A stretch of DNA of 64,000 nucleotides, taken from assembly GCA_020634495.1 (NCBI GenBank), contig JACKBR010000020.1, positions 25,892 to 89,891 of the forward strand, given 5' to 3'. The translations under genes were made by a program, and so were the position numbers. The DNA is from Ardenticatenaceae bacterium. Its GTDB lineage: Bacteria > Chloroflexota > Anaerolineae > Promineifilales > Promineifilaceae. Shown here in pieces: positions 1 to 64,000 of the stretch (the stretch's first letter is position 1; each line of letters opens with the position of its first letter). A model generated the notes under the pieces. The model did not search any database, was not told where the DNA came from, and saw only the letters and a program-made list of their open reading frames with translations.

Positions 1-93
1 AATTACCCAAGAGCAGCCACAGAGCTTTTAGAGATGGTCAAGATTTTTCAGCTTCTTGGTTTTCTCGTTGTTCTCTGTGGCTTTTGCGCCAGA
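1..93. repeat. Degenerate copy of the CACAGAG...CTCTGTGG intergenic repeat
   Basis: This stretch holds AGCCACAGAG near 15 and CTCTGTGGCT near 74, an inverted pair. It resembles the better preserved copies at 15237-15343 and 34969-35070. No gene is supported here. It lies downstream of the lamin-tail gene that ends at 94. Confidence 0.4.
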
Positions 94-2535
94 TTAAGGC
101 AAGCTGCCCGGATTGGGGAAAGGCCAGTCGCGGAAATCTACCGGGCAATCATTTGTATCTTGATATGGGGGGAAGCGCTCCAGGCTGTGATTACTGGCGC
201 TTACCGGGAGGCAGGCGACTACACCAGGGTAGCTGCCTGTGCCATAAGTTACTACATCGACAACCTGCCCGGTTGGATCGCGCAATAAGACTTCATCGCC
301 GCCGTTGGCTAATTGCAGCAGGGCGGCAGGATCGCCCCAGGCGGGATCGTCGATGAGATCGGGCACGGCCGTATTCGTTGACACAATCTCAAAATCAGGA
401 TTCTTATTATGCTGGGTAAAAAAGGCGGTCGCTGCGGTGGCCACCACAATGGTGCCGCCGGGCGCAATGGTGGTACCTGGCGGGAAGCGGCGCACATCCT
501 CAAAATCGCTGGCGTTGACGGCATCGCCCAGGCTGTAATTGCTTATATCGATGGGACTGTCTGTTGGGTTCACTAATTCGATGAATTCAGCATCATCGGC
601 CGCTCCCGGTGAATTGTAGAGAACCTCGCTGATGAGAACGTAATTTGCCGGGCCAACAAAATTGTTGAGGGCAACGGGCACAAAAATGGCCGCTCCCCAA
701 TCGCGCTGGAACATATTTGCCAGGTAAGCGTAGGCGTCATTGGATTGGACTTGCAGGGCCAATTCCCGGTTGCCTTTGCTAGACTGCTCGCTGCCGTTCA
801 GGCTGCCTACGTGCAGATAACCCTGTCCGCCAACGCGCACCAGCACCATTTTGTTGTGGATACCTAATCCAGCAGGATTGCTGGTTTTGCAGGCCAGGTC
901 GAGCGACTCGGCCTGCGCGATGCCGTTGATGTAGGCGCAGGCTGCGGTGTTGCTGGTGGCGTCGCCTGTGTCGAACAGGCTGTCGAGGAGGATTTGCACG
1001 GTGGCCCCTCGGCGGGCGGCAGCGATGTAGGCTTCTGTGCGCGGGCTGGGATCGTCGGTTGGATTTGAAGTTGAGGCTCCCCAGTACGGCCGTTCATCCA
1101 ATTGCTCTACCAAAACCACATCACCTGACCCGGCTTGCCCCACCAGTCCCAGCAGCGCATCGGTGTTGCGCAGGCTGTTTTCGGGTGAATGAACCAGCTC
1201 ATAGGCGAACGTGCCGTTGAAGGTAACGGCCGTTGGATGCCGCACCGTGTAGGTGATGCCCCCTGTTTCTAAAACAGGCACAAAGTTGGGGTCTGGCCCG
1301 CCAATGTAAGCTGTCCCGGTGATGTCTCTGTGGTTGGTCAGGTCGAAATCGACATCGAACAGGCCCTGCACATGGGCCACCACGCCGGGGGCATCGGTGA
1401 CCAGCACCACGCCGCGCCGCCCCCAGGTGCCATCGGCTTTGTTGTCGTTGGGCATGGAGTTGGGGCTGAGGTTCTCGCTGCTGATGACCACCTGCTGGCC
1501 ATCGATAAGAATAAATTTGGCGTGGAGAAAACGGTAGCGGTCGGCAATGTCTAGCGGGTCATCGTTGATCATAAACCAGCAGGTGCCGCCTGCGTTTTCA
1601 ATTTGCTGGCAAATATATTTTTCCTGTTCCGGCGGGCCGCCAATCGGATCGCCTTCCAGCAAAATGGTGACAGCTACGCCCCGGTTCAGGGCGGCAATCA
1701 GGTCGTTGGCGATGGCTATGTTTTCAAAGGTGAGGCTTTCGATGGCGATGCTGGTTTCGGCGGCATCCAGATGCAGTTTGAGGGTTTCGTAGGCGTTGTC
1801 GGGGGCAACGGCGATGGTGAGGGTGCCGGATTGGGTAAACTTGGCGGTTTGGAAGTAGGTGTCTAAATCCCAGCCGGGGTAGAGGACTTTACGGCCGTTT
1901 ATCTCATCTCCCGTACTTTGCGCCCAATCCGCGGCTGTGTCGGTGTCTGGCACGGGTAGCCCGCTGCTTTGGTCACGCATCCGGTACAAAATTTGCCCTT
2001 TTTCACCGAAGCCAGCGTAAGGCTCAACGGCCGTCCCGCTCCAGCCTGTTTGCCCGGTGTTGCCACCTTCATAAACCACCACATCAACAACGGCGCTCAA
2101 ATTATCAAACAATACCACCTCATCCCCAGTGTTTGTGTAGCCGGGCCACGAACCGGTTGTTTCGGGCACGCTGGGATGGGTATCTGCTGCTTCAAAATCG
2201 GGCAAAAAGCCAAACTGCCGGGCGAAGCCAGTTGCCTCGTTGGCAATCCAGATGGTTTCACCGGGGGCCAGCGTGACCCCGTTGGGCAAGGAGGTCGTGC
2301 CAGAAGCGCCATCGTTGAGCTGCCAGCTGCTGATGTTGACGGCCGTTCCCGACACATTAATTAAACGGACAGCTTCATCACTATCTGAATTATTGTCTTC
2401 AAACCCGTCGTAATAAACGGCATCGATGAGGATGGTTGTGCTGATAGCGCCGGAATGTGGAGCCAGGGTCGCCCACAAAACAAACATGGGGAATACGGCC
2501 GTTGCCAGCAAATACGCAATACGTTTCGTCATCAT
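94..2535 (-). CDS. Secreted lamin-tail / phospholipase D-like protein
   Basis: The product is 813 residues. The start is the ATG at 2535, preceded by AGGAGGGTA; a longer in-frame extension upstream lacks a ribosome site. An N-terminal signal peptide (MTKRIAYLL...) is followed by a lamin-tail domain (about 35-180), two phospholipase D-like halves (about 230-640) and a second lamin-tail domain at the C terminus. The first PLD half has an intact HxKxxxxD motif (HAKFILID). In the second, HNKMVLVR, the Asp is replaced by Arg. PLD folds cleave or transfer phosphodiesters, and lamin-tail domains often occur in secreted nucleases and surface proteins. I infer an extracellular or periplasmic phosphodiesterase or nuclease; the substrate is unknown. 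Confidence 0.8.
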   Translation of the reverse strand: MMTKRIAYLLATAVFPMFVLWATLAPHSGAISTTILIDAVYYDGFEDNNSDSDEAVRLINVSGTAVNISSWQLNDGASGTTSLPNGVTLAPGETIWIANEATGFARQFGFLPDFEAADTHPSVPETTGSWPGYTNTGDEVVLFDNLSAVVDVVVYEGGNTGQTGWSGTAVEPYAGFGEKGQILYRMRDQSSGLPVPDTDTAADWAQSTGDEINGRKVLYPGWDLDTYFQTAKFTQSGTLTIAVAPDNAYETLKLHLDAAETSIAIESLTFENIAIANDLIAALNRGVAVTILLEGDPIGGPPEQEKYICQQIENAGGTCWFMINDDPLDIADRYRFLHAKFILIDGQQVVISSENLSPNSMPNDNKADGTWGRRGVVLVTDAPGVVAHVQGLFDVDFDLTNHRDITGTAYIGGPDPNFVPVLETGGITYTVRHPTAVTFNGTFAYELVHSPENSLRNTDALLGLVGQAGSGDVVLVEQLDERPYWGASTSNPTDDPSPRTEAYIAAARRGATVQILLDSLFDTGDATSNTAACAYINGIAQAESLDLACKTSNPAGLGIHNKMVLVRVGGQGYLHVGSLNGSEQSSKGNRELALQVQSNDAYAYLANMFQRDWGAAIFVPVALNNFVGPANYVLISEVLYNSPGAADDAEFIELVNPTDSPIDISNYSLGDAVNASDFEDVRRFPPGTTIAPGGTIVVATAATAFFTQHNKNPDFEIVSTNTAVPDLIDDPAWGDPAALLQLANGGDEVLLRDPTGQVVDVVTYGTGSYPGVVACLPVSASNHSLERFPPYQDTNDCPVDFRDWPFPNPGSLP

Positions 2536-3001
2536 TACCCTCCTGGTTGATGATGGACGAGGGCGTTTGCCCTCAAAGTATAAACTTGGAACACAACAGT
2601 TGGGACACGAGAATGCCCGCAGCAAAAGTTTACCCGCAGGATCGCGGAGACGCAAAAATAGGAAACGGCCGTTTCCAATTTTCTCCTTTAGCGGGTAAAC
2701 TCATTGTAATAAAAGCGAAGATAGGCCCTCCCCAAAAGTGACACAAGCTTTGCCCTTTCTAGTCACATATCACTTTGCTGATTCGCCGAGATTCGCCAAG
2801 GGCGGCCATCCGCAGGTGGCTTCAGCCCTCGGCTAGTTTGTGGAAGCCCTTTCAGGGCTGATATGAGCCTCGAAGAGGCTTTCATATACTAGCCCAGTCC
2901 GTTTACGGCTGGGCGGATTCAAAAGTGATATGTAGCTAGTTGCACTTTTAGTTTACTTGTCGGGTCTTGGAATCTGCAAACATAGTGAAGTGAGCAAAAT
3001 C
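2536..3001. other. Intergenic gap with a folded repeat element
   Basis: This 466-base gap separates the divergent lamin-tail and P450 genes. Its right half is occupied by a nested inverted-repeat element (listed separately at 2765-2934). The left part holds the ribosome site of the lamin-tail gene and one ACGGCCGT palindrome near 2664. I see no convincing small gene. Confidence 0.5.
2765..2934. repeat. Nested inverted-repeat element (MITE/REP-like)
   Basis: The outer arms at about 2765-2787 and 2913-2934 (ACATATCACTTTG... and its imperfect reverse complement) enclose further hairpins. These include GGCTAGT/ACTAGCC, GAAGCCC/GGGCT and AGCCTCGAAGAGGCT. The whole 170 bases can fold into one branched structure. 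It carries no coding sequence, so a miniature non-autonomous element or REP-type structure is likely; a structured RNA is an alternative. Confidence 0.5.
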
Positions 3002-4222
3002 ATGACAGAACCAGTTGAACGCAAATACGAGCTGTACACCCAGGAAGCCAAAGCCAACGCCTACGAACTGTTTGCCAAAATGCGGCAAGAAAACCCCGTC
3101 CACTGCCAGCCGGGCATCGACGGCCAAACAATGATCTGGTTTGTCACCAGCTACGACGAAGTGGAGCAGGTGCTGCGTGATGATAAACATTTTGTCCGCG
3201 AAGCGCGCAACGCGCTGCCGCCGGAGCAGGTTTTTCAGCAAGACCCGCTGCAAGCGATGATGTCTAACCACATGCTAAACAAAGATTGGGACGATCATCG
3301 CCGGCTGCGCACGCTAGTGAGCCAGGCGTTTACCCCCCGGCGGATACAAACGCTGCGTCCGCGCATCCAAACCATTGCCCACGAACTGCTAGACGGCGTT
3401 GCCAGCCAGGGCAAAATGGACCTGATTGCCGATTATTCATTTCATCTGCCCACCATTGTCATTGCCGAAATGCTGGGCATTCCCGTTGAAGACCGGGAAA
3501 AGTTTAAGGTGTGGTCCAATGCAGCGCTCACGCCCACGCTGGATGATGAGAGCGTGGCAGAATTTATAAAGCTCATGCAAGAATTTATGGCTTACCTGAC
3601 CAATTTGTTTGCTGAACGGCGTAAAACGCCAGGGGATGATTTGCTGTCGGCCTTGCTTGAGGCAGAAGCCGATGGGGACAGCCTGAACGAGTCAGAGCTG
3701 TTTGCTATGCTCTTTTTGCTCATCATTGCCGGGCACGAGACGACGGTGAGCCTGATTGCCAACGCGATGGTGGCCTTGTGGCAGCACCCGGATCAGTTGG
3801 CGTTGTTGAAAAAGGAACCAGAGAGAATGAAAACGGCCGTTGAAGAATTCCTCCGCTACGACAACTCTGTAGAGCGGGCCTTCAACCGCTGGGTGGCCGA
3901 AGACGTGACCCTGGGCGACCAGTTTTTACCCAAAGGGTCATTGATCATTCCCATACTGGCCGCAGCCAACCACGATCCAGAAAAGTTTGCCCAACCGGAG
4001 CGGCTAGATATAAACCGCGAATCGAATAACCACCTGAGCTTTGGCAAGGGAGCGCATTACTGCCTGGGTGCGCCCCTGGCCCGGCTGGAAACAGAAATTG
4101 CTCTAAACACCCTTTTGGAACGGTTGCCCAACATTCAAATGAGCATTCCCTTCAGCGAGCTGCGCTGGCGGCTCAGCCCCGGCTTCCGCACCCTGGAGGC
4201 GCTGCCGGTGCAGTGGGAATGA
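3002..4222 (+). CDS. Cytochrome P450
   Basis: The 406-residue product is typical in length for soluble bacterial P450s. The heme-binding signature FGKGAHYCLG places the thiolate ligand at Cys354. The I-helix oxygen-activation motif AGHETT is at 243-248 and the ExxR motif is EFLR at 282-285. P450s insert oxygen into unactivated C-H bonds using electrons from a ferredoxin/reductase pair, none of which is encoded nearby. I chose the ATG at 3002 because the upstream extension to 2957 does not look like P450 sequence; the ribosome site is weak. CYP107/CYP102-type family membership cannot be fixed by eye. The substrate is unknown. Confidence 0.93.
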   Translation: MTEPVERKYELYTQEAKANAYELFAKMRQENPVHCQPGIDGQTMIWFVTSYDEVEQVLRDDKHFVREARNALPPEQVFQQDPLQAMMSNHMLNKDWDDHRRLRTLVSQAFTPRRIQTLRPRIQTIAHELLDGVASQGKMDLIADYSFHLPTIVIAEMLGIPVEDREKFKVWSNAALTPTLDDESVAEFIKLMQEFMAYLTNLFAERRKTPGDDLLSALLEAEADGDSLNESELFAMLFLLIIAGHETTVSLIANAMVALWQHPDQLALLKKEPERMKTAVEEFLRYDNSVERAFNRWVAEDVTLGDQFLPKGSLIIPILAAANHDPEKFAQPERLDINRESNNHLSFGKGAHYCLGAPLARLETEIALNTLLERLPNIQMSIPFSELRWRLSPGFRTLEALPVQWE

Positions 4223-4250
4223 CCCCGCATAAAGGCCAGGGTTCCCACTG

Positions 4251-5819
4251 CTACCAGCCCTTGCCAGCCGCCTGCTCCAGCGTGTTGATTGTTTTCTTGT
4301 AGAGGTTTGCCGCCTTTTGGGGACTATCCCCAATGCAAACCATGCCAAATTTGCCAAATTCTGAGACAGCGCCCATCAGATGAAACACAACGCCCTGTTG
4401 GGTCGCGGCATTAAAATGCAGCCCGTTGTAAACAGCCAAATCCACCAGATCATCAGGGGAAAGCCCCAGGTAGGCAGTGCTGTACACATTGTCAGAGGCA
4501 TAGTAGTAGCGTGGCTGGGCCATTGGCGTGTAATATTGCCCCTCGCCCACATCGTAGATGCCATTGGTGAGAAATTGCAGCATGAGGAAGGGATGGGTTG
4601 TGCCACCTTTGCGTAGATTTATCTCGATGGCGTAATGCTGCCAACTGTCGCCCTCTTTTACCGAAATGAAGTCTACGGCAAAACGGCCGATTACCCCGCG
4701 CTTCTTCAAAACATCCCCAATCCGCTTGCCCGCCGCCTGAATTTCTAGCCGGTACTCGGCATCGGCCGGGAAGGTACAGCCCAAGAAGATTTGCCCCGTT
4801 GGCCCACCCAAAACCTGGTCATGGGTGGAAATGATTTCAGTTTTAGCCAAGGGGTTGATGCGGCATTGTACAGAGGGGGATCGTTTGTCCTGTCCATCGA
4901 TCCAGCTCTCTACAACACCGCCCATCCGGTTAAATTTTTTCTGAAATTTTTCCCAGGTTTCATTAGCCGCTTCAAAGCGAATGCGGTTGGGCAGCTCTGA
5001 TGCGATCCAGCGGCGCAAACCGCCATTAATGGCGCAGCCTTCGTAAGAAAAGACGGCATTGCCTTCGCCAGAAAAGCCATCGTTGAGCTTCACCACGGCG
5101 CGACGCAGGCCTGGTTGGGATTCTTTTAAGTTGGTTAGGGCTTCCACAATCTCGTGTACATCGTGCAGGTGTTCAAACCCTTTGGGTACAGCCACGCCCG
5201 CTTCCTGGAACACTTTACGGCCGTAACTCTTCGATCCCCAATGCGTTAAGGCCGGGTCGCAAGCGTAAAGCGGGGCATTCAACGCCACAGCCAGCGTGCG
5301 CTCCAGCGGCGTGGTGTTGAAGCAGGTAATATGAGCAACTTCCGGGTTGGGAATGGCCGCCTGAATGCGAGACAACAGCCGGGGACGCTGCAAGATTTTT
5401 TCTGAAAGCGGAATAATGGAACTGTCGTGGCAGCTCAACAGCGTCAGCCTGCGCCGTGCATGTCGTTCTGGAATGCCGGGGAGCAGGTGCAAATAATAAT
5501 CAATAATGGCCTCGTGGATGGGCTGGCTGGTGATGTAAATAAGCTTGGTGCGCGGCAGTTGCAGCAGCATCAGCAGGCAAAGCAGCCGCTCTTCATAATG
5601 GTGAATGCCCGAAATCTTGCTAAGCTCTTGCGGGTCCATCGACAGGCTTGGCACCACAACTACGGTTCGTTCAGCCAGCGGATCAGGAAAGATGTTTTCA
5701 AAAAGCGGGGCCATCCGCTTCTGGATTTTGGCAAACTTTTCTTCAATTGTTAGGTTAAAAACTGGATCAGAAAGTGGGTTGATGCCATTTGTGGGAAAAT
5801 TAAGTGGGTCATTTAACAT
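4251..5819 (-). CDS. PGM1-like ATP-grasp peptide ligase
   Basis: The 522-residue protein resembles the peptide ligase PGM1-related family, named after the pheganomycin ligase that joins a nonproteinogenic amino acid to ribosomal peptides. An N-terminal Rossmann-like region (about 1-190) precedes an ATP-grasp region (RRAVVKLNDGFSGEGNAVF, then IEINLRKGGTTHPFL) and a C-terminal segment of about 90 residues. The start at 5819 has AAGGA seven bases upstream and lies four bases after the stop of the permease-UspA gene, so the two form one operon. ATP-grasp ligases couple a carboxylate to an amine through an acyl phosphate. The substrate here is unknown. The IEINLRKGGTTHP string is the family hallmark I rely on most. 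Confidence 0.75.
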   Translation of the reverse strand: MLNDPLNFPTNGINPLSDPVFNLTIEEKFAKIQKRMAPLFENIFPDPLAERTVVVVPSLSMDPQELSKISGIHHYEERLLCLLMLLQLPRTKLIYITSQPIHEAIIDYYLHLLPGIPERHARRRLTLLSCHDSSIIPLSEKILQRPRLLSRIQAAIPNPEVAHITCFNTTPLERTLAVALNAPLYACDPALTHWGSKSYGRKVFQEAGVAVPKGFEHLHDVHEIVEALTNLKESQPGLRRAVVKLNDGFSGEGNAVFSYEGCAINGGLRRWIASELPNRIRFEAANETWEKFQKKFNRMGGVVESWIDGQDKRSPSVQCRINPLAKTEIISTHDQVLGGPTGQIFLGCTFPADAEYRLEIQAAGKRIGDVLKKRGVIGRFAVDFISVKEGDSWQHYAIEINLRKGGTTHPFLMLQFLTNGIYDVGEGQYYTPMAQPRYYYASDNVYSTAYLGLSPDDLVDLAVYNGLHFNAATQQGVVFHLMGAVSEFGKFGMVCIGDSPQKAANLYKKTINTLEQAAGKGW

Positions 5820-5823
5820 GCGT

Positions 5824-8064
5824 TTATCCTTCTTTGCCAGATATTCTTTTCTCATGGATGGGAACCAGGAATACCGGACAGCTTGCTTGTCGGACAACAT
5901 CATCGGCGACGCTGCCCAGTAAGAGACGTTGCCAACCACCTCGCCCGTGGGTCGCTAGCATAATGAGATCTATGTTTTCTGCCTGGCTCAGCTGTATGAC
6001 GGTATTGGCTGGGTCATGGCCAGTATAATGGGCCTGGGCGACAACACCTTGGTTGCCGCAAAATTCGACCATGCTTTCAAGATAATGCTGCATTTGCAGC
6101 CCCAATGCTTCTTGGGAATTGGGCTGCGGCACGCTGAGTAAAAAAAGTTGGCTGCTAAATTTTTGGGCGATGGGGAGCATGTAGGGTAAGACACGCTCGG
6201 CATATTTAGAGCCATCGAGTGTAACCAAAATTTTATTGAACTGGGTGGGTACGGCCGTTTCTTCTTCCCACTTGAGCAGCAATACCGGACGGGTAAGCTG
6301 CTGCACCAACTGCCCGGCCACGCTGCCCAACAGCAGGCGCTTCACCCCAGAACGGCCGTGGGTAGACATGATGATGAGATCAACATTGTTGGCAGCCGCC
6401 ATTTGCTGAATGGTGGCGGCAACCGGCCCCGGCTGGCACTCTGTTTGAATACTGTTTGCCCCATTTTGCCAACGGGCTGCCAGGGTATCCAGGTACACTT
6501 TTTGCGATGGTTCTGCTACGGAGATGAGCGTGAGCGGCGTTTTGAACAGTTTAGAAAATGTGCTCGCCACCGGCAGCACGCCCTCTGCCAGGGGAGACCC
6601 ATCTAGCGGTACCAAAATATGATTTGGGGGGCGCACTTCGTTAAACCCCTGACCGATGTCTGGCGTTGCCAGGGCAGACCGCCCAGCAATAAGTTGGCCC
6701 AGGCGTTCTTCAATGGCCGTTGGCTTGCCCAAATGAATACGGAAGTAGCTAAAGATGGCGTACAGCAGCGGCAAAAAGAGCAGGTACGTCCACGCGCCTT
6801 CAAAAAAACGTTCTTCAAAAATGATGATGGTGGCCCCTGTGGTCAGGATTGAAGCGAGGATGGTGCCCAGCAAAACGGCCGTTTGACTCACAGAAAAGGT
6901 TTGCCGAAGCTGGCGCAGCAGCCGTTTGCTGGCGGCCCAGCCCGTCATGCTGAGCAAAATAAACACCCCGGCGGCGTAAATGGCCAGGTACGTTTCTTCA
7001 TGCGTGCCAAAAGCCACAAAGCACAAAATCGCCAGCCCCACCTCTAACCACACCGGCTTATCGGCCACGCCAAATTGGTTGCGTTTGCCCATGAATTTAG
7101 GCAGGTAGTGGCGAAAACGCAGCCCCACAAACAAGTTTTGCAGCCCCTGGGCGCTGGCGGCTGAGGCCGAGAGCAGCACAGCCACACCTATCAGCGTGCC
7201 GACAAACGGCAGCGGCGTGGGCAGCAGCTGATCCATTGTTTGCGTAAAAACAGACACTTCGGCATTGGTCGGGTCGGCCAGTTGATAAATGATGGGGCCG
7301 ACGATGAGCATGGCAACGGCCGTTGTGCCCATGATAATGAGCAGACTGCCAAACGCTTTACGGCTCTTTTCCACGGGCGAGCCATCATAAGCGGCCACCA
7401 AATTGGCAAAAACCTCAATCCCCGTCATCACCGCCAAAATGCGGGCAAACCCGCCAAACGTAAAGTGCAAATATTCCCCAGAAAACGCCTGCCAATTAAT
7501 GGTGGGCAGATGAAACCCATATTGCCAAATGGTGGCAAAAACCATCACCCACAGCAGCAGCAAGACCGCCCCGGTGGCTGGCCCAAAAGCTGCCGCCGCC
7601 ACCTTTGGCCCCCGGTTCACCAGCCAGCCCGTCAGCACGCTCAAGGCAATGGCCACAAAAACACGCCCTTGCAGCCCCAAAAACTGCTCATTCAAAATTG
7701 GGAACCGGTCGGCAATGAAGGTGACCAAAGCCGCCATGCTGACCAAAAAGGTAAGCGTATACTCAATAAACGTAATGCCCGCATTCAGCTTCACCGCCCA
7801 ACTGCCAAACTCTTCTTCGCTCAAGCCACTGCCGCCGCTGCCATCGGTGACCCAAAGCATGACCAGCCGGTACATGGCCGAAACCATCGCAATGGTAAAG
7901 ACCACCAGCCAAACACTAGCGCCAAACGTAACCTGGGCTACGCCTGCAACCACAATCAATTTAAGAAAAGGACCAAAAATATAGAGTGGTGAGGTAGCGG
8001 GATCGCCGCCACCAGCTAAGGCACCTTCAAAGGCGTTGGATAGTTTGCGGGAAACGTGGGCCAT
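5824..8064 (-). CDS. APC-superfamily permease fused to two UspA domains
   Basis: The 746-residue product has about twelve hydrophobic segments in residues 1-470 that resemble amino acid/polyamine/cation permeases. Two universal-stress domains follow, at about 490-615 and 625-740. Each Usp domain has the VPLDGS or VTLDGS start and an ATP-binding signature (STHGRSGVKRLLLGSVA; ATHGRGGWQRLLLGSVA). Such fusions are thought to tune transport by nucleotide binding. The start at 8064 follows CCAGGAG. The downstream PGM1-like ligase begins four bases after the stop. The pair may link uptake or export of an amino compound to its ligation, which is inference from context only. Confidence 0.85.
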   Translation of the reverse strand: MAHVSRKLSNAFEGALAGGGDPATSPLYIFGPFLKLIVVAGVAQVTFGASVWLVVFTIAMVSAMYRLVMLWVTDGSGGSGLSEEEFGSWAVKLNAGITFIEYTLTFLVSMAALVTFIADRFPILNEQFLGLQGRVFVAIALSVLTGWLVNRGPKVAAAAFGPATGAVLLLLWVMVFATIWQYGFHLPTINWQAFSGEYLHFTFGGFARILAVMTGIEVFANLVAAYDGSPVEKSRKAFGSLLIIMGTTAVAMLIVGPIIYQLADPTNAEVSVFTQTMDQLLPTPLPFVGTLIGVAVLLSASAASAQGLQNLFVGLRFRHYLPKFMGKRNQFGVADKPVWLEVGLAILCFVAFGTHEETYLAIYAAGVFILLSMTGWAASKRLLRQLRQTFSVSQTAVLLGTILASILTTGATIIIFEERFFEGAWTYLLFLPLLYAIFSYFRIHLGKPTAIEERLGQLIAGRSALATPDIGQGFNEVRPPNHILVPLDGSPLAEGVLPVASTFSKLFKTPLTLISVAEPSQKVYLDTLAARWQNGANSIQTECQPGPVAATIQQMAAANNVDLIIMSTHGRSGVKRLLLGSVAGQLVQQLTRPVLLLKWEEETAVPTQFNKILVTLDGSKYAERVLPYMLPIAQKFSSQLFLLSVPQPNSQEALGLQMQHYLESMVEFCGNQGVVAQAHYTGHDPANTVIQLSQAENIDLIMLATHGRGGWQRLLLGSVADDVVRQASCPVFLVPIHEKRISGKEG

Positions 8065-8336
8065 TACAGCAAACTCCTGGATCGGATCTGGCTAAAAGGC
8101 AAAACAGCTCGTTGTGGGCAAACGAGCCAACTCATCGCAAATATGTTTTGCGATGAATGAAAAATTCACTTTTTAATGATAAGGAATTCTAATAACGAGT
8201 ATGTGAATTTCAGTATGAAGGAGTGGGGTAAGATGCCGAAGTGACAAATAGCCCTAGATAAATAGGAAGAAAGTCATGGATAACCCAAAAAACAGCGAAT
8301 TTGGGCTATTTGTGGAGAAAAACACAAATGGTTTTC
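8065..8336. other. Intergenic gap with inverted repeats
   Basis: The gap holds a small hairpin TCGCAAA/TTTGCGA near 8135-8153. It also has a 10-base inverted repeat CAAATAGCCC (8245-8254) / GGGCTATTTG (8303-8312) with nested CCCAAA/TTTGGG. The second structure lies just downstream of the methyltransferase stop and could end its transcript. No gene is seen. Confidence 0.45.
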
Positions 8337-9473
8337 CTAATCGTTGGGCGGTTTGTCCCCATGATATTGATAATAATTGGTTTGTATGGTGCCATTGTAT
8401 AGCTTGCGTATTCGGTTGGGTTGGGCGCGTTTAAAGTAATCGGGGAATTTGTCATCCGCCGTGAGGACGTAGATAGACCAGCCACTTTTTTTGCGGAACA
8501 TTTTGTTCAGGGCAATGTAAATGGCATTGAGATCGCGGTACTCCGCCAGGCGAATTCCATAGGGTGGATTGGTAATGACAATGCCATATTGCTGATCGAT
8601 CCACAACTTTTTTACATCTTTCACTTCAAACTGAATGTCATCGGCAACGGCCGCTTTGGCTGCGTTGCTGCGGGCAATTTCTATGCTGGTGGGATCGCTG
8701 TCGCTGCCTTGCAGTTGGAGGGTGCCACTGGGCAGGATGGCCTTGTGCGCTTCCTGGCGGGCGTTGGTCCAGGCTGCGGCGGGGATGGCGGGCCAGCCTT
8801 CGGCGGCAAATGTGCGGTGCAGCCCTGGGGCAATGTTGCGCCCCAGCAGCGCTGCTTCAATCAAAATGGTGCCAGAGCCGCACATGGGGTCCAGCAGCAG
8901 GCGGTCTGGCTGCCAGTAACTGAGCATCACCAGCCCGGCGGCAAAGGTTTCTTTGAGCGGGGCTTCGCCTGCTTCTTGGCGGTAGCCGCGCTTGTGCAGC
9001 CCCACGCCGGAGGTGTCTAGGGTGAGCAGGGCGTTGTTGCGCACCAGGGCCAGCTGAATGGTGAATTCGGCTCCGGTTTCGGGGAACCAGTCGAGCTGGT
9101 AGGCGGTTTTGAGCCGCTCGACGACCGCTTTTTTGACGAGGGATTGGCAGCTTCGGGCGCTTTTGAGGGCAGATTTATGTGATTTGGCATGTACCGTAAA
9201 TTGGCCATCGGGCGTGATCCACGCTTCCCAGGGCAGCGCTTTGGTTTGTTCAAACAGGTCATCAAAGGTGTGGGCCGGGAATTCGGCAATTTTGAGCAGC
9301 ACTCGGTCGGCGCAGCGCAGCCACAGGTTGGCTTTGGGGATGTCGGTGATGTCGGCGGTGAATTCGATACGGCCGTCTGACACCACAATCTCAGCAAAGC
9401 CCAAAGCCTGAACTTCCTGCTTCACAATCATTTCCAGGCCAAATTTGGCGGTGGCGATGAGGGTAACTTTCAT
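8337..9473 (-). CDS. THUMP-domain class I RNA methyltransferase (RlmL/Trm14-like)
   Basis: The 378-residue protein has an N-terminal ferredoxin-like/THUMP RNA-binding part (about 1-155) and a class I SAM methyltransferase domain (about 165-375). The SAM-binding loop is LLDPMCGSGTILIEAALL, and the catalytic NPPY motif is TNPPYGIRLAEY, typical of N2-guanine methyltransferases acting on 23S rRNA or tRNA. The length matches the YpsC/Trm14 group rather than full-length RlmL fusions. The exact target base cannot be told from the sequence. Confidence 0.9.
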   Translation of the reverse strand: MKVTLIATAKFGLEMIVKQEVQALGFAEIVVSDGRIEFTADITDIPKANLWLRCADRVLLKIAEFPAHTFDDLFEQTKALPWEAWITPDGQFTVHAKSHKSALKSARSCQSLVKKAVVERLKTAYQLDWFPETGAEFTIQLALVRNNALLTLDTSGVGLHKRGYRQEAGEAPLKETFAAGLVMLSYWQPDRLLLDPMCGSGTILIEAALLGRNIAPGLHRTFAAEGWPAIPAAAWTNARQEAHKAILPSGTLQLQGSDSDPTSIEIARSNAAKAAVADDIQFEVKDVKKLWIDQQYGIVITNPPYGIRLAEYRDLNAIYIALNKMFRKKSGWSIYVLTADDKFPDYFKRAQPNRIRKLYNGTIQTNYYQYHGDKPPND

Positions 9474-9555
9474 GAGTCTATTTTCAGTATTCAGTAATCA
9501 GTGAGTCAGTATTCAGTTAACTGATTACTGCCCTACTGTTCACTGATTACTGACC
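9474..9555. repeat. CAGTAATCAGT-type short intergenic repeat
   Basis: Repeated CAGTAATCAGT/ACTGATTACTG units, direct and inverted, fill this boundary and run into the end of the PatB-like gene. Related strings occur at 11595-11645 and 38824-38875. They look like a genome-wide family of short boundary repeats. Confidence 0.5.
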
Positions 9556-10747
9556 GCAAGCGGTCTAATGCTTCCGCCAGCAGCGGGCGGGGACAGGCCA
9601 GGTTGATCCGCTCGAAGCCTTCACCTTCGGGGCCAAATATTTCGCCCTCGTCCAGGTAGAGGTGGGCATCTTCAAAGATGAGCTTTTTGCGTTCCTCCGG
9701 GGTCAGTTCCAGGGCGCGGCAGTCCAGCCAGACAAGGTAAGTGCCTTCGGCGGGCAGCAAATGAAGCTGGGGTAGGTGCTTGGCCAGATAGTCCCGCATA
9801 AAGTTGTAATTGCCTTCGATGTAGTCCATAACGGCCGTTAGCCACGGTTCGCCAAAATTATAAGCCGCCTCGGCCGCCACCACGCCAAACGTGTTGGTCC
9901 CTAATAAGCCAGTACGCTCCAGGGTTTTGGCAAATTGGGTGCGCAGATCCTCGTTGGGAATGATGATATTGGACAGCTTTAGCCCGGCGACGTTAAACGT
10001 TTTGCTGGGGGCTGTGCAAACGATGCTGTTTTGAGCAAAGCGCTCGCTGATGTTGGCAAAGCTGGTGAAGGTGACATCTTTGTAAATCAGGTCGCAGTGA
10101 ATCTCGTCGGAGACAACTAAAACATCATTGTCCAGGCAAATTTCGCCCAGGCGGGTGAGTTCCTCAGCAGTCCAGACGCGGCTAATGGGGTTGTGGGGGC
10201 TGCACAGGATGAGCATTTTGGTAGCTGGATCGGCGGCTTTGGCGGCAAGATCAGCAAAGTCCATCTGGTAACGGCCGTCTTGCAAAACCAGCGAATTAGA
10301 CACCACCTCCCGCCCATTGTTCTCTATGGCAAAGGTGAAAGGATGGTACACCGGGCGCTGAATGATGATCTTATCCCCCGGTTTGGTGAAGGTTTGTACC
10401 ATCATGTTTAGGGCGGGCACCACACCTGGCGTCATCACAATCCAATCGCGCTGAATGGAACGGCCGTAGCGCCGGGCAAACCAGTTAATCACCGCTTCGT
10501 AATAAGAATCAGTCGGCATACAATAGCCAAATACCCCGCGCTGCGCCCGCGCTGCCACCGCCTCAACGATTGGCGGCGCTACCCGAAAATCCATGTCGGC
10601 TACCCATAGGGGCAGCACGCGCTCAGCGCCATGTTTGGGGTGGGCATGGTCGCCGTGGGTTGGGTTGTGATGGGCATCAAACATAAATTCCCATTTGATG
10701 CTGTTGATGCCAAATTTGTTTACCTCAGTGTCGAAGTCGAAGCTCAT
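9533..10747 (-). CDS. PatB/MalY-type PLP-dependent C-S lyase
   Basis: The 404-residue fold-type I aminotransferase-like enzyme resembles the MalY/PatB cystathionine beta-lyase family. Family landmarks are WVADMDF near the N terminus, the CSPHNPISRVW segment, SDEIHCDL, and the PLP lysine in APSKTFNVAGL at residue 249. These enzymes cleave C-S bonds in cystathionine or cysteine conjugates, giving thiol, pyruvate and ammonia. The start follows CTGGAG at a six-base spacing. The neighbouring acyltransferase ends 28 bases upstream on the same strand, so the two may be co-transcribed. Confidence 0.9.
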   Translation of the reverse strand: MSFDFDTEVNKFGINSIKWEFMFDAHHNPTHGDHAHPKHGAERVLPLWVADMDFRVAPPIVEAVAARAQRGVFGYCMPTDSYYEAVINWFARRYGRSIQRDWIVMTPGVVPALNMMVQTFTKPGDKIIIQRPVYHPFTFAIENNGREVVSNSLVLQDGRYQMDFADLAAKAADPATKMLILCSPHNPISRVWTAEELTRLGEICLDNDVLVVSDEIHCDLIYKDVTFTSFANISERFAQNSIVCTAPSKTFNVAGLKLSNIIIPNEDLRTQFAKTLERTGLLGTNTFGVVAAEAAYNFGEPWLTAVMDYIEGNYNFMRDYLAKHLPQLHLLPAEGTYLVWLDCRALELTPEERKKLIFEDAHLYLDEGEIFGPEGEGFERINLACPRPLLAEALDRLRSVISEQ

Positions 10748-10774
10748 TGTGTACTCCAGATTGTTGGTTTTTGT

Positions 10775-11515
10775 CTAAAACTCACTCGTCGGGTCCCAGG
10801 GGAAGTCGGCTACTTTTTCGGCCTCGGCGCGAATGGCCGGGTCGGGTGAGTAAAGCCCCTGTTTTTCCAGCGGCAGCAGGGCGGCAATCTGCTGCATAAT
10901 TTCATGACCGATGGCGTCGAGCTGTTCCCGTCGTTCGCGCCCCCGACCATTAATGCTAAACGGGCCAAACGGCCGTCCGATGCGAATGGTGAGCCGGGTG
11001 CGTTTGCCCTGCCGCAGAGCTGGGAAAATATCTGTCATGCCCGTAATGCCAATGGGCAAAATGGGCACGCCGGTTCGCGTAGCCACGTAAGCTGTGCCCG
11101 GTCGTGCCGAACGAAGAACCTGTGCCCAGGCACCGCCCTCTGGAAAAATGCCTAAAACGCCATTCTGCGCCATCACATATTCGGCCGCTTTAAGCGCATA
11201 GCGCGAGCTGGTGCCGCGCACCACCGGATAAATCTTCCACACTTCAGGAATCCAGCGGGCAATGGTCGGGGCGGCCGGGCGATGTGTACCGGCAAAAAAT
11301 TCCAGAGGAAAGGGCAGCGCGGCAATGACGGCCACCGGATCGGCAAAATCGAAATGGTTGCCCACGACCAAAAATGGCCCATCGCTGGGAATATTTTCCT
11401 GGCCGGTGACCTCAAACCGGGTCAATGTTTTCAGGGTAAGGCGGGAGAGCCAACGAAGAAAACGGCGCATGGCGGGGCGGTGGGGGTAGCGGAATTCAGC
11501 GGGGATGGTGGTCAT
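10775..11515 (-). CDS. PlsC-like 1-acyl-glycerol-3-phosphate acyltransferase
   Basis: The 246-residue product carries the acyltransferase motif NHFDFAD (NHxxxxD) near residue 52 and FPEGGAW near 125, the second PlsC/LPLAT motif. It would transfer an acyl chain to lysophosphatidate or a related glycerolipid at the inner membrane. No Shine-Dalgarno sequence is visible, but TAAACT lies exactly six bases upstream of the ATG, the spacing expected for a leaderless transcript. Phosphatidate synthesis is the default assignment; other lipid acceptors are possible. Confidence 0.85.
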   Translation of the reverse strand: MTTIPAEFRYPHRPAMRRFLRWLSRLTLKTLTRFEVTGQENIPSDGPFLVVGNHFDFADPVAVIAALPFPLEFFAGTHRPAAPTIARWIPEVWKIYPVVRGTSSRYALKAAEYVMAQNGVLGIFPEGGAWAQVLRSARPGTAYVATRTGVPILPIGITGMTDIFPALRQGKRTRLTIRIGRPFGPFSINGRGRERREQLDAIGHEIMQQIAALLPLEKQGLYSPDPAIRAEAEKVADFPWDPTSEF

Positions 11516-11631
11516 GGGAGAAGTTTAGTGGATGAACGGGTAAGGGGCAAAAAAATGGTTAATGGCTAGTGGTAAACGGTTAATTGAGAATGAGGCGCCA
11601 ACTACCGATTACCAACTCACTGACCACTGAC

Positions 11632-13473
11632 CTACTGCTCACTGACCGCTGGATCAAAAAGGGCCAGAGGGCCGCCGCCGACGTTGATGAGGAGCTGGTT
11701 GTTGGCTACGGCCGTAATCCACATATCGTTGGCAATGGGCGTGCGGGAGCCACCAACAAACAGTCGCGTTAGTGAGTTTTGGGTCTGGTCAAGGGCAAAA
11801 ATGGTTAGATTGCCATCGCTGCCGCTGCCGATGTTGGCCGCCAGGTGTGGCTGGCCATTTAGCCAATGCAGCGAGACGTTGCCTTCAACCTGCCCCGCGT
11901 AAGACCGTTCCCAGATGAGACGGCCGTTCGCATCAAACTGGAGCAGGCGGCGGTCAAACACATCGGCGTGGGCCAGCAGCAGGCCGCCATCTGGCAAAAC
12001 CAGCAGATCGCCCCGGCTGGTGGTGCCGCTGGAAAGCGGGTAGATTAGGTTTGCGGCCATGTTGTCATTTATGTCAACTTGATGCAGACCGGTGCGGTTG
12101 TAAAGCCAAAGCGTGCCGTCGCTCAGCGCCAGCCTGCCGCTGAGTTCTACAACTGGTTCGCCCCCGCCTGGTTGAATGCGCCAGAGACGGCCGTTATTGC
12201 CATCGGTTGTCAGGTAGAGTGCTTCGTCGTCCAGCTGCCAATCCAGAATTTGGCTTTCTAGCAGTTCGGTCCACAGCTGCTGGCCATCGGCAGAAACGGC
12301 CGTTAAAGCGCTGCGAGTGGCCACCAAAACCCCGCCATCGGGCAGGGGCAGCAGGCGAGCCGTGCTGTTGAGCGATAAATTGGTTTCCCATTGCAGAATG
12401 AGGTCAGGCAGGCTGTAGGCAGCCAGGGTGTCGCTTCGGCTGTCGGACAGGTAGAGCAAATTGCTGGCTGCGTGCCGCAGCGCGGCGTCGATGGCCTCCC
12501 GACCAAAATCAATGGGATTGGAACGGCCGTCTGCCATGTTGAGCCGAATTAGCTGGGCATCTTCTAGCAGGAGGTAGCTGTTGTCGTCAATGGGGCCGAT
12601 GGGCTGGCTGCCGCTGTTGGCAAACGGCCGTACCCAGCTCACCCCTGGAATAGCCGCCACCCGCGCCGCCCAAATTTCCTGCGAGGGCCAGAGCCAGCCT
12701 TGCGTGGTGGGGTCTTCTGGCCAGTAGCCCGTCAGGGTTTGGAATGGGGCCTGGGTGCGCACTTCAAAATGGAGATGGGGAAAGCCGCGCGGCTGGCCAA
12801 TCTGCCCCACCTGCTCGCCGCGCTGCACACAGCTGCCAGGTTCTAGCACCACGCTGTCGGGGTCCAGGTGGCCGTAAAAGGAGAGAACGGTACGGCCGTT
12901 GGCAAAGGTATGCTGCACGATGACCACGCCCTGGTCGCGCCCCCAGCCCAGCGGCTGGGCGTAGGTCACCAACCCATGCCCAATGCTGTAAACAGGCGTG
13001 CCCAAATTCGGCCGTCCCGCCGGGCCGCTCCAATCTTCGCCCGCGTGGAATTTGTCGTACCGGTCACGAAAAACGCCAAAATCGCCACCGCCCCGGCTCA
13101 CGGTGGCCGCATTGGGTGGGTCGATGGGAAAGTCGAACAGGTCTACAAAGCCGCAGGCGGCGCTGCCGCTGGGCACGGGGTCTTTTACCAGCAAGCTGCG
13201 CACATCGCCAGAAACGTTGAGGGGAACGGCCGTTGCCGTGGGTGTTGGGGTCGGTGTGGGCGTTTGGCTGGGTGTGGCTGTGCTGGTGGCGGTGGGAACG
13301 GCCGTTTGCGTGGGGGTTGCAGATGGCGTGGCTGTGGGCAAGGGCGTGTTGGCGGCAACAGGGGTCGCTTCATTGCCTGCATTTGTGCAGGCGGCCAGCA
13401 GCAGGCAGAGGATGGCTGCCAGGCCCATAATCCCTTTCCCAATTGCGAGATGCTTCTTCCGGTGAACCGCCAT
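11632..13473 (-). CDS. M23-peptidase lipoprotein with beta-propeller domain
   Basis: The 613-residue lipoprotein has a lipobox (LLLAAC) and a Thr-Pro-rich linker (about 35-85) typical of surface lipoproteins in Chloroflexota. A LytM/M23 zinc peptidase domain follows at about 120-240, with HAGEDW (near 142) and HLHFEV (near 230) as metal ligands. The C-terminal half contains repeats resembling PQQ/WD-like propeller blades. M23 enzymes cut peptidoglycan cross-links; the propeller may bind partners. TAAAAT sits exactly six bases before the ATG, fitting a leaderless start. Seven ACGGCCGT palindromes fall inside this one gene. Confidence 0.87.
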   Translation of the reverse strand: MAVHRKKHLAIGKGIMGLAAILCLLLAACTNAGNEATPVAANTPLPTATPSATPTQTAVPTATSTATPSQTPTPTPTPTATAVPLNVSGDVRSLLVKDPVPSGSAACGFVDLFDFPIDPPNAATVSRGGGDFGVFRDRYDKFHAGEDWSGPAGRPNLGTPVYSIGHGLVTYAQPLGWGRDQGVVIVQHTFANGRTVLSFYGHLDPDSVVLEPGSCVQRGEQVGQIGQPRGFPHLHFEVRTQAPFQTLTGYWPEDPTTQGWLWPSQEIWAARVAAIPGVSWVRPFANSGSQPIGPIDDNSYLLLEDAQLIRLNMADGRSNPIDFGREAIDAALRHAASNLLYLSDSRSDTLAAYSLPDLILQWETNLSLNSTARLLPLPDGGVLVATRSALTAVSADGQQLWTELLESQILDWQLDDEALYLTTDGNNGRLWRIQPGGGEPVVELSGRLALSDGTLWLYNRTGLHQVDINDNMAANLIYPLSSGTTSRGDLLVLPDGGLLLAHADVFDRRLLQFDANGRLIWERSYAGQVEGNVSLHWLNGQPHLAANIGSGSDGNLTIFALDQTQNSLTRLFVGGSRTPIANDMWITAVANNQLLINVGGGPLALFDPAVSEQ

Positions 13474-13554
13474 CGTTAAATTTTAACCATTCTTCAACTG
13501 GACGTTAGTCCGCCTGCAAAAAACTCACTGATTGTTCAGGTTTGGCCTGGCCAA

Positions 13555-13610
13555 AACCTCCCGCAGGCTTCATGAGTAGCCGTTGTTCTAAACGGAGCCT
13601 GCGGGAGGTT
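13555..13610. terminator. Hairpin of the AACCTCCCGCAGG family
   Basis: A 15-base perfect inverted repeat (13555-13569 and 13596-13610) encloses a 26-base loop and overlaps the sulfotransferase stop codon. Related hairpins lie at 16744-16800 and 59911-59962. The position just past a gene end suggests transcription termination, though no T-run follows. Confidence 0.5.
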
Positions 13611-14322
13611 AATCTGGACGAATTTTACGCCAGAGAAGGTAGGCAAACATTGTGGCCAGGCCGATGGGCAGCCAGGTGAGGGTGCGCTGCATGATCTTGA
13701 AATTGCGCAGAATCATTTCCCGGTCATTGACGTGCGGGAATGGGACATCGGGCACGGGCACCTCTAAAAAGGCACAGAGCGGTTCCCAGCCCTCTTTTAC
13801 CTGGAAGATGAGCAGATTTTCTGGCGGAACGTGCTGTTTAACCGCTTCGGTGTGTTCGTTGAAGCATTGGATGGCATAGGCGCGGTCGGGGAAACGGCCG
13901 TTAAAAATCTTTTCCCACACCAGTTTTTCTTGCAGATCGATAAAGCGGCCCAGCCAGGGAAAAAGCTTAGGCACCCAAAAGGGAAAATTATTGGCCGCCC
14001 CGTAGATTGTTTCGGCCGTGCTGTCGTACCAGCGTTCCGGATCGCGCACGGTGTGAACCACCTTTGCTTCTGGATAGCTGTCTAGCAGTTCACGGTAAAA
14101 AATGCTGGCGGGAAAATCGACGGTGGCTTGAAATTTGCCAAAGATTTTTTCCCAGGGCACCGGCTGGCCTCGCCCAATTTGGTACCACATGTTGATGTGC
14201 GCCGTCCGTTTAACCACTTCCTGCATGTGGTAGCAAGGCCCGTAGCCCACAATTTCCAACGCTGCCTTGAGGGACAACGTGCCGGTGCGGCCAAAGCCGG
14301 AACCGATTATTTTGAGGCTCAT
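13609..14322 (-). CDS. Sulfotransferase family protein
   Basis: The 237-residue protein begins with a PAPS-binding P-loop (GSGFGRTGTLSLKAAL). It contains VHTVRDPERWYDS, the 3'-phosphate-binding segment of eukaryote-like sulfotransferases. A C-terminal hydrophobic stretch (WLPIGLATMFAYLLW) may anchor it to the membrane. The start at 14322 has AAGGATA upstream; a longer reading to 14445 runs through an intergenic repeat and is rejected. The acceptor is unknown. Confidence 0.85.
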   Translation of the reverse strand: MSLKIIGSGFGRTGTLSLKAALEIVGYGPCYHMQEVVKRTAHINMWYQIGRGQPVPWEKIFGKFQATVDFPASIFYRELLDSYPEAKVVHTVRDPERWYDSTAETIYGAANNFPFWVPKLFPWLGRFIDLQEKLVWEKIFNGRFPDRAYAIQCFNEHTEAVKQHVPPENLLIFQVKEGWEPLCAFLEVPVPDVPFPHVNDREMILRNFKIMQRTLTWLPIGLATMFAYLLWRKIRPD

Positions 14323-14340
14323 GAAATTTATCCTTATTGG

Positions 14341-14400
14341 GGGAGACTGGAGATTGGAGATAGGAGATTTTTTGGGATGATTAATCGCCAGTCTCCAGCC
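14341..14400. repeat. GGAGACTGG inverted repeat
   Basis: GGAGACTGG at about 14342 and CCAGTCTCC near 14389 form an inverted pair around GGAGAT-rich direct repeats. The element lies between the PIG-L and sulfotransferase genes. It appears to be another boundary repeat. Confidence 0.4.
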
Positions 14401-14410
14401 TCTGATCTCC

Positions 14411-15130
14411 CTACCAAACCATAATCTGCTTAAACTGCTCGGCAAATTTCACGCCGATTTTTTCGCCTGGACGTTTGTCCAGCTCTTTCAGCCAGTCGAG
14501 ATTGGCTTCGCCGTTGGGGAATTGGCTTTTGTGGGCGAGGGTGGCGGCGATTTTTTGGGGATAAACGGCCGTTACATCCACCACCACATCTGGATCGCGA
14601 TCTGTGCTAAAGACAAACACCCGCGCCAGGCAGCCCAGGCCAGACCCATTTTCATTGAGCTGTTCTGGCCGGTAAAGCGGCATTTTGGACGGCATGTAGG
14701 CGTCCAGCGCCGCCTGCCCCGCTGCCCGGTGATCCGGGTGAATTTGCCCCGTCCAGTGCGGATCAAACGTGAGGAGTGTGTCTGCCTGAGTGAGGCGGTA
14801 GAGACGGGCAATCTCGGCGCGGAGGGCCAAATCGGGCAGCAGCTCTCCATCGGGGCGGCCCAGGTTAAACGTCTGGCGGATGCCCAGCACCTGGGCGGCC
14901 GCTTCTGCTTCTTGCAGGCGCACGGTTGCCAGGGCGGAGCGGTTCAGGCTGGCATCCTGAGCGCCAATGTCGCCCAGGGTGCAGTTGACGGAGAAGATTG
15001 CCACGCCGCGCTGGGACAGTTGGGCAAGGGTGCCGCCGCACATCGTTTCTAAATCATCCGGGTGGGCGGCTACGACGATGAGTCGTTTGGTGTCGGCAAA
15101 CGACTCTAAACTTCGGAGTTCTTGGGGCAT
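14411..15130 (-). CDS. PIG-L/LmbE-family zinc deacetylase
   Basis: The 239-residue protein opens with the zinc site AHPDDLETMCGGTLA (His-Pro-Asp-Asp) and has HPDHRAAG further on, both diagnostic of LmbE/PIG-L N-deacetylases. Members remove acetyl from N-acetylglucosaminyl conjugates, including bacillithiol and mycothiol precursors. The partner glycosyltransferase and ligase are not nearby, so a low-molecular-weight thiol role is only possible. AAGGA precedes the start. The sulfotransferase follows about 90 bases downstream. Confidence 0.9.
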   Translation of the reverse strand: MPQELRSLESFADTKRLIVVAAHPDDLETMCGGTLAQLSQRGVAIFSVNCTLGDIGAQDASLNRSALATVRLQEAEAAAQVLGIRQTFNLGRPDGELLPDLALRAEIARLYRLTQADTLLTFDPHWTGQIHPDHRAAGQAALDAYMPSKMPLYRPEQLNENGSGLGCLARVFVFSTDRDPDVVVDVTAVYPQKIAATLAHKSQFPNGEANLDWLKELDKRPGEKIGVKFAEQFKQIMVW

Positions 15131-15199
15131 TTTGGCTTCCTTGTTGATTGTTGAATCGGCTCTATGGTATAGCGTTGCGCTTCTGGAAACAAATAAAAA

Positions 15200-15220
15200 G
15201 GACAGGTCTTAGACCTGTCC
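15200..15220. repeat. Perfect palindromic hairpin GGACAGGTCT/AGACCTGTCC
   Basis: A 10-base stem with a one-base centre stands in the gap upstream of the PIG-L gene, followed by CTACC. It may be a regulatory palindrome or a dispersed repeat of the GTAGGG type. Confidence 0.4.
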
Positions 15221-15236
15221 CTACCAGGGTGAAATA

Positions 15237-15343
15237 AATACCTATCCGAATATTAGCCACAGAGTTCACAGAGATTTTTGAGTTCAGGCTCAAAGCCGCT
15301 TGACTCTCTTTTTCCTCTGTGGCTTTCTCGGATAGATTCTAAG
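15237..15343. repeat. 105-bp dispersed intergenic repeat, copy 1
   Basis: This sequence matches the reverse complement of 34969-35070 with only a few differences over about 105 bases. It contains the inverted pair AGCCACAGAG / CTCTGTGGCT and so can fold. It lies downstream of purD. Confidence 0.75.
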
Positions 15344-15365
15344 TATTTGTTGATGTCAATGAAAG

Positions 15366-16721
15366 TTAAACGGCCGTTCCCACCCCCACGCGCTTTTCGT
15401 ACCAGCCCAAAATTGGCTGCTTTTGTAACTGCACTACGCCGCCGCCAATGTCCTGGCGGTACTGCGCCCCGGCAAACTGAATTTGGGCCACGCCGCGATA
15501 GGCGCGTTGGAGGGCGCAGGGCAGGTCATGAGCCGTGCCCGTGACGGCCAGCACCCGACCGCGTGACGTAACGAGACGGCCGTTTTCACACCGCGTGCCA
15601 TGATGAAACAGATTCACCCCTGGCAGCGCCCGGGCCGCTTCCGTGCCGCTGATGGGCAGGCCGGTGGGGAACGATTCCGCCGGGTAGCTGGGGGAAGCCA
15701 GCATCACCGCCGCCGCTGCGCCCTTGCTGATTTTTACATGCGCCGGGGTGAGCTGCCCCTCGATGCAGGCCAGCATCGCCTCCACCAGATCGCTTTCCAG
15801 CAGGCTCATCAGCACCAGGGTTTCTGGGTTGCCAAAGCGGCTGTTGAACTCCAGCACCTGCACGCCGCGCCCGGTGAGCATCAGCCCGGCAAACAGCACG
15901 CCGACGTACGGATTGCCCTCAGCCGCCATGCCGTCAATGGTGGGCTGGATGATGGTTTGCATGACCTGGGCCACAAAGTTGGCGGGCAAATTTGGCACGG
16001 GGGCAAACGCGCCCATGCCGCCGGTGTTGGGGCCGCTGTCGCCGTCAAAAATGCGCTTGTGGTCGCGCACGGGGAAGAGGGGAACGGCCGTTTGGCCATC
16101 GCTCAAGGCAAACATGGAGAGTTCCGGGCCGCTGACGTGCGCTTCGATGATGACGGTTTGGGCGGCGGCTTCGCCCAGCAATTTATCCACCATGTAGGTG
16201 TGCAGCGCGGCTTTGGCCTGCGCTTTGGTATCGCAGACGGTGACGCCCAGCCCCATTTTGCCTAACCCGCTGACCTTGACGACGAGACGGCCGTTTGCCA
16301 GCCCGTCCACATAGGCCACTGCGTCATCAAAATTGTGAAAAGTGGCAAAGGCGGGCGTGGGAATGGCGTGCCGCTGCATAAACGCTTTGGCAAACGCCTT
16401 GGAAGATTCCAGCCGGGCCGCTGCCTGCTGTGGGCCAAAAATGGCCAATCCCGCCGCCTGAAAAGCATCGACCACGCCCAGGGCCAGCGGGTCGTTGGTG
16501 CCCACGACGGTCAGGTCGATCTTGTTTTCCGTGGCGAAGGCGACCAGTGCAGGCACATCTTCATCGCTGATGGGCACGTTGCGGCCGATTTCGGCCGTGC
16601 CGGCATTGCCAGGGGCGACAAAAATGCGGCCCACGCGGGGCGATTGGGCAATTTTCCAGGCCAGGGCGTGCTCGCGTGATCCGTAGCCTAAAACTAAAAC
16701 TTTCAGCTTTTCTGCTTGCAT
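15366..16721 (-). CDS. purD: Phosphoribosylamine-glycine ligase
   Basis: The 451-residue ATP-grasp enzyme makes glycinamide ribonucleotide in purine synthesis. It opens with VLVLGYGSREHALAWK and has HKRIFDGDSGPNTGGMGAFAP, both PurD signatures, plus VLEFNSRFGNPET in the ATP-grasp core. The ATG at 16721 follows AAGGAG; the in-frame extension to 16766 would run into a hairpin repeat. It stands alone, not in a purine operon. The length is slightly above the usual 420-430. Confidence 0.95.
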   Translation of the reverse strand: MQAEKLKVLVLGYGSREHALAWKIAQSPRVGRIFVAPGNAGTAEIGRNVPISDEDVPALVAFATENKIDLTVVGTNDPLALGVVDAFQAAGLAIFGPQQAAARLESSKAFAKAFMQRHAIPTPAFATFHNFDDAVAYVDGLANGRLVVKVSGLGKMGLGVTVCDTKAQAKAALHTYMVDKLLGEAAAQTVIIEAHVSGPELSMFALSDGQTAVPLFPVRDHKRIFDGDSGPNTGGMGAFAPVPNLPANFVAQVMQTIIQPTIDGMAAEGNPYVGVLFAGLMLTGRGVQVLEFNSRFGNPETLVLMSLLESDLVEAMLACIEGQLTPAHVKISKGAAAAVMLASPSYPAESFPTGLPISGTEAARALPGVNLFHHGTRCENGRLVTSRGRVLAVTGTAHDLPCALQRAYRGVAQIQFAGAQYRQDIGGGVVQLQKQPILGWYEKRVGVGTAV

Positions 16722-16743
16722 TTCGATTCTCCTTATCGTGAAG

Positions 16744-16800
16744 AACCTCCCGGAGGTTTTGCTCACGTTGGTGCCAGAGATGTGAAACCTCCGGGAGGTT
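16744..16800. repeat. AACCTCCGGGAGGTT paired palindrome
   Basis: Two near-identical 15-base palindromes, at 16744-16758 and 16786-16800, can pair with themselves or each other. They belong to the same family as 13555-13610 and 59911-59962. Confidence 0.55.
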
Positions 16801-16947
16801 GCGGTTAGGTAGATACGGCCGTATCGCGCTATGAAGTTTGGTTATCTATTTGGTGAAAAGTAACGGAGTTGTCCCGTGACGCTTAAGTATAAGGGTTACC
16901 CCAGGTAACCCCTGTCACCCAAACGGGTACATTCACGGGTGAAAAGT

Positions 16948-17020
16948 AGATCCGCAGATTGACGCAGATTTCGCAGATTAAAACAGAAATCTGTGCTCAT
17001 CTGCGAAATCTGCGGATAAA
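16948..17020. repeat. GCAGATT-type inverted repeat
   Basis: The units GATCCGCAGATT, CGCAGATTTCGCAGATT and the reverse-complementary ATCTGCGAAATCTGCGG form a long imperfect hairpin. A similar sequence, weaker, occurs near 23070-23090. Confidence 0.5.
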
Positions 17021-17047
17021 TCTCTCTAAACTCTGTGAACTCTGTGG

Positions 17048-19702
17048 CTAATCCAAAAGATGAAGATCGCGGGCGCGGGCGACGGCCTGGGTGCGGTTGT
17101 TGACGTCTAGCTTGGCGTAGAGCCGCCGGGTGTGGGCTTTGATCGTGTTGAGGGAGAGGATCATCTCGTTGGCGATGTCGCGGTTGGTGCGGCCTGCCGC
17201 CAGATGGCGCAGCACATCCAGCTCGCGCGGGCTGAGGGGCTGGATGGCGGGAGCCGGGGCGCTGTTTTCCGGGTCGCAGTGGGCGAGCAGGGTGCGGGCA
17301 TAGCTTGCCGTGACGGGATTGTTGGCCGCCAGATGCAGCAGGCGGTGCAGCGCCGGGTCGGGCACATCGAGGAAGAGGCGCACGTAGCCGCCGGGTTCGG
17401 CCTGGGTAAGCGTTTGTTGGAAGAGGGGAACGGCCGTATCCAGCGCTCCCATCTTGGCCTGCACGAGCGCTTGCAAAAGGGAGACACGCAGCCCAAAACT
17501 TTTGCTCTGCCGTTCCTCAGCAAATTCACAAAGCACGTCCAGCACCGGCAGCACAGCCGCGTACTCCCGATTGGCCACGTGGAAATTGGCCAAAAGCAGG
17601 TACGTGCCGGGGAGTTCTCGAATCTTTTCGGCATCGGCGTCAATGGCAACGCCCAGGCCGTCGGCCCACTGGCGCACCAGGCGCATGTCGCCCCGCTGCA
17701 AAGCCATCTCAGCCCGGAAGCTGGAAATGGTGGGGGATTGAAGCTGCTGCTCCAGGGCAACAACCAACGAGTCGGCGGCAGGCCAATCGTCCAGGGTGAG
17801 CCAAAGTTGGGCCAGCGCTTCGCGGCTGTAGATGAGCATTTTGTGGTCGCCGCTGCGTTCGGCGCAGGCCAGGGCGTGGCGCAGATGGGTTTCTGCCTCG
17901 CCCAGGCGGTTCCATTCGTAGAGCAGCTTGCCCAGACCCAGGTGCATAAAGCCCACGGCGGCAGAACTGGCTGATTGGGAAACGGCCGTTGCCAGCCCTC
18001 GTTCATAAATGGCAAACGCTTCTTTGAGCTGCGCCTGCCGCTCGTGAGTTTGGCCCCAGTAAAAGGTGGCAAACATCACCGCCCACAGGCCGGGATCGTG
18101 GGTGCTGTTTTGGGCGGCTTCGGCAAAGGCGTCACGGGCGGCGTCTAGCTCGGCCCGCTGCAAATGGGAAAATCCCAAATTGATAGCCACTTCGCTGCGC
18201 AGCATGTGCTGGTCTTCTGGCAATTTGGACAAGGCTTTGGTAGAAAACTTTATGTTAATTTCCGTATCGCCGGTGATCATGGCCAATCGTGCCCGCAGCG
18301 CAGACCATTCGCCCCAAAGCAAGGCGGTGTCTAGCTGGTCGCTGATGGCTTCCAGCAGCCGTTTGGCCTGGCCAAATTCCCCGGTGCGAATGAGCGACCA
18401 GATGTAAAACAGCGTCAGGCGGGGCCGCGCCGTTTGGCGTTCTTCGGGCAGGGCTTCGACCCATTGGCGCAAGGTGATGCCTTCGCCAAACATGAGCACA
18501 TCGCGGGCGACTGCTTCCATGAGGGTTGTGGCCAGATCGTAGTCGGCGGCGGCCAGGGCGTGGTCCACGGCGATGAGCGATTGGCCGTTTTCGTGGTACC
18601 AGCAAGCGGCTTGCTGGTGCAGGTGGGCAATGTGGTCTAGGGATTTTTGCTGTTGGAGACGGCCGTTCAAAAAGTCGCCAAACAAATGGTGGTAACGATA
18701 CCAACGCCGCTCGGCATCCAACGGTACTAAAAATAGGTTGGCCGCTTCAATTTGCTCCAGAAGCTGCTGGCAAGGCTGGCCGGTGAGTTGTTCACACAAA
18801 CTGGCGTTGAACTGGCTGAGAACGGCCGTTTGCAATAAAAATTCCTGAATTTCGGCGGGCTGGCGACTCAGCACCTGATCGGCTAAATAATCCACCAGGT
18901 AGCGCTGGCTGCCAGAAAACGCCTCTGGCAGCGAGACCGATTCTTGCAGGGCCAGGGCGATAAGCTGCAAGCCCGTAACCCAGCCTTCAACTTGTTCGTC
19001 GAGCTGGGCGATTTGGCTGCTGGTGAGCTGCAAGCCCATCGTTTGCTGGAGAAATTGGGCGGCTTCGTCGGGCGTAAAGCGCAGGTCGCGGCTGCCAATC
19101 CAGTTAAGTGCGCCACGCGCCCGCAGCAGGGCCAGCGGCAAGGGCGGCTCGCTGCGGCTGGTGATGATGAGGTGCAGCTGCACGGGCATGTTTTGCAAAA
19201 TGAAGGTAGTGGCTTCATGCACGGCGGGGGTTGTTATTAAATGGTAGTCGTCGAGAACGACAACGGCCGTTTCTTCCCCCAGCGCCAGATCGTTGAGCAG
19301 GGCGGTGAGGATGGCTTCGGTGTCGTTGTAGAGGTAGGTGGACGTGAGCCGAGCCAGGGCCGCTTCGCCAATTTCCTCGCGCACGGTGCCGATGGCGGCA
19401 AACAGGTAGGCCAGAAAGCGGGCTTCATCGTTGTCGTTGGCGTCCAGCGACAGCCAGGCGACGGGCCGGGCCATCTGGGCAATCCACTGGCTGGCCAGGG
19501 TGGTTTTGCCGTAGCCAGCGGGGCCGGTGATGAGGGTGAGCTTGGGTTGGATGCTGCCTTCGGGGGAAACGGCCGTATTCAATTGATCCAGCAGCCGGGG
19601 GCGGAAGACGGGGTTGGTGCGCAGTCTGGGCAGGGTGAGCTTGGTTTGCAGCAACGGCCGTTTGGGTGATTCAACGTCAGTTTTAAGGTTCGCCTGTTCC
19701 AT
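17048..19702 (-). CDS. LuxR-family MalT/LAL-type STAND regulator
   Basis: The 884-residue protein has an N-terminal NTPase with Walker A (ITGPAGYGKTTLASQW near 59) and VVVLDDYHLI as Walker B. A TPR-like helical region (about 400-800) follows, then a C-terminal LuxR helix-turn-helix (LSPRELDVLRHLAAGRTNRDIA...). Such regulators oligomerise on binding ATP and an inducer, then activate transcription. I chose the ATG at 19702 because TATAAT lies exactly six bases upstream, implying a leaderless mRNA; an upstream start at 19741 would lie before that promoter. It is divergent from the thioredoxin-like selenoprotein gene across 53 bases and could regulate it. Confidence 0.9.
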   Translation of the reverse strand: MEQANLKTDVESPKRPLLQTKLTLPRLRTNPVFRPRLLDQLNTAVSPEGSIQPKLTLITGPAGYGKTTLASQWIAQMARPVAWLSLDANDNDEARFLAYLFAAIGTVREEIGEAALARLTSTYLYNDTEAILTALLNDLALGEETAVVVLDDYHLITTPAVHEATTFILQNMPVQLHLIITSRSEPPLPLALLRARGALNWIGSRDLRFTPDEAAQFLQQTMGLQLTSSQIAQLDEQVEGWVTGLQLIALALQESVSLPEAFSGSQRYLVDYLADQVLSRQPAEIQEFLLQTAVLSQFNASLCEQLTGQPCQQLLEQIEAANLFLVPLDAERRWYRYHHLFGDFLNGRLQQQKSLDHIAHLHQQAACWYHENGQSLIAVDHALAAADYDLATTLMEAVARDVLMFGEGITLRQWVEALPEERQTARPRLTLFYIWSLIRTGEFGQAKRLLEAISDQLDTALLWGEWSALRARLAMITGDTEINIKFSTKALSKLPEDQHMLRSEVAINLGFSHLQRAELDAARDAFAEAAQNSTHDPGLWAVMFATFYWGQTHERQAQLKEAFAIYERGLATAVSQSASSAAVGFMHLGLGKLLYEWNRLGEAETHLRHALACAERSGDHKMLIYSREALAQLWLTLDDWPAADSLVVALEQQLQSPTISSFRAEMALQRGDMRLVRQWADGLGVAIDADAEKIRELPGTYLLLANFHVANREYAAVLPVLDVLCEFAEERQSKSFGLRVSLLQALVQAKMGALDTAVPLFQQTLTQAEPGGYVRLFLDVPDPALHRLLHLAANNPVTASYARTLLAHCDPENSAPAPAIQPLSPRELDVLRHLAAGRTNRDIANEMILSLNTIKAHTRRLYAKLDVNNRTQAVARARDLHLLD

Positions 19703-19708
19703 CTGGCT

Positions 19709-19714
19709 ATTATA
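19709..19714 (-). promoter_or_regulatory. Leaderless -10 box (TATAAT) of the LuxR gene
   Basis: A perfect TATAAT on the minus strand ends six bases before the ATG at 19702. That places the transcription start at or next to the A of the start codon. No clear -35 box is seen. Confidence 0.5.
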
Positions 19715-19755
19715 CACTACTGTTATCGATACTGATTCCACGTCTGGAGGTTTGA

Positions 19756-20139
19756 ATGAAACGTTGGTTTTGGGGAACGGCCGTATCCCTTATGGTTCTG
19801 CTATTTGCTACCGTCAGCTGTGGCTCCGGTAGCGAAGAATCAGAGGCGCTGCCAGACATTGCAGGCCCGGCTTTTGTGTTGTTTTACACAGACAATTGAA
19901 GCCCCTGAGAGGAATTTGCGCCCATCGTGAATGGGCTAGAAGCGGAATTTGGGGAAGATGTTGAGTTTGTGCGGCTGAATGCCGCCGAGTCAGAAGTTTT
20001 GCAATTACAGCAAACCTATGGTCTGCGCGGGCATCCGTCGGTGGCTATTTTGGACAGCGCCGGGGAGGTGGCGGCGCTTTACTTTGGCCCAGAAACGGCC
20101 GAAACGTTGCGCAACAAGCTAAATGAGACGATTGAGTAA
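19756..20139 (+). CDS. Thioredoxin-like lipoprotein selenoprotein with Sec-x-x-Sec
   Basis: Read from the ATG at 19756 (GGAGG five bases upstream), this encodes 127 residues with in-frame TGA at codons 48 (19897-19899) and 51 (19906-19908). A signal peptide with lipobox (FATVSC, Cys22) leads into FVLFYTDN-Sec-Ser-Pro-Sec-EEFAPIV. That is precisely where thioredoxins have CxxC, and the cis-Pro loop GHPSV (Pro94) follows at the expected distance. Both redox cysteines therefore appear to be replaced by selenocysteine. A perfect 17-nt hairpin starts 11 nt after the second TGA. A membrane-anchored thiol/diselenide oxidoreductase is inferred. A pseudogene would need two stops exactly at both catalytic positions with the rest intact. 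Annotated alone, the gene would be cut to a 70-residue fragment from 19927. Confidence 0.85.
19920..19936 (+). promoter_or_regulatory. Predicted bacterial SECIS hairpin
   Basis: A six-base-pair stem GCCCAT/ATGGGC with five-base loop CGTGA (GU at loop positions 2-3) begins 11 nt after the second TGA and 20 nt after the first. The minimal E. coli fdhF element is likewise a 17-nt hairpin 11 nt downstream of UGA with a GU-containing loop. One hairpin may serve both UGA codons. The loop base composition is not identical to fdhF. Confidence 0.7.
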
Positions 20140-20142
20140 CGT

Positions 20143-21099
20143 TTAGGGGATTTGCTCGATGGTGACGGTTGCCAACAAACCCGCGTGATCAGACAGCCAG
20201 AGACGGCCGTTTGCCACGGCAAAAGGTTCCGCAAATACCTGCTCAATTGCTAAGATGTTGAGCAGTTGCCTTGTGCCAGGCACCATGAATACATAATCGA
20301 CCCGCACTTGTAGCTCACTGGCTGGCGAATTAGACAGATCGGTTACGCAGCAGCTTGCGCCCGGATCGTTTGGATTTAAGAGGTGAAAGCTGTCTTGCCA
20401 AACATTCGTCAGGTGCAAAATTTGGGGGGAATCTGCCACAGCATTGAAGTCGCCAGCGACCAAGGCTGCATCCTGCGCCTCCTTCTGCACAAAAGAAAGC
20501 AGCGATTCCGCTTGCGATGCGTTAATGGACGCTTTGCCATTGGTAAGATGTGTGACGAAAAGGTCAATATTGCCTTGGGGTGTCTCTGCCGTGGCGTGCA
20601 GCGCCATTCGATTTTCAAAAAATCCAGCGACCGGCCGTAGCTCTGTAAAGCTTAAGTTCTTGAGCGGGTATTGGCTCAAAATAGCCAGCCCTTCCTCGAA
20701 CCCAATTAACTTGCGGTTCCCATTGGCGCGTAAATAGACGTAATTAAATCCATGCTGCTCAGCCAATTGCTGGGCAATCTGGCCGTGTTCATTTGTCCAG
20801 GGAACCTCTTGCAGCAGGACAATGTCTATGCCTAAACGGCCGATTTCTGCACTAAGCAAGGACGTCCGTTCTTCCAGGTGGGTAAAATTTGGAAAGCCAT
20901 GCAGCATGTTTAGGGAGAGTATGTGTATTGGATCAACTTCGTCAGAATGGTCAACTTTTTTGGCACATGTATCAGGACAGGCAATGAGTTCTGTTCCTGG
21001 CCGGCTCACGTTCAACAGCCATACAATTGAGGCCGGAATCAAAATGAGAAGCAACCAGCTTACCTTGAGGCGTTTCACCCCTTTTCGTTTTAGTGACAT
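20143..21099 (-). CDS. Endonuclease/exonuclease/phosphatase-family membrane-anchored protein
   Basis: The 318-residue protein has an N-terminal hydrophobic anchor (VSWLLLILIPASIVWLL) and then the EEP fold. Landmarks are ILSLNMLHG (catalytic Asn), LLQEVPW (metal Glu), VAGDFNA and LSDHAGLLA (SDH motif). EEP enzymes hydrolyse phosphodiesters in nucleic acids, lipids or inositides. I take the ATG at 21099; upstream in-frame starts at 21120 and 21165 are possible. The gene converges on the thioredoxin-like gene, with stops three bases apart. The substrate is unknown. Confidence 0.85.
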   Translation of the reverse strand: MSLKRKGVKRLKVSWLLLILIPASIVWLLNVSRPGTELIACPDTCAKKVDHSDEVDPIHILSLNMLHGFPNFTHLEERTSLLSAEIGRLGIDIVLLQEVPWTNEHGQIAQQLAEQHGFNYVYLRANGNRKLIGFEEGLAILSQYPLKNLSFTELRPVAGFFENRMALHATAETPQGNIDLFVTHLTNGKASINASQAESLLSFVQKEAQDAALVAGDFNAVADSPQILHLTNVWQDSFHLLNPNDPGASCCVTDLSNSPASELQVRVDYVFMVPGTRQLLNILAIEQVFAEPFAVANGRLWLSDHAGLLATVTIEQIP

Positions 21100-21180
21100 G
21101 GCTCCAATGTACTGCGACATGGCAGAAAAGGCGATTTTATAAACGTTTTCTTCATATTGTTCCATGCTACAATGACACAA

Positions 21181-22614
21181 ATGAAACGCCCATCTTCGCC
21201 ACGTAGTCAAGGTCGTTCTGAACGGCGTGCCTTCTTGCAGGCTTTGTTCACCCCGCCAACTTTTGCCGATCCACAGAAAAATGTTTTAGCGCAAACGCTC
21301 CACTATTTGTTGATGCTGGCTGTGGTGCTTTCTGGCGGTTATGGCGTTTTGACCTGGTTTATTGCCACAGAACCATCAGGCTCCATTTTGAGTGGCAGCA
21401 TGATGGCAATTTCTTTGGCGCTCTTTTGGCAACTGCGCCAAAGGAGAATCCGGCTGGTTAGCAGCGTATTGGTTGCCTCCGGGTATTTAGCAATTATGAC
21501 GTCGCTGTTCATGAATGGGGGCATTCGGGATGAGGCGGCGTTGGTATTAATTGCGCTCCTTTCGATTGCGGGTTTTTTGTTGGGGATGCAGGTTGTTATT
21601 CCGCTGGGGATTATAACGGCCGTTGTCCTCATCATTAACTTTTTTGCAGAGCGGCTTGAACTTATCCCAGAAGTGGAACATTTATCGCCAGTGGCGGTGG
21701 ATGAACTCATGCTGGCGCTCATCGCGGTTTTTGTGACAACCATCATTCTTTACCAAATTACCAGGCTGATGAACCGCAACACGGATCAGATTGAAGCGCA
21801 GGCTAAATTCTTGAGTGAGCGGAATATTCAGTTAAAGGAGACGCAGACGGCTTTGATTATTGCCAAAGAACAGGCGGAAGAAGCGTCTCGCTCGCGCACC
21901 GTCTTTTTCTCGCGCATGAGCCACGATTTGCGCACGCCTTTGAGCGGTCTGCTGGGGATGGTGAACCATTTGTTGAGTGATGGGACACGGCTAGAACCGG
22001 ATGAGCAGCAGGAATTTCTTCAGGGGATTCAGCGTAGCGGGGCGCATTTGCTCAACCTGATCAACGATTTGCTAGATATTGCCCGCCTTGAGGCGCAGCA
22101 GTTACCGCTGCACATCCATCCAATGTCTCTTTTTATGGGCCTTGCTGAGGTGGCCATGATGCTGCGCCATACGGCCGAAAGCAAAGGATTGGCGTTGCTT
22201 TTACAAATTGATGAAAACATTCCAGAGACTGTTTATGCGGATGAACAGCGGCTCCAGCAAATTTTTATTAACCTGGTAGGAAATGGAATCAAGTTTACCG
22301 ACAGTGGCCAGGTGTCGCTGATTGTGACGGCCGTTTCCCAAGAAAGTGGGGGTGAAGGTGTGGATGAAACGGCCGTTTCCACCATCCAGTTTGAGGTCAT
22401 CGATACCGGCCGGGGCATTGCCCCTCAGGAGCTAGAAAAGATTTTTGATCCCTTTGTGCAGGGCGTACAAGACCATTTAGATATGCCCGGCACTGGATTG
22501 GGTCTGGCAATTTGCCGCCAGTTGGTGGAAGTGATGGGCGGCAAGCTTCAAGTTGAAAGTGCTTTAGGCCAGGGCAGTCGTTTTTGGTTTACCCTCAAGC
22601 TGGCAGCGGCCTAG
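21181..22614 (+). CDS. Membrane sensor histidine kinase
   Basis: About 477 residues. Five to six transmembrane segments in the first 190 residues lead through a coiled coil to the H-box FFSRMSHDLRTPLSG (phosphoacceptor His near 248). The HATPase domain has the N-box (NLVGNGIKF) and G-boxes (DTGRGIAP; GTGLGLAICRQ). There is no receiver domain. The ATG at 21181 lies seven bases after TACAAT, suggesting a leaderless start; 21172 is an alternative. No response regulator gene is adjacent, so it is an orphan kinase. Confidence 0.9.
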   Translation: MKRPSSPRSQGRSERRAFLQALFTPPTFADPQKNVLAQTLHYLLMLAVVLSGGYGVLTWFIATEPSGSILSGSMMAISLALFWQLRQRRIRLVSSVLVASGYLAIMTSLFMNGGIRDEAALVLIALLSIAGFLLGMQVVIPLGIITAVVLIINFFAERLELIPEVEHLSPVAVDELMLALIAVFVTTIILYQITRLMNRNTDQIEAQAKFLSERNIQLKETQTALIIAKEQAEEASRSRTVFFSRMSHDLRTPLSGLLGMVNHLLSDGTRLEPDEQQEFLQGIQRSGAHLLNLINDLLDIARLEAQQLPLHIHPMSLFMGLAEVAMMLRHTAESKGLALLLQIDENIPETVYADEQRLQQIFINLVGNGIKFTDSGQVSLIVTAVSQESGGEGVDETAVSTIQFEVIDTGRGIAPQELEKIFDPFVQGVQDHLDMPGTGLGLAICRQLVEVMGGKLQVESALGQGSRFWFTLKLAAA

Positions 22615-22637
22615 ATGGGGAAGAAAGCGCCAACGTC

Positions 22638-23012
22638 TTACTTTTTCAACTTAGGCAGATGTTTAGAGGCAGCAACGACCAGATCATGCAGAGCTGGGTT
22701 TTGTAGCTGTTCTGGATGGCTAATTTTGATGTGGCGGAGGTTTTTGCCGCTGCCTTCCAGCAGCTTTTCCGGGTCGGGCAGGTCGCTGCCGTAATAAAAG
22801 CCAAGGTTGAGGCGTGCTTTGAACAAGGCAATGTAGCAAAACTGTTCCGACATTTTCTTGGGGCCAACACCGTAACCGGCGATGTTTTGGTTGAGCCAGA
22901 CCACTTCTACCACGTTGGGCATCACGTTTTGAATCACCGTTTTGGCCTGCCTTGCCAGGGCAGCTACTTCCGGGCTGGCGCTGGTTAGCATTTCTTCAAA
23001 ATCATTGCTCAT
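22638..23012 (-). CDS. DUF1801 (YdhG-like) protein
   Basis: The 124-residue protein matches the DUF1801 pattern: a short helix, a central PNVVEVVWLNQNIAGYG strand region, then CYIALFKARLNLGFYYGSDL and a closing KHLPKLKK. GGAGGT precedes the start at a good distance. The fold is known, but its biochemical role is not established. It is monocistronic by spacing. Confidence 0.75.
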   Translation of the reverse strand: MSNDFEEMLTSASPEVAALARQAKTVIQNVMPNVVEVVWLNQNIAGYGVGPKKMSEQFCYIALFKARLNLGFYYGSDLPDPEKLLEGSGKNLRHIKISHPEQLQNPALHDLVVAASKHLPKLKK

Positions 23013-23173
23013 TATTTACCTCCTTCGAAAATAATTTAACCGCGGAGAACGCAGAGAAAAATTTGGTAAATCTGCGCAATCTGCTGATTTTCATTCATGG
23101 TGGTCAACGACAGTCGGTGTCGTCTCCTAAAAAAAGCGGAGCGCAGAGTTTCACAAAGAAATTTGCGAATTAT

Positions 23174-23659
23174 TTAGCTGAGGTCAAACGGCCGTTCTGC
23201 AAAGTAGTCGCGTAGGTCGGCAGGCCACAGCTGGCGCATATGCTCGGCGCGGGCAATGACCGGGGCAAGCCAATGGCGCTGCGGCAAAAAGTCACGCGCT
23301 TCGGCGGCGGTGAACCAGTGATGGGCGTCGTGTTCGGCGCTGAGCTGCACGACGCTGGCGCTGGGAATGGTGCAGGCGTAAGCGACGCCCAAAAGTTCCG
23401 TTTCCGGGCTGGCCGGGCCGCGATAAAAGTGGGTGGTTCCCAAAATGAATTCAATTTGGGGCCGCACGCCAATTTCCTCGGTTACCTCGCGGTAGAGGGC
23501 TGCTTCAAACCCCTCGCCCTGGTCTACCCGCCCGGTTACACATTCCCAGGTTCCGGCTCCCACATCTTTGCTGCTGGCCCGCTGGAGGATGAGGTAACGG
23601 CCGTTTTCCAATTCGCGTACCAGGGCCATGATGCCACCTAAAAATCTTCCGACACTCAT
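23174..23659 (-). CDS. NUDIX hydrolase
   Basis: The 161-residue protein has a NUDIX box (GRVDQGEGFEAALYREVTEEIG) that binds Mg and cleaves nucleoside diphosphates linked to a moiety X. The start at 23659 overlaps the stop of the upstream methyltransferase in an ATGA arrangement, so the two are translationally coupled. The pattern HFYRGPASPETELLGVAYAC resembles dihydroneopterin triphosphate or dATP pyrophosphohydrolases, but the substrate is uncertain. Confidence 0.88.
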   Translation of the reverse strand: MSVGRFLGGIMALVRELENGRYLILQRASSKDVGAGTWECVTGRVDQGEGFEAALYREVTEEIGVRPQIEFILGTTHFYRGPASPETELLGVAYACTIPSASVVQLSAEHDAHHWFTAAEARDFLPQRHWLAPVIARAEHMRQLWPADLRDYFAERPFDLS

Positions 23660-24390
23660 GGTTTTACCCCGCTGTAAAGCACATGCCCCGCCAAAGCCCA
23701 ATGCAGGTCAACGGCCGTAAACCCGGCCTGCTCTAACCATTTAAGCTGATCCAGCAAGCTGCTCGGCTTGTCTATGGCTTCCGTTGGGTCTTCTGGGTAG
23801 CGGTAGAGGTTCCATTTTAGCCGTTCAAAATGGGCCAGGGCGTTGTCGTTGCCATCAAGCTGCTGGCTGCGCTGGCGCACGGCTTCGTCCCACGCCTGGG
23901 CGGCAACGGCCGTTCCCAAGGCACGGGTTGGCGCTACCAGATCAGCAATTACCACCACGCCGCCAGGCAGCAGCATCTGGGCCAAATCCAGGAACAGCCG
24001 CAGCTTGTCTGGCCCATCCAGGTGGTGAATGGTTAACGAACTGACAACGGCGTGAAAGGTTGGTTTGGCGGTGCGCCATTCCCCTTCGGCCAAATCGAAC
24101 TGGCGCGGCACGAAGCGGTTTCCGTAATGGGCCAGTCGGGCCTGGGCTTGTTCCAGCATGGCTGGCGAAAGATCATAGCCATGCAGCGTAATGCCAGGGA
24201 AGCGTCGCAGCAAGGTCTCGGCCAGCAGTCCCTCGCCGCAGCTCAGTTCCAGAATCTGGGCGGGCTGGTCGGCCAAAGGAATAAGGTCGGCAATGGTTTG
24301 CATTTGATATTCACGCTGGGGCACAAAGTAACGGCCGTAATCAATAAAATCTTGCGAATCATTTTCTTGCCATGAAGCTGCTTGTGTCAT
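23656..24390 (-). CDS. Class I SAM-dependent methyltransferase
   Basis: The 244-residue protein carries the SAM loop ILELSCGEGLLAETLL, the acidic end of beta-2 (GYDLSPAML), and AVVSSLTIHHLDGPDK as post-IV region. AGGAG stands upstream of the ATG at 24390. The stop overlaps the NUDIX start by four bases. It resembles small-molecule methyltransferases such as the UbiE/methyltransf_25 group. The substrate is not evident. Confidence 0.85.
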   Translation of the reverse strand: MTQAASWQENDSQDFIDYGRYFVPQREYQMQTIADLIPLADQPAQILELSCGEGLLAETLLRRFPGITLHGYDLSPAMLEQAQARLAHYGNRFVPRQFDLAEGEWRTAKPTFHAVVSSLTIHHLDGPDKLRLFLDLAQMLLPGGVVVIADLVAPTRALGTAVAAQAWDEAVRQRSQQLDGNDNALAHFERLKWNLYRYPEDPTEAIDKPSSLLDQLKWLEQAGFTAVDLHWALAGHVLYSGVKP

Positions 24391-24413
24391 AGTTTCTCCT
24401 GAAAATTGGTGGC

Positions 24414-25583
24414 TCAACTCATCAATCGCGCCGCTTTTGCTTCTAGATGCAGCCGCGCTTGCCAAATGAGCAGGGCAAAGATCACCACAGCCACCAGCAG
24501 CGTTGCCAGAATAATCAGCATGGTCACTACCGGGCCAATCGTCTCAAAAAGCTGGCCAATTAGCCAGGGAATGGTCATGCCGCCCAGGCCAGCTCCCACA
24601 AAAAAGTAGCTGGTAATCTGGCCGCTGAGCGACAGGGTATGTTCTGCCAGGGCAATGGTGGTGGGAAAGATGACCGACATGGAAAGCCCCAGGCCAATTG
24701 TGCCCAGCCACAGGGCAGCAACGCTGTTTTGCCCTAGCAGCAGAATTGCCAGGCTGAGCAGGCAGCCTGCCAGTGCGCCGCCCAGCAGGGTTTTGGGGTG
24801 CAGTTTGGCGGCAATGGGAATGGAAAGCAGTCTCCCCAGGGTGAGCGCACCCCAAAAGAAGGATGTGAGGTAAGCGGCAACGGTGGCATTGCTCAAGCCA
24901 AGCGTGGTGGCGTAGGTAAAAATCCAGCCGCCATAGGCCACCTCTGCCCCCACGTACAGGAAGAGGAAGGCGGCTACCAGGAAGACAAGCCGCAGATTCG
25001 CTTTTTTGTGGCCAACGGCCGTATCTCGCTGGCGAATAGGCAGGCTGGGGAATCCGATAAAAAAGAAGGCCGCGGGCAGCACAATCAGCGCCAATACCCA
25101 ATAAGCTAACTGAATGCCGCCACTAGCCAGCATGGTTTGGGCAATAATGATGGGCGCTAAAAAGGCACCCAGCCCAAAAAAGAAGTGCAGGCTGTTCATG
25201 TACGGCCCCACTTTTTCACCAAAGCGCCAGACCAGCAGCGTGTTGCTGCCAACATCCACGCCAGACTCTACCATGCCCGCTAAAAACATTAGAATGGTCA
25301 GCAGCCAGAGCTGGGAAATAAAGGGAACCAGGCTCAGCGACAAGGCCATGAGCAGCAGCAGCCCCATGATCAGCGGATGACCTGGAACGCGATCGTACAG
25401 CTGCCCGGCCAGCAGCGCCCCACCCAAAAAGCCAAGCGAGCGGGTGGCAAACAAAAAGCTGATGCCGCTGAGTTGGGTGCCGGTTTGTTCGGCCAGCCCC
25501 GGCAGGGTTGGCCCCAGGGCTGATGAAGTCATGCCCAGGGCAATAAACGCTAAAAAGTAAGCAACGATTTTTTTATTGTTCAT
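24414..25583 (-). CDS. Major facilitator superfamily transporter
   Basis: The 389-residue protein has about twelve hydrophobic segments. The first loop reads GALLAGQLYDRVPGHP, the MFS motif A region. The fold of fucose/sugar permease-type MFS fits (GVDVGSNTLLVWRFGEKVGPYMNSLHFFFGLGAFLAP). The start is at 25583; the preceding 21 in-frame residues look non-coding. A weak promoter region with CAC AAAGGG-type repeats lies upstream. The substrate is unknown. Confidence 0.85.
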   Translation of the reverse strand: MNNKKIVAYFLAFIALGMTSSALGPTLPGLAEQTGTQLSGISFLFATRSLGFLGGALLAGQLYDRVPGHPLIMGLLLLMALSLSLVPFISQLWLLTILMFLAGMVESGVDVGSNTLLVWRFGEKVGPYMNSLHFFFGLGAFLAPIIIAQTMLASGGIQLAYWVLALIVLPAAFFFIGFPSLPIRQRDTAVGHKKANLRLVFLVAAFLFLYVGAEVAYGGWIFTYATTLGLSNATVAAYLTSFFWGALTLGRLLSIPIAAKLHPKTLLGGALAGCLLSLAILLLGQNSVAALWLGTIGLGLSMSVIFPTTIALAEHTLSLSGQITSYFFVGAGLGGMTIPWLIGQLFETIGPVVTMLIILATLLVAVVIFALLIWQARLHLEAKAARLMS

Positions 25584-25686
25584 GGTTGATATTTGTTGCA
25601 GCCACAAAGGGCACAAAGAATAAAGAGCGGTTGAACCGAACCTCAATAATCAGGGTGAACCCGGTGGCTAATCCTCAGACAGGTTT

Positions 25687-26493
25687 CTAATTCGGTTGGA
25701 ATAGGTGTACATCTTGCTGCGGGAAGGGGATGGAGATGCCCGCTTCGTCAAAGCGCAGCTTGACAGCTTCATGGATGGCAAAGTTGGCGGCCCAGTAATT
25801 TTCTACGGCGACAAACGGCCGTACCGCAAAATTTACGCTGCTGTCTGCCAATGCAGAGACGGCCACCGTGGGGGCAGGCTCCGCCAACACCAACTCTTCT
25901 TCCGCCAAGATTTGCTCCAGCAGCTTTTTAGCCTTTAGCAAGTCATCGCTGTAGCCAATGCCAAACGTCATATCTACCCGCAGCGTGCCGCGCTTAGTGT
26001 AGTTTACAATGTGGCTGCTGGTGATTTGCCCGTTGGGGATGATCACTGTTTTATTGTCTGGCGTTACCAAAATGGTGCTAAAAATTTGAATCTCTTCTAC
26101 CCTGCCAAACACATCTCCCACTTCTACCAGGTGGCCAAGACCAAATGGCTTAAACAGCAAAATAATGACGCCAGAGGCAAAATTTGCCAACGCCCCTTCT
26201 AAAGCTAAACCAATGGCCAGGCCCGCCGCGCCCAGCACGGCAATAAACGATGCTGTTTGCACCCCGACTCGTTCCAGGGCCGCTACGACGGCAAAGGCCA
26301 GCACCGCATAATAAATTAGATTGCTTAAAAAGCGCAGCAGCGCTTCATTGGTGTTGGTTTTGGCCAGGGTTTTTATGACCCAGCGAGAAATATAACCGGC
26401 TAACCAATAGCCGAGCAAAATGATGATTAGCGCGCCTAAAATATTGAGGCCATAGGTTAATATAAGCTCTTGAGCTTGTTCCAAAATATCCAT
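25687..26493 (-). CDS. mscS: Small-conductance mechanosensitive channel
   Basis: The 268-residue protein has three N-terminal transmembrane helices and the pore-lining TM3 (AVLGAAGLAIGLALEGALANFASGVIILLFKPFGLGHLVE). The beta domain follows (VTPDNKTVIIPNGQITSSHIVNY) and then a C-terminal FPQQDVHL tail. MscS channels open under membrane tension to release solutes in hypo-osmotic shock. GAGAGGAAA precedes the ATG at 26493. The gene appears monocistronic. The symbol is used for the family. Confidence 0.92.
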   Translation of the reverse strand: MDILEQAQELILTYGLNILGALIIILLGYWLAGYISRWVIKTLAKTNTNEALLRFLSNLIYYAVLAFAVVAALERVGVQTASFIAVLGAAGLAIGLALEGALANFASGVIILLFKPFGLGHLVEVGDVFGRVEEIQIFSTILVTPDNKTVIIPNGQITSSHIVNYTKRGTLRVDMTFGIGYSDDLLKAKKLLEQILAEEELVLAEPAPTVAVSALADSSVNFAVRPFVAVENYWAANFAIHEAVKLRFDEAGISIPFPQQDVHLFQPN

Positions 26494-26673
26494 TTTCCTC
26501 TCTTCCTCGAGTTTTTCAGTAGGTTTTGGGCAAACCGCCAAGGCTCCCCAAAAGGTGATGCCCTGTCTGTTTGGCCCAGGCTCTTGCCAGCTCTGGTGGA
26601 TGAGCAGTTTGTTGTTTAGATCAACTATAATGGAATTGTGCAGGATGACAATATGGAGGGAAATTGAGTGCGT

Positions 26674-29193
26674 TTAGGGAAGGGGCAGCCACAGGGTGAA
26701 GGTGCTGCCCTGGTCGGGATAGCTTTGCAGGGTGAGACGGCCGTTGTGCGCCTGCGCGATCAGCTTAACCATATTTAACCCCAGGCCAGTGCCCGGAATG
26801 TGGCCAGAATCTGCCAGCTGTCCCCGGTAGAAACGCTCAAAAATACGTGCTTGCTCACTGTGGGCAATGCCTGGGCCATTATCACAAATGGCCAGGGTTA
26901 GCCATTCTTCTTCCCCGTTTTTTTGCACCTCGCCGCTTACAATGATGGTTCCCCCTTCTTCGGTAAAATTGAGCGCGTTGTGGATGAGCTCATGAAGCGC
27001 CTGGTAAATTCGTTGAGAATCTCCCATTGTGTCTGGCAATTGGGCAATTTCAGGGGCAAAGCGCAACGAAATCTTCTTTTCTTCGGCTCGAGGGGCCAAC
27101 CGGGTTTGCAAATTTTTGCTTAAAGTTTCCCAATGAATTGGCTGATGTTGCAGCTCCCTTTGTTTGTCCTCAAGCGAAATGATCTCTACCGTGTTGTAGA
27201 TAATGCTTTCCAGGCGCTTGATCTGTTCGTTGAGAATGGTGAAGTATTGCTCACGACGTGAGGGATTATCCAGGCGTTTCAGCAAATCGATGTATAAATT
27301 GAGGTTGGTGACCGGGGTGCGCAGTTCATGAGAAATATTGGTAATGAAGCGCCGACGCGATTCTTCTAGCCGTTTGGTTTTGGTGATGTTTCGGTGGCTG
27401 GAAACATAGCCGATCAGCTTGCCAAGCCCGTCGCGCATGGGTGCAATTAAAACGGCCGCATCATACACCGTTCCATCTTTACGTTTAAATTGCAGTTCAT
27501 TTTCCCAAACGGACTCATTTTTGAGCGCTTTTTGCAAGGAACGAAACACGGCATCAGGGAGACGGCCGTTCAAAATAGAATTTGCAGGCTTGTTCAAAAC
27601 ATCTGCCTCCGTATAGCCCGTTAACTGCATAAACGCACGATTCACATAAACCGTTTTTAGCTCCAGGTCACTTACCGCAATCGCATCATTCACACTTTGC
27701 AAAATGATGGCGCTCCTCTCCTGTTCCGCACGCACCGCTATTTCTAAATTGTCGGCACGCTGCTTCAGCAACTGTTCAGCCAATTTGCGATCTGTAATAT
27801 CAATCAGAGAAGCAATACTAATGGTAGAGTCTGGCACCAAGGCCACCGAAACAAAAACATCTTTTATCTGCCCCGCATGGTCTAGAAAATGAAATTCATA
27901 TTCGCTAGGAGCGTTGTTGCCTGGCTGGCGTCTTGCCCGGTGGTAGTTTTCCATTTGTTGCAGGTCTTCTGGGCGGACAAACTCTGTCCAGCGCATTTTC
28001 CCCTCAACCTCCTCACGAGCATACCCAGACAAGGCAGCAAACTGATCATTGGCCAGAGAAATTGTCATATCTTCTTCAATAATCACCGTGGCCGCACTGT
28101 TTGTCTCAAAAACCGTCCGGTACCTATCCTCAGACATCTGCCGCGACTTTTCTGCCAGCCTTCGCGCCGTAACGTCGTAAATAATTAGCACGTGCCCACG
28201 AGAATCATTGGTATTGTTAACAATTTGGCCGCCGTGCATCTCTAAATAGCGATATTGCCCGCCAGCTTCATAATAAAATTCTAGCGTTTGGTTCTCATCT
28301 AGTGGGGCCGTATGCAAAATGGATTCATCCCAAATAGGAAAAATTTCAGCAACCGGCCGATCCAACAGCGTTTGTTCTTTGCGTCCCAATAACCGTAGGG
28401 CGGCCGGATTTAGCTCAACAATATGGAATTTGTCATCGATTAAAATAACCCCGTCGCGAATGCTGGCAAAAACGGCCGAATACGCCACGGGCATTAACCC
28501 CAAAAAGTAATATCGCAGTAATCCCAACGCAATGAAAAAACCGGAAACAGGGAAAAAGAACGTGGTCACATCAAAGTGATCCAGGTGCCACAGGCCAAAA
28601 AGAGAAAACAACCCGGCCAGCCACGGAGCCAGCATTCCCACCAAGATTAAAGTAAGCTGCTTGCGGTAAACAGCATTTGCGCCCGGCAGCTGCCCCAGCA
28701 AGATCATTGCAGAAATTGCAAACAGCAAATACCCAATAAAAAGGCTGATCCAAAACCAGGGGCCATAGTCAAAAACGAGCAAGGGGAACCCCACCACATC
28801 CCCCACCAAAGACGGGGTGCCAGCCCAGCCAAAGCGGGGATTTGACCAGTAGATAAATTGGGAAATTATAGGTTCAATCAGCAGCAAACCATATATCAAA
28901 CGGCGATACTTAATCTTTTGGTTGGTGTAGTGCAGCGTAAAAATAAACAAGCACGGCCCCAAAAGCGAGGCAAATAAACGCTTGACATTAAACCAGAAAA
29001 GTTTGCCTTCCAAGGAGGGGGTAATAAGCTCTAAGCCGTAAAATCCGGCCCAAAGCCCGGCAAAGAGCATGACAGCCGAAAAAGCAAGCGTCGCTCCTGT
29101 TCGTCTTCTTCGCCAGACGTAAAATGCCAGAAACCAACAAACAGAAACGGAAAAATAAAGGACAAGTAGATAAGGCGCTAGTGCCAGATTCAT
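26674..29193 (-). CDS. 7TM-PAS histidine kinase
   Basis: The 839-residue kinase begins with seven transmembrane helices resembling the histidine-kinase N-terminal 7TM region (residues 1-230). Three PAS domains (about 235-600) follow, then the H-box NISHELRTPVTNLN (His near 619) and an HATPase with NALNFTEEGG, CDNGPGIA and GTGLGLNMVKL. The PAS domains likely sense small ligands or redox state. No adjacent response regulator is present. The last ATG codons overlap a short upstream minus-strand ORF, which is probably not coding. Confidence 0.92.
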   Translation of the reverse strand: MNLALAPYLLVLYFSVSVCWFLAFYVWRRRRTGATLAFSAVMLFAGLWAGFYGLELITPSLEGKLFWFNVKRLFASLLGPCLFIFTLHYTNQKIKYRRLIYGLLLIEPIISQFIYWSNPRFGWAGTPSLVGDVVGFPLLVFDYGPWFWISLFIGYLLFAISAMILLGQLPGANAVYRKQLTLILVGMLAPWLAGLFSLFGLWHLDHFDVTTFFFPVSGFFIALGLLRYYFLGLMPVAYSAVFASIRDGVILIDDKFHIVELNPAALRLLGRKEQTLLDRPVAEIFPIWDESILHTAPLDENQTLEFYYEAGGQYRYLEMHGGQIVNNTNDSRGHVLIIYDVTARRLAEKSRQMSEDRYRTVFETNSAATVIIEEDMTISLANDQFAALSGYAREEVEGKMRWTEFVRPEDLQQMENYHRARRQPGNNAPSEYEFHFLDHAGQIKDVFVSVALVPDSTISIASLIDITDRKLAEQLLKQRADNLEIAVRAEQERSAIILQSVNDAIAVSDLELKTVYVNRAFMQLTGYTEADVLNKPANSILNGRLPDAVFRSLQKALKNESVWENELQFKRKDGTVYDAAVLIAPMRDGLGKLIGYVSSHRNITKTKRLEESRRRFITNISHELRTPVTNLNLYIDLLKRLDNPSRREQYFTILNEQIKRLESIIYNTVEIISLEDKQRELQHQPIHWETLSKNLQTRLAPRAEEKKISLRFAPEIAQLPDTMGDSQRIYQALHELIHNALNFTEEGGTIIVSGEVQKNGEEEWLTLAICDNGPGIAHSEQARIFERFYRGQLADSGHIPGTGLGLNMVKLIAQAHNGRLTLQSYPDQGSTFTLWLPLP

Positions 29194-29210
29194 AATTTAG
29201 CCAATCTGGC

Positions 29211-29360
29211 TTGCCAACCGTCCACTCGTCTAGTGGGCCGGTAGCAAATCAGGATTACAAGAAACTGTTTGAGGATGATATGCCTCCTCTGGCTCATGAG
29301 GTACCTTACCTTTGTCATAGATGCCGTGCTGACCATACACCGTATTTTTGGTTTCTTTGA
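29211..29360 (+). other. Possible remnant ORF with CxxC motif
   Basis: A TTG-started frame of 49 codons between two minus-strand genes ends in ...HEVPYLCHRCRADHTPYFWFL. That resembles a zinc-ribbon (CHRC) end, but no ribosome site or obvious start exists. The reverse strand also has a 47-codon frame overlapping the kinase ATG. I regard it as a possible relic or a chance frame; the rest of this 272-base gap holds nothing else I recognise. Confidence 0.2.
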
Positions 29361-29465
29361 ATGCGTAACTTTATTTTAGCAAATGTGGATCAATTTAGGC
29401 TATAGGGCTTGAAATATGCACGCTTTTACCAACGTAGCAAATCGCAAGAAAATTTCAAGCAGACA

Positions 29466-30887
29466 TTATTGCGCTGGGGTTAGGGCTGTTTTGAGGAGGG
29501 CAAGTCCGGCAGGGTTATCTAGCAGCCAGCGAGCAAACTCATCATGAGGCAAGCTGTTACGCCAGGGGCGATAGCTGCTGCCTGGTAAGTCTTGGAAGAA
29601 GAGGATCACAATTGTGGGCGTTACTTCGCCGATGGGGTAGGCGTAGTAAGCGGTGTTGAGGATGCCTGGCAGGGAACCATTTTTGTAACCCAGGTTGCTA
29701 AACCGTTCCTGATTCGCGGGGAAGATCATGGGCCATTCCAGGTAACGGCGGGCCAAAAAGCTGCTTTCGGAGTTGCTGAGGCCGTTTTGGGCGATGAGGG
29801 CCATGAGCGAGGCGTATTCGCGGGGGGTGCCATGCGCGTTCAAGTTGTCGCTAAAGAAGCGTTGGTCCTGGCTAGACGGCCGTCTTTCTGCCTGGTGGTA
29901 GGCTTGTTCTGCCTCGCGAAAGGCGCTGTCCTCGCTGTAAGCTGCTGCCAACTGTGCCACCTCCAGGCCATAGCTGGTTGGATTGTCTAAATAAGCCAGG
30001 ATGGCTTCACGGTCGCTGCTGCCCAGGCGAGTCTGGTTGCTCATGGCCAGGAACTGACCCAAAAAGGTGCAGGGGGCGGTTTGCTGGGTCAGGTTGAGGG
30101 TAACGGCCGTTTCCTCTATAACCGTCTGCCCCAAAACCGTGTGCAAATAATCTGTGGCGCTGTTGGCGCTGTGGCGCATCATCATCCAGGGCACATCTTC
30201 CAGCCGGATGCGCTCTGGGGCAGCCAGCACCAGGCCAGCCTCGGCCAATTCATCAATCGCCCGGTTATGAGAGCCAAGATCATAGCCCGGCAGGTAGTAA
30301 CTTTCTAGCGTGTCTAGCGTGACGTAGCTGGTAGGGTCTAGCTGGCCAGCAGCGGCGGCTTCGGCATAAGCTACCAGATGAATAATCTTTACCACCGAGG
30401 CCAGCGGCATCTGCATATCGGCGTTGTGGTAAATGCCATTGGCTTCATCGCCCACGCGGTAAGCCACCAGTCCCACGCTGCCGGGATTGGCCAGTAGTTG
30501 CTCCCAGGCGGGCAAGGCCAGTTCTGGCAGTTCGGCCAGCAGGGCGGCCACCGCTGCCGGGTCAGGGGAGAGGCTGTCGGTGGTGGGGGTGGTATTGGTG
30601 GGCAGCAAGGGCAGCTGTTGGCCGCAGGGGGCTACGGCCGTATCCACCAAAAATGGCGTCGGGGTGAGCGTTGGCGTGCTGGTGGGGCTTGCGGGAACGG
30701 CCGTTTCTGTTGAGGCAAGCGTGGGTAGGGCGGTGTTGGCCAGGGTCGGGGTGGCAATGGGCGTGGATAGATTGCTTTGCAGTTGAATGAGCGTGTTGGC
30801 GTCGGTGGTGGACGGCCGTTCGCAGGCGGCCGTCAGACCTAGCAAAAGCATCAGGAAGAGCGCGAGTTTGAATTGATGTGGCCACAT
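29466..30887 (-). CDS. Class A beta-lactamase-like serine hydrolase lipoprotein
   Basis: The 473-residue lipoprotein has a lipobox (LTAAC) and a Thr-Pro-rich linker (about 40-85). A penicillin-binding/beta-lactamase-2 domain follows: SxxK is ASVVKII, the SDN-like element is HSANSATD (SAN) and the KTG box reads KNGSLPG. Ser nucleophile and Lys are preserved, but KTG has changed to KNG. A peptidase or esterase role, rather than antibiotic resistance, is quite possible. TACAAT lies eight bases before the ATG at 30887. Confidence 0.82.
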   Translation of the reverse strand: MWPHQFKLALFLMLLLGLTAACERPSTTDANTLIQLQSNLSTPIATPTLANTALPTLASTETAVPASPTSTPTLTPTPFLVDTAVAPCGQQLPLLPTNTTPTTDSLSPDPAAVAALLAELPELALPAWEQLLANPGSVGLVAYRVGDEANGIYHNADMQMPLASVVKIIHLVAYAEAAAAGQLDPTSYVTLDTLESYYLPGYDLGSHNRAIDELAEAGLVLAAPERIRLEDVPWMMMRHSANSATDYLHTVLGQTVIEETAVTLNLTQQTAPCTFLGQFLAMSNQTRLGSSDREAILAYLDNPTSYGLEVAQLAAAYSEDSAFREAEQAYHQAERRPSSQDQRFFSDNLNAHGTPREYASLMALIAQNGLSNSESSFLARRYLEWPMIFPANQERFSNLGYKNGSLPGILNTAYYAYPIGEVTPTIVILFFQDLPGSSYRPWRNSLPHDEFARWLLDNPAGLALLKTALTPAQ

Positions 30888-31020
30888 AGCCCATGATTGT
30901 AGCGGGAACGGCCGTAGGCACACACAATTCACCCAAATTTTAATCCGACAATAAGGCCGCCAACACCAGGGCGTGTTAAAATACAGCCGGTATTCATCAC
31001 AGCTTGTAAAGGAACTCTCA

Positions 31021-32589
31021 ATGACCAAACGATTATTCCCCCTTTCCTTGATTCTAGTTTTACCCCTGCTGCTTGGCCTGGCGCTGATTTCAGTTGGCCA
31101 AACCCTGGCAGGCAGTGCCGATATTTGTGCGGCCACCTGTACCTACAGCACCATTCAGGACGCCGTTACCAATGCGCCGGAAGGCTCAACCTTAACCATT
31201 GCCGCAGAAACGTTTAGCGAAACCGTAGAAATTATCCGTGACATTACGCTGATTGGCGCAGGTTCTGGGGCAACCATTATTGATGCACAGACGGCCGATT
31301 CCGTGATTTGGGTACACAATGGGGTAATGGTGTCTATCTCTGGCGTCACCATCCAAAATGGGGACACCACCGATCCTAACGGGGGCGGTGGGTTACTGAA
31401 CGAAGATGGAACAGTTACCTTAACAAACAGCATTGTGCAAAACAACCTGGCTTATAACGGCGCGGGCATTAGCAATCTGGGCACAATGACGCTGGACAAT
31501 GTCACTGTACGCAACAATGTGGCCGATGACCTAGTGGGCGAAATCTCGATTTGTAATGTGGGGTGTTCTGGCGGGGGCATTTACAACGAAGGCACGATGA
31601 CGCTCACTAATAGCACGATTCACGGCAACAGCTCTTTGTTTGGCGCTGGTTTAGACAACAACGCAGGTACGCTGAACGCTACCAGCATTGAAGTGTATGA
31701 AAATACGGCCGAAAATAACGAAGAAAGCGCAGGCGGCGGTATTGAAAACGTGGGCACGATGACGCTGACCAACAGCACCGTGCGCAACAACACAGCCATT
31801 TGGGGCGCAGGTTTAGTCAACGATGGCACGATGCTGGTAAGCGGCAGCGATTTTTATGAAAATGTGGCTGCCAACAGCGGTGGCGGTATGCACAACCGGT
31901 TTAATCTGACGGTGCAGACCAGCAATGTTTATAGCAATCAGGCAGGCTCTGATGGTGGCGGTGGGATGAGTTCGGAGTCTGGGGATGTAGTGGTGATGCA
32001 AACGGCCGTTTACAACAACAGCGCCACGGGCTCTGGTGGGGGCATTGTGCATAATGTGCCCGCAGGCAGCAACAGCTTCATAATCACCAACAGCACCATA
32101 AGCGGCAACAGCACCAGCGGCTCAGGCGGGGGAGTTGGCAATGCGGGTGTGGCCAACACAACGCTCAGCAATGTGACCTTCCACAACAACAGTTCAAACA
32201 TCGTGGCCGGGCAATCTGTTTATGTTGCCGCAGGCACGGTGAGTGCCGCCCGAACAATTTTTTCCATCACCCATTCGGGAACCAATTGCAGCGGTACGAT
32301 AACTTCTCAGGGCTACAATCTAATTAGCGGCAGCGGTTGTAATGCCAACGGCAGCACAGATTTAGCCAATACCTCGGCCTTGCTGGGGCCGCTGCAAAAT
32401 AATGGCGGCAGCACGCTTACCCATGCGCTGCTGCTTGGCTCGCCCGCCATCGACAGCGGCGGCAGCGGCTGCCCGGCGGTTGATCAGCGGGGTGTGGCCC
32501 GTCCTTTTGGTTCAGCCTGCGACCGGGGGGCTTATGAATATGACGAGGTTGTGGGATTTTTGTACGTGCCGTTTTTGATACGGCCGTAA
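31021..32589 (+). CDS. Secreted right-handed beta-helix protein with choice-of-anchor Q end
   Basis: The 522-residue product has a signal peptide (about 1-27). Many imperfect Asn/Gly/Thr-rich turns follow (GTMTLTNSTIHGNSS...GAGL-type repeats), as in parallel beta-helices (pectate-lyase-3 or polymorphic membrane protein-like). The C terminus, AIDSGGSGCPAVDQRGVARPFGSACDRGAYEYD, matches the choice-of-anchor Q pattern. Such proteins sit on the surface and may bind polysaccharide or neighbour cells. AAGGAA precedes the ATG. A long in-frame extension to 30973 lacks a ribosome site. Confidence 0.85.
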   Translation: MTKRLFPLSLILVLPLLLGLALISVGQTLAGSADICAATCTYSTIQDAVTNAPEGSTLTIAAETFSETVEIIRDITLIGAGSGATIIDAQTADSVIWVHNGVMVSISGVTIQNGDTTDPNGGGGLLNEDGTVTLTNSIVQNNLAYNGAGISNLGTMTLDNVTVRNNVADDLVGEISICNVGCSGGGIYNEGTMTLTNSTIHGNSSLFGAGLDNNAGTLNATSIEVYENTAENNEESAGGGIENVGTMTLTNSTVRNNTAIWGAGLVNDGTMLVSGSDFYENVAANSGGGMHNRFNLTVQTSNVYSNQAGSDGGGGMSSESGDVVVMQTAVYNNSATGSGGGIVHNVPAGSNSFIITNSTISGNSTSGSGGGVGNAGVANTTLSNVTFHNNSSNIVAGQSVYVAAGTVSAARTIFSITHSGTNCSGTITSQGYNLISGSGCNANGSTDLANTSALLGPLQNNGGSTLTHALLLGSPAIDSGGSGCPAVDQRGVARPFGSACDRGAYEYDEVVGFLYVPFLIRP

Positions 32590-32605
32590 ACAACCAGGCA
32601 AAGCA

Positions 32606-32663
32606 AATCCTGACAGGGTTTGTCTGGCGACGCCCGTATCGTGTTTATGAACCTGTCAGGATT
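32606..32663. terminator. Bidirectional hairpin between convergent genes
   Basis: An inverted repeat (AATCCTGACAGG... at 32606 and CCTGTCAGGATT ending at 32663) stands between the beta-helix gene and the TPR gene, which converge. It could end transcription from both sides. No strong T-run is visible. Confidence 0.5.
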
Positions 32664-32674
32664 CCCAATTGCGC

Positions 32675-33868
32675 CTAAGAAATTTTGCCTGTGTGGATGG
32701 GCGGCGGGGGGGTGTCTGATTGAGAAGAAAAGCGGCTGATGACACTGCGCCAGCGGGCTGTGCGATACAGCTTGCGGGCGGGCTGCTCATCCGGTTGGTA
32801 ATCTGGCCGTAAGGCCATAATTTGGCCAAATAAACTGGCGGCATCACGCCATTCTCGTGCGGTGAAGGCGGCCATGCCCTGTTCATACAAAACGGTGAGC
32901 TTGCTTTCTGTCTGGCACCGGCTGGCGGCGGCCTGCCATTGGGCACGGCCGTTTTCGTCATAATACAGCGTGCATAGATATTTATACTTGGCGGCGGCTT
33001 CTTGCCATTTCTTGTCGGCCTCTAGCTGTTGTGCATTTTCTTCTTCACGCTGCCGCAGTCGCAGAAATTCATCAACGTTTTCAATGCGGGCCAGGTGCCC
33101 AACTTCGCGGTATGCGTCCAGCGCCAGCTGCACTTCCCCCTGCCTAAGCTGTTGGTCTGCCAGCAGCACCACCTCTTTGCGGGCCATCTCAGCCAGGGCA
33201 GCGGCGGAATGGTCTTTGTGGCGAAAATAGGGATCGATGACCAGCACCTGGGCAAAAGCGCTGTAAGCCGTGCGCCACTTCTCTTGTTCCATTGCCTGCA
33301 CCCCAATCTGAAAGTAAGGCAGCAGTTCAGCTTCCCAACAGCTTTCTCGCTTAATTTGCCAGCCCGTTTCCTTGTCATGTCCGGGATATTCATTAAGCAA
33401 ATGGTCGAAAATCCAGGCGGCTTCCTGGTAATTGGCAACGGCCGTTGCTTTTTCGGCTTTGGCTTCTAGCTCTTGAATGGTTAGCAGTTGGTGGATGCGT
33501 TGGGCGCGTTCAAAATCATCCGCTTTTTTGTACGCTTCTAGCGCCTTGCTCAGCCTGCCTGCGGCCAAGGCAGCGGCGGCTTTGCGCTCGTAGCGCGCTT
33601 TTTTGCGTAGATAGCGGACGCTCAGGCCATCTTGCTCGTAGTGGGAGTTGTAGCTCTGAATTTGGGCAAAGATTTTTTCGGCACGTTCCCAGTGCTGATT
33701 AATGAGGTAGCCCCATCCCTGATTAAAAAGATTCACGAGTTGTTCTGGAGTGAATTCGGCCGTTTCCTCATACTTGGCGGTGTCGGTGGGTTCAGTGGGT
33801 GTCTCTTTCATGATGGGTCGTTTGCTAGATAAAATTTCCTCGATGCTCGGTGATATTGGAAGAACCAT
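32675..33868 (-). CDS. Cytoplasmic TPR-like helical repeat protein
   Basis: The 397-residue product (from the ATG at 33868; upstream ATGs at 33904 and 34036 are possible) is almost wholly helical repeats. Hydrophobic helices carry tetratricopeptide-like Trp/Tyr/Ala positions (GWGYLINQHWERAEKIFAQIQ, ALEAYKKADDFERA, WRTAYSAFAQVLVIDPYF). There is no signal peptide or catalytic motif. I infer a scaffold for protein-protein contacts. The function is unknown; the C-terminal PPPPIHTGKIS tail is unordered. Confidence 0.7.
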   Translation of the reverse strand: MVLPISPSIEEILSSKRPIMKETPTEPTDTAKYEETAEFTPEQLVNLFNQGWGYLINQHWERAEKIFAQIQSYNSHYEQDGLSVRYLRKKARYERKAAAALAAGRLSKALEAYKKADDFERAQRIHQLLTIQELEAKAEKATAVANYQEAAWIFDHLLNEYPGHDKETGWQIKRESCWEAELLPYFQIGVQAMEQEKWRTAYSAFAQVLVIDPYFRHKDHSAAALAEMARKEVVLLADQQLRQGEVQLALDAYREVGHLARIENVDEFLRLRQREEENAQQLEADKKWQEAAAKYKYLCTLYYDENGRAQWQAAASRCQTESKLTVLYEQGMAAFTAREWRDAASLFGQIMALRPDYQPDEQPARKLYRTARWRSVISRFSSQSDTPPPPIHTGKIS

Positions 33869-34041
33869 GTTGCGGCTTCTTGTTTGAACGGCCGTCTTCT
33901 CCATTTTCTGCCAGCGTAGGCCAAAATCCTTAAATCGCAACTTACACTTAAGCACCACAAAAAGGCCAGACCAGACGCATCTGTTTACGCCTAATTCATC
34001 CGGGACAAAATCCTCTGTGAGCACCCTGCGGCCCAAGGCGT

Positions 34042-34944
34042 TTACTCATTTTGCAAGTGAAACTGGGTTGGCTGTTCCTGCGTCGGGGTGTTGATTACCA
34101 TTTGCTGGTGGGCTGGTTGAAACTGACTGGCTTCAGCATTTGGGGAGAACCAGGCGTGGGCGGCGTTGTTTGTTGGGGGATTTTCTGCGGGTTTTGCGGA
34201 GAAGACTAGCGTGAGTTGGGTCTCTTTTGGACCAAGATAAACGCTGCTGAGGGCGTGGGGCTGGAGGTGAAGACCCGTTTGCTGCTGGGCCAACTGCACG
34301 GCCGTTTCCCACGGAGCCATTAAACCAGCAGCCTGCCCGCCCGGCAGCTGCCAGGGAGCAGCGTCGTCGGGCCGGTGCCACAAATATTCGCCAGCCGCAT
34401 TGGCGCACAATAGATAGGTGCTCACGGTCCAGGTGGGTGGTGGCTGGTAAGGTGGTTTGCCTTGCAGCTTGCGCTTTGCATCCAGCCAGCGGTAAATAAC
34501 GTGCCGCAGCACAAAGCGGGCGGCTTTGTTGAAGCTGGAAACATGGTGCTGGAAAAATAACGGCCGTTCCTCAGCGTGAGCCAATCCCTTTTCCAACCGC
34601 TCACGATGGAAGCTAGAAATGCGACGCGGCAGCGGGTTGGCCTTAAAAAATCCAACCACGGGCGATTCTTCTGAAGGGGTGATCTCGCCACCGCGCAGCA
34701 AACAGCGAAAGCTAAAGCTCAAAAAGCCAGATGGCGACATGGGCAAGTAAGTGAGTGCCGTCAGGCGGACGGGCAACACGATCAGCCCGGTTTCTTCACG
34801 AACTTCGCGGGCTGCGCCGTCTGGCGGCAGTTCGCCCGCATCCAGCGCTCCCCCCGGCGGGGCAAACGTGCGCGTGTCGTTCCGCTTAATTAGCAAAACG
34901 TTGCCATGTTGGTCTACTACAATGCCGTTGGTACCTACATTCAT
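34042..34944 (-). CDS. Tandem-NUDIX protein with degenerate second domain
   Basis: The 300-residue protein is built from two NUDIX folds. The first (residues 1-150) has an intact box (GGALDAGELPPDGAAREVREETGL). In the second, the matching segment GGQAAGLMAPWETAVQLAQQQTGL has lost the REVxEE catalytic acids and is probably non-catalytic. AGGGA stands eight bases before the ATG at 34944. It is a paralogue of the protein at 35845-36783, whose two boxes are both intact. The substrate is unknown. Confidence 0.82.
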   Translation of the reverse strand: MNVGTNGIVVDQHGNVLLIKRNDTRTFAPPGGALDAGELPPDGAAREVREETGLIVLPVRLTALTYLPMSPSGFLSFSFRCLLRGGEITPSEESPVVGFFKANPLPRRISSFHRERLEKGLAHAEERPLFFQHHVSSFNKAARFVLRHVIYRWLDAKRKLQGKPPYQPPPTWTVSTYLLCANAAGEYLWHRPDDAAPWQLPGGQAAGLMAPWETAVQLAQQQTGLHLQPHALSSVYLGPKETQLTLVFSAKPAENPPTNNAAHAWFSPNAEASQFQPAHQQMVINTPTQEQPTQFHLQNE

Positions 34945-34968
34945 CTCCGCATCCCTAAACATTAAGAA

Positions 34969-35070
34969 TCTGTCCGAAAAGCCACAGAGGAAAAAGAGAG
35001 TCAAGAGGCTTTGAACCTAAACTCAAAAATCTCTGTGAACTCTGTGGCTATTATTCGGATAGGTATTAAA
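34969..35070. repeat. 105-bp dispersed intergenic repeat, copy 2 (inverted)
   Basis: Reverse-complement match to 15237-15343. It lies upstream of the tandem-NUDIX gene. A second repeat type with CGCAAAG/CTTTGCG units follows at 35080-35170. Confidence 0.75.
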
Positions 35071-35201
35071 TTAAAAAACCTTAACGCAAAGGCGCAAAGA
35101 GGCAAAGTGCTCCTCGAAGGTTAAGGTTCCCCTTTGTGCCTTCTAATTCTTTGCGTTCTTTGCGTCAAAAATATCCCTTTCTCGATTACAAGTTTGTTTG
35201 A

Positions 35202-35843
35202 TTATAGCCTGTCGGGATGGGTTTGGCTGGCGGGTACAAAGAGCTGAATGCCGTGATCTTCGCCAAACAGAGCGTCTGGCGGCGCTTTGTAGACGCGCCA
35301 GGCCACCATAAAATCACCGATGGAAGCGGCCGTATTCAGCAAAAGGGCAATCAACAAAAGCTGGCTCAGCACAGGCGGCAATATAAACAAAATCCCGCCG
35401 CCAACAATCGTCATCCCGACCACCGGCGTGAGCGTCATGAACAGGTATTGCCGCCGGTTAAGATAGCTGCCTTTGTGGATTGAAGCGAACAGAAACAGCC
35501 CGGTGAAAGCATAGCGCGGCTGAAAACCACACAGCTTTAGCGCCAGCCCGTGCAGCCATTCGTGCAGCAGCATCGAGCCAAAGATAAAAAGCGCGCCTAA
35601 AGCAAATTTCCAGCCAGTGGGCAGCGTCCAGGCGGGCCAGATGGCAAATTGGCTGCCCTGAAAACTGTAAAGTTGGTAGGGCAACCACAGCAGCAGCACG
35701 CCCCCGCTCAGCGGCAGCAGGGCCATCAAATTGGCCCACAGCAGCACCAGCCATTGGGGAAAACGGTCTAGTTTGCTCCAGTCGGCAAACAAAGCTTGCT
35801 GATGGCGATAGCCCGGCGGGGGCGTTGGTGGTAAGCGTTCCAT
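35202..35843 (-). CDS. DUF3267-type membrane metalloprotease-like protein
   Basis: The 213-residue protein has four to five transmembrane segments, with a zinc-binding HExxH motif (LLHEWLHGLALK) inside the second. This resembles the DUF3267/putative zincin family, distant from site-2 proteases. The start at 35843 is one base past the stop of the second tandem-NUDIX gene, so they form an operon. Its own in-frame extension overlaps that gene and is rejected. A membrane peptidase is inferred; the substrate is unknown. Confidence 0.75.
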   Translation of the reverse strand: MERLPPTPPPGYRHQQALFADWSKLDRFPQWLVLLWANLMALLPLSGGVLLLWLPYQLYSFQGSQFAIWPAWTLPTGWKFALGALFIFGSMLLHEWLHGLALKLCGFQPRYAFTGLFLFASIHKGSYLNRRQYLFMTLTPVVGMTIVGGGILFILPPVLSQLLLIALLLNTAASIGDFMVAWRVYKAPPDALFGEDHGIQLFVPASQTHPDRL

Positions 35844-35844
35844 T

Positions 35845-36783
35845 TTAGGGGTTGGGGATACGGCCGTCTTGTTTACGAAACCCCACGCTGCCTGAGCCAT
35901 GACAGGCATCAGCCACACGCTCTTGGTGTTGGGGAATACTGTTGGCCGGCTCCTCCCCTGGCTGAAACCAGCCAAAAGCGGCGGCTTCTGGGCCAGTGGT
36001 AAGCTGCCCACGCACAATGTTGGCCGTGTAGTTGAAGGTGAGATTGGGTTCATTGCTGTAGCTGTTGATGCTGGTGAGATCACCCAGCTGCACCTGACAG
36101 CCGGTTTCCTCGAAGGTTTCGCGCACGGCCGTTTCCCAGGGTGGTTCCTCATTTTCTGCCCCGCCACCCGGCAAATTCCACAAATCCCTGTCTGTGCGCC
36201 TGACCCACAGCACGGCACCCGCCTCGTTTCGAATAATGGTGAAGGCTCCCATGCGCCACGGTTCGGCTTCGGGCCAGGGTGGTTGGCCATTGCGCCGTCG
36301 CCGCCAGCGCTGGATGGGGAAAAATATGCGGCCCAGCACTTTTTTGCCCGCCTTTTGGGTGAGAGTCATCGGTTGGGCCAGGCAAAACGGCTGTGTTCCC
36401 TGGTGGGCCAGGCTGTGGCGGATGCGCTGCCGGTGCATGGGCAGGATGCGGCGGGGCAAAGCCTGGGTGGGCACAAAGGCAACGTGGGGTGTTTCTTCAG
36501 ACGGCCGTAACGTCCCGCCCAGCAGCTCGCAGCGAAAATAAAATGAAAGAAAAGCGTGGGGTTCGTTGGGCCAGTGGTAAATGCCCAGCAGTTGGGCAGC
36601 GCGCACTGTCAGCCCGGTTTCTTCAAACGTTTCCCGAACGGCCGCTTCGGGAGGCAGTTCGCCAGGGTCTATGCCGCCACCCGGCACGTCAAAGGTGCGA
36701 ATATCGTGTCGCTGAATGAGTAAAAGTTCCCCAGCCTGGTTGGTTACGATGCTGCTGGCCGTCATACGCATACCATTGATCAT
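35845..36783 (-). CDS. Tandem-NUDIX protein, both boxes intact
   Basis: The 312-residue protein carries two NUDIX domains: GGGIDPGELPPEAAVRETFEETGL (about 36-60) and GGGAENEEPPWETAVRETFEETGC (about 205-230). A basic linker RRRRNGQPPWPEAEP separates them. It is paralogous to 34042-34944. The first domain resembles mRNA-decapping or ADP-ribose-type hydrolases, but the substrate cannot be called. The exact start (36783, 36771 or 36765) is unsure. It overlaps no other gene upstream. Confidence 0.82.
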   Translation of the reverse strand: MINGMRMTASSIVTNQAGELLLIQRHDIRTFDVPGGGIDPGELPPEAAVRETFEETGLTVRAAQLLGIYHWPNEPHAFLSFYFRCELLGGTLRPSEETPHVAFVPTQALPRRILPMHRQRIRHSLAHQGTQPFCLAQPMTLTQKAGKKVLGRIFFPIQRWRRRRNGQPPWPEAEPWRMGAFTIIRNEAGAVLWVRRTDRDLWNLPGGGAENEEPPWETAVRETFEETGCQVQLGDLTSINSYSNEPNLTFNYTANIVRGQLTTGPEAAAFGWFQPGEEPANSIPQHQERVADACHGSGSVGFRKQDGRIPNP

Positions 36784-36946
36784 ACTTCAGGCATTTGCCG
36801 CAGACAACGGCCGTTTGTCCCAAGACGGGGTAAACGAATACTCGGTCGATGTGGGAATTTGCAATTACCCAATGTCCCAAGGAACCAGGTGCAAAAATTG
36901 AGCGTCTATAAGGTATCATTGCTTTTCTGCTTCAAGGAGGTTACCG

Positions 36947-38050
36947 ATGCGCTGCAAAATGCAAGTCATGATTGGGTTCCTGTTAATAATGTTTGGGAGT
37001 GGCTGTGTGCCTTCTGCTGGACAGCCAGAAGATTTAGATCCGCTGCAGGAAGCGGCCGTAAACATTACAGTTCTAGACAAAGCCGGAGACCCAGTGCCAG
37101 ATGTGGCCCTTCGTTACCGGCTGGATGAGAATGGCTTTGCCGTGACGCATGTGGTGGGTGCGCCAACACCAGAGGCAACGGCAACGCCCCGCCCCATCAA
37201 TTGGCAATCAGCACCCTGCCTTGACCAGGATCAAAACGGTGTCTGCAAGACCTTTCAGGCCCAGTTGGCCTGCGATGCCTTCTATGTGGTTGAAGCACAG
37301 CATTCGTCGTATCAATTTGAGATGGCTTATGTAACAACGAGGTTGGTAAACGGCCGTTGCCTGGCCGATACCCCAGAGCTAATCTTGCAGGAATCCCAGA
37401 CAGGCAAGATTTGCACAGCCATCGCTGTTGCCGCCATAAACCTGGCCGTCGTGGATGAAAATGGCGACAAGCTAATTTCAGCCCGCGCCGCTTATCGCGT
37501 TAACGATAGGGAAATTGAGGTGATGCGGACCGCTGACTTTTGCCGGGATGGCGAAATTTGCGGCGGCAGTTTTTCAGGCGGTGATGAGCAGCCAGGCCAT
37601 TACGAGATTTGGGCAGAGGCCGACGGCTATTTGCCCGCCACCACAACCGTAGACGTAGGCATGGATGCCGAGGGCTGCCACGTAGCTGCCCAGGTGATTA
37701 CCATTGCACTACAGCCGGGTGAAAGCCAGGATGCCCAGGCGACGCCTTTCTGCCAGGAAAGAGATGTCCCCTCCATGTACATTGAGGTGATGAATGAGGC
37801 GCAGCGGCCAGAGCCTTGGGCCACGGTCACTTATCAAATTGATGGCGGGGATTGGCAGTCGCCAACTTGCGTGAATGCCGAGGCCTGTTCCATCTTTCAG
37901 GCCGGGTTGGATCAGTCTGGGACGTTTATCATTCGGGCAGAAAAGGAAGGGTTTCAGACGGCGCTTGTGGTAAGCGATGTTCCGCTGCATCCCAATGGCT
38001 GCCATGTGGTCACGCAGCGGCCGCAAATTATCCTTAAACCTGAGGAGTGA
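36947..38050 (+). CDS. Lipoprotein with carboxypeptidase-regulatory-like Ig repeats
   Basis: The 367-residue product has a lipobox (FGSGC, Cys20). Three repeats follow that resemble carboxypeptidase regulatory-like/Ig domains (NITVLDKAGDPVPDVALRYRL; INLAVVDENGDKLISARAAYRV; MYIEVMNEAQRPEPWATVTYQI). Each repeat bears paired cysteines. AAGGAGG precedes the start. A surface-exposed binding protein seems likely. No known partner is adjacent. Confidence 0.75.
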   Translation: MRCKMQVMIGFLLIMFGSGCVPSAGQPEDLDPLQEAAVNITVLDKAGDPVPDVALRYRLDENGFAVTHVVGAPTPEATATPRPINWQSAPCLDQDQNGVCKTFQAQLACDAFYVVEAQHSSYQFEMAYVTTRLVNGRCLADTPELILQESQTGKICTAIAVAAINLAVVDENGDKLISARAAYRVNDREIEVMRTADFCRDGEICGGSFSGGDEQPGHYEIWAEADGYLPATTTVDVGMDAEGCHVAAQVITIALQPGESQDAQATPFCQERDVPSMYIEVMNEAQRPEPWATVTYQIDGGDWQSPTCVNAEACSIFQAGLDQSGTFIIRAEKEGFQTALVVSDVPLHPNGCHVVTQRPQIILKPEE

Positions 38051-38062
38051 AGTGGATTATTT

Positions 38063-38593
38063 CTATTTGAAATCTTTTTCCCCAGCGCGAATGGGCACAG
38101 TGAGCCAGTTTTCGCGTGGGGGGAGAGGGCAGCTGTAGTAAGGGGAATAGGCGCAGTAGGGATTGTAACTGTAATTGAAGTCGATTTTGATACGGCCGTC
38201 TCCCAAATCTGCCAAACCAGGCCGGTGATTATCCAGATAGCGTCCCGCGCCGTAGGTTTCTTTGCCGCTTATGGCATCGCGGAAGGGCAAAAAGAACTCC
38301 TGGCCGTAGATGTCGCTGTAAATGATCAGGCTGGCTGGTTCCCCATCTACCTCAAACGTAATGCGACCCCAGCGGCGATACGGCCGTACCTCCCCCGTAC
38401 TCGTTTCCATCTCAATCATCGGTTCCGTCGCGGCAAAGCGTTCCACTGGAACCACTAAATTCAGCGCCTCATTCGCCTCAAAATAGGCCAGCCCGTCAAA
38501 ATTTTCGCGCTGTTCTTCATCCAGCGGTGACTGCGGATGGAATTGCATAAATTGGTCAATCTCTCTACGAAAATGCGTTAAGTCGTTCATCAT
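38063..38593 (-). CDS. DUF1684 protein
   Basis: The 176-residue product carries the DUF1684 hallmark: YGQEFFLPFRDAISGKETYGAGRYLD, then KIDFNYSYNPYCAYSPYYSCPLPPRENWLTVPI near the C terminus. This family has no assigned activity. I took the start at 38593 since the longer frame runs into a tRNA and a terminator; 38602 is equally plausible. No ribosome site is evident. Confidence 0.75.
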   Translation of the reverse strand: MMNDLTHFRREIDQFMQFHPQSPLDEEQRENFDGLAYFEANEALNLVVPVERFAATEPMIEMETSTGEVRPYRRWGRITFEVDGEPASLIIYSDIYGQEFFLPFRDAISGKETYGAGRYLDNHRPGLADLGDGRIKIDFNYSYNPYCAYSPYYSCPLPPRENWLTVPIRAGEKDFK

Positions 38594-38700
38594 ACCGTCC
38601 ATTTTTAGGAGTTTCATCTGCTGATCGGACAACGTGGCTTGGGGAAATATTACCGCAACTGTTTGGCTTAACGGCCGTTTTCCGGCCGCCATGCACCATA

Positions 38701-38727
38701 AAAAAAGGACATCCTCTGGGGATGTCC
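38701..38727 (-). terminator. Rho-independent terminator of tRNA-Ser
   Basis: On the minus strand, a perfect 8-base stem GGACATCC/GGATGTCC with a five-base loop is followed by six T. It ends the tRNA transcript and precedes the DUF1684 gene. Confidence 0.8.
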
Positions 38728-38736
38728 TCGTTAAGG

Positions 38737-38823
38737 CGGAGAGGGTGGGATTCGAACCCACGGTGACCGCAAGGCCACAGTGCTTTTCGAGAGCACCCCA
38801 ATCGTCCACTCTGGCACCTCTCC
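38737..38823 (-). tRNA. tRNA-Ser (anticodon CGA)
   Basis: The 87-base class II tRNA has acceptor stem GGAGAGG/CCTCTCC, a long variable arm, the TPsiC sequence GGGTTCGAATCCC and anticodon loop CTCGAAA, which gives anticodon CGA (reads UCG). The discriminator base is G, and CCA is not encoded. A rho-independent terminator follows. Confidence 0.93.
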
Positions 38824-38875
38824 GTTTTCAGTAATCGGTAATCAGTATTCAGTAATCAGTTTCTTGTCACTTTTT
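38824..38875. repeat. CAGTAATCAGT-type boundary repeat
   Basis: Repeated CAGTAATC(G/A)GTAATCAGT and CAGTATTCAGTAATCAGT strings lie upstream of the tRNA. They match the family at 9474-9555. Confidence 0.5.
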
Positions 38876-38887
38876 ACTTTTAACTTA

Positions 38888-39388
38888 TCACTGCCTACTG
38901 GCTCTTAAATTTTGAAAGAACTGCTGCAATAAATCTGCTGCTTCCGCCTCCAGTACGCCGCTGGTAATGCTGACACGATGGTTAAAGCGCGTTTCATCCA
39001 GCACGTTGACAATGGAGCCATGTGCCCCAAAGCGGACATCTTTGGCCCCGTACACCAGCCGGGGCAGCCGCGCCTGGATCATGGCCCCGGCACACATCGG
39101 GCACGGTTCCAACGTGCAGTAGAGCGTGACGCCCAACAGCCGCCAGTTTTGTACGGTTACGGCCGTTTCCTGCAAGGCAATCATCTCGGCATGGGCGGTT
39201 GGGTTTTGGTCGCTTTCTTTGCGATTAAATCCCTGGCCGACGATACGGCCGTCTAGCACCGCCACCGCCCCCACAGGCACTTCACCTAAAGCCGCAGCTT
39301 CCGCTGCCAGCGCCAGCGCCACCCGCATCCACTGTTCATCTTCGGCCTGTTGTGCTTCGTTCTGGTTGATAACGTTCAGTTCATTCAC
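38888..39388 (-). CDS. tadA: tRNA adenosine(34) deaminase
   Basis: The 166-residue zinc deaminase has the catalytic HAEMIALQE (His-Ala-Glu) and PCPMCAGAMIQ (two Cys ligands) motifs of TadA/Tad2, which turns A34 of tRNA-Arg(ACG) into inosine. The length is a little above average. The minus-strand TATAAT at 39398-39403 lies nine bases before the ATG, suggesting a very short leader. It is upstream of tRNA-Ser on the same strand, separated by a boundary repeat. Confidence 0.92.
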   Translation of the reverse strand: MNELNVINQNEAQQAEDEQWMRVALALAAEAAALGEVPVGAVAVLDGRIVGQGFNRKESDQNPTAHAEMIALQETAVTVQNWRLLGVTLYCTLEPCPMCAGAMIQARLPRLVYGAKDVRFGAHGSIVNVLDETRFNHRVSITSGVLEAEAADLLQQFFQNLRASRQ

Positions 39389-39431
39389 AGCGCCAGAATT
39401 ATAACAAACTCACCCCTGCCAAGCGAATCAG

Positions 39432-39764
39432 CTACATGGTGAGCTGTTCTGGCACAATGCCCAGTGCGTGGGCAATCTTATTGATGGTAATCCTGCGCAG
39501 ATTTGCTCCCGGCTTTTCCATTTGCGAATAAGCCGATTGGGAAATCCGCATCTTTTGCGCCACATCTTGCTGCGAATGGCCAAGATGTTCGCGCCAGGCG
39601 CGGATGAGGCTCATCTCTTCCAAAATGTGTTTTTCTACCACCGCCTGGGGAATAGTGATAGCTTCATCTAATTTAGCCATTGTCAAATATTCATCGTAAG
39701 GCACTAGCACAAAAATCGGCTGGCCATCTTTTTCAATAATTTGGTGATTAATAGGTGCGATCAT
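39432..39764 (-). CDS. HigA-like antitoxin (XRE helix-turn-helix)
   Basis: The 110-residue protein combines an N-terminal Phd-like part (IEKDGQPIFVLVPYDEYLTM) with a C-terminal XRE helix-turn-helix (LGHSQQDVAQKMRISQSAYSQME). The ATG at 39764 overlaps the toxin stop by 17 bases, giving a toxin-first operon. GAGGT within the toxin gene acts as its ribosome site. It should bind the toxin and repress the operon. Confidence 0.85.
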   Translation of the reverse strand: MIAPINHQIIEKDGQPIFVLVPYDEYLTMAKLDEAITIPQAVVEKHILEEMSLIRAWREHLGHSQQDVAQKMRISQSAYSQMEKPGANLRRITINKIAHALGIVPEQLTM

Positions 39765-39999
39765 CTCGTTTTTTTACCTCTTCAATTTCTATAACGCGCA
39801 ATTGATCCTCAACTTCAAACATCACTCGGTACGATCCCACACGCAAACGAAATCCAGGGCGATTTACCAACGCTTTTACATTTTGGCAATCGGGCCAATT
39901 TTCTAATGAGCGAACAGACACAACAATTTGCTTTTGGTGCTGCTGCTGAATGCGTTTTAACTGTTTCAGCGCTTTTCGTGTCCACTCGATGGAATACAT
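39748..39999 (-). CDS. RelE/ParE-family toxin
   Basis: The 83-residue protein has the RelE pattern MYSIEWTRKALKQLKRI...FRLRVGSYRVMFEV...VIEIEEVKKRDDRTY. RelE toxins cut mRNA on the ribosome. It overlaps its antitoxin by 17 bases. TATAAT is located exactly six bases before the ATG, implying a leaderless mRNA. Confidence 0.87.
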   Translation of the reverse strand: MYSIEWTRKALKQLKRIQQQHQKQIVVSVRSLENWPDCQNVKALVNRPGFRLRVGSYRVMFEVEDQLRVIEIEEVKKRDDRTY

Positions 40000-40005
40000 G
40001 GGATA

Positions 40006-40011
40006 ATTATA
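40006..40011 (-). promoter_or_regulatory. Leaderless -10 box of the toxin-antitoxin operon
   Basis: TATAAT on the minus strand ends six bases before the toxin ATG at 39999, the same spacing as in the LuxR gene. The rest of the 40000-40243 gap shows no gene. Confidence 0.5.
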
Positions 40012-40243
40012 AGTCAGATATAAGTTTTATAGCAATAGCCAGCCTTCCCAAAATTTTTTCTACTTTCACTTCTCGTAGTGAATTCAATGTGCAAAAGCGG
40101 GTAAATGATAGATCATGACCCCAGGCGTTGTGTTATGATTACCCAGTATAAAATTGTAAACTTTCTGGTTTTGACGGTGCCATTTTATGCTTTCAACCGT
40201 CATGAAAAAAGCCTTGTTTGCGTAATGGAGATAAAAACACGCT

Positions 40244-43200
40244 ATGCGTAAAAACCGACTAATTTCTATTTTTGTCATTGTGCTTTTGATTTTGGTAGCC
40301 TGCCGGGAAGAGGAACCGCTGCCAACGCCGGTTCCCACCATCACCGTCCCTACGCCGGTGCCCTCCGCTACGCCGTTCACCACAGAGTCTGGGACGGAAA
40401 CGGCCGTTGCCACGCCAGCCCCCGTGCAAATTGACCCAGAAGAGATCGATTGGCCGCCGCAGGTGCTGTACAGCAGCCCGACCCCCGGCGAGGAAGTCCT
40501 GCTCGACGGAGCCATCACCATTCGCTTTGACCAGCCAATGAACCAGCAGGCAGTGGAAAACGCCTTTGCCATTACCCCGGCCGGTGGCGACGAAAAAGTA
40601 AGCGGCAATTTCTCCTGGCCCCGCCCGGACACTGTGATCTTTACGCCGCAATCCGACTACCAACGGCGGCAAACCTACCGGGTGCAAATTGACGAAACGG
40701 CCGAATCTGCCAATGGCCTCACCCTAGAACTGCCCGTCGAACTGCTGCTGCAAACCGTGGGCGCTTTGGAAGTTAGCCAGGTTATTCCCGCTGACGGCAG
40801 CATCGACGTGCAAACCGACGGGGCCATTACCGTGTTGTTCAACCGTCCGGTAGTGCCGCTTGTTAGCAGCGGCCAGCAAACCAATCTGCCCCAGCCGCTT
40901 AACTTTGACCCACCCGTGAGCGGGCAGGGGGAATGGACCTCCACCAGCATTTACCGCTTTGTGCCGGATGAACCGCTGGCCGGGGCCACGACATATCGCA
41001 TAGCCATTGATGATGCTCTGACCGATCTGGTTGGCGTGGGGCTGGAGCAGCCCTTTTCTGCCCAGTTCACCACGCTCAACCCCGACATTGTCACCGTGCA
41101 GCCAGACAGCACCGCTGATCTGATCCCCACCGCGCCAATTACCATCACCTTCAACATGCCGATGGATCGCGCCACCACCGAAGCCGCCCTCTCCTTAAGC
41201 AATCTTGGTGAAGGTACCGACGCTGCCTTAAATTTTGAGTGGCTGGAAAATGACCGTGTGCTGCAAATGACGCCCCAAAATCTGTTGGAGCTTGACAGCG
41301 CGTACCAACTGCTGATCGATAGTTCGGCGCGGGCGGCCAACGGTGAAGCCAGCCTGGGCGAGAGTGAATCATTTGTTTATGCAACTGTGCCCTTTCCGGG
41401 CATTATTCGCACCGTGCCCGCAGCCGGTGGCGTTCCCGAACGATTCCAGCGGGGCATTGTTGTTCAATTTGCTTCGCCAATGAATTGGGACACGGTTGAA
41501 GGCAACATTCGCATCGATCCAGAACCCGCCCGGATGACCACCTTTGTAAACCAGTTTAGCAACGAAATTACGCTTGACTTCAACCTGGAGCTGAACACCA
41601 ACTACACAGTTGTTGTGCCCGGTTTTGTCGCCGATCCGTATGGCAATACGCTGGGCGAACCGTACACTTTCCGCTTCACCACGCCGGGGCGTGCTCCCAT
41701 CGCTTCGTTAGGGCTGCCGCCGCGCCTCAGCCAGTTCAGCACCAGCTTTTCTAGCAACGTGAATGTGATTCACGTGAATGTGTCCCGATTGGATTTGTCG
41801 CTTTACGAACTGGGTCTGCCGCTCAATTTGCTGAATCGGCCGTATGATGTCACCGATTACCGCCCGGCGGCGTCTCCAATTCGCACCTGGTCGCTGCCGC
41901 AAGACGCGCCGCGTGATGAGGTGCAAACCGTGACGGTGCCGCTGGCCGGGGAAGGGGGCGGTTCATTGACGCCTGGCATTTATTTGCTCACGGTAGACGC
42001 CCCAGAAACAAACGAGGAAGTGCGCTTTTGGCAAAATCAGCGCAACCTGCTGCTGGTAGCCGACACCAACGTTGTGGTGAAGGAGATGTTTGGTGCGGTG
42101 CACGTTTGGGTGACCGATTTGCAAACCGGGCAGCCTGTGTCTGGCCGCAATCTGACGCTGTACAGCGAGCAGGGGGTGTCGCTGGGCACGGCCGTTTCCG
42201 ACAACAATGGCTTTGCTCAATTTGATTACAACCCCACCAACGACTTCCTGGAAGGGGCTACGGTTGTCAGTGGCCAACCGGGGCAGGCCGGGTTTGGCAT
42301 CGGCAGCAGCATTTGGGATGAGGGCATCCGCCCGTGGGAGTTTGACGTGCCTGCTTCCAGCGGGGATGAGGTGGATACCCTGACCTACATCTACACCGAC
42401 CGGCCCATTTATCGCCCGGGTGACACGGTTCATTTCAAGGGCATTGTGCGCAATACGAATTACGGCCGTTACACCCAACCCAACGTGACCAATCTGGATT
42501 TGCGCCTGGGCAGCTTCAATTTCTTTGGCGGTGAGCCATTCGAACGCACCCTGCCTGTGCAGGTTGGGCCAGATGGCAGCTTTAGCGGCGAATACCAGCT
42601 TCCGGCAGATTTGGCGCTGGGAACCTACCAGTTTTATGTGCAAAGCAGCACCGTAGAGGCATTCCGCCAATTCACGGTAGCTGAGTACCGCACCCCAGAA
42701 TTTTTGGTCAACATGACGCCCGACGCGCCGGAGCAGCTGCGCGGTGAAAGCGTGACGGTTGCCCTTAGCGCCGAATATTTCTTTGGCGGCCCGGCCACCG
42801 ACTTGCCGGTGGAGTGGACGGTGTATGAAGAGGCGTACCAGCCCACGCCCAGCAGCGGCCCGTTTTACAGCTTTGGCGATGCGGGTGGCTTTTTGTTTGA
42901 AGACCCAGGTTTCTTTGGCGGCTTTGGCGGGGGTGGGGCGTTTGGCAGCTACCTGATCAATGGCAACGGCCGTACCGATGAAAACGGCCGTCTCCTCATT
43001 GAACTGCCCGCCGACCTGCTGCAAGATGTGGACGAAGGCAGCCGCATCATCACCGTAGAGGCCAACGTGCTGGACCTGTCTGAATTCCCCGTGAGCAGCC
43101 GGGCCCGCGTGGTGCTGCACGCCGCAGAAACCTACGTGGGCATTCAGCCAGACGATTTTATTGGCCGGGCGGGCAGTGAGGCCATTGTGAACTTGCAGAC

Positions 43201-46200
43201 GCTTGATTGGGACGGCCGTTCCGTGCCTAGCCAGCCAGTAGAGGTTGTCTTTTACCGGCGTGAATGGGTACCCAACCGCACGCAGGACTTTGGCGTTTAC
43301 TACACCAGATGGGACACCGTGGATACCGAAGTGGCCCGCGCCAGCGTAACCACCAATGCCCAGGGGCAAGCGGCCGCCAGCTTTACGCCAGAGGAAGGCG
43401 GCACCTTCATTGCCGTGGCCACCGTTACCGATGCGGACGGGCGCGAGCAGTTTAGCAGCACCACCATTTGGGTGGCAGACAGCGGCCAGATTGGCTGGCA
43501 AATCGATCCGCGAGACAAATCGATGACCCTGACGCCCGACAACACAAGCTACGCCCCCGGCGACACCGCCCGCGTGCTGATCCAATCTCCGTTTACGGAG
43601 CCGGTACGGGCCTGGCTCACCATTGAGCGGGGCCAACTGCTGGAGCAGCGGGTGATCACTGTGAATGGCAGCAGCGACGTGCTGGAGATTCCCATCACCG
43701 CCGCCATGTCGCCCAATGCCTTTGTCACCGTCACGGCCATCAAAGGTGTCACCGATGGCCGCGATCGGTATCCTGAAATGCGCCTGGGCATTGCCGAACT
43801 GCCCGTTTCTACCGAGCAGCAGGCGTTGACCGTCACGCTGACCCCGCAGCAGGAGACGTTTGAGCCGGGCGATACGGCCGTCTACACCATCAACGTCACC
43901 GACTACCAGGGCAATCCTGTGCAGGCAGATGTTTCGCTGGCGCTGGTTGACCTGGCTGTACTCACCCTGAAAGACGACAACGCGCCTGATATTCTGGATG
44001 CGTTTTATGCCGAGCAGCCGTACCGCAGCCGCCTGGGTTCTGGCCTCATTGTTTCCGGCGAAAGTTACCCCATCGAAATTCCGGTGGAGCAGCTTGGCTT
44101 TGGCGGCGGTGGCGGCGGCGAAGTGGCCGATACCGCCCTGGCTCGTGGCCTCGGCGACGATGACGAGGGCGTGCGCCAGGACTTTCCCGACACGGCCTTT
44201 TGGCAGGCCAGCCTGACCACTGATGCCGATGGCCAGGCCACGATAGAAATTCCCCTGCCGGATAATCTGACTACCTGGCGCTTAAGCAGCAAAGCGGTGA
44301 CGCCAGACACGCTGGTGGGCCAAAATTCGGTGGACATCATCACCACGCTGCCCTTGCTGGTGCGCCCCGTCACGCCCCGTTTCTTCACCGTGGGCGATGT
44401 GGTGGAGCTGGGAGCGATTGTGAATAACAACACGGATGAGGCGCTGGAAACGGCCGTTTCCCTGCAAGCAAATGGCGTCATCCTCAGTGGCGAATCGACC
44501 CAAACCATCACCGTGCCCGCCAATGGGCAGCGGCTGGTGCGCTGGCCCGTCACCGTAGAAAACGTGGCGGGCGTAGACCTGACCTTCCGCGTAGAAGGCG
44601 GCGACTACAGCGACGCCAGCAAACCCACCTTTAGCGATGGCGGCGATATTCCCGTTTACCGCTACACGGGCAGCGATGTGGTAGCAACCGCTGGCCAGCT
44701 CGACGAAGCCGGTCGGCGCGTGGAAGCCATCTTGCTGCCGCCCGGCGTTGATCCGACTCAGGGCGAAGTGGCCATCACCCTCAGTCCCTCGCTGGCGGCG
44801 GCGCTGATGGACAGCATTCAGCTGAACAACGAGACGGAATACGCAACGTTGTGTACCTATGCGGTGACGGATCGACTGCTGCCTAACGCCGCCTTGCTCA
44901 ATCTGGCGCAGCAATTGCCTGCGGCCAGCCTGGACGCTGCGGATGTTGCAGAATCTGAAGCAATTGTGAAAACCAGCGTGGCGCAGCTAGAGCAACTGGT
45001 GTTGGCTGATGGCGGTTGGGGCTGGTGCAGCAGCGTGGAAAGCGATCTGTGGCTGACGGCCTATGCTTTGTTTGGCCTGGCCCAGGCGCGGGAATTGGGC
45101 TACACGGTGCAGCCCAGCGTTTTAGAAAACGCGGCCAACTATCTGGTGGTGCAGCTTGTTTCCCCATCGCCCCAGCTCACGGCTTTTGAGGTGAACCGGC
45201 AGGCGTTTTTCCTGTATGTTTTGGCCCAGTTGAACCCCAACATTGTGGCGGATTTGGACAGGCTGGTGGACGAAAACCGCAGCTTGCTGGACCCGTACGC
45301 CCGGGCGTTGGTCGCCTTGGCCTATGCCGATTTGGGTATTGTGGATGATCGGGTGGAAACGCTGCTGAACGATCTGAATGACAGCGCGGTGGTGAGCGCC
45401 ACCGGGACGCATTGGCAAGATGCCAGCCGCGACTTCCGCAATCTGAACAGTGATGTGCGCGGTACGGCCGTTGTCCTGCGCACCTTAGCCGAACTCGATC
45501 CAGACAATCCGCTGCTGCCGGGGGCCGTGCGCTGGCTGATGAGCGCCCGTACAGCCCAATTGTGGTCAACTTCACATGAAACAGCCTGGACGCTCCTCTC
45601 CCTGACGGAGTGGATGGTGGCTACAGGCGAGCTGGATGCCAATTATGATTACAGTTTAGAGGTCAATTTGCAGGCGGTGACAGACGGCCGTTTTACCACC
45701 AGCACCGTCACCAACAGCCGCAACCTCTCGTTGCCCATTGGCGATTTGCTGCTGGAAGATGCCAACTTCTTCAACTTTGGGCGTGGGGTTGGAGACGGCC
45801 GTCTTTACTACACCATGCACTTAGAGAGCAGCATCGACATGAGTTTTATCTCGCCAGTTAACCGGGGCGTGTCTGTGGAGCGTGTTTACTACGACGCGGA
45901 ATGCGATCCGGAAACGGAAACCTGCCAGCCTATCACCGAGATTGAAGCGGGCCAGCAGGTGCGGGTGGTGCTGACCGTCATTGCCGAAAACGATCTGGTC
46001 TACGCCATGATCGAAGACCCGATTCCGGCCGGAACGGAGGCCATCGACCCAGGGCTGAACATTAATTCGCCGACGCAAGGCGGTGAGGTGAACCGCGTAG
46101 ATGAGGATTATCGTTACGGCTACTGGGGCTGGTGGTATTTCAACCAGATAGAGTACCGGGATGAGCAGGTGGTCTTCCTGGCCAACTTCTTACCCGCAGG

Positions 46201-46336
46201 CACCTACCAGTACAGCTACTTCCTGCAAGCCACCATTCCCGGCGAGTACCAGGTGCGCCCCACCTTTGCCCGCCAGACATTCTTCCCGGAGGTGAACGGC
46301 CGTTCCGCTGGTCTGGTCTTCAAAATCACACAATAA
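40244..46336 (+). CDS. Alpha-2-macroglobulin-family lipoprotein without a thioester
   Basis: The 2030-residue lipoprotein (LILVAC, Cys20; Thr-Pro linker) has four Ig-like BIG_5 domains (about 75-490). An MG2-like domain follows (YIYTDRPIYRPGDTVHFKG near 720), then the A2M domain (LPDNLTTWRLSSKAVT near 1345) and an alpha-helical thioester-type domain. Where bacterial homologues have a CxEQ thioester, this one reads LCTYAVTDRLLPN (Cys1537), so the Gln is lost. Bacterial A2Ms trap proteases and protect the envelope; here trapping would have to work without covalent bonding. No penicillin-binding protein 1C gene is adjacent. Its length exceeds typical E. coli A2M by about 380 residues. Confidence 0.9.
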   Translation: MRKNRLISIFVIVLLILVACREEEPLPTPVPTITVPTPVPSATPFTTESGTETAVATPAPVQIDPEEIDWPPQVLYSSPTPGEEVLLDGAITIRFDQPMNQQAVENAFAITPAGGDEKVSGNFSWPRPDTVIFTPQSDYQRRQTYRVQIDETAESANGLTLELPVELLLQTVGALEVSQVIPADGSIDVQTDGAITVLFNRPVVPLVSSGQQTNLPQPLNFDPPVSGQGEWTSTSIYRFVPDEPLAGATTYRIAIDDALTDLVGVGLEQPFSAQFTTLNPDIVTVQPDSTADLIPTAPITITFNMPMDRATTEAALSLSNLGEGTDAALNFEWLENDRVLQMTPQNLLELDSAYQLLIDSSARAANGEASLGESESFVYATVPFPGIIRTVPAAGGVPERFQRGIVVQFASPMNWDTVEGNIRIDPEPARMTTFVNQFSNEITLDFNLELNTNYTVVVPGFVADPYGNTLGEPYTFRFTTPGRAPIASLGLPPRLSQFSTSFSSNVNVIHVNVSRLDLSLYELGLPLNLLNRPYDVTDYRPAASPIRTWSLPQDAPRDEVQTVTVPLAGEGGGSLTPGIYLLTVDAPETNEEVRFWQNQRNLLLVADTNVVVKEMFGAVHVWVTDLQTGQPVSGRNLTLYSEQGVSLGTAVSDNNGFAQFDYNPTNDFLEGATVVSGQPGQAGFGIGSSIWDEGIRPWEFDVPASSGDEVDTLTYIYTDRPIYRPGDTVHFKGIVRNTNYGRYTQPNVTNLDLRLGSFNFFGGEPFERTLPVQVGPDGSFSGEYQLPADLALGTYQFYVQSSTVEAFRQFTVAEYRTPEFLVNMTPDAPEQLRGESVTVALSAEYFFGGPATDLPVEWTVYEEAYQPTPSSGPFYSFGDAGGFLFEDPGFFGGFGGGGAFGSYLINGNGRTDENGRLLIELPADLLQDVDEGSRIITVEANVLDLSEFPVSSRARVVLHAAETYVGIQPDDFIGRAGSEAIVNLQTLDWDGRSVPSQPVEVVFYRREWVPNRTQDFGVYYTRWDTVDTEVARASVTTNAQGQAAASFTPEEGGTFIAVATVTDADGREQFSSTTIWVADSGQIGWQIDPRDKSMTLTPDNTSYAPGDTARVLIQSPFTEPVRAWLTIERGQLLEQRVITVNGSSDVLEIPITAAMSPNAFVTVTAIKGVTDGRDRYPEMRLGIAELPVSTEQQALTVTLTPQQETFEPGDTAVYTINVTDYQGNPVQADVSLALVDLAVLTLKDDNAPDILDAFYAEQPYRSRLGSGLIVSGESYPIEIPVEQLGFGGGGGGEVADTALARGLGDDDEGVRQDFPDTAFWQASLTTDADGQATIEIPLPDNLTTWRLSSKAVTPDTLVGQNSVDIITTLPLLVRPVTPRFFTVGDVVELGAIVNNNTDEALETAVSLQANGVILSGESTQTITVPANGQRLVRWPVTVENVAGVDLTFRVEGGDYSDASKPTFSDGGDIPVYRYTGSDVVATAGQLDEAGRRVEAILLPPGVDPTQGEVAITLSPSLAAALMDSIQLNNETEYATLCTYAVTDRLLPNAALLNLAQQLPAASLDAADVAESEAIVKTSVAQLEQLVLADGGWGWCSSVESDLWLTAYALFGLAQARELGYTVQPSVLENAANYLVVQLVSPSPQLTAFEVNRQAFFLYVLAQLNPNIVADLDRLVDENRSLLDPYARALVALAYADLGIVDDRVETLLNDLNDSAVVSATGTHWQDASRDFRNLNSDVRGTAVVLRTLAELDPDNPLLPGAVRWLMSARTAQLWSTSHETAWTLLSLTEWMVATGELDANYDYSLEVNLQAVTDGRFTTSTVTNSRNLSLPIGDLLLEDANFFNFGRGVGDGRLYYTMHLESSIDMSFISPVNRGVSVERVYYDAECDPETETCQPITEIEAGQQVRVVLTVIAENDLVYAMIEDPIPAGTEAIDPGLNINSPTQGGEVNRVDEDYRYGYWGWWYFNQIEYRDEQVVFLANFLPAGTYQYSYFLQATIPGEYQVRPTFARQTFFPEVNGRSAGLVFKITQ

Positions 46337-46347
46337 AAGAAGCCGAT

Positions 46348-46863
46348 TCAGTCCCCAGAAGTTTCGTCTCTTTGCTGCCCAGGTCTCAATGCATGATAAA
46401 TTTTCCATTTTGCATTGAGACCTCCAGGGATATGTTTTGATAATTGTTCTTCTTTCACTAAGCCCTGAGCGCTCTGTGTCTGGGTTTTGAGTTCGATTCT
46501 GTTTCGAGCTGGATCGCGAAAAATAAGCGATTGCGATCCATCAGGCCAGGCAGTATCTTCTTCAATAGGAACATCATGCTTTCGTAAATGTTTCCGCCAT
46601 GACGAAATATTTGCTGGGCTAATGCCGAAAGAAATTTGACCCGCTTTATCCAGCGCTAAGGATGCGTTTTGGCTCTCGGCAGTTGTAGGGGGGGCTTGAA
46701 AAAGTAAAAGGGTGCCATCATCGTATTGTAGAAGAGAATATTGATCCTGCACTCGGTTGGCAACCACTAATCCGACAATATTTGTATAAAAGCTTTCTGC
46801 AATGTCTAAATTGCTGACAAATAGTGTCGCTTCCTTTAAAACTTCTAACATCTCGGATCCCAT
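46348..46863 (-). CDS. VOC-superfamily (glyoxalase/bleomycin-resistance-like) protein
   Basis: The 171-residue protein has the beta-alpha-beta-beta-beta VOC fold (TLFVSNLDIAESFYTNIVGLVV... IFRDPARNRIELK) and the metal-site-like DGSQSLIFRDP segment. AGGAGG is upstream. It lies 146 bases past the oxygenase on the same strand as the NRPS operon and might confer self-protection or catalyse a ring/isomer step. The role is unproven. Confidence 0.75.
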   Translation of the reverse strand: MGSEMLEVLKEATLFVSNLDIAESFYTNIVGLVVANRVQDQYSLLQYDDGTLLLFQAPPTTAESQNASLALDKAGQISFGISPANISSWRKHLRKHDVPIEEDTAWPDGSQSLIFRDPARNRIELKTQTQSAQGLVKEEQLSKHIPGGLNAKWKIYHALRPGQQRDETSGD

Positions 46864-47009
46864 TTTTTCCTCCTAATTGATAAAGCAAAATGGATTAGTA
46901 GGCTTGGATAGTGTTCTCCCAGCAGCGTTCCGGTTGTTCCCGCGCCAATACGGCCGTACGCTGATTGGCTATGAGGTATTGAACCTCGTTGTTGATGTAA
47001 AGTAAATGG
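46864..47009 (-). other. Open tail fragment between oxygenase and VOC gene
   Basis: On the minus strand, the frame reading ...LLYINNEVQYLIANQRTAVLAREQPERCWENTIQAY-stop is open for about 40 codons without a start codon and contains one ACGGCCGT. It could be a frame-shifted C-terminal end of the oxygenase or a relic. The remaining bases show the VOC ribosome site. Confidence 0.25.
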
Positions 47010-48017
47010 TCATCTGACGGTTAACTCAATGGTTGGCGAACAGTCGGCCAGGTGAACCGGATCACTCATCGCAAAAAGCACCTCGCGCTCTCCCTGGAAG
47101 GGTTCCCTGCTGTGCGCTGTACGGATATTGTCAATAAGCATCAAGTCGCCTGCTTGCAGCGGCTCACGGGCGATATTCTCCTCGTAGACTTCGTTGATTG
47201 TCTGCACAATATCCTCGCCAATTGGGTCACCATTGCCAAATTGGGTGTTAAACGGCAGCCCGTCGGAACCATAGAATTCTACCAGGTATTCACGCACCTC
47301 AGGGTCTAATGTCCACTCATTTAGAAAGGCGATCTGGTTGAACCAGCAGCGCTGGCCAGTGACGGGGTGATGAATAATGGCGCTGCGCCGCTGTCGGGTG
47401 CGCAGGCCCCCGTCTGGCTGCCATTCGAACTCAATCGCGTTGCTGCGACAATAAGCTTCTACGGCACGACGGTCGTCAGTGCCGAATGACTCAGCGATAG
47501 ACGATCCCATCTCTTCGTTGTAGTTGCGGATGAGCAGCCAGCCCTCTTGTTCAAAACGCCTGGTCAACTCGGCGGGAAGAGCCTTGAGCATGGTGGGTGC
47601 ATCGGCCACTCCAGTCTCTCCACCGGACGTGGCTCCACTGAGACAGGCAAAAAATATCAGGCTGGGAAACTCACACAGGTAGCTCAATTCGTGATGCGAA
47701 CACATTGGCTGGTTTGCTGCCCATTTGGATGCAGCGTAAACGCCGTTGGCGTAAACTTGCCGAGGGTCAAAAGGCTCCATCTCGGTCATCAAACCATCTG
47801 CGAGGTTGCGAAAGACGGCTCCAATCTCGGCTGCGTTATTTAGCCCCAGCCCACGAACCAGTACAGAGCCATGCTCGGCGACAATGGCACGCAGGGCGGC
47901 CCGGTGTTTGGCTGCCCATCCTGGAGCGTCGCTGCTGGCCTCAACCTGAAGCATGGGTGGTTTGTTTGGATGTAGATCAACGTTGAAGGTGAAAAATGGT
48001 GGTGAATTTATGGACAT
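47010..48017 (-). CDS. TauD/TfdA-family Fe(II)/2-oxoglutarate oxygenase (SyrP-like)
   Basis: The 335-residue protein has the HxE metal motif (SHHELSY near 105) and a distal His in TAHSREPF (near 300), the facial triad of clavaminate synthase/SyrP-type enzymes. These hydroxylate amino acids, often while bound to a carrier protein. The ATG at 48017 has AAGGAGAT and lies 13 bases after the NRPS stop, so it is co-transcribed. Beta-hydroxylation of the NRPS-bound residue is a reasonable inference. The long in-frame extension upstream overlaps the NRPS gene and is rejected. Confidence 0.85.
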   Translation of the reverse strand: MSINSPPFFTFNVDLHPNKPPMLQVEASSDAPGWAAKHRAALRAIVAEHGSVLVRGLGLNNAAEIGAVFRNLADGLMTEMEPFDPRQVYANGVYAASKWAANQPMCSHHELSYLCEFPSLIFFACLSGATSGGETGVADAPTMLKALPAELTRRFEQEGWLLIRNYNEEMGSSIAESFGTDDRRAVEAYCRSNAIEFEWQPDGGLRTRQRRSAIIHHPVTGQRCWFNQIAFLNEWTLDPEVREYLVEFYGSDGLPFNTQFGNGDPIGEDIVQTINEVYEENIAREPLQAGDLMLIDNIRTAHSREPFQGEREVLFAMSDPVHLADCSPTIELTVR

Positions 48018-48030
48018 CTTGATCTCCTTA

Positions 48031-51000
48031 TTAGGCTGTTGTGACTGGATAAGTGAATGATTTGGCATGGTGCAGCACAGCTTGTGCTGCCTTGGCTGGA
48101 TGGGTGCGTAGGAAGTAGTGACCGCCTTTGGCAAGTTCGAAAAGATCAACCTTTTCCGCCAGTATTTGCCAACGGCCGTACTGCTGCGGAAATTCTGCTG
48201 TAATCGGGTCGTCGGCGGCAACCACAACGGTGATTGGTGCTTCGAGCTTATCTTCCGGCGGGTTGTCCAGGATGTCGGCAAAATAGCTGCTGGCAGATAC
48301 AAAATCGTGGCGGAAGGCGGCCCCAATATGCTGGGCATGTTGCCCATCCAACTCGCCGAGTTCTGTGTAGCCGCTGTCGGCGCTTAACTCTGCGGCGATG
48401 TCCGTATCACTCCGCCTGACCAGTTCGGCGATATCGGCTCGCCGAACGGCCGCATCACCAAGCAGTTGGGCACCGATGAAGACCCGTTGCACCTTAACCC
48501 CGCGCTCTTGCAACTTTTTAGCCGTGGCCACGGCCAGGGCCGCGCCTGAGGAATGACCCCACAACAACAGTTGGCGAAGGCCACGTTGGATAATCTCGGC
48601 AACAATTTGGTCAACAATTTGTGGCAGTGGCGCAAAAAGCTCACTCTCAGCTGACAGGTCGTGGCCGGGTAACTCCACCGCATGTACACATAATCCGTTG
48701 TGTCGTAGGCTGGTAGCCATTGGCTGGAAGTTCACTGCGTTACCGCCAGCGTATGGGAAGCACACCAATGCGCCAGACGGCACACCGTCTGGTTCTGCCA
48801 ATACCTGAAGTAGTTCACTGTCTCGCTTGGTACGGCCGTCCATCAGGCCAGCCAGATCGGCAAGAACAGGAAAACGTGTGACATCCTTGAGAGACACTGC
48901 CCGGTTTAAGCGAATAGCTAGCCTGACGGCTGCCAGCGAGGTGCCGCCCCGGTCGAAGAAATTATCTTGTCGGCCAAGCTGCTGCTCTGGGATGTTCAGA
49001 ACCTTAGCCCAGGCCGCGGCAAGCCTTTGTTCAGTTGGTGTCCGCAGCGGTTGGGAGACCGTCCTCACGTCCTTGAGTTCACCTGCAAGTGTCCGTAATA
49101 TTTTGCGGTTAATCTTCCCATTGCCGGTGAGAGGCAAACTTTCTTGCCAATGGAAGATCGAAGGAACCATGTATGCGGGCAGCGACTGGCTCAACTGCCC
49201 CTGCAAAACATCATTCTCAAGCGGTTGCTGACCGGAGTAGAAGCCCACCAGGTGTTTGCTGTGATTAGATCGTACTGTAACCACCACTGCCCCGTTCCGC
49301 ACCCCTGGTACGTCCAACAAAGCATTTTCTATATCACCAATCTCGATCCGGAAGCCGCGTATTTTCACTTGAGCATCCCGTCTACCCAGGAAATCCAGTT
49401 TGCCATCGGGCCGCCAACGGCCGTAATCACCACTGCGGTAGAGTCGTTCACCCTTGCGGATAGGGTCTGGCATGTACGCCAGCCGGGTGCGTTCCGGATC
49501 ATTGATGTAGCCGCGACCGACACAGACGCCAGAAAATACGATCTCGCCCGGTGCGCCAAGCGGTACCGGCAACAAATACTCATCAACAACATAGATGTAC
49601 ACATTGTTGATTGCCGAACCAAGCGGAACCCGCTCCCCTTCCGGTGGACGACTCATAACCTCGTGGTTGGTGTCGTCCGAAGTCTCAGTTAGCCCATAGG
49701 CATTTACAAGCTTGATGGCGGGCATGGCTGCAAACCAGCGCTGGGTAAGTTTCTTGGTGAGCGCCTCGCCAGTAACCGAAACGTACCGCAAATCTGGCAG
49801 TTCACGCGGGTATTGATCCAGATAGGACAAGACGACCTCAAGGTAAGAGGGGACAACCTGCATGACTGAGACACGGCCGTCAACGATCGTATTGACAAAT
49901 CGCTCCACATCCAAGATCACCTCTTGCTTAACGATTAGGGTTCGCCCACCAACCAGTAGAGCCGAGACCAGTTGCCACAAAGAAATATCAAAGCATTGTG
50001 GCGCAATTTGGGCCACAACCTGCTCAGCGCCGATCTCCAAATCATCAATTTTGGCGTAAAGGTGATTGAGCATGCCTGCGTGCTCAACCATCGCCCCTTT
50101 GGGTTCGCCCGTTGAGCCAGAGGTGAAATAGATATAGGCTAGCTGTTCTGGTTCGACTTGAATGCCCAGGTTATCCTCGGCGTGATCTTCTTCGTACACC
50201 GCTGGAATATGGAGTACCTGTACGTTGGGCTTCCCGTCAAGAGCTTGTTTGAGGGTCGTTGTGCTGCCGGGTTCGGTGAGCACGATCTGGCACTCGGCAC
50301 GAGAGAGCATGGCGTCAATGCGATCGGCTGGGAAATTTGGCTCTACGGGTAGATACACACCCCCTGTTTTGAAGATTGCGAGTACGGCCGTCATCCAGTC
50401 CAAATTTCGCTCTGTCACTACGGCAACAACGCCTTCTCTCCTCAAACCACATGCCAGCAGGGCTTGCCCCAGCCTGTTGGCCCGTGCGTTAAGCTCACGG
50501 TACGTCCACTCTTGATCAGCATAAATTGCGGCAATGTCATTCGGATGGGCTTGCACCTGCTGCTCAAACAACTCATGGAAGCTATAGCTTGGCAGTTCGC
50601 GGTGCGGCCCTGCAAGCCCTTCAATCAGGAAATCAAGCTCGTTGTCAGAGAGCAGATGCTGATGCCAATGATCGGCGTCTGGGTCTGCGGCGATCAGCGC
50701 GAGCGCTTTTAGATGATAATCGCCAATCCTGGCGGCGTAGTCTGCGTCCACTGCCTCAGTGCGAAAATGCAGTTGTAAGTGAAGTCGATTTTCTTGCTGC
50801 CAGATGTTTACCCGTAAAATGGTCTCTTTGGCAAGATCGGGGCTATTGCCTGTTGGGTTGAAAACAGTTTCGAATAACGGGTCTGTTAGATTCAGTTCGC
50901 GCTTGAGCTCTCCGACCGGAAACGCTTTGTGGGCTAACAGCGCTGCCTCAGCCCGATGAGTTTTCACCAGCAGCGTCCGCCAGGAATCAGATGCAGTAGA

Positions 51001-51300
51001 TAACTGGCAGGGGAGCGGCTGGCTCCCTTTCAGCGCCACATAACCTGTTACCACCTCACTTTCACCAGACAGCGCGGCGAGAACTTTAGCATGTGCCGCC
51101 AGAAGAATTGCGTTTAGCGATATGTCCAGGTCATCTGCTATTTTGCGCAGTGCTGTCACGAGGTTGTCGGCAACCGTAACCTCGTGTTTAGCGGTTCCTG
51201 GCGCTGAATTGTGGCTCCATCTTGGGATTGCGGTCAGCCCGCTGTTATTTAGCACGCTTTGCCAGTAGTTTCTGCTTGTCTCTTTTAATAACCTATCCAT
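48031..51300 (-). CDS. NRPS: partial C, A, PCP and thioesterase
   Basis: The 1089-residue synthetase starts with about 230 residues resembling only the C-terminal lobe of a condensation domain; no HHxxxDG is present. The adenylation domain follows: A3 YFTSGSTGEPKG near 390, A4 FDISLW, A5 NAYGLTETSDD near 529, A7 YRSGDYGR, A8 and A10 GNGKINRK near 725. The carrier has the phosphopantetheine Ser in GGTSLAAV near 785. The type I thioesterase has GHSSG (Ser near 914) and His near 1060 (GGHYF). AAGGAGG precedes the ATG. It is the second gene of the operon, 37 bases past the membrane gene. By manual alignment the binding pocket reads roughly D-I-W-S-S-T-A-D-D-K, with two acidic residues that may suit a basic substrate; this needs verification. 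Confidence 0.88.
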   Translation of the reverse strand: MDRLLKETSRNYWQSVLNNSGLTAIPRWSHNSAPGTAKHEVTVADNLVTALRKIADDLDISLNAILLAAHAKVLAALSGESEVVTGYVALKGSQPLPCQLSTASDSWRTLLVKTHRAEAALLAHKAFPVGELKRELNLTDPLFETVFNPTGNSPDLAKETILRVNIWQQENRLHLQLHFRTEAVDADYAARIGDYHLKALALIAADPDADHWHQHLLSDNELDFLIEGLAGPHRELPSYSFHELFEQQVQAHPNDIAAIYADQEWTYRELNARANRLGQALLACGLRREGVVAVVTERNLDWMTAVLAIFKTGGVYLPVEPNFPADRIDAMLSRAECQIVLTEPGSTTTLKQALDGKPNVQVLHIPAVYEEDHAEDNLGIQVEPEQLAYIYFTSGSTGEPKGAMVEHAGMLNHLYAKIDDLEIGAEQVVAQIAPQCFDISLWQLVSALLVGGRTLIVKQEVILDVERFVNTIVDGRVSVMQVVPSYLEVVLSYLDQYPRELPDLRYVSVTGEALTKKLTQRWFAAMPAIKLVNAYGLTETSDDTNHEVMSRPPEGERVPLGSAINNVYIYVVDEYLLPVPLGAPGEIVFSGVCVGRGYINDPERTRLAYMPDPIRKGERLYRSGDYGRWRPDGKLDFLGRRDAQVKIRGFRIEIGDIENALLDVPGVRNGAVVVTVRSNHSKHLVGFYSGQQPLENDVLQGQLSQSLPAYMVPSIFHWQESLPLTGNGKINRKILRTLAGELKDVRTVSQPLRTPTEQRLAAAWAKVLNIPEQQLGRQDNFFDRGGTSLAAVRLAIRLNRAVSLKDVTRFPVLADLAGLMDGRTKRDSELLQVLAEPDGVPSGALVCFPYAGGNAVNFQPMATSLRHNGLCVHAVELPGHDLSAESELFAPLPQIVDQIVAEIIQRGLRQLLLWGHSSGAALAVATAKKLQERGVKVQRVFIGAQLLGDAAVRRADIAELVRRSDTDIAAELSADSGYTELGELDGQHAQHIGAAFRHDFVSASSYFADILDNPPEDKLEAPITVVVAADDPITAEFPQQYGRWQILAEKVDLFELAKGGHYFLRTHPAKAAQAVLHHAKSFTYPVTTA

Positions 51301-51337
51301 GGAAATGCCCTCCTTAGTCTATTTGCCTTTTACATAC

Positions 51338-54181
51338 TTACGCTACCTGCTTGACTGGAATCTCAGAATTTAAATTTCTCTCCAACGGTTGGTTAGAAAC
51401 GGCCGTTACCGCCACCCTGGCACCATACGCATTTTGAACCTCCATGGCCGGGTTATCGCCCCACACCTGGTGAGGTGGAACATCCTCACCCTTCATAAGA
51501 AAGGCTCCAGAAACAAGCTGAGCGCCATCACCCATAGTCACGCCATAGTGAACCAGGCTGCCGACCCCAATGGTGCAGCCGTTGCCAATGCTAACCCGGT
51601 CTAGCTTGAAGCCCCCATCCTCCTGCGAGTGGCACTGGACAATGCTTCCTTCATTAAGCGTACAGAAATCCCCAACAGTTACCATAGTCCTCTCTGTGAT
51701 GAGTCCACCGTCATCAAATAAACGCTTGCCGATCTTGGCACCTAAAAGCCGCCAAGCAACACTTTTAAGCGGAGTGCCATCAAAAAGCAGCAGTTGCGTA
51801 CGCCGCACCGACAACTTCCAGAATCGCTCATGAAACCAGAAATACGGATCATAGATAGAACATTGCTGAGGTTGGAGTGCCAGGAACGAAGTAGAGGCAC
51901 GTTCCATGAATCCCTGGAAAAAAAGTCTGAGCAAGAGGTTGAGCAGAACGGACAGCCCTAAAACTGACACACCGGCGGTTAGAGAAAGTTTTACGGCACT
52001 AAAACCGAGTAACATGGTTCCGCTAAAAATGAGCCACTGACTCAGAAGAAATAACCCCATGGTGATAAGGTTGTGCTTGTTCTTCGCAGCAAGTTGGCGG
52101 CCCAATTCCTCCTCGCTTCTGGGGTGATTTAGCCCTGTGTCACGCTGAACCGAGCGTGGAATCTCAAAGCTGGGTGAACCTAACAGCCCAACGTCCTGGC
52201 GTTCGTCACCGTCAACCGGAACCATAACCTTGGTTGCCAGCAAGCAATTGTTGCCCGTTTTGCCCTGCGAAGGATAGGCAATATGGTTTCCTAGGAAGTT
52301 GTCTGCGCCAATTGTCACCTGGGACAAGCAAAAGGACGTGTTTGAGTAGTGGGCGTTGATCATTGATAATCCGTCGGCAATCATCGAGCCGCGACCGATA
52401 GACACCAGGAACGGGTTGTCGTGCTTCACGGATGATCCGAAGTTAGACCCAGTTTGCACAATCCCTTCAGAGAGGTCGTATCCAATCCAGCGCAAGTAGT
52501 TGACAATGTAGGAGCTATCACCAAAGAGGAGGACGAAGAACTTGACATTGGTTAGACGCACAATGGCCCGATGAATCAAATAATGAAAACCGTACAGCGA
52601 ATAATCTTTATCTGGTTTCAGGACGAGGTTTAGCAGGCGAGGAATCGTCACCACAACAATCAGACGAATAAGGATGGAGCCAAAGAAAAGCAGGCTGGAG
52701 AGGAGCAGCACATCAGCATAAAAAATCCATTGCGAGAAGGCAAAAGATTCAGGAGAAGCGAAGTACACCCGGTCATCTATAATAGAAACCAACCAAACGA
52801 TAAAGCTAAATGATACTGACGAGAGCACAAACCAGACCAACAGCTGTGCTACAGAGAAGGCAATTTTTCTTAGGGGAGTACAGTTGTTAGAGGGAACCGT
52901 TCGATAGTCCATTTTTGTCCGCGTGCGGGCAGGAGAGCCGCAGCGGTGCTCACCAGCTGGAATTGATTGTCCGGCGATTAGCGAAGAAGAATGACCAAGC
53001 TGTGCCCCATCCCCCAGCGAGGTATCAATGTCCAGCACTGTCATCTCCCCAATGTACACGCCCCGCCCAAGGGTAACAGGGCCAATTTGAATTACGCCAT
53101 TTTGGGCTCGGTAACAATTGATGAAGGCGTCTTTGCAAATCACGGTGTTGTCGCCGACCGTGAGTAGATCGGTACAGACAGGCACATGGGGGGAAACAAT
53201 CACCACGTTTCGGCCTATCTTAGCCCCCAACGCCCTCAGGTAAAGTATGTAAATTGGTGCCCCGGCAAAAAGAGCCAGTGGATTCAGGCGCACTAGCGTC
53301 CTGACGACCCAGAAGCGGAAGTAGGTGAAGCTCCAAACATGGAACTGCTGAGGCTGCCAGCGTCCGATGAGCAGCCATTTAGCGACTATAGGCAGGGTAC
53401 ACATGCCCAGGAATATGCCATTGCCTATGGCGACTGTTCGTAAGAAGATCTCAACGAGATTTACGCTCGCGAATATCCAATTGTAGCCTTGAGCAAGGGC
53501 TAAGGTGAGCAGATAAAAGTAGCCAAACAGGAAAAGCACCTGGATCCCACCGCAGAGAATGTACATTGGTGTGCTAACGGCCGTTTCCGTTTGGGTCGTG
53601 GCAAGTGCTTTTTGAGCCGGCAAAGAGTTTGAAACTGGAACCGATGAGGCGGAGGTGCCGTTAAGCATCGCTGCCAGGCTGCTAATTGTTGGGTGTGCGT
53701 ACACCTTCTTGATTGGGATAGGTGGCAGATTTGTTTGCTTGCGCAGGCGGGCGCAGAAGCGAGCCATCACCATTGAGTCGGCCCCCAAATCGTTGAAGAA
53801 ATGGCTGTCTACTGAGACCTGCCCCAGGCTCATGATGTCTGCCAGCACCTCGCTAAGAAGCTGTTCGGTTGGGGTCGGGACGGTTGCTGAAAGTTCTAAC
53901 GCCAGGTCATGAATTGTCGGATGCGCATAAACTTTCTTGATCGGCACGGGTGGCAGGTTTGTTTGCTTGCGCAGGCGGGCGCAAAAGCGAGCCATCACCA
54001 TTGAGTCGGCCCCTAAATCGGTGAAGAAATGGCTGTTTACAGAGACCTGTTCCAGGCCCATGATGTCTGCCAGTACCCCGCTTAGGAGCTGTTCAGTTGA
54101 GAGTCTCTCGGTTGTGAGCTTGTCCTTGGCTGTGCTGAATTCGGTTAGATTTGCGGTCATATTCTTACCGTTATTGTTCAT
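51338..54181 (-). CDS. Tandem PCP plus Pls/PosA-type membrane terminal domain
   Basis: The 947-residue protein has two near-identical carrier domains (about 20-100 and 100-175) each with LGADSMVMARFCARLRK, the Ser (near 58 and 134) being the pantetheine site. A membrane part with about six transmembrane segments follows. Three left-handed parallel beta-helix (hexapeptide) units are interleaved: LTVGDNTVICKDAFINC..., VSIGRGSMIADGLSMIN..., and MVTVGDFCTLNEGSIVQ.... This layout equals the terminal domain of epsilon-polylysine synthetase Pls and PosA, where the adenylation domain normally sits on the same chain. Here it does not. AGGAGGA precedes the start. The operon leads into the NRPS gene. 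Confidence 0.82.
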   Translation of the reverse strand: MNNNGKNMTANLTEFSTAKDKLTTERLSTEQLLSGVLADIMGLEQVSVNSHFFTDLGADSMVMARFCARLRKQTNLPPVPIKKVYAHPTIHDLALELSATVPTPTEQLLSEVLADIMSLGQVSVDSHFFNDLGADSMVMARFCARLRKQTNLPPIPIKKVYAHPTISSLAAMLNGTSASSVPVSNSLPAQKALATTQTETAVSTPMYILCGGIQVLFLFGYFYLLTLALAQGYNWIFASVNLVEIFLRTVAIGNGIFLGMCTLPIVAKWLLIGRWQPQQFHVWSFTYFRFWVVRTLVRLNPLALFAGAPIYILYLRALGAKIGRNVVIVSPHVPVCTDLLTVGDNTVICKDAFINCYRAQNGVIQIGPVTLGRGVYIGEMTVLDIDTSLGDGAQLGHSSSLIAGQSIPAGEHRCGSPARTRTKMDYRTVPSNNCTPLRKIAFSVAQLLVWFVLSSVSFSFIVWLVSIIDDRVYFASPESFAFSQWIFYADVLLLSSLLFFGSILIRLIVVVTIPRLLNLVLKPDKDYSLYGFHYLIHRAIVRLTNVKFFVLLFGDSSYIVNYLRWIGYDLSEGIVQTGSNFGSSVKHDNPFLVSIGRGSMIADGLSMINAHYSNTSFCLSQVTIGADNFLGNHIAYPSQGKTGNNCLLATKVMVPVDGDERQDVGLLGSPSFEIPRSVQRDTGLNHPRSEEELGRQLAAKNKHNLITMGLFLLSQWLIFSGTMLLGFSAVKLSLTAGVSVLGLSVLLNLLLRLFFQGFMERASTSFLALQPQQCSIYDPYFWFHERFWKLSVRRTQLLLFDGTPLKSVAWRLLGAKIGKRLFDDGGLITERTMVTVGDFCTLNEGSIVQCHSQEDGGFKLDRVSIGNGCTIGVGSLVHYGVTMGDGAQLVSGAFLMKGEDVPPHQVWGDNPAMEVQNAYGARVAVTAVSNQPLERNLNSEIPVKQVA
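53655..54130. repeat. Tandem duplication of the carrier-domain DNA
   Basis: The two carrier-domain segments are nearly identical at the DNA level, with a period of roughly 230 bases (for example TTTGTTTGCTTGCGCAGGCG at both 53728 and 53956). The high DNA identity implies a recent duplication or gene conversion. Confidence 0.75.
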
Positions 54182-55092
54182 AACAGTAATTCCTCCTGGG
54201 TATTGAATATTGATTTCAACCCGTCAGCTCTTAACCAGATATGCAGGGTCTACATGAAAAATGGGTTTAATGGGCTGACTATTTCAGGATACAGCGACGA
54301 CCGTGCATAAACGGTTAGGCAATGTTTCAGAAACGATTAAACATTGCGTAGATGTTTGAGTTTAAGATGCTCACTTGGTAGATATACCAACAGCCAGTTT
54401 GCTGTAAGTGCTGCCAATTTACCGGAAGGAACAGTCCCGACATTCAATGGAGGCACAAATCTTTATCTGTGAAGCAGACGATAAAGCTTTAGGAGCAATA
54501 TTTACTTTTTGTTGGAATAACCAATAGAATTTAGACTGCAGATGGTACGCAAAGGGTTGGACACTGCAACTTTAAATATAAAGTAACCGACCAATCATAT
54601 TTTCAGCTGTCGGAAGGATAATGACGCTATGGTCATCCATCTGTTTTGCGTGCTTGTTTGTGGATGACCCCAAATTAACCGGGTCTATGTTGTCGATTAT
54701 TATAAACCTACTCAAAATCTATTAGCTGGCACTGCGGCAATTTAGCAGATAAACCTTTCAATTAACATTAAGATTCCAATAATGGCATAGATTTCTTAAT
54801 AATTATTGTTAGGAAGCCACATTTCCACATCTTATTTTAGAACGACAATGTTGCAATGGTGGTTCTCTTGGTTCTCTATTGAATGCGTGCAAAGCAGGTG
54901 ATGGACAGCCTGAAAACTGCCTGCCACCTGCTTTGTAAAATTTTTAACAGTTCTATATTTTTTCACGTCGCCTTAACTACCTCTTGTGTTGGAATGATTA
55001 ATATAGCAGGGTGAAGACATTTCGTTAGAAGTACTCTGTAGCATGAATAGTTGGAAAAGGGTTACGGCCGTATTGTAAGCAAGGTGGCGTGT
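54182..55092. other. AT-rich 0.9-kb gap upstream of the NRPS operon
   Basis: This is the largest gene-free stretch and visibly poorer in GC than its neighbours. It holds only an 18-codon ATG frame at 54254 and a terminator-like hairpin at 54890-54945. No ACGGCCGT occurs until 55064. It likely contains the NRPS promoter and divergent control sites, but I see no clear box. A small RNA on the plus strand is possible. Confidence 0.5.
54890..54945 (+). terminator. Terminator-like hairpin without an assigned gene
   Basis: An 11-base perfect stem (CAAAGCAGGTG at 54890-54900 and CACCTGCTTTG at 54925-54935) with further inner pairs is followed on the plus strand by TAAAATTTTT. No plus-strand gene ends here, so a non-coding transcript may. 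Confidence 0.45.
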
Positions 55093-56517
55093 ATGGAAGC
55101 GTATACAGAAGGCACATTTACCGTTGGTGAGCAGCAAATTCATTACGTTGAAGCAGGTAAACGAGGGCGGCAAATTGCCCTCCTCATTCATGGCTGGTCC
55201 AGCTCCTGGTACGCCACTTCACCTCTTTTAGGGCAGTTGGCGCAGCGCTTCCACGTCGTTGCCATCGACCTGCCCGGTTATGGGCAATCTCCCCCACTAG
55301 AAGAAACCACAACCATTCCCAAATATGTAGACCTGCTGGCAAACCTCATCGGCCAGATTAGCGATGGCCCGGTGGTGCTGGTGGGGCATTCGATGGGCGG
55401 CATGATTAGCCTGACGCTGGCTTTGAGCCACCCGGTTTTGGTAGAGCGCATGGTGCTGCTGAGTCCAACGATAAGCGGCCGTTTATCCACCGCCATCAAT
55501 CTATTCATCAGCCCCATTACCATGATGGAGCGGTTTGGTCTGGGCAGTCTGGTAGTCACCGCCACCGAGCGGGCTTTTGTGGGATTGACAGACCGGCTAA
55601 TGCGCCCGGTCTCTTTTGCCGAGCGCACGGGCATTACCAGGGCCGATTACGAACGGCTGCGCATGGATGCGCGGCGTCCGGGCCAGGGGCGCGTCCGGGC
55701 GGAATGTTACCAGGCGATGCTAGACAATGATTTAAGCGGCCGTTTAGCCGCCATCGAAACACCCTCCCTGGTAATTTGGGGAGCAGAAGATAACACCGTA
55801 CCGCTGCGTGACGCCGGGGTGGTGGCCGATGAATGGCCTGCCGCCGATTTACGCATCTTGCCCAAGGCCGGACACTGGCCCCAATTTGAATCGCCCGACG
55901 TGACCCGCCGCATGGTGGCGGTTTTCCTTGGCCTGCCGCTGCACAGCAGCGCCCTTTTTAAGCCGGTAGAGGAAGATGAATTGGCCCAAATTAATGAGAT
56001 TGCTCAATTTTTGGCGAACTCCGACGTGGGCAATGATTTAACGCTGCCTCAGCGCACCCGTCTGGCGGCCCAATGCCAGGTGCGTATTTTTGAACGGGGC
56101 GAAATGATTGCTGAAGCATCCACAACCAGCGACGAACTGTTTATCATTCAACAAGGGTATGTGGAAGTGTGGAAAGACCCAGACAACAATTCTGGTACGC
56201 ACGATCATGACAAAATTGAGCACGTGGCCAATCTGCGCGCCGGGCAAATTACCGGAGAGCTGGCGATGCTGGATCACGGTACACGAAGCGCCGACCTGAT
56301 TGCTGGCAGCGAGGGCGCAACTTTGCTGGTGCTGAGCCGCCAGCGGCTGCTGGCCCTGGTGGAAGATGATTCGGAGCTGGGGGCACGTTTCCTGTGGAAT
56401 ATGTCTACGGCGATGTCTACTCGGGTGCGCTTTGTGCTGTGGCAGCTAAATCAGGAGCGCCGTCAGGGGGTGGCCGAGCAGGAAGCGGCGTTTGGCAAGC
56501 TGCCCGTGCGCGGCTAA
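55093..56517 (+). CDS. Alpha/beta hydrolase fused to cyclic-nucleotide-binding domain
   Basis: The 474-residue fusion has an alpha/beta-hydrolase (about 1-280) with oxyanion HGWSSSW, nucleophile GHSMGG, acid WGAEDNTV and His in KAGHWPQFE. A CAP_ED cNMP-binding domain follows (about 320-440; RIFERGEMIAEASTTSDELFIIQQGYVEVW...ITGELAMLD...RSADLIA). Such a pairing suggests hydrolase activity controlled by cAMP or cGMP. I chose the ATG at 55093, preceded by AAGGTGG, over a TTG at 55051. A strong terminator follows. Confidence 0.88.
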   Translation: MEAYTEGTFTVGEQQIHYVEAGKRGRQIALLIHGWSSSWYATSPLLGQLAQRFHVVAIDLPGYGQSPPLEETTTIPKYVDLLANLIGQISDGPVVLVGHSMGGMISLTLALSHPVLVERMVLLSPTISGRLSTAINLFISPITMMERFGLGSLVVTATERAFVGLTDRLMRPVSFAERTGITRADYERLRMDARRPGQGRVRAECYQAMLDNDLSGRLAAIETPSLVIWGAEDNTVPLRDAGVVADEWPAADLRILPKAGHWPQFESPDVTRRMVAVFLGLPLHSSALFKPVEEDELAQINEIAQFLANSDVGNDLTLPQRTRLAAQCQVRIFERGEMIAEASTTSDELFIIQQGYVEVWKDPDNNSGTHDHDKIEHVANLRAGQITGELAMLDHGTRSADLIAGSEGATLLVLSRQRLLALVEDDSELGARFLWNMSTAMSTRVRFVLWQLNQERRQGVAEQEAAFGKLPVRG

Positions 56518-56544
56518 ATTCAACCAGAAAACGATCTGTTTGGG

Positions 56545-56577
56545 AACGCTGGCCTTGGTTTTAGGCCAGCGTTTTTT
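56545..56577 (+). terminator. Rho-independent terminator after the hydrolase
   Basis: An 11-base perfect stem AACGCTGGCCT/AGGCCAGCGTT with a seven-base loop is followed by a run of T. Confidence 0.85.
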
Positions 56578-56705
56578 GTTGCATGATGGAGACGGCCGTT
56601 TGTCACTTTTTCCTTACCTAAACATCACACCATATCTATGACATTTGCCACCCGAATTTTATCGCCGAAATAATTACACTGTAATCTATAGTTGGAGAAT
56701 TTTTT

Positions 56706-56789
56706 ATGACTCGTTCCGCGAACTCCAGAAATTATTCCCTCACCAAAATAAGTTCACCTTCAGGAGAAAAAGATGTTAACGACAAATGA
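56706..56789 (+). CDS. Possible 27-residue leader peptide
   Basis: ATG at 56706 with TTGGAGAA upstream opens a 27-codon frame (MTRSANSRNYSLTKISS...), ending 17 bases inside the CBS gene. The overlap could couple translation. The low complexity and lack of homologues in memory keep this uncertain. Confidence 0.3.
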   Translation: MTRSANSRNYSLTKISSPSGEKDVNDK

Positions 56790-57192
56790 TCTAATGACCA
56801 TTGATCCAGAAACTGTTTCTCAAGATGCACCACTGCGTGAAGTGGTGGCGGCTATGAACCGGGCCAATATTCGCCAGGTTTTGGTGGTTGACGGTAAAAA
56901 ACTTGTTGGGATTGTCACTGACCGTGATGTGCGTCTGGCGGTGAACTCTCCGCTGACGGCTGAGGAACCGCTGGAACGTTTGGAACTGCTGAATGGCTAC
57001 AAAGCGCAAGATTGCATGACGGTAAATCCACGCAGCGTGACCCCAGAAACGCCCATCCACAAAGTTGCCGAGCTGTTGAGCATGTATAAGTTTGGCGCAT
57101 TGCCCGTTATTAAAAATGATGAACTGGTTGGGATTATTACGGTGACAGATTTATTGAACCAAATGGCGTTGATACCAGAATCTGAAGATTGA
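56773..57192 (+). CDS. CBS-domain pair protein
   Basis: The 139-residue protein comprises two CBS motifs (MTIDPETVSQDAPLREVVAAMNRANIRQVLVVDGKKLVGIVTDRDVR and CMTVNPRSVTPETPIHKVAELLSMYKFGALPVIKNDELVGIITVTDLL). CBS pairs bind adenosine nucleotides and regulate partners. GGAGAAAAA precedes the ATG. A terminator lies downstream. Confidence 0.92.
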   Translation: MLTTNDLMTIDPETVSQDAPLREVVAAMNRANIRQVLVVDGKKLVGIVTDRDVRLAVNSPLTAEEPLERLELLNGYKAQDCMTVNPRSVTPETPIHKVAELLSMYKFGALPVIKNDELVGIITVTDLLNQMALIPESED

Positions 57193-57222
57193 AAATCCTC
57201 CATGATTGGCCCAAATTTTTTA

Positions 57223-57260
57223 GAAAACACCAGATGCTAAACGCCTGGTGTTTTCTTTAT
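57223..57260 (+). terminator. Rho-independent terminator after the CBS gene
   Basis: An 11-base perfect stem GAAAACACCAG/CTGGTGTTTTC with loop ATGCTAAACGC is followed by TTTATT. Confidence 0.8.
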
Positions 57261-57341
57261 TAAAGTGGCTGTTGTGAGCGTTTGCTTAGCAGCTGCCTGG
57301 TTGAGACTGGTTATTCATAGCTTAATCTTTACAATGGTGAA

Positions 57342-58424
57342 ATGTCTCGATTGAACTTTTTTGCTTCAAAGCCTAAAGCTGCGCCACAAACGGCCGAATC
57401 GTTTATGCTGCCGCTAATAGAGCCGGTGACAGTGACGCGGGCCGAAGACAACTTTTTACAGTTGCAATGGCAAGAACCTGCGGCGCGAACCGTCATTTTT
57501 GCCGGGAGCGAACCGGGGGCGATGGTGCCGGTTTTGTCTGTGAGTGAGGCGCGGGAAGCGATGGTGGCGGGGTTGGATACGGCCGTTCGCCATTATTTCC
57601 GTCTTGAATTCCAGGGTGGGGCCTGGGACGGCCGTTCCCTGCTGGTGGCTGAACGGGTGCTGCCTCTGAAAAAAGGCGTGAACCTGCGCGACGCAGGCGG
57701 CTACCACACCCGCGATGGCCAGATGGTGCGCTGGGGTAAGCTGTATCGCTCCGGCAGCCTGTCGCGGCTGACAAAAGACGATCTGCTTTATTTGCAGCGC
57801 TTGGGCATCAGACTGGTGTGCGATTTGCGTTCTGCCGACGAGCGGGCAAAACAGCCAGATAGATTGCCCGACGTGCCTGGTTTGGTGGAACGGCCGTTGC
57901 CCATGGAAAGCGCCGACCGTTGGGAACGCCTGCGCGGCGCATTTGCCATTTTGTTCCGCAAAGGGCGCCTGGATGAATACATGCTGGACACCTATCGCCG
58001 GGTGATGATTGACCAAAATGCCCACATCATCGGTGAAATTTTCCAGCGGCTGGCAGACCCGGCGCAGCTGCCAGCCATTCTGCACTGCACCGCAGGCAAG
58101 GATCGCACCGGGCTGGTAGTGGCCATGCTGCTGCTGACGCTGGGCGTACCGCAAGAAACGGTGCTGGCCGATTACACCTTAAGCAACCGGTTTTATGCCC
58201 ATTTTCGCAAAGGGATTGCCGCCGATCTGAAGCAGGTAGCCCCTTGGGGCATCTCCGTGGACGATTTGCAGGATTTGCTGCTGGTGAAAGCCAAAACGCT
58301 GCAAGGCGCTTTGGATCATTTGTGCCAGAATTACGGTTCATTGGAAGAATATTTACGCAACCAGGCGGCCGTTTCTGACGAAACCATTGCCCAGTTGCGG
58401 CATTACTGGCTTCTTAAGCTATAA
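57342..58424 (+). CDS. Tyrosine-protein phosphatase (CX5R)
   Basis: The 360-residue protein has a fibronectin/Ig-like N-terminal part (about 20-100). The phosphatase domain starts at VNLRDAGGYHTRDGQMVRWGKLYRSGSLS and has the signature HCTAGKDRTG (Cys nucleophile and Arg). This pattern is found in bacterial PTPs acting on phosphotyrosine or phosphoinositides (Y_phosphatase3). TACAAT is positioned six bases before the ATG. An inverted repeat follows the stop. Confidence 0.9.
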   Translation: MSRLNFFASKPKAAPQTAESFMLPLIEPVTVTRAEDNFLQLQWQEPAARTVIFAGSEPGAMVPVLSVSEAREAMVAGLDTAVRHYFRLEFQGGAWDGRSLLVAERVLPLKKGVNLRDAGGYHTRDGQMVRWGKLYRSGSLSRLTKDDLLYLQRLGIRLVCDLRSADERAKQPDRLPDVPGLVERPLPMESADRWERLRGAFAILFRKGRLDEYMLDTYRRVMIDQNAHIIGEIFQRLADPAQLPAILHCTAGKDRTGLVVAMLLLTLGVPQETVLADYTLSNRFYAHFRKGIAADLKQVAPWGISVDDLQDLLLVKAKTLQGALDHLCQNYGSLEEYLRNQAAVSDETIAQLRHYWLLKL

Positions 58425-58460
58425 TTGAGTAATTGCCGTCCAATTACCCAATTACTCAAT
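58424..58460. repeat. Inverted repeat ATTGAGTAATTG/CAATTACTCAAT
   Basis: A 12-base perfect inverted repeat (58424-58435 and 58449-58460) lies in the 54-base gap between the phosphatase and radical SAM genes. It may be a weak terminator or boundary repeat. Confidence 0.5.
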
Positions 58461-58478
58461 TACATATAAAATCCCCCC

Positions 58479-59888
58479 ATGTTTCAGGTAACCCTCATTT
58501 CCACCTACGATTTAGGCCACCAGCCGTTTGGCCTGGCCTCGCCTGCCGCCTGGCTGGAGGCAGCGGGGGCTGAGGTGACTTGTGTGGATGTGTCAGTACG
58601 GCCGTTCTCACCCAAGTTTATTCAAAACGCCAGCCTCATCGCCTTTTACCTGCCCATGCACACCGCCACCCGGCTGGCCGTGAGCCTCATCCAGCGAGTG
58701 CAGCGCATCAATCCAGAAGCGCATATTTGCGCCTACGGGCTGTACGCCCCGGTTAACGAGGTGTATTTGCGCCAGCTTGGCGTACAAACCATTTTGGGCG
58801 GCGAATTTGAGCAAGGATTGGTTGATTTAGTGACGGCGCTGCGCGATGGCGTGACGTTGCCCAGCTTGCCCTCGGTTTCTTTGGCACGGCAGCAATTTGT
58901 ACGGCCGTCTCGCCAAACCCTGCCTCCACTGACCGACTACGCCTACCTGGACACCCCCGCCGGACGGCGCGTTGTGGGCTACACAGAAGCGTCGCGGGGC
59001 TGCAAACATCTGTGCCGCCACTGCCCGATTGTGCCGGTGTATAACGGCCGTTTCCGCATCGTTCAGCCAGAGGTGGTGCTGGCCGACATTCGCCAGCAGG
59101 TGGCCGCCGGAGCGCAGCACATCACCTTTGGCGACCCCGACTTTCTCAACGGCCCCGGCCACGCCCTGCCTCTGGTGCAGGCCCTGCACGCCGAATTCCC
59201 CAACCTCACCTACGATGTGACCATCAAAATTGAGCATCTCAAAAAGCACGCCGATCTGCTGCCCATTTTGCGCGACACCGGCTGCCTGTTTGTGGTCAGC
59301 GCCGTGGAGGCGGTGGCCGAAGAGGTGCTGCATTTTCTGGGCAAGGGCCACACGCGAGACGATTTTGTGCAGGTTGTGCAGCAGATGCGCCAGCTTGGCC
59401 TGCCACTCACGCCCACCTTCGTCACCTTCACTCCCTGGACGACCATCCAAAATTACGCCGAATTTTTGGCGCTGATGGCCGAGCTGGAGCTGGTGGAGGC
59501 GATTAGCCCCATCCAGTATGCCATCCGGCTGTTGATTCCGGCAGGGTCGCGCTTGCTGGAGCTGGATGAGGTGCAGAGATTGGTGGAACCTTTCGACGAA
59601 GCCGCTTTGGTGTATCCCTGGAGCCATCCAGACCCGGCGGTGGATGCTCTGTACGAAACAGTGTTTAAGCTGGTGAAGGCCAGCCAAAACGCGGGCGAAT
59701 CGCGCCAGACGCTGTTCAGGCGCATTTGGCAGGCGGTGCTGGCCCTGCTGCCCGAGGAGGAGCAGGCGGCCTGGGCGGCACGACTGCCCGTCCTCAGTCA
59801 GACGGCGCAGGCCGTGCCCACCCTTAGCGAAGATTGGTACTGATGAGCGGAGCCATTTACGGAGCAGTTTGCTTCCGACCTGGTTTGA
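58479..59888 (+). CDS. Radical SAM selenoprotein with Sec-Sec-Ala-Glu-Pro tail
   Basis: A B12-binding-like N-terminal region leads to the radical SAM cluster motif ASRGCKHLCRHC (Cys175, 179, 182). Conventional reading stops at TGA 59841-59843, giving 454 residues ending TLSEDWY. The next codon is also TGA (59844-59846), and the frame continues GCG GAG CCA... for 13 more codons to the stop at 59886-59888. The tail thus reads WY-Sec-Sec-Ala-Glu-Pro-FTEQF. From memory, an NCBI family of radical SAM proteins is named for a CUAEP/CCAEP tail, so both TGA codons fall on its Cys/Sec positions. A SECIS-like hairpin follows. TAAAAT lies six bases before the ATG. The enzyme reaction is unknown; a redox role for the tail is inferred. 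Confidence 0.85.
59860..59877 (+). promoter_or_regulatory. Predicted SECIS hairpin of the radical SAM gene
   Basis: The stem CGGAGC / GCTTCCG with one bulged T encloses loop AGTTT (GT at loop positions 2-3). It starts 13 nt after the second TGA. A bulged U in the stem and GU in the loop are hallmarks of the E. coli SelB-binding hairpin. The sequence is less perfect than at 19920-19936. Confidence 0.5.
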
Positions 59889-60429
59889 AATAATTTTTGG
59901 TGAACCGCAGCCTCCCGCAGGTACCCTTTCCGACCATCGATTGGGATTAAACCTGCGGGAGGTTGGTTTGTTGCGGGTAATCGGTAAACGGTGATCCGTA
60001 AACCGGGCAATCGTAGGGGCAAGGCGGTGCGATCAAACCCTGGGCCAACGCGCCACGATTTCTCGCACCGCCTCGCCCAAAATGATGCCGCGCCACAACC
60101 CAGGCCATACCCCACACGCCAAAATGCCCCGGCCAAACCACCCCAAACGGTCGCCAAAATCGACGAAACGGTAGGGGCGAGGCGGTGCGATCAAACCTTG
60201 GGCCAACGTGCCACGATGTCTCGCATCGCCTCGCCCAAAATGATGCCGCGCCACAACCCAGGCCGTACCCCACACGCCAAAAAAACCCCAACCAATCCAC
60301 CCCAAACAAGGGGCAACGGTGTTGGTGGGCCGGGCGCGGTGGGCGAGGCAACCCGGTGGCAAGACAATACGGTGGACAAAGGTTACGCCGGGTTGCCTCG
60401 CCCCTACATGGTGATTTTTGGGGAAAGTG
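59889..60429. repeat. Repeat cluster between the radical SAM gene and the TPR gene
   Basis: It begins with the hairpin CCTCCCGCAGGT/ACCTGCGGGAGG (59911-59962). Two tandem copies of a roughly 158-base unit follow, starting GTAGGGGC at 60013 and 60171. An inverted GGGCGAGGCAACCCGG... / CCGGGTTGCCTCGCCC hairpin comes next (60342-60408). Long open frames on both strands here follow the repeats rather than coding pattern. I see no gene. Confidence 0.65.
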
Positions 60430-62949
60430 TTAGGGTAATTTTTCCTCAATGGCGGCGAGGTTGTTGCGGGAACTGACGGTATCTGGGTGATCTGGCCCCA
60501 GCCGTTTTACGCGGATGGCCAATGCCTGCCGCATGAGCCGGGCCGCTTCGGCATAATCCCCTTCATCATGAGTCAGCCAGGCCAGGTTGTTAAGTCTAAT
60601 GGCGGTTGTTGGATGGTCTGAGCCTAGCGCTTTTTCGGTGGTGGCCAGGGCGCGTTCATAATATTTCCGTGCCGCAGGCACGTCGCCCATGCTGTCTCAG
60701 AAGGAAGCCCAGATTGTTGAGGCTGGTGGCAGTATCAGGATGGTCAGGGCCAAGCGCTTTTTTCAAAGATGGCCAAAGCGCGTTCATAATACGGCCGTGC
60801 CGCAGGCAGGTCGCCCATTGCCTGAAGGAAGCCCAGATTGTTGAGGCTGCGGGCGGTATCAGGATGGTCTGGGGCCGAGGCTTTTTCCCGGATGGCCAGG
60901 GCGCGTTCATAATACGTGCCCCGCCAGGTCGCCCATCGCCCGGAAGCGAAGCCCAGATTGTTGAGGCTGGTGGCGGTGTCAGGATGGTCGGGGCCGAGGG
61001 CTTTTTTCATTGATGGCCAGGGCACGTTCATAATACGGCCGTGCGGCGGAGAGGTCGCCCATGGCTTGCCGGAGGAAGCCGAGATTGTTGAGGCTGCTGG
61101 CGGTATCGGGATGGTCGGGGCCGAGGGCTTTTTCCCGGATGGCCAGAGCGCGTTCATAATACGGCCGTGCCCCCGCCAGGTCGCCCATGGCCTGGAGAAG
61201 GTTACCCAGATTGTTAAGGCTTTGGGCGGTATCGGGATGGTCAGGGCCGAGCGCTTTTTCATAGATGGCCAGGGCGCGTTCATAAAACGGCCGTGCCCCC
61301 GCCAGGTCGCCCATGGCTTGCAGGAGAAAGCCCAGATTGTTGAGGCTGAGGGCCGTATCGGGATGGTCGGGGCCGAGCGCTTTTTCTCGGATGGCCAGAG
61401 CGCGTTCGAAGAAAGGGCGAGCGGCGGCAAAGCTGCCGTGGGAGTGAAAATAAACCCCCACTTCGTTATTTAAGTAAGCGGTGTTCCTTGTCTCTAAGCC
61501 ATACCGTTCCGCCAAATTAGTCGCGCTTGCCAGGTGGGGCAGCAGGTCGCCGCAGGCGGCCCAGGTGCTCATGTCGTACTGATCATACCGGTACACTTTT
61601 GCCAACAAATCTACAGCCACTTCTACCCATTCCTGGGCCAGGTCGTCCCCCATCTGTATCCGGGCCACCGCCTGCACCAGCCGGTGCAGCGTTAATTCAT
61701 CGTCTGTTCGCTGCATGAGGCTGTAGCGCCGCAGTGCCCCCAGCGCATCCTCCAGCGCCAGCTCATCGGCCACCACCGTTCGTAACGATTGTAGGGACGC
61801 AGCGCGCTGCGTCCCTACGGTGGCAATCTGTTTAACCAAAACCAGCGGAATCCCCTCCGGGTCCAAAAAGCAGCACAGGTTCAGCAGCTCCATTGCCCCT
61901 GGCGTCTGCTTCACCTGGTCAAAGGCCAGCTCCCAGGTGGTGGTAATCGTGGCGTGGTACCGCTCCGGCTTTTTGGCCCGCTGCCATAAATCATCTTGTC
62001 GTTCGGTAAACAGCCGGTGGTAAGCGGCATAGCTGCTGCCCCGTGCCAGCACATATGCCGCCGCATGCTCCAGGGCCAGCGGCAACCGCCACAATTCCTC
62101 CGCCAACGCCGCAGCCTCTTCCGTTTCTTTCTCTCCTCTTTGCCCCTTCCCCCCCTTTGCCCCTTTGCGTCGAAAAAGAAAATCCACCGCCTCATCCAGG
62201 GTAAACAAGCCCAATTCCAACACCTGACCCACGCCGTCATAGTTCGGGTTGCGGCTGGTGATGAGCACGTGGCCATTGCCCGTGCGCGGCAGGTAAGGCA
62301 GCAGCTGCCCTGGCTCAATCTGGTCGGCATTGTCATACACCAGCAGCCAGCGCTGGCTCGTTTGGCTCAAAAAGTGCAGCACGGCCTGCACCGCCACCTG
62401 CTGATCTGTTTCATTGGGGGCAATCAGCTTCAGGCGGCGGGCCAGGGCCGTGATGCTTTCGCCCAGGCCGGGTTCGCTGTCGGCGCTGAGCCAGTAGAGC
62501 AGGGCGTAGTCGTCCAGGTGAGCGTAGCTGTAGGCCAGGGCGAGCTGGGTTTTGCCCACGCCGCCCAGCCCGGCAATCGTTTGGGTGACGACGGTGGTCT
62601 GGCCAGCGGCCAGGGTGTCGGCCACCTGCTGCAGGATGGCTTCGCGCCCAGTGAAGTTGGGGTTTTGCGGGTGGGGAATGTGGTGCAGCCGGGTGCTCTG
62701 GCTGGCAACGGCCGCTAAATCGGGCCAGGGTAGGTTGGGGCGCAGCGTGACTAATTCTGGCAGCAGTTCTGGCAAACGGCCGCGCCGGGCCAGATATTCC
62801 ACCAATTCCAGGGCGCGATCCTGCACGCCGCCGCTGCTCAGGCTGTCGTAATCTAGCCCCATGGCCACGTAGACGCCTTGCAGGTCGGTGGCGTTAAAGT
62901 TTTGGCTGCACAGGTCAATGATTTGCTTGCGGATTTTGCTGTCTACCAT
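60430..62949 (-). pseudogene. EAD-NB-ARC-TPR STAND gene with frameshifts in the TPR region
   Basis: From ATG 62949 (AGGAAG upstream) the frame encodes an effector-associated (EAD-like) domain of about 75 residues. It continues into an NB-ARC NTPase (AGLGGVGKTQLALAY; LLVYDNAD; VLITSRNP) and a string of 42-residue TPR units (ALAIREKALGPDHPDTALSLNNLGFLLQAMGDLAGARPYYER). The reading stops at 60979, but the repeat continues in another frame to about 60744 and in a third to 60430. The first two breaks are both at GAAAAAAG where intact repeats have GAAAAAG. The gene is thus a broken, phase-variable or mis-assembled form of an NLR-like conflict protein. Its predicted effector is not adjacent. Confidence 0.75.
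61791..61818. repeat. 28-bp perfect palindrome inside the NB-ARC gene
   Basis: GTAGGGACGCAGCG at 61791-61804 is followed at once by its exact reverse complement to 61818. The palindrome encodes GTQRAASLQ within the protein. The GTAGGG start recalls the GTAGGGGC units of 60013-60180, so it may be an inserted REP-like element kept in frame. Confidence 0.65.
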
Positions 62950-63247
62950 TTGGCGCTTCCTGGCTGGGTTCTGTGTAAAAGCCAAAAAGATTTATGGAAT
63001 AAAGCAAGCTCAAATTTGGCTTTTACTTGAGCAAACCACCGAGAATTCGCGCTTCGTTTTTCAAAATACTTTCTGTGGTTTGCGTGGTTTGGGGTATTGT
63101 AATGGGTTTGGGGAAAAAATTGAAGAGCAACACAAATTATTAGCCAACAAGATGAGGAGTCGGCATCCTCAGATGCCGGTTGCAGGACGCCGGTCGCATC
63201 TGAGGATGCTCCCTCCTCGATACGGTGAGTGAGGGGCAGTTGGCGGT
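62950..63247. other. Intergenic gap with a large inverted repeat
   Basis: A 14-base perfect inverted pair (GCATCCTCAGATGC at 63163-63176, GCATCTGAGGATGC at 63196-63209) is extended by GAGGAG/CTCCTC arms. It stands downstream of the MFS gene and could end its transcript. A CAAACCAC/GTGGTTTG repeat occupies 63030-63090. No gene is seen. Confidence 0.5.
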
Positions 63248-64000
63248 TTACCCCTTGCCGCTGGCCAGTTTGGCGGCGGCGGGCGAGCGGCGCAATGTCC
63301 ACATGGCCCAGATGCCCCCGAGGGGGCCAATGGCCAGGAAGGCAAAGGCGTAGCGCCAGGTTACGGCCGTTTCCAACGGCGGCACCATGCGAATCGTGAA
63401 TAACGTCAGCAAAAAGCCCAGGCTGGTTTGCAGCGTCAGGGCGGTGCCTACGTATTCACGCGGGGCCAGCTCGCTGACGGCGGCGGAAAATTGGGCCGAA
63501 TCGGCCGGGATGGCCAGGCCCCACACCAGGCAAACGGCTGCCAGCAGCAGCGGATTGCCGCCAAATAAAAAGCCCACGCCCACGGCGCACGTTCCAGAAA
63601 TGATCAGGGAGGCGATGGTGATGGTGGTACGGCCGTAGCGATCCGCCAACTGCCCGGCCCACAGGCTGCCCAATCCGCCAATGGCAATGACGCCAAAGGC
63701 CGTCAGGCTGGCCCAGGTTGATGAGACGTTTACGGCCGTAAAGCTGGCCAGCAAAAAGATCGGTATCCAGGCCCACATGGCGTACAGTTCCCACATGTGC
63801 CCCAGATAGCCCAGATTGGCCAGCACCACCTCCCGCTGGCGCAAAATCGTGCCTACCTGCCGCCAGTTAAACGGCGGCGATGGCGTGCGATATGGCCCTT
63901 CATCGACAAACAGCCCGCCCAGCAGCCCGCCAACCAGCGCCGAGCTGCCTGCCAGAACCAGCACCGGCTGCCATTGGCCAATGCCGCCAAAGGCGTTGAG
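63248..64000 (-). CDS. MFS transporter, partial (N terminus beyond the window)
   Basis: The frame is open through the right edge of the window, so the first ATG inside (63964) need not be the start. The visible 250 residues include about seven transmembrane segments, with LWAGQLADRYGRTTITIASLI as the motif-A-like loop of the C-terminal half and a basic C-terminal RRSPAAAKLASGKG. The substrate is unknown. Confidence 0.8.
   Translation of the reverse strand, partial: LNAFGGIGQWQPVLVLAGSSALVGGLLGGLFVDEGPYRTPSPPFNWRQVGTILRQREVVLANLGYLGHMWELYAMWAWIPIFLLASFTAVNVSSTWASLTAFGVIAIGGLGSLWAGQLADRYGRTTITIASLIISGTCAVGVGFLFGGNPLLLAAVCLVWGLAIPADSAQFSAAVSELAPREYVGTALTLQTSLGFLLTLFTIRMVPPLETAVTWRYAFAFLAIGPLGGIWAMWTLRRSPAAAKLASGKG

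Follow-up and report, generated by a model that had tools for sequence, protein, structure and literature searches.

It is proposed that the gene at positions 19756-20139 on the forward strand of the window (the whole stretch of DNA analysed, 64,000 nucleotides) encodes a membrane-anchored extracytoplasmic thioredoxin with a predicted Sec48-x-x-Sec51 active site, in which a single SECIS-type hairpin behind the second UGA is likely to direct both insertions; we consider this reading highly probable. Translated with TGA as Sec, the frame gives a protein of 127 amino acids (MKRWFWGTAVSLMVLLFATVSC...FVLFYTDN-U-SP-U-EEFAPIVNGLE...GLRGHPSVAIL...) with Sec at codons 48 (UGA 1, 19897-19899) and 51 (UGA 2, 19906-19908), no third in-frame TGA and a TAA stop at 20137-20139. 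SelB recruited by the one hairpin would decode UGA twice within nine bases, and the two Sec residues could then form a diselenide with its distinct redox potential.

The earlier note had described the surroundings of the two TGAs as intact. A GGAGG ribosome site (19746-19750) lies 5 nt ahead of the ATG at 19756, and codons 1-22 (19756-19821), judged by eye from the sequence rather than with a predictor, resemble a signal peptide ending in the lipobox TVSC, with the lipid-bearing Cys22 at 19819-19821. This Cys is invariant in all 57 rows of alignment A2, from which four of the 56 UxxU genes counted below are absent. With Sec written as Cys, the protein matches the Pfam Thioredoxin profile PF00085 (E 1.6e-9; 38.1 bits vs a cut-off of 23.5), while its matches to AhpC-TSA and Redoxin fall under their cut-offs; the AlphaFold2 model has a thioredoxin fold with the cis-Pro loop, formed here by His93 and cis-Pro94 (GHP, 20032-20037). 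No NCBIfam profile reached its family cut-off with the window protein, and NF041057 (cut-off 190 bits) was not among the 15 NCBIfam families found at E ≤0.1. Divergent from the gene is a MalT/LuxR-type regulator (17048-19741, reverse strand), 90% identical to its counterpart at the same place in G001, the genome of locus L001 (Anaerolineaceae bacterium NAT123). The sole RNA gene in the window, and its sole Rfam match at gathering thresholds, is a tRNA-Ser (cga) at 38735-38823.

Homologues were sought in 396 genomes from the class that includes G001, and 225 of these gave matches. Among the matches listed there are at least 55 rows with two TGAs, from 50 genomes, and the top 39 matches are all of this kind. 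In the aligned part, read in the best frame, every one of the 55 genes fetched has TGA at both catalytic positions and none elsewhere; together with the window gene they make up the 56 UxxU genes of our counts (L001 was dropped as the same gene as L003), so that each of the two sites is TGA in 56 of 56. Two in-frame TGAs nine bases apart on both Cys positions of the CxxC motif, first noticed in the window alone, are thus matched exactly in 55 further genes, and because of these chance is excluded. Two in-frame stops in one sequence are also what a pseudogene (a decayed thioredoxin with two nonsense changes) or a sequencing error would produce. The identical pair of TGAs recurs in 55 loci from 50 genomes, which argues against this, as do the invariant fold residues in the relatives' alignment and, for 12 pairs of relatives, a dN/dS that is low (at most 0.46, where dS is finite) on either side of the TGAs; on the conservation across loci and the low dN/dS this explanation was rejected, and we find it hardly credible. 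A search of the phylum yielded an additional UxxU gene, L177 (G730), with SHP in place of GHP and a CCTAT/ATAGG hairpin, which stands outside the counts of 56. Two candidates were discarded: L178, flagged in G149 as having two TGAs, is a UxxC gene plus another TGA elsewhere, and L002, one of two loci from a contig scan, is an ordinary CGPC thioredoxin.

The earlier note had also held that ordinary gene callers lose the N-terminal half and the active site of the protein, and the databases bear this out. A phmmer search of 5.8 billion proteins returned 91 matches, 90 of which are pieces of 70-81 amino acids; in the 13 pieces inspected, the start is the hairpin-loop GTG or lies a few codons upstream of it. 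The sole full-length match has Trp at both sites, as with TGA decoded as Trp. In a profile search, only P0005, P0094 and P0095 among the best 120 of 719 matches span the active site, with Trp at exactly both sites. Such Trp-Trp entries are what a caller using TGA as Trp would print. The annotation is in need of correction, since the versions in the databases searched are either headless pieces of 70 amino acids or carry Trp for Sec. The full-length Trp forms of P0005, P0094 and P0095 could also be taken to mean that the window's organism reads UGA as Trp (or Cys), giving a WxxW or CxxC site and no selenium. However, TGA terminates 9 of the 35 window ORFs of at least 150 amino acids and 5 of the 24 of at least 300 (greedy ORF choice), it is confined to the two catalytic sites in the aligned part of the family, paralogues have Cys at those positions, a SECIS-type hairpin is present and Sec genes occur in relatives. 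TGA as Trp was rejected on its use as a stop in window ORFs, its restriction to the catalytic sites, the Cys paralogues and the hairpin, and reassignment as a whole is very improbable.

The hairpin, GCCCAT-CGTGA-ATGGGC, occupies 19920-19936 and consists of a 6-bp stem and a 5-nt loop (19926-19930) in which positions 2 and 3 are G and U. The loop lies 26 nt behind UGA 1 and 17 nt behind UGA 2, and the 44-nt stretch containing the hairpin has an MFE of -10.6 kcal/mol. According to the excerpted part of a 2026 selenoprotein review, a bSECIS has a loop of 3-9 nt, a stem of 4-16 bp, G in loop positions 1-2, a spacing of 16-37 nt and an MFE of at most -7.5 (PMC13188914); the hairpin satisfies these rules, as excerpted, for both UGAs. 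The earlier note had pointed to 19897-19950 as the place to look for a bacterial SECIS, and it is inside that stretch that this rule-conforming hairpin was found. A tailored TGA-plus-hairpin pattern occurs at one place on both strands of the 64 kb, with 0.06 expected from mononucleotide shuffles.

Codon choice across the hairpin is strongly constrained. At codons +8 to +12, which form the hairpin, the same codon is used at a level of 0.86-1.0 vs 0.27-0.50 expected, the UxxU genes having CCC for Pro in 51 of 55, ATC for Ile in 52 of 52, GTG for Val in 56 of 56, AAT or GAT for Asn/Asp in 50 of 53 and GGG for Gly in 49 of 50; none of the 12 pairs of relatives has a synonymous change in these five codons. 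From codon +13 onward the genes follow the codon usage of the family, unlike the hairpin codons. Codons -4, +1 and +2 are likewise above the expected same-codon level; the Tyr codon at -4 (window 19885-19887), which lies outside the hairpin, is TAC in 39 of the 41 genes with Tyr there (0.90 vs 0.50 expected).

Base pairing in the hairpin is kept in 95.2% of cells of alignment A1. Covariation was assessed in alignment A3, whose 87 rows, none dropped, comprise the 56 UxxU genes and 31 UxxC paralogues, L021b and L146 being without the hairpin. Both sides have changed in six of six pairs, in 50 cells vs 10.7 in shuffles, with none of 500 shuffles as high, and sliding the alignment by one column halves the pairing. 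The variants of the stem include CTCGT/ACGAG, CCTAT/ATAGG, CCTAC/GTAGG and AGCAC/GTGCT. Folding energy is not better than in shuffled sequences (z -0.72 for the window; 0.45 to -1.37 over seven stretches), and the RNAalifold consensus for the UxxU genes alone has an energy of only -0.81 kcal/mol. Folding energy by itself was dropped as evidence for a SECIS on account of these z-scores; the case for a SECIS rests on conservation and covariation.

It could be that just one UGA is usefully decoded, with translation mostly stopping at the other, and that a short or mixed form is the relevant protein. Low efficiency is expected when Sec must be inserted twice, and a 70-residue product could start at the loop GTG of the hairpin, as gene callers have it. 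On the other hand, selection maintains the stretch before the UGAs as well as both UGAs in 55 genes, and UxxC paralogues carry the same hairpin behind their first UGA alone. We therefore judge a single useful UGA to be improbable and retain the insertion of Sec at both positions as the preferred reading.

The earlier note had proposed a check for Sec genes, and this was done on the relative G001, in which selA, selB, selD and tRNA-Sec are all present. Of the 50 gene-bearing genomes, 49 have a match to one or more of these, and selB is over its cut-off in 43, compared with 270 of the 346 other genomes (313 of 396 in total). Among the gene-bearing genomes with selB below the cut-off, G154, G279, G375 and G191 have selA, G313 has tRNA-Sec and selD, and G316 has selD and a fragment of selB at a contig end; selD by itself is not specific for Sec. 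A tRNA-Sec match at or over the cut-off was obtained in 25 of 26 genomes, four of the 25 scoring 47-50 bits and so possibly being other tRNAs, and in 21 of the 24 genomes of a second set. The exception is G327 (loci L039 and L110), which gave no match to selA, selB, selD or tRNA-Sec despite its UxxU gene with an intact hairpin; either a recent loss or an assembly gap would account for this. The genome is of 5.6 Mb, and its UxxU gene is on a contig of 5.63 Mb. The co-occurrence of Sec genes is weak evidence because selB is frequent in this class in any case, and with so high a base rate it was set aside as proof.

The comparison set, hand-picked from the same lists, consists of 41 genes lacking a second Sec, 31 of them UxxC and 10 CxxC. 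The UxxC genes (e.g. L004, L071 and L150) represent a broad thioredoxin-like family with many lipobox members and the same hairpin. These lipoprotein paralogues are of the same fold family as the window protein and differ from it in their second active-site residue, which is Cys; 29 of the 31 carry a matching hairpin (4 or 5 of 5 pairs) at the same place, 21 nt behind the single UGA. The residue before cis-Pro also separates the groups, being His in 55 of 56 UxxU genes vs none of the 31 UxxC and none of the 10 CxxC genes; in the UxxC paralogues it is mostly Gln, Thr, Val or Arg. Outside that set GHP is found in L172 (CxxC) and L179 (UxxC), and the notion that UxxU alone has His before cis-Pro was dropped on their account. 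L172, with the same His-cisPro loop, together with the UxxC and CxxC paralogues supplies the Cys homologues that the earlier note had suggested seeking. In L021 the UxxU gene is closely preceded, on the same strand, by a second selenoprotein-like gene (U-Q-P-C; L021:510-944).

A tree of 97 proteins (Sec treated as Cys, 96 usable columns, midpoint root, deeper order uncertain; the later-found L172, L179 and L177 excluded) indicates that UxxU arose by two changes, each required by branches with good support. Next to UxxC genes stands a clade of 55 UxxU genes with support of 91/81, or 98/89 without L067, and L068, also UxxU, falls within a UxxC group with support of 100/99. There are no Cys forms inside the 55-gene clade of this tree. 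The ancestors of the UxxU genes may have been UxxC lipoproteins in whose genes the hairpin already followed the only UGA at 21 nt; a change of TGC or TGT to TGA at the second position, 12 nt before the existing hairpin, would have been a single-base step to UxxU. Because the UxxC paralogues share the hairpin behind a single UGA, one base change would presumably have been enough. A second Sec could thus arise by way of one hairpin at a distance suiting two UGAs nine bases apart. Two CxxC genes nested among UxxC genes, L083 (5 of 5 pairs) and L074 (4 of 5), retain the hairpin, and they are perhaps reversions to Cys with a relic SECIS.

The neighbourhood of the gene was examined at 40 loci, the window and 39 of the 55, in flanks reaching 6 kb at most and in many cases cut off by a contig end, with 20 hand-placed stretches from ten of the same genomes as controls and tblastn counts; the neighbour families were chosen post hoc, after single-linkage clustering had shown their recurrence. 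A copper-type P-type ATPase is near the gene in 26 of 40 loci vs 1 of 20 controls (two representatives score over the TIGR01511 cut-off), and a cytochrome c in 20 of 40 vs none of 20 (PF00034 in a representative). Smaller excesses are seen for a DsbA cluster that includes DUF3105 proteins (13 of 40 vs 1 of 20), a CopI-like family whose match to CopI is weak and below cut-off (7 of 40 vs none of 20) and DUF1573 (6 of 40 vs none of 20). Regulators (13 of 40 vs 6 of 20) and histidine kinases (8 of 40 vs 4 of 20) are not enriched. The copper ATPase is missing from 14 of the 40 loci and the cytochrome from 20. In G001 a cytochrome gene lies between the LuxR-type and UxxU genes and is absent there in the window. 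Fusions of a UxxU-type thioredoxin to cytochrome c were found in L018, whose cytochrome part was recognised by reading the sequence rather than by a Pfam run, and in the database proteins P0187, P0198 and P0202. A PPHxxxGHTW stretch is present in 13 of the 20 clustered neighbour cytochromes and also in the fused cytochrome parts of L018, P0187 and P0202; P0198 ends before it.

As many relatives adjoin copper ATPase and cytochrome c genes, we propose, by analogy with these loci, that the protein may be a diselenol reductant in copper or cytochrome maturation, a role for which we see the chances as about even. The diselenol form would reduce disulfides of copper- or heme-binding proteins outside the membrane prior to metal loading. 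None of the copper ATPase, cytochrome c, DsbA/DUF3105, CopI-like and DUF1573 families has a member in the 64 kb of the window, and the role is therefore carried over from relatives. TlpA of Bradyrhizobium, whose active site is Cys, unlike the predicted Sec of the window protein, offers a parallel. In the excerpted description it reduces the disulfides of ScoI and COX II before metal loading (PMC6696091); by that description it is, like the window protein, a membrane-anchored thioredoxin-like protein, and it is tied to copper-site assembly.

The window locus, which has none of these copper or cytochrome genes, would suit an extracytoplasmic reductant in the repair of peroxide damage or methionine sulfoxide, with no link to copper. 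Many Sec thioredoxin-like proteins serve repair, but the enrichment of copper ATPase and cytochrome c genes beside the relatives and the fusions to cytochrome c speak against such a role here, and we regard it as unlikely. The copper ATPase neighbours could instead indicate that the Sec-x-x-Sec protein binds and transfers copper(I), with His93 as third ligand, rather than reducing disulfides. Favouring this are the near-constant His before cis-Pro in the UxxU genes, lacking in the 31 UxxC genes, and the listing of UxxU for the metal-binding selenoprotein NF041115; the GHP of one UxxC gene (L179) and one CxxC gene (L172) weighs on the other side, and we hold this alternative to be unlikely. In its fullest form, to which we likewise assign a low probability, the protein would be a selenium copper chaperone: two selenolates and His93 would make an extracytoplasmic Cu(I) site passing copper from a CopA-type ATPase, whose gene adjoins many of the relatives, to cytochrome oxidase or a cupredoxin, and the pre-existing SECIS would have made the second Sec a one-base step, taken at least twice. 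The disulfide-reducing role set out above remains our preferred assignment. Whichever function holds, the family makes testable the decoding of two successive UGAs by SelB, a diselenide in an extracytoplasmic thioredoxin and the use of selenium in copper handling.

As far as our searches reach, a double-Sec (UxxU) thioredoxin lipoprotein is new, while Sec thioredoxins and UxxC (seleno)lipoproteins are known. The SelL family, said to have been described by Shchedrina in 2007, reportedly has two Sec residues in a UxxU redox motif. An excerpt of the GOS paper terms SelL 'a Prx-like protein', and the excerpts of that paper place UxxU in the Prx-like 2 family and two Sec residues in a ferredoxin-thioredoxin reductase (PMC2398784). 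SelL and the window protein thus have the UxxU motif in common and are set apart by description, the window protein being a small PF00085 lipoprotein whose gene has a single hairpin behind the two UGAs. The 2026 review counts 119 selenoprotein families or subfamilies, and its table, in the part available, has three UxxU entries, namely Prx-like oxidoreductases, the metal-binding NF041115 and FmdB, with thioredoxin PF00085 given as UxxC (PMC13188914). No UxxU thioredoxin lipoprotein appears in that table, nor in PMC9312934 or PMC2398784, in the parts of these sources available. Compared with the UxxC thioredoxin selenoproteins of the PF00085 row, which share its domain and have Sec first, the window protein has Sec at the second position too and is a lipoprotein. 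Next to the few UxxU entries of that table, as excerpted, stand the 55 genes of a single clade, each with UGA in place of both thioredoxin cysteines.

The earlier note knew of no lipoprotein with such a motif. This holds for UxxU, yet it does not extend to Sec lipoproteins at large, since the Rcas_1661 family NF041057 is already catalogued as a UxxC (seleno)lipoprotein family; it is likewise of thioredoxin type but DsbG/DsbA-like with UxxC, and the window protein does not match it. In L089 a member of NF041057 neighbours the UxxU gene. The metal-binding selenoprotein NF041115 shares UxxU and a metal context with the window protein and has an HMA-type domain, not a thioredoxin. At L101:1759-4218 the HMA stretch of a copper ATPase neighbouring the UxxU gene scores over the NF041115 cut-off (103.6 vs 95 bits).
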